A stretch of DNA of 15,020 bases from an uncultured Anaerolineaceae bacterium (GTDB taxonomy: Bacteria; Chloroflexota; Anaerolineae; Anaerolineales; Anaerolineaceae): contig CALAEB010000362.1 in assembly GCA_937890875.1 (NCBI GenBank), positions 1 through 15,020 of the forward strand. Direction: 5' to 3'. Of this stretch, positions 1 through 15,020 are shown piece by piece. The position numbers and the translations under genes were made by a program. The notes under the pieces were generated by a model. That model was not told the DNA's origin. It searched no databases and saw nothing but the letters and a program-made list of their open reading frames with translations. How positions within the stretch are numbered: the first letter of the stretch is position 1; every line of letters starts with the position of its first letter.

Positions 1-1215
1 GGGGACCTGGACCCCGGCAGGGCAGCCGAATTTGAAGCGCACCTGGCGGCGTGCGATGAATGCCTGGCCGCTTATGTGAAAATCGCCGCCGGGGAGGACA
101 TCCTGCCGGAGCGGGCCGCCGCCATTCGCGCGCCGCGACCCGCGACCCGTGCGATCCTGCACCGGCTGCGTTGGGCCGGACTGACCGCCGCTCTCGTGCT
201 GTTCTTCATCTTGGTCAGCGTCACGCCGCCCGGAAGAACGGCCTGGGCCAGTTTCATCCTGTCACTGGAGAAATTCGGCAACGCACTGAGCGAGACCTTC
301 CAGGTGGATGAAAAGAACAACGGAACGATTGAAACCGTCAACCAAACCGCGGTCGCGGCCAATGGCATTGAAATCAAGATCGACCAGGTATTTGTTGAAA
401 GCGACCAGATCTATATTTCCATGTTTATCGCGTCCGATCGCATCAAGGAAGATTATACGCTGCAGATGGGGCAACAAACCCTCTTCCTGAACGGAGAGGA
501 AACCAATTCATGGTACACCTGGAGAGGGCCTTCGCAGCGGCTCATTCCGGCCGGTATGCACGGGAACGAAACTCCGGTTCTGTCCCTGTTTCTGGTAGGA
601 ACCACAGAGAAGGACTACAGTCATGAGAAAAATCTTTCCATTCGGCTCAGCATCCCCAACTTGTTTGATTACAGTGCTTGGCATAATACAATCGTAGCAG
701 GCCCCTGGGAATTTGACTTCGTGGTGGATGCCACCCAATTAGAACAGCAGACCCGCACCATCGTGCTAAGCGACGTATTCCAGGAAAACGAGCGGATCTA
801 TCAAGTGACCGAACTGCGGATGTCGCCGGTGCGCACGCGCCTCACCGTTGACCGCCTGAATCCGGCACTGTTTTCCGAATGGGTCAATGAAGAGAGCGGC
901 GAAATAGACCGCTTCTATTCCAGCAGCACCAATCTGCAGGGGTTCGTCATCCGCGATGAGAACGGAAACGAAGCCGAACTCAGCCTGATGGAGATGGAGG
1001 ATTATGCCGGAACGAATGAAACGATCCGCTACTATTTCTTCTCGGAACTGGACAGCAATCCATACGAGTGGCTGAGGCAGGTGGACAGTTTGACCGTAAC
1101 GCCGTATGCCTCCAGCCTAAACTTCCGGAAATCGGACATTGAAGGCATCAAAAAGAACCGTGAATTGGAAAGTTTTACCATGCAGGGATTGATAGGAGAA
1201 AATAATGAAAAATAG
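1..1215 (+). CDS. Zinc-finger anti-sigma factor with DUF4179-like ectodomain (5'-partial)
   Basis: The frame is open from the first base, so the true start lies upstream; 404 residues are visible. Residues 14-21 (counting from base 1) form HxxxCxxC (His14, Cys18, Cys21), the end of the ZAS zinc finger with which such proteins bind an ECF sigma factor in the cytoplasm. One membrane helix follows at about residues 59-75, with arginines on its inner side. The remaining ~320 residues should be extracytoplasmic. They start with a segment like the DUF4179 domain of Firmicutes/Chloroflexota anti-sigma factors (GIEIKIDQVFVESDQIYIS near residues 122-140). By family knowledge it would hold a sigma factor until an envelope signal releases it; the sigma gene is presumably just upstream, outside the window. 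Its last codons overlap the next gene by 11 bases, suggesting translational coupling. The anti-sigma role is well supported; the signal is unknown. Confidence 0.85.
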   Translation, partial: GDLDPGRAAEFEAHLAACDECLAAYVKIAAGEDILPERAAAIRAPRPATRAILHRLRWAGLTAALVLFFILVSVTPPGRTAWASFILSLEKFGNALSETFQVDEKNNGTIETVNQTAVAANGIEIKIDQVFVESDQIYISMFIASDRIKEDYTLQMGQQTLFLNGEETNSWYTWRGPSQRLIPAGMHGNETPVLSLFLVGTTEKDYSHEKNLSIRLSIPNLFDYSAWHNTIVAGPWEFDFVVDATQLEQQTRTIVLSDVFQENERIYQVTELRMSPVRTRLTVDRLNPALFSEWVNEESGEIDRFYSSSTNLQGFVIRDENGNEAELSLMEMEDYAGTNETIRYYFFSELDSNPYEWLRQVDSLTVTPYASSLNFRKSDIEGIKKNRELESFTMQGLIGENNEK

Positions 1216-2263
1216 AATCAGATTTAGAACCGCACTTTTGTTAATGATTGCATCCATAGGCGTACTTCCTTCAACCGTATCGGCCGAGAGTAAAATAGAA
1301 GCTTTCCTGAAGGATTTTGAGGCGCTATACACTTGGGAGTATGAGATGAGCGTAGGCATGATCGACTCGGAGAATTCCTACAGCAAACCGGTGCGCATCC
1401 TGAAGACGACGGAAAGCGGCATAAGCGTGATGCTGGACCGGGCGCTGGTCACCGAAGATGAACTGGCGGTCTCGTTTCTGATTAGCGGCGACTTTCCTGA
1501 AAACCTCACAGATGTACAGCTTTATGCCGATATCAACGTTGGCCCGTTGCTGCCGTACCCGCCGGATTCTTTTGAGCTGGTTATCGGTGGAGGGGGAGGC
1601 GGTGGCCCCAAACTGTTGATATTGAATGAAAACCCATTAGTAGTACTGGACACGGCGTCGGTCCCGCTGATGTACGCTGATGGTTATGTCTCCCCGTCCG
1701 ATCCGATCCAGGTACGGGTCCGCGTCGCGGAAATCAGCATCGGTTGGGGAGAATCACAGGTAGACGGCAGTTCCCAGTATTATTACGAAGATGAACCGTT
1801 GGAATTCGAATTTGAAACAGACGGCGCGGAACTGGCAGCCCAAACGAAAACCTTCCAATTAGATCACACATTTGAAATCGATGGGCGCACTTACGAGTTT
1901 CACCGACTGCGTTTCAACCCGATGCAGCTCATCCTGTTCACCGGCGAAATGATATACGCAGGCGAAAAAAACGCACAAGGGACGGTCACAGCCTATTTCG
2001 ACGCGGTCAATTATGTGCAGGCGGATGCGGATGACGGCACGAAGATTTATCTGAGCAGCGTCGTCTCCCCCTACCGAGGATTCACAAAAAAAATTCTGGA
2101 CCCTGAGGCCATCCGCTCGCTCGAACAAACGAAAACAGTAACACTTACGCCTTGCTACTTGCATATGCTGACGGAAGAAAAACTCGGCGGCTATCCACTC
2201 ATCGGCGATCCGGCTTATGACTGCAGCCCGGAGCGCGCAGTCACAGTGACAATCCGGGAATAA
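1205..2263 (+). CDS. Secreted protein resembling the anti-sigma ectodomain, paralogue 1
   Basis: A 352-residue protein of unknown function. A signal peptide (basic start, hydrophobic residues 9-21, likely cut after Ala27 in VSA|ES) implies export. No later membrane helix or lipobox is seen. The mature part lines up by eye with the ectodomain encoded just upstream: SGISVMLDRALVTEDELAVS (residues 71-90) matches GIEIKIDQVFVESDQIYIS, and TKTFQLDHTFEIDGRTYEFH (214-233) and TVTLTPCY (311-318) also have counterparts there. Seven consecutive glycines at residues 128-134 form a flexible loop. Cys317 and Cys340 could form a disulfide outside the cell. The start at 1205 is fixed by AGGAG at 1194-1198, six bases upstream, and overlaps the anti-sigma stop. 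Functions as decoy, ligand binder or structural protein are all speculative. Confidence 0.9.
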   Translation: MKNRIRFRTALLLMIASIGVLPSTVSAESKIEAFLKDFEALYTWEYEMSVGMIDSENSYSKPVRILKTTESGISVMLDRALVTEDELAVSFLISGDFPENLTDVQLYADINVGPLLPYPPDSFELVIGGGGGGGPKLLILNENPLVVLDTASVPLMYADGYVSPSDPIQVRVRVAEISIGWGESQVDGSSQYYYEDEPLEFEFETDGAELAAQTKTFQLDHTFEIDGRTYEFHRLRFNPMQLILFTGEMIYAGEKNAQGTVTAYFDAVNYVQADADDGTKIYLSSVVSPYRGFTKKILDPEAIRSLEQTKTVTLTPCYLHMLTEEKLGGYPLIGDPAYDCSPERAVTVTIRE

Positions 2264-2285
2264 ACCGGGAGCGAAAGGAGAAAAA

Positions 2286-3338
2286 ATGAAACCTCAAACG
2301 ACTTTAGCCATTGCGGTTTTGCTGCTGCTCGCCGGGATAAATCTTTTTCCGGCAGCCGAAAGCGAACAGGAGAATTTTCTGAAAACCTTTGAGGCCGTAT
2401 ATCCCGCCGATATGGGCTGGGTAATCGACTCAACCAACCCCTACGCAAAGCCGGTGCGTATCCTGAAAACGACCGAAAGCGGCATCAGCGTGATGCTGGA
2501 CCGAGCCCTGGTCACAGAGACAGCCCTGGCGCTGTCATTTTTGATCAACGGCGACTTTCCACAGAATCTGACCAGTGTGGACCTGGTTACTGACATCGAC
2601 GCCGGGCCGCTGCTGCCCTACTCGCCGGATTCTTTTGAACCGGTGCTCCGCGCAAAAGGCGGAGGCGTATGGCCGACGCTGCGCCTTTTGAATGAAGATC
2701 CGCCAGTGGCGTTAGAGACAAGAACGGTTTTCTTAATGCGTTACGACGGGTATATCTCCCCATCAGACCCGATCCGGGTCCGCATTCGTATTCCACAAAT
2801 CAGCGTCTGCTGGGAGGATGCCACCGCGGACGGGGTCCCTCAGGAGCAGTGCTATTTCGAAGACGAACCGTTGGATTTCGATTTTGAAACCGACGGCGCG
2901 GACCTGGCAGCGCAAACGAAAACCTTCCAACTGGATCACACCTTTGAAATCGACGGGAAGCCCTACGAATTTCATCGTCTGCGGTTCAACCCGATGGAGC
3001 TCATCCTGTTCACCAGCCCGTCGGAGGAATGGGTAGAACATGAAGACGGCAGCAGTTCTCCAGCGGGGCTTCTCTATGTAGATGCGGTTACGGACGATGG
3101 AACCAACATTGAACTGTCGAGTCACAGCGGCGTTTACCCATACCATGGATTCACCCAAAAAATTCTTGATCCGGAGGTCATCCGCTCGCTGGAACAGACG
3201 AAAACGCTGACGCTGACGCCCTGTTACGTCCCCCGGCCACCGGACGAAGAGAATGATTCGTATTCAATGCCGGAACAGGGCAACCCGGCTTATGACTGCA
3301 GCCCCGAACGCGCGGTCACGGTGAACATCCGGGAATAG
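2286..3338 (+). CDS. Secreted protein resembling the anti-sigma ectodomain, paralogue 2
   Basis: A 350-residue exported protein closely related to the genes on both sides, sharing long identical stretches such as KPVRILKTTESGISVMLDRA and TKTFQLDHTFEIDG. The signal peptide covers residues 1-24 (likely cut FPAA|ES). The glycine loop is reduced to three glycines (125-127). Besides the conserved pair Cys313/Cys338 it has an extra pair, Cys175 and Cys189, absent from the two neighbours, which may make a second disulfide. AAGGAG at 2275-2280 lies five bases before the ATG, and 22 bases separate it from the preceding stop, so it is very likely cotranscribed. The function is not recognised; the similarity is to the extracytoplasmic half of the upstream anti-sigma factor, without the zinc finger or membrane anchor. 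Confidence 0.9.
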   Translation: MKPQTTLAIAVLLLLAGINLFPAAESEQENFLKTFEAVYPADMGWVIDSTNPYAKPVRILKTTESGISVMLDRALVTETALALSFLINGDFPQNLTSVDLVTDIDAGPLLPYSPDSFEPVLRAKGGGVWPTLRLLNEDPPVALETRTVFLMRYDGYISPSDPIRVRIRIPQISVCWEDATADGVPQEQCYFEDEPLDFDFETDGADLAAQTKTFQLDHTFEIDGKPYEFHRLRFNPMELILFTSPSEEWVEHEDGSSSPAGLLYVDAVTDDGTNIELSSHSGVYPYHGFTQKILDPEVIRSLEQTKTLTLTPCYVPRPPDEENDSYSMPEQGNPAYDCSPERAVTVNIRE

Positions 3339-3361
3339 TCATGATATAAAAGGAGAATTCA

Positions 3362-4399
3362 ATGAAAAATCGAACCGTTTGGATGATCGCGCTTGTGCTG
3401 ATGATCGCGGCGATAGCGCTCCCCGCTGCCGCGGCAGCCGAAAGCGACAGAGAAACTTTTTTGGAGAATTTCGAAGCGGTCTACCCGGCCAACATCGGCG
3501 GGGTGATCGACTCGGCCAACCCATACACAAAATCGGTGAGGATCGTGAAGACAACCCAAAGCGGCATCAGCGTGATGCTGGACAAAGTGTTGGTCACGGA
3601 GGATGAACTGGCGGTGTCGTTTCTCATCAGCGGCGACTTTCCGGAAAACCTCTTTGATGTTCATCTTTACACCGACATCAATGTCAGCCCATTGGTACCC
3701 TATCCGCCGGAATTATCGTTTGAGCCCCAGCGTGGCGGGGGCGGAGGCGATCCTGTGTATGTGCGCGTTGTGAACGAGAATCCGCTGGTCGCGTTGGATA
3801 CGGCAACGATCGCATTGATGTACGATGAGGGTTATGTCTCAGCAGCCGATCCTATCCGGGTGCACATCCGCATCCCGCAAATTGACATCGGCTGGGATTA
3901 TTCGGAAGAAGAAGGCAACGCACAGTATTACCATGAAGACGAAGTTCTGGAATTCGAATTTGAGACAGACGGCGCGGAATTAGCCGCGCAGACCAAAACC
4001 TTCGACCTGGACCATACCTTTGAAATCGACGGAAAAACTTACGAGTTTCACCGTCTTCATTTCAACCCGATGCAACTTATATTGTTCACCGGTGAAATGA
4101 GCTCCGGCTTTAGCTGGGAATATACAGAAGGTGTGCGCTATGTGATCGCGGCTACGGACGACGGGAATAAAATTAATCTGAATGCTGTCGAAGCCGCCGA
4201 TTGTCCTTATCGCGGATTCAGAGCCAAGATCCTTGATCCGGAAGTCATTCGCTCGCTTGAACGGACGAAAACGCTGACGCTGACACCCTGTTACCTGCCT
4301 GATCAGACAAACGAAGACCCGAATTCTTATCCGCTGTGGGAGAATCCGGCAATGGATTGCAGCCCGGAACGCGCAGTCACGGTGAACATCCAAGAATAA
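3362..4399 (+). CDS. Secreted protein resembling the anti-sigma ectodomain, paralogue 3
   Basis: A 345-residue exported protein, third of the tandem set. Its start (MKNR) resembles that of paralogue 1. The signal peptide ends around Ala26 (AAA|ES). It keeps the DUF4179-like block (SGISVMLDKVLVTEDELAVS, about 67-86), the TKTFDLDHTFEIDG block (211-224), and Cys310/Cys333, with one more cysteine at 281. Five glycines sit at 125-129, in the same place as the longer glycine loop of paralogue 1. AAGGAG at 3350-3355 is six bases before the ATG, and the gap from the previous stop is 23 bases. No clear intrinsic terminator with a T-tract follows; instead two T-less hairpins lie downstream. No biochemical function can be assigned. 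Confidence 0.9.
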   Translation: MKNRTVWMIALVLMIAAIALPAAAAAESDRETFLENFEAVYPANIGGVIDSANPYTKSVRIVKTTQSGISVMLDKVLVTEDELAVSFLISGDFPENLFDVHLYTDINVSPLVPYPPELSFEPQRGGGGGDPVYVRVVNENPLVALDTATIALMYDEGYVSAADPIRVHIRIPQIDIGWDYSEEEGNAQYYHEDEVLEFEFETDGAELAAQTKTFDLDHTFEIDGKTYEFHRLHFNPMQLILFTGEMSSGFSWEYTEGVRYVIAATDDGNKINLNAVEAADCPYRGFRAKILDPEVIRSLERTKTLTLTPCYLPDQTNEDPNSYPLWENPAMDCSPERAVTVNIQE

Positions 4400-4432
4400 A
4401 TATGATCCGGGTGCCAGCGGATCAGGCGTTGT

Positions 4433-4461
4433 GTCAGGGCAACCGCAAAGGTAGCCCTGAC
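4433..4461. repeat. Short palindromic repeat, copy 1
   Basis: The arms GTCAGGGC (4433-4440) and GCCCTGAC (4454-4461) are perfectly complementary. An A/A mismatch and then ACC/GGT pairs follow inward to a GCAAA loop. No T-tract follows, so it is not a standard terminator. It aligns without gaps to the 29-base hairpin at 4504-4532 (22 of 29 bases identical). Possibly a REP-like interspersed palindrome. Confidence 0.7.
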
Positions 4462-4503
4462 TGCAATTGCTCACGCCATTGCACAAACATCGTTACAGAT
4501 TGG

Positions 4504-4532
4504 GTAAGGGCAGCCACGAAGGCTGCCCTTAC
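4504..4532. repeat. Short palindromic repeat, copy 2
   Basis: A perfect 12-bp inverted repeat (4504-4515 with 4521-4532) around an ACGAA loop. It lacks a T-tract. Relative to copy 1, paired positions have changed together (C-G to A-T near the base, A-T to G-C within the stem), so pairing is preserved while sequence changes. Confidence 0.75.
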
Positions 4533-4614
4533 TGTTGCTACATAAACCCACTCAAATCTGGCATCCTCTTGGCGCTTGCGTATGGCAACGGCCTTCTATG
4601 CCGATTTTCTTTGT

Positions 4615-4620
4615 TATAAT
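4615..4620 (+). promoter_or_regulatory. Probable efp promoter -10 box
   Basis: A perfect TATAAT lies about 110 bases before the efp ATG. No good -35 hexamer sits at 16-18 bases upstream, so only the -10 is assigned. Confidence 0.55.
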
Positions 4621-4730
4621 AGTGTCAAAGGTTTATTCACAATGCTGGTGACGTATTGGCGCAGAAGGTCGAACGGTTTTCAGCTTTTTTGTGAAAATCA
4701 AAGTTTTTAAATAAGGAATGAGAGTCACAT

Positions 4731-5288
4731 ATGATTGATGTCAATGAACTGAGAAAAGGTGTCACCTTCGAATTAGACGGCAACCTGTTAAAAGTATTAG
4801 AGTATGAACATAACAAAACCGGCCGCGGCAATGCCAGCATCCGCATCAAAGCCAGAAATTTGCGGACAGGCGCCACATTTGAACGCACCTTCAACTCCGG
4901 CAACCGTATACAGGACGTACGGCTGGACTTCCAAAACGTACAATTTTTATACGGCGACAGCGATTTTTTCTATTTCATGAACAATGAAACTTTTGAACAG
5001 CCGGCAGTAAAGGCCGACATCATGCGGGAATCCGCTCCGTTCCTTAAGGAAGGCACCGAGGTCAAACTGACGTATTATCATGATGAAATCATCGATGTGG
5101 AACTCCCGCTGAGCGTTGACCTGAAAGTAACCCAGGCAGACATTGCCGTCCGCGGGGACACGGCCACCGGCGTTACCAAGCAGGTGACGGTTGAAACCGG
5201 CGCAAAAGTAATGGTGCCGAACTTCGTTTCAGAAGGCGACACCATCCGGGTCAACACAGCCACCGGAGAATACCTCACCAGAGTATAA
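4731..5288 (+). CDS. efp: Translation elongation factor P
   Basis: A 185-residue protein of the usual EF-P length. It binds between the ribosomal P and E sites and helps peptide-bond formation at polyproline stretches. All three EF-P domains are recognisable: the KOW-like N-terminal domain (LRKGVTFELDGNLLKVLEYE), the central OB domain with the family block YFMNNETFEQ (residues ~82-91), and the C-terminal OB domain ending GDTIRVNTATGEYLTRV. The loop residue that is a modified lysine in many bacteria is Arg32 here (HNKTGRGNA, residues 27-35). The start is set by AAGGAA at 4713-4718 ahead of ATG 4731. The gene has its own -10 box and terminator, so it is probably monocistronic. Identification is secure; whether Arg32 is modified cannot be told. 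Confidence 0.97.
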   Translation: MIDVNELRKGVTFELDGNLLKVLEYEHNKTGRGNASIRIKARNLRTGATFERTFNSGNRIQDVRLDFQNVQFLYGDSDFFYFMNNETFEQPAVKADIMRESAPFLKEGTEVKLTYYHDEIIDVELPLSVDLKVTQADIAVRGDTATGVTKQVTVETGAKVMVPNFVSEGDTIRVNTATGEYLTRV

Positions 5289-5307
5289 TATCTTTGCCTG
5301 AAGACTC

Positions 5308-5334
5308 AAAACGGCAGAAATACTGCCGTTTTTT
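5308..5334 (+). terminator. Intrinsic terminator of efp
   Basis: A 10-bp stem (5308-5317 with 5323-5332) closes a loop of AAATA, and T bases run from 5329 to 5334. It starts 20 bases after the efp stop. Confidence 0.93.
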
Positions 5335-5393
5335 CTTATTAACTGCTTTAAAGATAAAATAAACAATAGAAATTTATTAATAATTGCCAGTCA

Positions 5394-5423
5394 TTCACAT
5401 TCTCTGGAAACCGTTGGTATAAT
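5394..5423 (+). promoter_or_regulatory. Probable ftsH promoter
   Basis: TTCACA (5394-5399) and a perfect TATAAT (5418-5423) are separated by 18 bases. This would give a leader of about 20 bases before the ftsH GTG, consistent with transcription independent of efp. Confidence 0.75.
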
Positions 5424-5450
5424 CTTAACACATCATGGAGGGATTATTAC

Positions 5451-7319
5451 GTGAAACAACGAGGACAAACAAACTTTGTTTATTTACTCTTACTGGTCGG
5501 GATCATATCGCTGCTGTTATATTCTTACACCGGAGATCGGTCCTCCAATGAGATTATATCCGTCAATCAACTGGCTGACCAGATAAAAGAAGGCAATGTA
5601 TCCAGAATCCTTGCTGATAGTACAAACCTGACGATTTATTTCAAGGACAAATCCACTGCAAAGACAGTGATTGAAGGAAATGCTTCCCTTCTGGAACAAC
5701 TGTCCCTGTTGGGAGTCACACCGGAACAGCTTTCTTCCAAAAATATTGAGCTCTCCATCAAACCGGAGTCCAGCTGGCCTTGGCTTTTTTCACTGTTAAG
5801 TTATCTTTTCCCGGTAATTTTCCTGATCGGAGCGATGTATTTTATCTTCCGTCAGACGCAGGGAGGAAACAATTCGGCGCTCAGTTTTGGAAAATCGAAA
5901 GCAAAGATGTTTGAAGGGGATCATCCGACAGTTACGTTCGCGGATGTGGCCGGTGTTGATGAGTCCAAAGAGGAACTTCAGGAAATTGTCGAATTTTTGC
6001 GCGAGCCGCAAAAATTTACCAGCCTGGGAGCGCGCATTCCGAAAGGGGTGCTTTTGGTCGGATCCCCCGGCACGGGGAAAACATTGCTGGCCAAAGCGGT
6101 TTCCGGCGAAGCCGGTGTTCCTTTCTTCTCAATCAGCGGTTCTGAATTCGTCGAAATGTTCGTCGGCGTCGGCGCAAGCCGTGTCCGCGATCTGTTTGAA
6201 CAGGCAAAAAAGAACAGTCCCTGTATCATTTTTATAGACGAAATTGATGCCGTCGGGCGCCAGCGCGGCGCCGGACTGGGCGGAAGTCACGATGAACGGG
6301 AACAGACACTGAACCAGATGCTGGTCGAGATGGACGGGTTCGATACCGACACCAACATCATCATTATGGCGGCGACCAACCGCCCGGATATTCTGGACCC
6401 CGCTTTGATGCGCCCCGGACGTTTTGACCGGCAGGTCGTGCTGGACCGCCCGGATGTGATCGGACGGGAAGCGATCCTCAAAGTGCATTCCAAAGGCAAA
6501 CCGCTGGATACCGACGTGGATCTGACTGCGCTGGCCCGCGCCACACCGGGTTTTGTCGGCGCTGACCTTGAGAATCTGATGAATGAAGCCGCGATCCTGG
6601 CGGCCAGAAAAAATAAATCCAGCATCGGAAAAGCCGATCTGGAAGAGGCTGTCGAACGGGTGATCGCCGGTCCGCAAAAGAAAAGCCGGATCCTCAGCGA
6701 ACGTGAAAAACGCATCATTGCCTATCATGAGGCAGGCCATGCCATGATCATGAATGTCATCCCGGAAAGTGATCCGGTTCATAAAGTGACGATCATCGGG
6801 CGCGGGTCGGCCGGCGGGTACACCATGCACCTGCCGATGGAAGATCGGGTGCTGATGTCCAAGCGGCAGATCAAAGCCGAAATGGTCAGTTTGCTGGGCG
6901 GGCGCTCCGCCGAAGAATTGATGTTCGACGATATCACGTCCGGCGCGTCCAACGATATCGAACGGGTCACCCAGCTTGCGCGCGCAATGGTCACCCGGCT
7001 CGGCATGAGCGAAAACATGGGACCGATCGTTTATGGCAAGAAGGAAGAGATGATCTTCCTCGGACGGGAAATTTCGGAACAACGCGACTATTCGGAATCT
7101 GTGGCGGAAAACATCGATACGGAAGTCCGCCGGCTCGTCAAAGATTCTTACGATAAAGCCAAAGAAATTCTCAACCAGTATCGTGATAAACTGGATCTGG
7201 TTGCGCAGAAACTGATCGAGGTGGAAACGTTGTCCAAAGAGGAATTCGAGATACTGTTCCCGCCGCCAAACGGGAAGACATCCTCGACCCCGAATTACGT
7301 CGGCGAGCCCGCCGTATAA
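5451..7319 (+). CDS. ftsH: ATP-dependent zinc metalloprotease FtsH
   Basis: A 622-residue membrane-anchored AAA+ protease that extracts and degrades damaged or regulatory membrane and cytosolic proteins as a hexamer. Two membrane helices (residues ~9-25 and ~111-133) flank a short extracytoplasmic domain. The AAA domain has Walker A GSPGTGKT (204-211), Walker B with FIDEID (261-266), the pore segment MFVGVGA (236-242) and the second region of homology with arginine fingers near Arg321/Arg324. The protease domain has the zinc motif HEAGH (426-430) and the third ligand Asp502 in GASND. Length and domain order are those of ordinary FtsH. The start is GTG, chosen because GGAGG at 5437-5441 lies nine bases upstream. 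It has its own promoter and terminator. Function is certain; specific substrates are not. Confidence 0.98.
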
Positions 7320-7332
7320 AGGAAAATGATCG

Positions 7333-7368
7333 AAAGGCCGTCAATTTTCTCCTTGACGGCCTTTTTTT
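7333..7368 (+). terminator. Intrinsic terminator of ftsH
   Basis: A perfect 12-bp stem (7333-7344 with 7353-7364) with an 8-base loop, running into seven T at 7362-7368. It begins 14 bases after the ftsH stop. Confidence 0.96.
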
Positions 7369-7441
7369 GTCTCGCCGGGCAGAAGAAAATGAACAAAACG
7401 GTTCGTCTTTTTATGCCATTCAGAACTGATCCTTATAATGC

Positions 7442-7539
7442 CGAATTGTTGGTTATCGGGAAGAGAAATCCGGAATAGAGAGGATCAGTTCGAATAACAG
7501 CAAAAAGATTTTTCAAAATTCGATTTGCTGGTTATCGAG
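7442..7539. repeat. Imperfect 19-base direct repeat
   Basis: The segments 7442-7460 and 7521-7539 match at 16 of 19 bases, sharing the core TGGTTATCG. They are 79 bases apart, start to start. Copy 1 lies inside the loop of the inverted repeat 7423-7433/7481-7491. They could be paired regulator binding sites; no regulator is implied by the sequence. Confidence 0.5.
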
Positions 7540-7546
7540 GCAGAAA

Positions 7547-7577
7547 TTTACAATTTCACCGCCATATGCTGTATAAT
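7547..7577 (+). promoter_or_regulatory. Possible promoter for the leader of the M28 gene
   Basis: TTTACA (7547-7552) and perfect TATAAT (7572-7577) are spaced by 19 bases, longer than optimal. Transcription from here would pass through the hairpin region and reach the M28 gene with a ~290-base leader. Confidence 0.4.
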
Positions 7578-7598
7578 TTTGTCGGCTGGTCATTCCCG

Positions 7599-7680
7599 CA
7601 GCCGCGATGCGGCTGTCTTTTCCCCTGTTGTCATATTTTCCCGGCGGAGGGCCGGAATAGACAACGGAGGAAAAGACAGC
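7599..7680 (+). promoter_or_regulatory. Overlapping alternative hairpins, possible structured leader
   Basis: A small hairpin pairs CAGCCGC (7599-7605) with GCGGCTG (7609-7615). A longer one pairs 7612-7632 with 7660-7680 (19 of 21 positions complementary, the other two as wobble or mismatch), with an inner CCGGC/GCCGG stem (7641-7645, 7651-7655). They share bases 7612-7615, so the two stems compete. No known riboswitch or T-box motif is recognised. Confidence 0.5.
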
Positions 7681-7873
7681 GGTCAGGCAATTCGAATTCT
7701 GGAAAAAGGAGACTGGTAATTGCACGAAGCGCAAAAAACAGAACTTCAGTTTCCGTTTCGCTGAATTCGGCTTGCGATACGCACACTATCGATCGAAAAG
7801 CGGATGAAACAAGCCCCGACCAATGATCGATCATTATGCGAAAATTGCTCATGCCAACCTTTCTGGATAAATA

Positions 7874-8785
7874 ATGAAAAAAACTGTTTTGAATAAACCC
7901 GTCACCATCTTCATCCTGTCTTTGTTCCTCCTGCTTGCCTCCGTCGCGCTTTTCCCGGAAGTAACCGCCGCGCTTTTTGACGAGGATCAGGCAATCTATT
8001 ATGTCGAACAACAACTCTCATTTGGGCCAAGGACTCCCGAAAGCGAAGGGCATGCCAAATTCGTCAGCTGGGCAACCGAACAGTTGACCAATTCCGGATG
8101 GAACGTCCGGCATCACACAGGTGAACTCCCGAACCGGGAGGAATTTACCAACATTATCGCCCAACGGGAGAATGCCGGGGAAGACAAGCCCTGGATACTT
8201 CTCGCCGCACATTATGACACCCGCATTTTTGCGGACTCCGATCCCGACCCTGAAAACCGCTCAAAGCCTGTGCCCGGCGCAAATGACGGCGCTTCCGGCG
8301 TCGCAGTGCTATTGGAGCTGGCTTCTTCACTCCCCAAAACACTGGATAAGAATTTGTGGATCGTCCTGTTTGACGCGGAAGATCAGGGACGGATCAGCGG
8401 ATGGGACAACTGGTGTCTCGGGTCGGCCGCGCTGGCGGAGACACTGGCAAAGTCGGAAAAGCAGCCGGATGCGGTCGTCGTCGTCGACATGATCGGGGAC
8501 AAAAATCTCGAAATTTATCGTGAACAGAATTCGACCGGTTCGCTCACGGACGAAATTTGGGAGGTGGCGGCAGCGGAAGGATACGGACATATTTTTATCA
8601 ATGAAGAAAAATATCGCATCCTGGATGACCATGTCCCTTTTCTGCAGGCAGGTATACCGGCAGTTGATATTATCGATTTCGATTATCCCGCATGGCATAC
8701 TGTTGCGGATGATATCGGCAATGTATCCAAAGACAGCCTGGCGATCGTCGGGAATGTTCTTTATTCCTGGCTGACAAAAGAATAG
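7874..8785 (+). CDS. Exported M28-family metallohydrolase, glutaminyl-cyclase-like
   Basis: A 303-residue protein with an N-terminal hydrophobic segment (residues ~10-28) that is a signal peptide or anchor. The M28 zinc-hydrolase fold is shown by AAHYD (His113), PGANDGASGVAVLLELA (Asp138), FDAED (Glu169, Asp170), VVDMIGD (Asp205) and AWHTVADD (His275). The combination GANDGASGVAVLLE, DDHVPFL (251-257) and AWHT recalls glutaminyl-peptide cyclotransferases, which close N-terminal glutamine to pyroglutamate, more than typical aminopeptidases. Family knowledge makes Glu169 the catalytic acid/base and His113, Asp138, Asp170, Asp205 and His275 metal-ligand positions. An in-frame stop at 7868-7870 fixes the ATG at 7874 as the first possible, but its ribosome binding site is weak. 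The gene stands alone. M28 membership is secure; cyclase versus peptidase is open. Confidence 0.88.
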   Translation: MKKTVLNKPVTIFILSLFLLLASVALFPEVTAALFDEDQAIYYVEQQLSFGPRTPESEGHAKFVSWATEQLTNSGWNVRHHTGELPNREEFTNIIAQRENAGEDKPWILLAAHYDTRIFADSDPDPENRSKPVPGANDGASGVAVLLELASSLPKTLDKNLWIVLFDAEDQGRISGWDNWCLGSAALAETLAKSEKQPDAVVVVDMIGDKNLEIYREQNSTGSLTDEIWEVAAAEGYGHIFINEEKYRILDDHVPFLQAGIPAVDIIDFDYPAWHTVADDIGNVSKDSLAIVGNVLYSWLTKE

Positions 8786-8825
8786 CGTTCGCAAAGCTTG
8801 GAGCTCTGTCAGCATTTCAAAATAG

Positions 8826-8871
8826 AAAAAGGTATTCCGCAGAACAAGAACGTACTGCGGAATACCTTTTT
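8826..8871 (+). terminator. Terminator of the M28 gene, potentially bidirectional
   Basis: A perfect 17-bp stem (8826-8842 with 8855-8871), including the A5 and T5 ends, with a 12-base loop. The five A upstream become T on the other strand, so it can also stop minus-strand transcription. Confidence 0.92.
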
Positions 8872-8964
8872 CCTTTACTCGAAAGAATTATCCAAATTTC
8901 GAACTGTCGGATTCCAACCCGGATCATCCGGCGCTAACTCGGCTCCAAGTCCTCAGTCTTCTTC

Positions 8965-9006
8965 AAAAAGGCAGCCCGGGTTCCGAATCGTTGATCAACC
9001 GGGCTG
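8965..9006 (-). terminator. Second minus-strand terminator downstream of tctC
   Basis: CAGCCCGG (8972-8979) pairs with CCGGGCTG (8999-9006), extended by TT/AA across a bulged G. On the minus strand the stem is followed by CC and five T (complement of 8965-8969). It would catch read-through from the terminator at 9052-9099. Confidence 0.6.
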
Positions 9007-9051
9007 TTATCACACCGGACGACCGGCCGGCAACTTGGAAATATTCAGCGC

Positions 9052-9099
9052 AAAAAAAAGGGGCCTGCCCCGTCAATGTTTTCCGTGACGAAGCAGGCC
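9052..9099 (-). terminator. Terminator of the tct operon
   Basis: Read on the minus strand: a 7-bp outer stem (9062-9068 with 9093-9099), a 2x2 internal loop and a 5-bp inner stem (9071-9075 with 9086-9090), then eight T (complement of 9052-9059). It begins about 44 bases after the tctC stop. Confidence 0.88.
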
Positions 9100-9142
9100 G
9101 AAGGCTAAAAAAATGGATGTCTTTGCTGTTCGGAAGTTTCTT

Positions 9143-10114
9143 TTATCCGCCCAACTCCATATTCGACAGCAAGTTCGTGAAGAATTCACTCTGTTCCTCA
9201 ATAAAGACAGCGAAATCAGCCGTATTGCTGTAATGCACGATCATCCCGCGCTGGGTAATGAAATCGCTGAATTCTTTGGTCGCCGTCGCTTTTTCCAAAG
9301 CCGCGCTCAATTTTTCAAGAACTTCAGCCGGGGTTCCTTTCGGAACGCCTAACGCACCCCAACCGCCGATGATAACGTCAAAACCGCTTTCAACCATGGT
9401 CGGAACATCCGGCATGGCGGGATCGCGTTCCTCGGTCATGATCGCCAGAATCTTCAGTTTTCCAGCCTGCACACCGGAGAGAACTTCACCGGAATTGACG
9501 GTGACAGCGTCGATATGACCGCCCATCAAGGCCGTCACGGCCGGAGCTGCGCCGTCAAACATAATGTTGTTGAATTCAACACCGGCCTGTTCGCCCAAGA
9601 GCGTAGCGGCGATATGCCAAATTGAACCGGCGCCGGAATTTCCGATGGTCACTTCACCCGGATGTTCTTTGGCATAGTCAATGAAATCCTGAACTGTTTC
9701 ATAAGGCGCGTCCGCGGGAACCGTCAACGCAGCCGGAACAAGTGTCATCTGGCCGATATAATCAAAATCTTCGATAACGATGTCGGACAGCTCCAGTGTT
9801 TCATGCATCACGATTTCAACCGGAATATAAGAGATGGTGTAACCATCCGGTTTTGACGCGCGGACTTCGGACATACCCACGCCGCCCGAACCGCCGGGTT
9901 TGTTGACAACCAACACGGTCTGGCCCAGCTCTTCCTGTAAGCCGGTCGCGATAATTCTTGAAGTCATGTCTGAAGCGCCGCCTGCGTTGAACGGAACGAC
10001 AATGGTAATTTCATGTTCCGGGAATTCGGCTGAAACGCTGCTGAACCCTGCGAACACCAAGGCTGTAATGACAACAGCCATGAACAAAACGTACGATTTT
10101 CTTACTTTTTCCAT
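9143..10114 (-). CDS. tctC: Tripartite tricarboxylate transporter substrate-binding protein (TctC/Bug family)
   Basis: A 323-residue extracytoplasmic binding protein that delivers a carboxylate-type ligand to the TctAB membrane complex. Residues ~8-29 form a signal peptide (likely cut VSA|EF). Family motifs seen are VPFNAGGASDMTSR, NKPGGSGGVGM and GNSGAGSIWHIAA, with a C-terminal domain containing GWGALGVPKGTP. A longer frame begins at 10231, but the start at 10114 is chosen because GGAGG lies directly upstream at proper distance, the signal peptide begins here, and the extra 39 residues have no family character. It is the last gene of the operon and is set apart from tctA by 211 bases that include a 19-bp hairpin. 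It lacks a lipobox cysteine; Phe24 sits where one might be. Ligand unknown. Confidence 0.95.
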   Translation of the reverse strand: MEKVRKSYVLFMAVVITALVFAGFSSVSAEFPEHEITIVVPFNAGGASDMTSRIIATGLQEELGQTVLVVNKPGGSGGVGMSEVRASKPDGYTISYIPVEIVMHETLELSDIVIEDFDYIGQMTLVPAALTVPADAPYETVQDFIDYAKEHPGEVTIGNSGAGSIWHIAATLLGEQAGVEFNNIMFDGAAPAVTALMGGHIDAVTVNSGEVLSGVQAGKLKILAIMTEERDPAMPDVPTMVESGFDVIIGGWGALGVPKGTPAEVLEKLSAALEKATATKEFSDFITQRGMIVHYSNTADFAVFIEEQSEFFTNLLSNMELGG

Positions 10115-10251
10115 CAGATCCTCCAAAATATTTATAAGAAACTTATTACCATCTTTTACAACTGAAACATCACGGTTAATTGCTGCCTTGATGCCTCCTC
10201 TCTGGAAATTCAGGCTTGCCTGAAAAACCAACGATTCGAAATATTCCGGTC

Positions 10252-10297
10252 AGTATTGAACCAAAGCGACCAATTTGCGTCGCTTTGGTTCAATACT
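10252..10297 (-). repeat. 19-bp perfect inverted repeat between tctA and tctC
   Basis: The arms 10252-10270 and 10279-10297 are exactly complementary, with an 8-base loop. It starts 28 bases past the tctA stop. No T-tract follows on the minus strand, so it is more likely an mRNA 3'-end protecting or processing stem, or a leaky attenuator, than an intrinsic terminator. Confidence 0.85.
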
Positions 10298-10325
10298 CAA
10301 ACCGCCGCCCGCCGGCAGTGAATGA

Positions 10326-11831
10326 TCAGCCGTCACTATCATTCAGGAAGTCGGTTTTTTTATTTCTAAATTCCGCGTACAGACTCAGCACCAGAATCAG
10401 CACTGCCGCAATCAAAAAGCCGAGCGCGATCGGACTGGAATACAAACCGGAAAAGCCCTTATTAATTTTGAGCGACTGCAAAAGCGAACGCTCAATCATC
10501 TCGCTCAGCACATACACCAAGACGATCGGAGCCATCGGAATTTCCAGTTTTTTGAGCACGTAACCGATAATACCGAAGACCAGCATTACGCCGATTTCAA
10601 ACAAGCTGTTGCTGACCGTATAAGCGCCGAGCATCGCGATGATCAGAACCACCGGGTAAAGCAGTTTATTCGGGATGTTCGCCACCTTGGCCCATGCGCC
10701 GGCCAGCGGCCAGTTCATGATCAGCAGGATCACGTTCCCGATAAACATGCTGGCGATCGTCCCCCAGACAACGATCGGACTTTCAATGAACAGCGTCGGC
10801 CCGGGGGTCAGCCCATGCATCATGAAAGCTCCCATCAAAATCGCGATCGTCGGCGAGCATGGAATACCCAGCGTAAACAACGGGATCATCGCGCCGCCGA
10901 CATAGGAATTGTTGGCGGTTTCCGGCCCCGCGACGCCTTCCACGGCCCCTTTGCCAAACTTTTCGGGATGCTTGGAAAGCCGTTTCTCCATTGAATAAGA
11001 GATCAGTGCGGGAATGGCCGAGCTGGTTCCCGGAATCAGGCCCATGAAGAAACCCAGAAAACTGCCGCGAATGATGGACATCACCGTCGGACGCATCTCG
11101 CCCTTCTCCAACCTGGACGAATTCACACTGCTGGTTTTATTATGGATGTACAGATTTTCCATCCCAACCAGGATTTCCGATAACCCGAAAAGCCCCATAC
11201 AGATCGTCACCAGATCCAGACCGGAAACCAACTGGTTCACACCGAAAGCATAGCGGATCCTGCCAGAAACCGGATCCATTCCCACCAGCGCGAGCAATAA
11301 TCCGATAAATACGGCCACCAGTCCGCGCACCAGCGATTTGCCCATCAAGCCAACCACCATGGACATACCGAAAACCAGGAGCGCAAACATCTCCGTCGGG
11401 CCGAACCGGAGCGCAAATTCGGCGAGCGGCGGCGCGATCAACGCCAGCCCGATGATGGAAATCAGCCCGCCGACAAACGAACCGACTGCCGCCACTTTCA
11501 GCGCGACACCCGCCCGGCCTTGCTTGGCCAGCGGATATCCATCCAGACAGGTGATGACCGAAGCCGCTTCACCCGGCGTATTAATCAACACGGACGTAAT
11601 TGTTCCGCCGTACATCCCGCCATAGTAAATTCCGGCCAGCATAATAATCGCGGAGACCGGCTCCATACCAAAGGTTAAAGGGATCAAAAGAGCGGTGGCC
11701 TCTGTCGGTCCGATACCGGGCAGAACGCCGACCAGCATCCCCACGAAACAGCCGATGAAACAATAAAGGATGTTCATCGGGGAAATTGCGACCGAAAAAC
11801 CTTCCATTAAACTCATTACGGATTCAAGCAT
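10326..11831 (-). CDS. tctA: Tripartite tricarboxylate transporter large membrane subunit TctA
   Basis: A 501-residue, very hydrophobic protein with about a dozen membrane helices. It is the main permease of the TTT transporter, which uses an ion gradient to import a ligand handed over by TctC. The family signature is clear near the N-terminus: [20 protein letters not shown] (residues ~35-54) followed by [23 protein letters not shown] second inverted-repeat-like block, [16 protein letters not shown], comes mid-protein, as is usual for this two-repeat family. AAGGAG lies eight bases before the ATG, inside the 11-base gap after tctB, showing tight coupling to that gene. Length matches the family norm of about 500. 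Identification is secure; substrate cannot be read from it. Confidence 0.97.
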
Positions 11832-11842
11832 TTGCCAACTCC

Positions 11843-12331
11843 TTAAAATCCCCAGGGGTTAACCGGCAACGGCACTGAAAACCCTTTTTTGAATATCAGA
11901 AAACAAATCACAGTGACGACAATTGCAAGCAGAATGGACTGCCACCAGTTATATTGCCGGATGAAGATCGAAAACAACAGCAAACTGGACGCAATTACAA
12001 AACCGGTGGTATTTGCAATCAGAATGAAAACCGCAATCCCGATAACCACCAGCGCGACGCTTTTCAGAGCCTGCTTATCGGGAAACGTTTCGCCGAATAT
12101 GAACTTATCCTTGGTCACCGACGAGATCAGGTAAAAAACACCGACAAGGATTGCCAGAATTGAGACCCATCTGGGGAAGAACCCCGGGCCGATTCCGAAT
12201 TTCGTGGAATAAGGATAATCAAAAGATACAATAAGGAAAAAAATCGAAAACAGAATAAACAAAATACTGAAAAATAATCCGGCATTTTGTTTTTTTAACC
12301 ATGAAGTGAAACGATTTCCAAATCCTGACAT
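11843..12331 (-). CDS. tctB: Tripartite tricarboxylate transporter small membrane subunit TctB
   Basis: A 162-residue protein with four predicted membrane helices (from about residue 18 onward), matching TctB in size, topology and position. The motif KFGIGPGFFPRWVSILAI is typical: TctB proteins carry a GPGFFP-like block after helix 1. It is the small partner of TctA in the permease complex. The frame permits an ATG at 12340, but AAAGG directly abuts that codon. The next ATG, three codons on at 12331, has the ribosome binding site nine bases away and is taken as the start. It is 57 bases after the aldolase gene and 11 before tctA, so the genes form one transcription unit. TctB is poorly conserved in general; context raises confidence. 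Confidence 0.92.
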   Translation of the reverse strand: MSGFGNRFTSWLKKQNAGLFFSILFILFSIFFLIVSFDYPYSTKFGIGPGFFPRWVSILAILVGVFYLISSVTKDKFIFGETFPDKQALKSVALVVIGIAVFILIANTTGFVIASSLLLFSIFIRQYNWWQSILLAIVVTVICFLIFKKGFSVPLPVNPWGF

Positions 12332-12388
12332 TCCGTTCATCCTTTCTGTTATGGTTTTTTTTCAACAAGCAGATCGGAAAGGATCCGA

Positions 12389-13285
12389 TCAATTTGTCAA
12401 CAACAATAATTCTTCGAATTGCTTCTTCGCAGATTCTAATTGTTCCGGGGTAAGATCCAGTAACGGTTTCCGCATATGGCCGCCGGGGATGCCGCGCAGT
12501 GTCAGAATGCTTTTGAAAACAGCCATGTCACGGCCGTATTCCAGAAACTCGACATGCTTCGTCGCGGTCAGCTGGATTTTTCGCGCATCATCATAGCGTT
12601 TCTCTGTGAAGCAGCGGTAAACCTCGACAAAAGCCTCCGGCATCGGGCCGGAACAGCCGGACACCACCCCGTCGCATCCGGCCGCCAAAGCGGGGAAAAA
12701 CAGGTCATCCGCGCCAACAACGACCGAGAAACTCCCATCGCGGACCGTCAGGTATTGGCACGCTCTGCGAACATCCGGATAACTGTATTTGACGCCAACA
12801 ATCTGAGGACAGGCTTCGGCGATCCGGTTCATCAGCTGGAAGGAAATGTCATTCTTTGCCAGCTGGGGGATCACATAAACATAAACCGGGAAATCGCTCG
12901 GCAGCGCGGCACAGATATCAACATAATACTGCAGAATCGTCCGGTCATCCGCACCGAAATACGCGGGGGTCACAACACCGATACCATCCGCACCGATCGC
13001 GTGTGCGTGTTGGCTCAGCCGGATTGTATCTTTCAGGTTCATCGCACCCGTATGGACGTAAACGGTCACCCTGCCGGCCGCCCTGCGAACAACAGTCTCG
13101 GCAATCTTTTCACGCTCTTCACCAGACATTAAAAACATCTCACCGGTCGTTCCATTCGGGTACAGGCATTGAACGCCTTTTCCGATCAAAAAATCGGTCT
13201 GCTGCTCCAGCGCAGAAAGATCCACCTGATCTTCTTCGGTAAAAGGGGTCGTCATTGCCGTAATAACGCCATACAGTTTTTTCAT
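12389..13285 (-). CDS. DHDPS/N-acetylneuraminate-lyase superfamily aldolase
   Basis: A 298-residue TIM-barrel class I aldolase of the DapA/NanA family. Visible hallmarks are GTTGE at residues 45-49 (carboxylate-binding loop), the Schiff-base lysine Lys166 in VGVKYS, and Tyr137 in YVIP, matching the catalytic tyrosine of the YNVP motif. The segment after this tyrosine (QLAKND, 141-146) lacks the arginine that DapA uses to hold aspartate semialdehyde (in SRTG), so a lysine-biosynthesis role is unlikely. It probably cleaves or forms a 2-oxo acid, such as a 2-keto-3-deoxy sugar acid or another pyruvate-derived compound. It is the first gene of the operon before tctB, tctA and tctC, with GAGGAT just before the ATG. 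This suggests it metabolises the imported compound. Superfamily is certain; substrate is unknown. Confidence 0.93.
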   Translation of the reverse strand: MKKLYGVITAMTTPFTEEDQVDLSALEQQTDFLIGKGVQCLYPNGTTGEMFLMSGEEREKIAETVVRRAAGRVTVYVHTGAMNLKDTIRLSQHAHAIGADGIGVVTPAYFGADDRTILQYYVDICAALPSDFPVYVYVIPQLAKNDISFQLMNRIAEACPQIVGVKYSYPDVRRACQYLTVRDGSFSVVVGADDLFFPALAAGCDGVVSGCSGPMPEAFVEVYRCFTEKRYDDARKIQLTATKHVEFLEYGRDMAVFKSILTLRGIPGGHMRKPLLDLTPEQLESAKKQFEELLLLTN

Positions 13286-13360
13286 TGCTATCCTCTGTTC
13301 GTTTTCCGTATATTATTCATTATGACTGAACGATGTGCATCATTTATGAACGCGTTATAG

Positions 13361-13389
13361 ATGTTACAGCTTGACAGATAATATGTCAA
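13361..13389 (-). promoter_or_regulatory. Candidate promoter and operator of the aldolase-tct operon
   Basis: On the minus strand a perfect TTGACA (13389-13384) is followed after 17 bases by TAACAT (13366-13361), a partial -10 match. The -35 box is one half of an inverted repeat TTGACA-N7-TGTCAA (13371-13389), so a regulator bound there would cover it. The divergent IclR-type protein is the obvious candidate, by context only. Confidence 0.5.
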
Positions 13390-13603
13390 CGGTTTTTGAG
13401 CCGGACAAATGTCATTTATTTTTAGCCAAAATGTCACTAGCCAATACTGACTTTCGTCAATTCGGACCGGAATCAGACGCAAAACGCCTTCCGGCTGTCC
13501 TGTCCTCCGCCGGCGTTGCGATACACAGCTGCCAAAAGTCAGCACCGGTCAAACCCCTCAGAATCGCGGCCGGATTTTGAAATTTGCCCTGCCGGAACTT
13601 TTA

Positions 13604-13660
13604 TTTTGTTGTCAGGTTTGCCGGCACAGCCGGTAAGCCTGACAACAAAAACCTTTTTTT
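13604..13660 (+). terminator. Long hairpin followed by a T-tract, terminator-like
   Basis: TTTTGTTGTCAGG (13604-13616) pairs perfectly with 13638-13650. Pairing continues inward, with two G-U wobbles, to CCGGC/GCCGG around a 3-base loop (13626-13628): 22 pairs in all. Seven T at 13654-13660 follow after ACC. No gene on the plus strand upstream needs it, so it may end an unannotated transcript or be a mobile palindrome. Confidence 0.55.
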
Positions 13661-13719
13661 CGAGTGTGGCATCGAAAAGATTTTTCATATTTTGAACCAC
13701 CGGCTTCATTTCTGACCCG

Positions 13720-13748
13720 TTGTTCAACATCGCTGAATGTGTTATGAT
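13720..13748 (+). promoter_or_regulatory. Weak promoter-like pair
   Basis: TTGTTC (13720-13725) and TATGAT (13743-13748) with a 17-base spacer. The -35 match is poor. If active, it would transcribe the hairpin series 13759-13912. Confidence 0.25.
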
Positions 13749-13869
13749 GTTCACTGATTCAGGACCGGAGCATCTGCCCGGTCGCTGATAACAAACAGCA
13801 ATTCGACTTTTGGACTTATCTCCGCAAGTCCCGCGAATCACAATGATTCGCAATACGGAAAGAAGGTTC

Positions 13870-13912
13870 TGTGGTTCTGTTTTTGGCACTTCGTGCCAAA
13901 AACAGAACCACA
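13870..13912. repeat. 20-bp perfect inverted repeat with 3-base loop
   Basis: The arms 13870-13889 and 13893-13912 are exactly complementary around TTC. No T-tract follows on either strand. Smaller hairpins with similarly tight loops lie just upstream (13833-13840 with 13844-13851). Confidence 0.85.
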
Positions 13913-13966
13913 AAGTCGCCATTTCTCGGGCACGCAATCCTTTCGGCGCATGGGTCACGTTTCGGA

Positions 13967-13998
13967 TTGACGCGTTTTAATAAGCGCATGCGTATAAT
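13967..13998 (+). promoter_or_regulatory. Probable iclR-gene promoter
   Basis: TTGACG (13967-13972) and perfect TATAAT (13993-13998), with a long 20-base spacer. It would give a leader of roughly 90 bases containing the small upstream frame. The -10 assignment is stronger than the -35. Confidence 0.55.
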
Positions 13999-14009
13999 AA
14001 GTAGGAAGG

Positions 14010-14102
14010 ATGATAAATTTAGACCGGAAAAAAATGAGAAAGCTGATTAAGATTAATCGACGTAAAAGAATAATAACCAAACGAGGTTCTACCGATGCAT
14101 GA
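14010..14102 (+). CDS. Possible 30-residue basic leader peptide
   Basis: A small frame starts with ATG at 14010, just after AGGAAGG (14003-14009), and stops at 14100-14102. It overlaps the start of the IclR gene by eight bases (ATGCATGA). The peptide is strikingly basic, with lysine and arginine making up about 40 percent of residues. The Shine-Dalgarno is very close to the ATG, which weakens the case. If translated, it would couple to the regulator gene. No known leader-peptide family is recognised. Confidence 0.3.
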   Translation: MINLDRKKMRKLIKINRRKRIITKRGSTDA

Positions 14103-14901
14103 CTCAAGTTCTTCCGAGACAGGACATGCTGTTAATTCCGTGGTAAAAGCGATGCAGATCCTGAATTGCTTTACTCCCAGCGTCCCTATGCTCAGTTTAG
14201 CGCAAATCAGCAAGCAGCTGGACATCCCCAAAAGCACCGCGTTGAATTTAATCAAAACGCTGGAATCCGGGGGGCTGATTTTGCGCGTCAAGGACAGCAG
14301 CTCCTACCAGTTGGGATACAAAAATATGGAGTTGGGCTACCGGACCCTGATGGGACTGTCCATTTTGCCTTACGCGATTCCAATTATGGAAGAAATACAG
14401 GAAAAAACCGGAGAAATCATCTATTTGACCTCTCACCTCAACGGTCTGGTTTTCTATCTGCAATGCATTTATCCCAGCCGCCCCAAGGTCAGCTATTCCG
14501 TGATGGGGAAAACGCTGCCGATGCACTGCACCGGGTGCGGCAAAGCAATGCTGACTTACCTGGAACGTTCTTATATTGATAAAATTATCGAAAAATACGG
14601 ACTTTCCATGGTCACGCCGCACACCATCACAGACCCGGACCGGCTTTTCAAAGAGCTGGAAATCAATCAGCGGCGGGGTTATGCCATTGACAACGAAGAG
14701 GAAACGCTTGGCGTTAAATGCGTCGGCGTTGCGGTCCGGAATACAAAAGGGATTGCGGTCGGCGCATTAAGCCTCTCCGGTTCGGTAATCACCCTGACGC
14801 CTGATAAATATGACGCATATGCCGACCTGCTGTCCAAATCCTGTATTCTTTTGTCTCAGCAGGCAAATCTGTTCCCCGCCAGCCAGATGAATCAGGCCTG
14901 A
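14095..14901 (+). CDS. IclR-family transcriptional regulator
   Basis: A 268-residue regulator. The N-terminal winged helix-turn-helix (residues ~12-75) has LAQISKQLDIPKSTALNLIKTLESGG as recognition region followed by the wing and YQLGYKNMELG. The C-terminal effector-binding domain (about 85-255) shows the family blocks LPMHCTGCGKAML (141-153) and RRGYAIDNEEETLGVKCVGVAV (193-214). IclR proteins typically control catabolic operons for aromatic, sugar or carboxylic acids, binding the substrate or an intermediate. Transcribed away from the aldolase-tct operon, it is the probable regulator of that unit; this is inference from position. GAGG at 14083-14086 is eight bases before the ATG. Length is normal for the family. 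Confidence 0.95.
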   Translation: MHDSSSSETGHAVNSVVKAMQILNCFTPSVPMLSLAQISKQLDIPKSTALNLIKTLESGGLILRVKDSSSYQLGYKNMELGYRTLMGLSILPYAIPIMEEIQEKTGEIIYLTSHLNGLVFYLQCIYPSRPKVSYSVMGKTLPMHCTGCGKAMLTYLERSYIDKIIEKYGLSMVTPHTITDPDRLFKELEINQRRGYAIDNEEETLGVKCVGVAVRNTKGIAVGALSLSGSVITLTPDKYDAYADLLSKSCILLSQQANLFPASQMNQA

Positions 14902-14933
14902 ACTGTTCCGCGTCAAATACCGGAAGGAAAAGA

Positions 14934-15020
14934 ATGCCGATCCATTATTCAGATGATCAAAACGAAATTTACAAATCCGTAAAGGACACGCTCACCGACC
15001 TGACAGCGGCGGTTTCCCAG
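14934..15020 (+). CDS. Start of an unidentified gene (3'-partial)
   Basis: An open frame starts with ATG at 14934, 32 bases after the IclR-gene stop, with GGAAGG (14922-14927) at good distance. It continues through the window end, giving 29 residues (MPIHYSDDQNEIYKSVKDTL...). No signal peptide or recognisable domain is visible in this short part. The spacing suggests cotranscription with the regulator. Confidence 0.65.
   Translation, partial: MPIHYSDDQNEIYKSVKDTLTDLTAAVSQ

What the first reader, a model, noticed from the sequence alone, without database searches (positions are those of the whole stretch)
1..4399. Anti-sigma factor followed by three secreted copies of its own ectodomain
Three tandem exported proteins share blocks in the same order with the extracytoplasmic half of the adjacent membrane anti-sigma factor, but lack its zinc finger and membrane helix. 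The sequence shows tandem position, overlapping or short spacing, signal peptides and shared motifs. Inference: they arose by duplication of the sensor domain and may act as soluble decoys, ligand scavengers or co-sensors that tune the release of the sigma factor. I know of no described system with this layout, though I cannot search for one.
Basis: partly seen in the sequence, partly recalled or inferred. Interest (0 to 1): 0.7.

Follow-up and report, generated by a model that had tools for sequence, protein, structure and literature searches.

The report
Anti-sigma sensor with secreted sensor copies
A gene-switch protein that senses something outside the cell is followed by three genes for free-floating relatives of its own sensor part, and the switch seems to turn on mainly this set of genes, so the cell may answer a signal by releasing extra copies of the sensor.

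The parts
1..1215 (+). A: membrane anti-sigma factor, 404 aa seen; 13 N-terminal residues lie off the contig by alignment with P0035
   Evidence: zf-HC2, DUF4179, DUF5643; homologue P0035, 420 aa, 69% identical
1..63 (+). remnant of the zinc-binding anti-sigma domain (H14, C18, C21)
   Evidence: zf-HC2 match to residues 1-21; these residues invariant in the 10 rows of A2
163..222 (+). transmembrane helix, residues 55-74
   Evidence: model helix H55-74; hydropathy peak 56-74
241..249 (+). A-W-A, a signal-peptidase-like motif just outside the membrane span
   Evidence: [AV]-[WL]-A here in 10 of 10 A proteins examined; cleavage itself not tested
226..300 (+). helices after the membrane span (residues 76-91 and 95-100), the first holding the A-W-A motif; candidate guard of the cut
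   Evidence: model helices; two helices at this place in 3FBQ and in RsiV's DUF4179 per PMC6066255
271..1191 (+). sensor ectodomain, mostly beta strands, its later part being DUF5643 (residues 254-379)
1205..2263 (+). S1: exported ectodomain paralogue, 352 aa
1205..1285 (+). S1 signal peptide, residues 1-27, ending V-S-A
   Evidence: hydropathy and motif; residues 10 on aligned with A's membrane helix
2286..3338 (+). S2: exported ectodomain paralogue, 350 aa
   Evidence: A-only profile E 6e-14; 70% identical to the third S on G007 C174
3362..4399 (+). S3: exported ectodomain paralogue, 345 aa
   Evidence: A-only profile E 2e-16; 63-64% identical to S1
4504..4532 (+). perfect 12-nt inverted repeat with 5-nt loop between S3 and the elongation factor P gene, possible end of the operon (not scored as a terminator, no T run)

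Best explanation
[quoted passage not shown] Shown by sequence and models: homology over the whole ectodomain, shared fold, loss of the zinc finger, recurrence behind the anti-sigma gene, one origin of S on the tree, low dN/dS, and a common promoter-like motif before the sigma genes. Inferred: (1) an outside agent binds the ectodomain of A and exposes a signal-peptidase-type cut just outside the membrane, as in RsiV; (2) the freed sigma transcribes mainly its own operon; (3) the S proteins, whose former membrane helix is now a cleavable signal peptide, leave the cell and bind the same or related agents; (4) this neutralises the agent and damps the signal: a sense-and-scavenge loop.
For: Homology and fold. 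Recurrence: S directly behind A in 6 of the 8 A loci found in the genus. Coupling: A-S spacing from -11 to +12 nt in 6 of 6 loci. Promoter: 11-13 of 13 motif positions upstream of 8 of 8 sigma genes, reached by 0 to 5 of 300 shuffles each; at <=1 mismatch the longer pattern occurs once in complete G003, three times in G007, twice in G008 and once in G000, each time before one of these sigma genes. Amplification: 3 S here, 4 on one G007 contig. Selection: NG86 dN/dS 0.15-0.25 in seven S pairs. Precedent: the RsiV ectodomain is released by cutting and inhibits lysozyme at 1:1, and sigma-V raises its own anti-sigma (PMC5014341, passages).
Against: S is only about 16-22% identical to A, so a shared ligand is not assured. 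No ligand, binding, export or expression data. S is old and co-inherited with A, which fits a partner of A as well. Two distant operons (G001 C6, G008 C97) have a single S, so excess of S is not general. The regulon test sees only sites near one consensus; G001 has three other one-mismatch sites, all inside long ORFs, and its own sigma promoter has a spacer one longer and was missed. G007 C300 has the promoter and no S. RsiV's own sensor domain is unrelated to this fold.
Confidence: 0.37

Rival explanations
1. Partner or co-sensor: S binds the ectodomain of A and, as a subunit of the sensor, holds or exposes the cleavage site; the ligand acts on the A-S complex.
For: A-S spacing -11 to +12 nt in 6 of 6 loci; A and S fall into matching genome groups on the tree; two distant operons have exactly one S per A; G003 encodes three exported proteins that fuse an A-type ectodomain, nearest to its own A, to an S domain, a kind of fusion often seen for interacting pairs.
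Against: 3 or 4 S per A in two genomes is odd for a fixed complex; the fusion also fits a bivalent trap; no interface was modelled.
Confidence: 0.33
2. Diverged effectors: S kept the fold but now does another envelope task (binding wall or surface material, for instance), and A merely controls its supply.
For: 16-22% identity to A; S-only features: a Gly-rich loop and a C-terminal cysteine pair invariant in 32 of 32 rows that the window's A lacks.
Against: The whole ectodomain fold, including the segment next to the membrane, is kept; no enzyme or wall-binding family was hit in Pfam or NCBIfam.
Confidence: 0.2
3. S is itself the cue: A senses the amount or folding state of exported S, so the operon keeps its own product level.
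For: Promoter-like motif almost confined to these operons; a shared fold could allow A-S contact.
Against: G007 C300 has sigma-A with the motif but no S; three Bacillota plasmid relatives also lack S nearby.
Confidence: 0.07

Closest known systems
3FBQ: crystal structure of the extracellular domain of anti-sigma BAS1627 (DUF4179), Bacillus anthracis
   Different: 14% and 10% identity; a membrane anti-sigma of unstudied function (PMC6066255); whether it has soluble copies was not examined here
RsiV/sigma-V of Bacillus subtilis (ECF30)
   Same: Anti-sigma with DUF4179; signal-peptidase site within helices next to the membrane; autoregulated; the released ectodomain binds and inhibits the inducer (PMC5014341, PMC6066255, passages)
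   Different: RsiV's sensor domain is unrelated to this fold; no separate soluble copies in the passages I read; its operon also carries oatA
Bacillota sigma-DUF4179 gene pairs on Paraclostridium and Sarcina plasmids
   Same: Same order, sigma then anti-sigma; matched by the A-only profile at E 1e-14 to 6e-10
   Different: No second homologue (frames of 80 codons or more, E<=0.01) within about 6 kb in 3 of 3 records
Soluble decoy receptors of animals (recalled)
   Same: Ligand-binding half of a receptor made as a free protein that limits signalling
   Different: Analogy only; nothing here shows ligand binding

Membership tests
ECF anti-sigma factor with DUF4179/DUF5643 (for A) | Cytoplasmic zinc-binding anti-sigma domain | tested here: met
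   zf-HC2 E 5.8e-5 in the cut window copy and 1.3e-6 in the intact G007 copy, both over the cut-off
ECF anti-sigma factor with DUF4179/DUF5643 (for A) | One membrane span followed by DUF4179 and DUF5643 | tested here: met
   DUF4179 2.3e-6 and DUF5643 2.4e-4, both under Pfam's cut-offs; helix 55-74; fold match to 3FBQ
ECF anti-sigma factor with DUF4179/DUF5643 (for A) | Adjacent ECF sigma gene | tested here: met
   By relatives: sigma overlaps A by 11 nt in 5 of 5 loci measured, and 5 of 5 sigma proteins tested pass TIGR02937. In the own genome the sigma start is on another contig, C195, so adjacency there is inferred
ECF anti-sigma factor with DUF4179/DUF5643 (for S1-S3) | Zinc-binding domain and membrane anchor | tested here: not met
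   No zf-HC2 match; only an N-terminal hydrophobic stretch: S1-S3 are not filed as anti-sigma factors
Anti-sigma ectodomain fold (for S1-S3) | Sequence profile and fold of the A ectodomain over its whole length | tested here: met
   structure predicted for S1 only
RsiV-like regulated cleavage by signal peptidase | Cleavage motif next to the membrane with guarding helices | tested here: inconclusive
   Motif in 10 of 10 A proteins and helices in the model; cleavage not testable here
RsiV-like ligand-inhibiting released ectodomain | Released ectodomain binds and inhibits the inducer | not testable with these tools
   Ligand unknown
Autoregulated ECF operon | Sigma-specific promoter upstream of the sigma gene | tested here: inconclusive
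   Shared motif at 8 of 8 sigma genes, partly circular because read from seven of them; no expression data

The most novel reading that the evidence does not exclude
A closed ECF circuit whose main output is soluble copies of its own sensor: activation fills the outside with sensor-fold proteins that capture the inducer and end the response, with tandem expansion and ectodomain-S fusion as ways to tune the trap.
Probability: 0.28. Interest if true: 0.75.

Novelty: new variant of a known kind. Interest (0 to 1): 0.55.

Why it matters
The ligands of most anti-sigma ectodomains are unknown (general knowledge); DUF4179 was in 4 and DUF5643 in 0 papers of the 5.39 million searched. A natural soluble version, made with the sensor and probably easy to purify, is a direct handle for finding the ligand. 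If S damps the signal, it would be an extracellular negative feedback in sigma-factor control built from copies of the receptor, a design that I found described for no sigma system in the searches named.

Tried and rejected
Recent duplication of this A: rejected, S forms its own group (94/93). Chance motif sharing: rejected. General Bacillota layout: not seen in the three plasmid records opened, two of them one species; Bacillota chromosomes could not be surveyed, so the layout may exist there. Plasmid searches: P0035 no match at E<=0.01; a distant A at E up to 10 gave four records, of which I opened the three annotated DUF4179 (E 0.3, 4, 7), so their kinship rests on the later profile match. 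Phylum survey with DUF5643: 18 of 400 genomes at E<=0.01, one over the cut-off, none of 14 control genomes; in the genus run at E<=1 six of 14 control genomes also rang, so weak DUF5643 hits mean little. I looked at the ORFs of 13 of these loci, some with a sigma gene beside the hit; in 17 loci (L108-L124) the A and S profiles gave one weak hit (L111, E 0.001), so they are too distant to say much about the layout.

G007 C257: the exported protein behind A, cut by the contig end, is not significantly like A or S (E 0.29 and 0.22), so I do not count it as S, although an early alignment had included it. PDB sequence searches with A and with the A and S profiles gave nothing with E under 0.1. Viral contigs gave no relative. 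The third protein search, with the A profile, gave no new members. Genome contigs gave 3 loci. In the class survey 4 of 396 genomes matched; the two outside the genus match only the zinc-finger end. Pfam and NCBIfam names gave no function for S.

Rows dropped before counts: A1 used 32 of 34 hits, without P0026 and P0033. The tree used 39 rows: the genome rows, P0036, and 11 of the 34 hits (P0026 as two halves); the contig-cut C257 and C121 proteins and the C544 orphan were left out.

Full report
What is there. The window is the start of contig C362 of a 3.06 Mb, 665-contig genome, 80.75% complete. One carrier of the system, G003, has a single contig of 2,945,494 bases, the length listed for the S protein P0019 of Anaerolineaceae bacterium oral taxon 439 (Chloroflexota); two other carriers are recorded as uncultured Anaerolineaceae and Chloroflexi. 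A (1-1215) is a cut anti-sigma factor; S1-S3 (1205-4399) follow with an 11-nt overlap and gaps of 22 and 23 nt. A perfect 12-nt inverted repeat lies behind S3, then elongation factor P and an FtsH-type protease.

How the copies were made. hhalign pairs the S signal peptide with the A membrane helix, and weak DUF4179 matches begin inside the signal peptide in one distant S (residues 14-86, E 0.004) and one fusion (3-84, E 0.008). In 10 of 10 A proteins an [AV]-[WL]-A motif sits just outside the membrane helix, near where S has its signal-peptide end. RsiV is cut by signal peptidase within DUF4179, guarded by amphipathic helices (PMC6066255, section 16 and passages). Inference: S is a sensor permanently in the cut form.

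Distribution. With the S protein as query 5 of 61 relatives match; in the family search 5 of 147 genomes, all in this genus, of which 14 genomes are held; in the class 4 of 396, two of them only at the zinc-finger end. I found 8 A genes in 5 genomes: G000 C362; G003; G001 C6; G008 C43 and C97; G007 C174, C257, C300. S stands directly behind A in 6 of 8; C257 has an exported protein of no significant similarity, C300 no S. S number varies: three here, four on G007 C174 with one whole and one partial on C121, one in G001 C6 and G008 C97, one in G008 C43 before the contig ends, one plus three fusions in G003. Six S hits list a longest contig of 342,131 bases, as does an A (P0035), which suggests six copies in one locus; I did not see that contig.

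Tree. With 39 rows, all 26 S rows fall on one side of a branch (94/93; 96% of bootstrap trees), including the S of two distant operons; but that branch is just under the tool's starred level, and the two distant S rows are long branches that meet, so their place is unsure. A and S show matching genome groups. In G003 three exported proteins of 652-661 aa consist of an A-type ectodomain and an S domain; their A-type halves group with that genome's own A (100/100). So sensor copies were probably made at least twice. NG86 dN/dS is 0.15-0.25 for seven S pairs and 0.31 for one A pair; dS is above 1 in six of the seven S pairs, so these are rough.

Promoter. Reading the sequence upstream of seven sigma genes I saw a common TTTGA[AC]GTA, 17 nt, GTCT; an eighth site came from the pattern search. 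Scored afterwards, all eight have 11-13 of 13 positions; the site begins 34-105 nt before my chosen sigma start (for G000 the printed 49 is to the end of the stretch used; the sigma frame starts 34 nt after the site begins). Base shuffles reached the value in 0 to 5 of 300. The G001 site has an 18-nt spacer and the lowest score, with 5 of 300. The consensus was read from seven of these sites, so the scores are partly circular; the independent part is the genome search. Strict pattern: 10 hits in 14 genomes, 6 of them at these operons, against 17 for the reversed control. Longer pattern in the five carrier genomes at <=1 mismatch: G003 1 site, G007 3, G008 2, G000 1, each before one of these sigma genes; G001 3, none before its sigma gene and all inside long ORFs. 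Hits up to 2 mismatches number 44 against 80 for the control, so there is no surplus beyond the operons. The G000 site lies at the end of contig C195, followed by a sigma start resembling that of G007; this is very likely the promoter of the window's operon, but the two contigs were not shown to be neighbours.

Mechanism. Shown: homology, fold, recurrence, common promoter-like motif. Inferred: autoregulation, export and release, ligand capture, feedback. The scavenger reading rests on the near-private motif, the amplification of S in some genomes and the RsiV precedent, where the ectodomain inhibits lysozyme at 1:1 and is released on cutting (PMC5014341, passages). The partner reading rests on co-inheritance, tight A-S spacing, single-S operons and the fusions. 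I put 0.37 on the first, 0.33 on the second; the difference is small.

Novelty. Library searches for DUF4179 (4 papers), DUF5643 (0), anti-sigma with decoy and ECF (9), RsiV with lysozyme inhibition (3), a six-term search (0), ECF30 (6), 3FBQ (1) and anti-sigma with soluble decoy (0) listed no paper whose title or opening lines describe such a layout; I read passages of PMC6066255, PMC8844934 and PMC5014341, none whole. Most subscription papers are not in that library. The parts are known kinds; the combination is new to me, hence new variant of a known kind.

Noticed in passing
L025:5412-11470 (G003): Three exported 652-661 aa proteins fuse an anti-sigma-type ectodomain to an S domain; P0026 (600 aa) is similar.
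   Followed up: partly
window 1565-1615 (S1 residues 121-137) and relatives: S has a conserved Gly-rich loop of low model confidence, and a C-terminal cysteine pair (C317, C340 in S1) invariant in 32 of 32 rows of A1; the distant G001 and G008 C97 S proteins lack that pair.
   Followed up: no
L073:4245-5306 (G007 C544): An orphan frame that matches the A profile (E 3e-28) better than the S profile, without sigma or anti-sigma beside it; perhaps a free A-type ectodomain.
   Followed up: no
L028:6215-7018 and L074:859-2202 (G007): Exported proteins, one behind a sigma-anti-sigma pair and one apart, not significantly (E 0.2-0.3) or weakly (E 2e-4) like S; possibly very diverged members.
   Followed up: partly
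L072:2883-4701 (G007 C300): Sigma-anti-sigma operon with the same promoter motif but no S gene: a natural control.
   Followed up: partly
L023 (G007 C121): An S gene lies near elongation factor P as in the window, with a metallophosphoesterase-like frame between them (name by eye).
   Followed up: no
window 9143-13285: Minus-strand TctC, TctA and TctB genes next to a dihydrodipicolinate-synthase-family gene, with an IclR regulator at 14095-14901.
   Followed up: no
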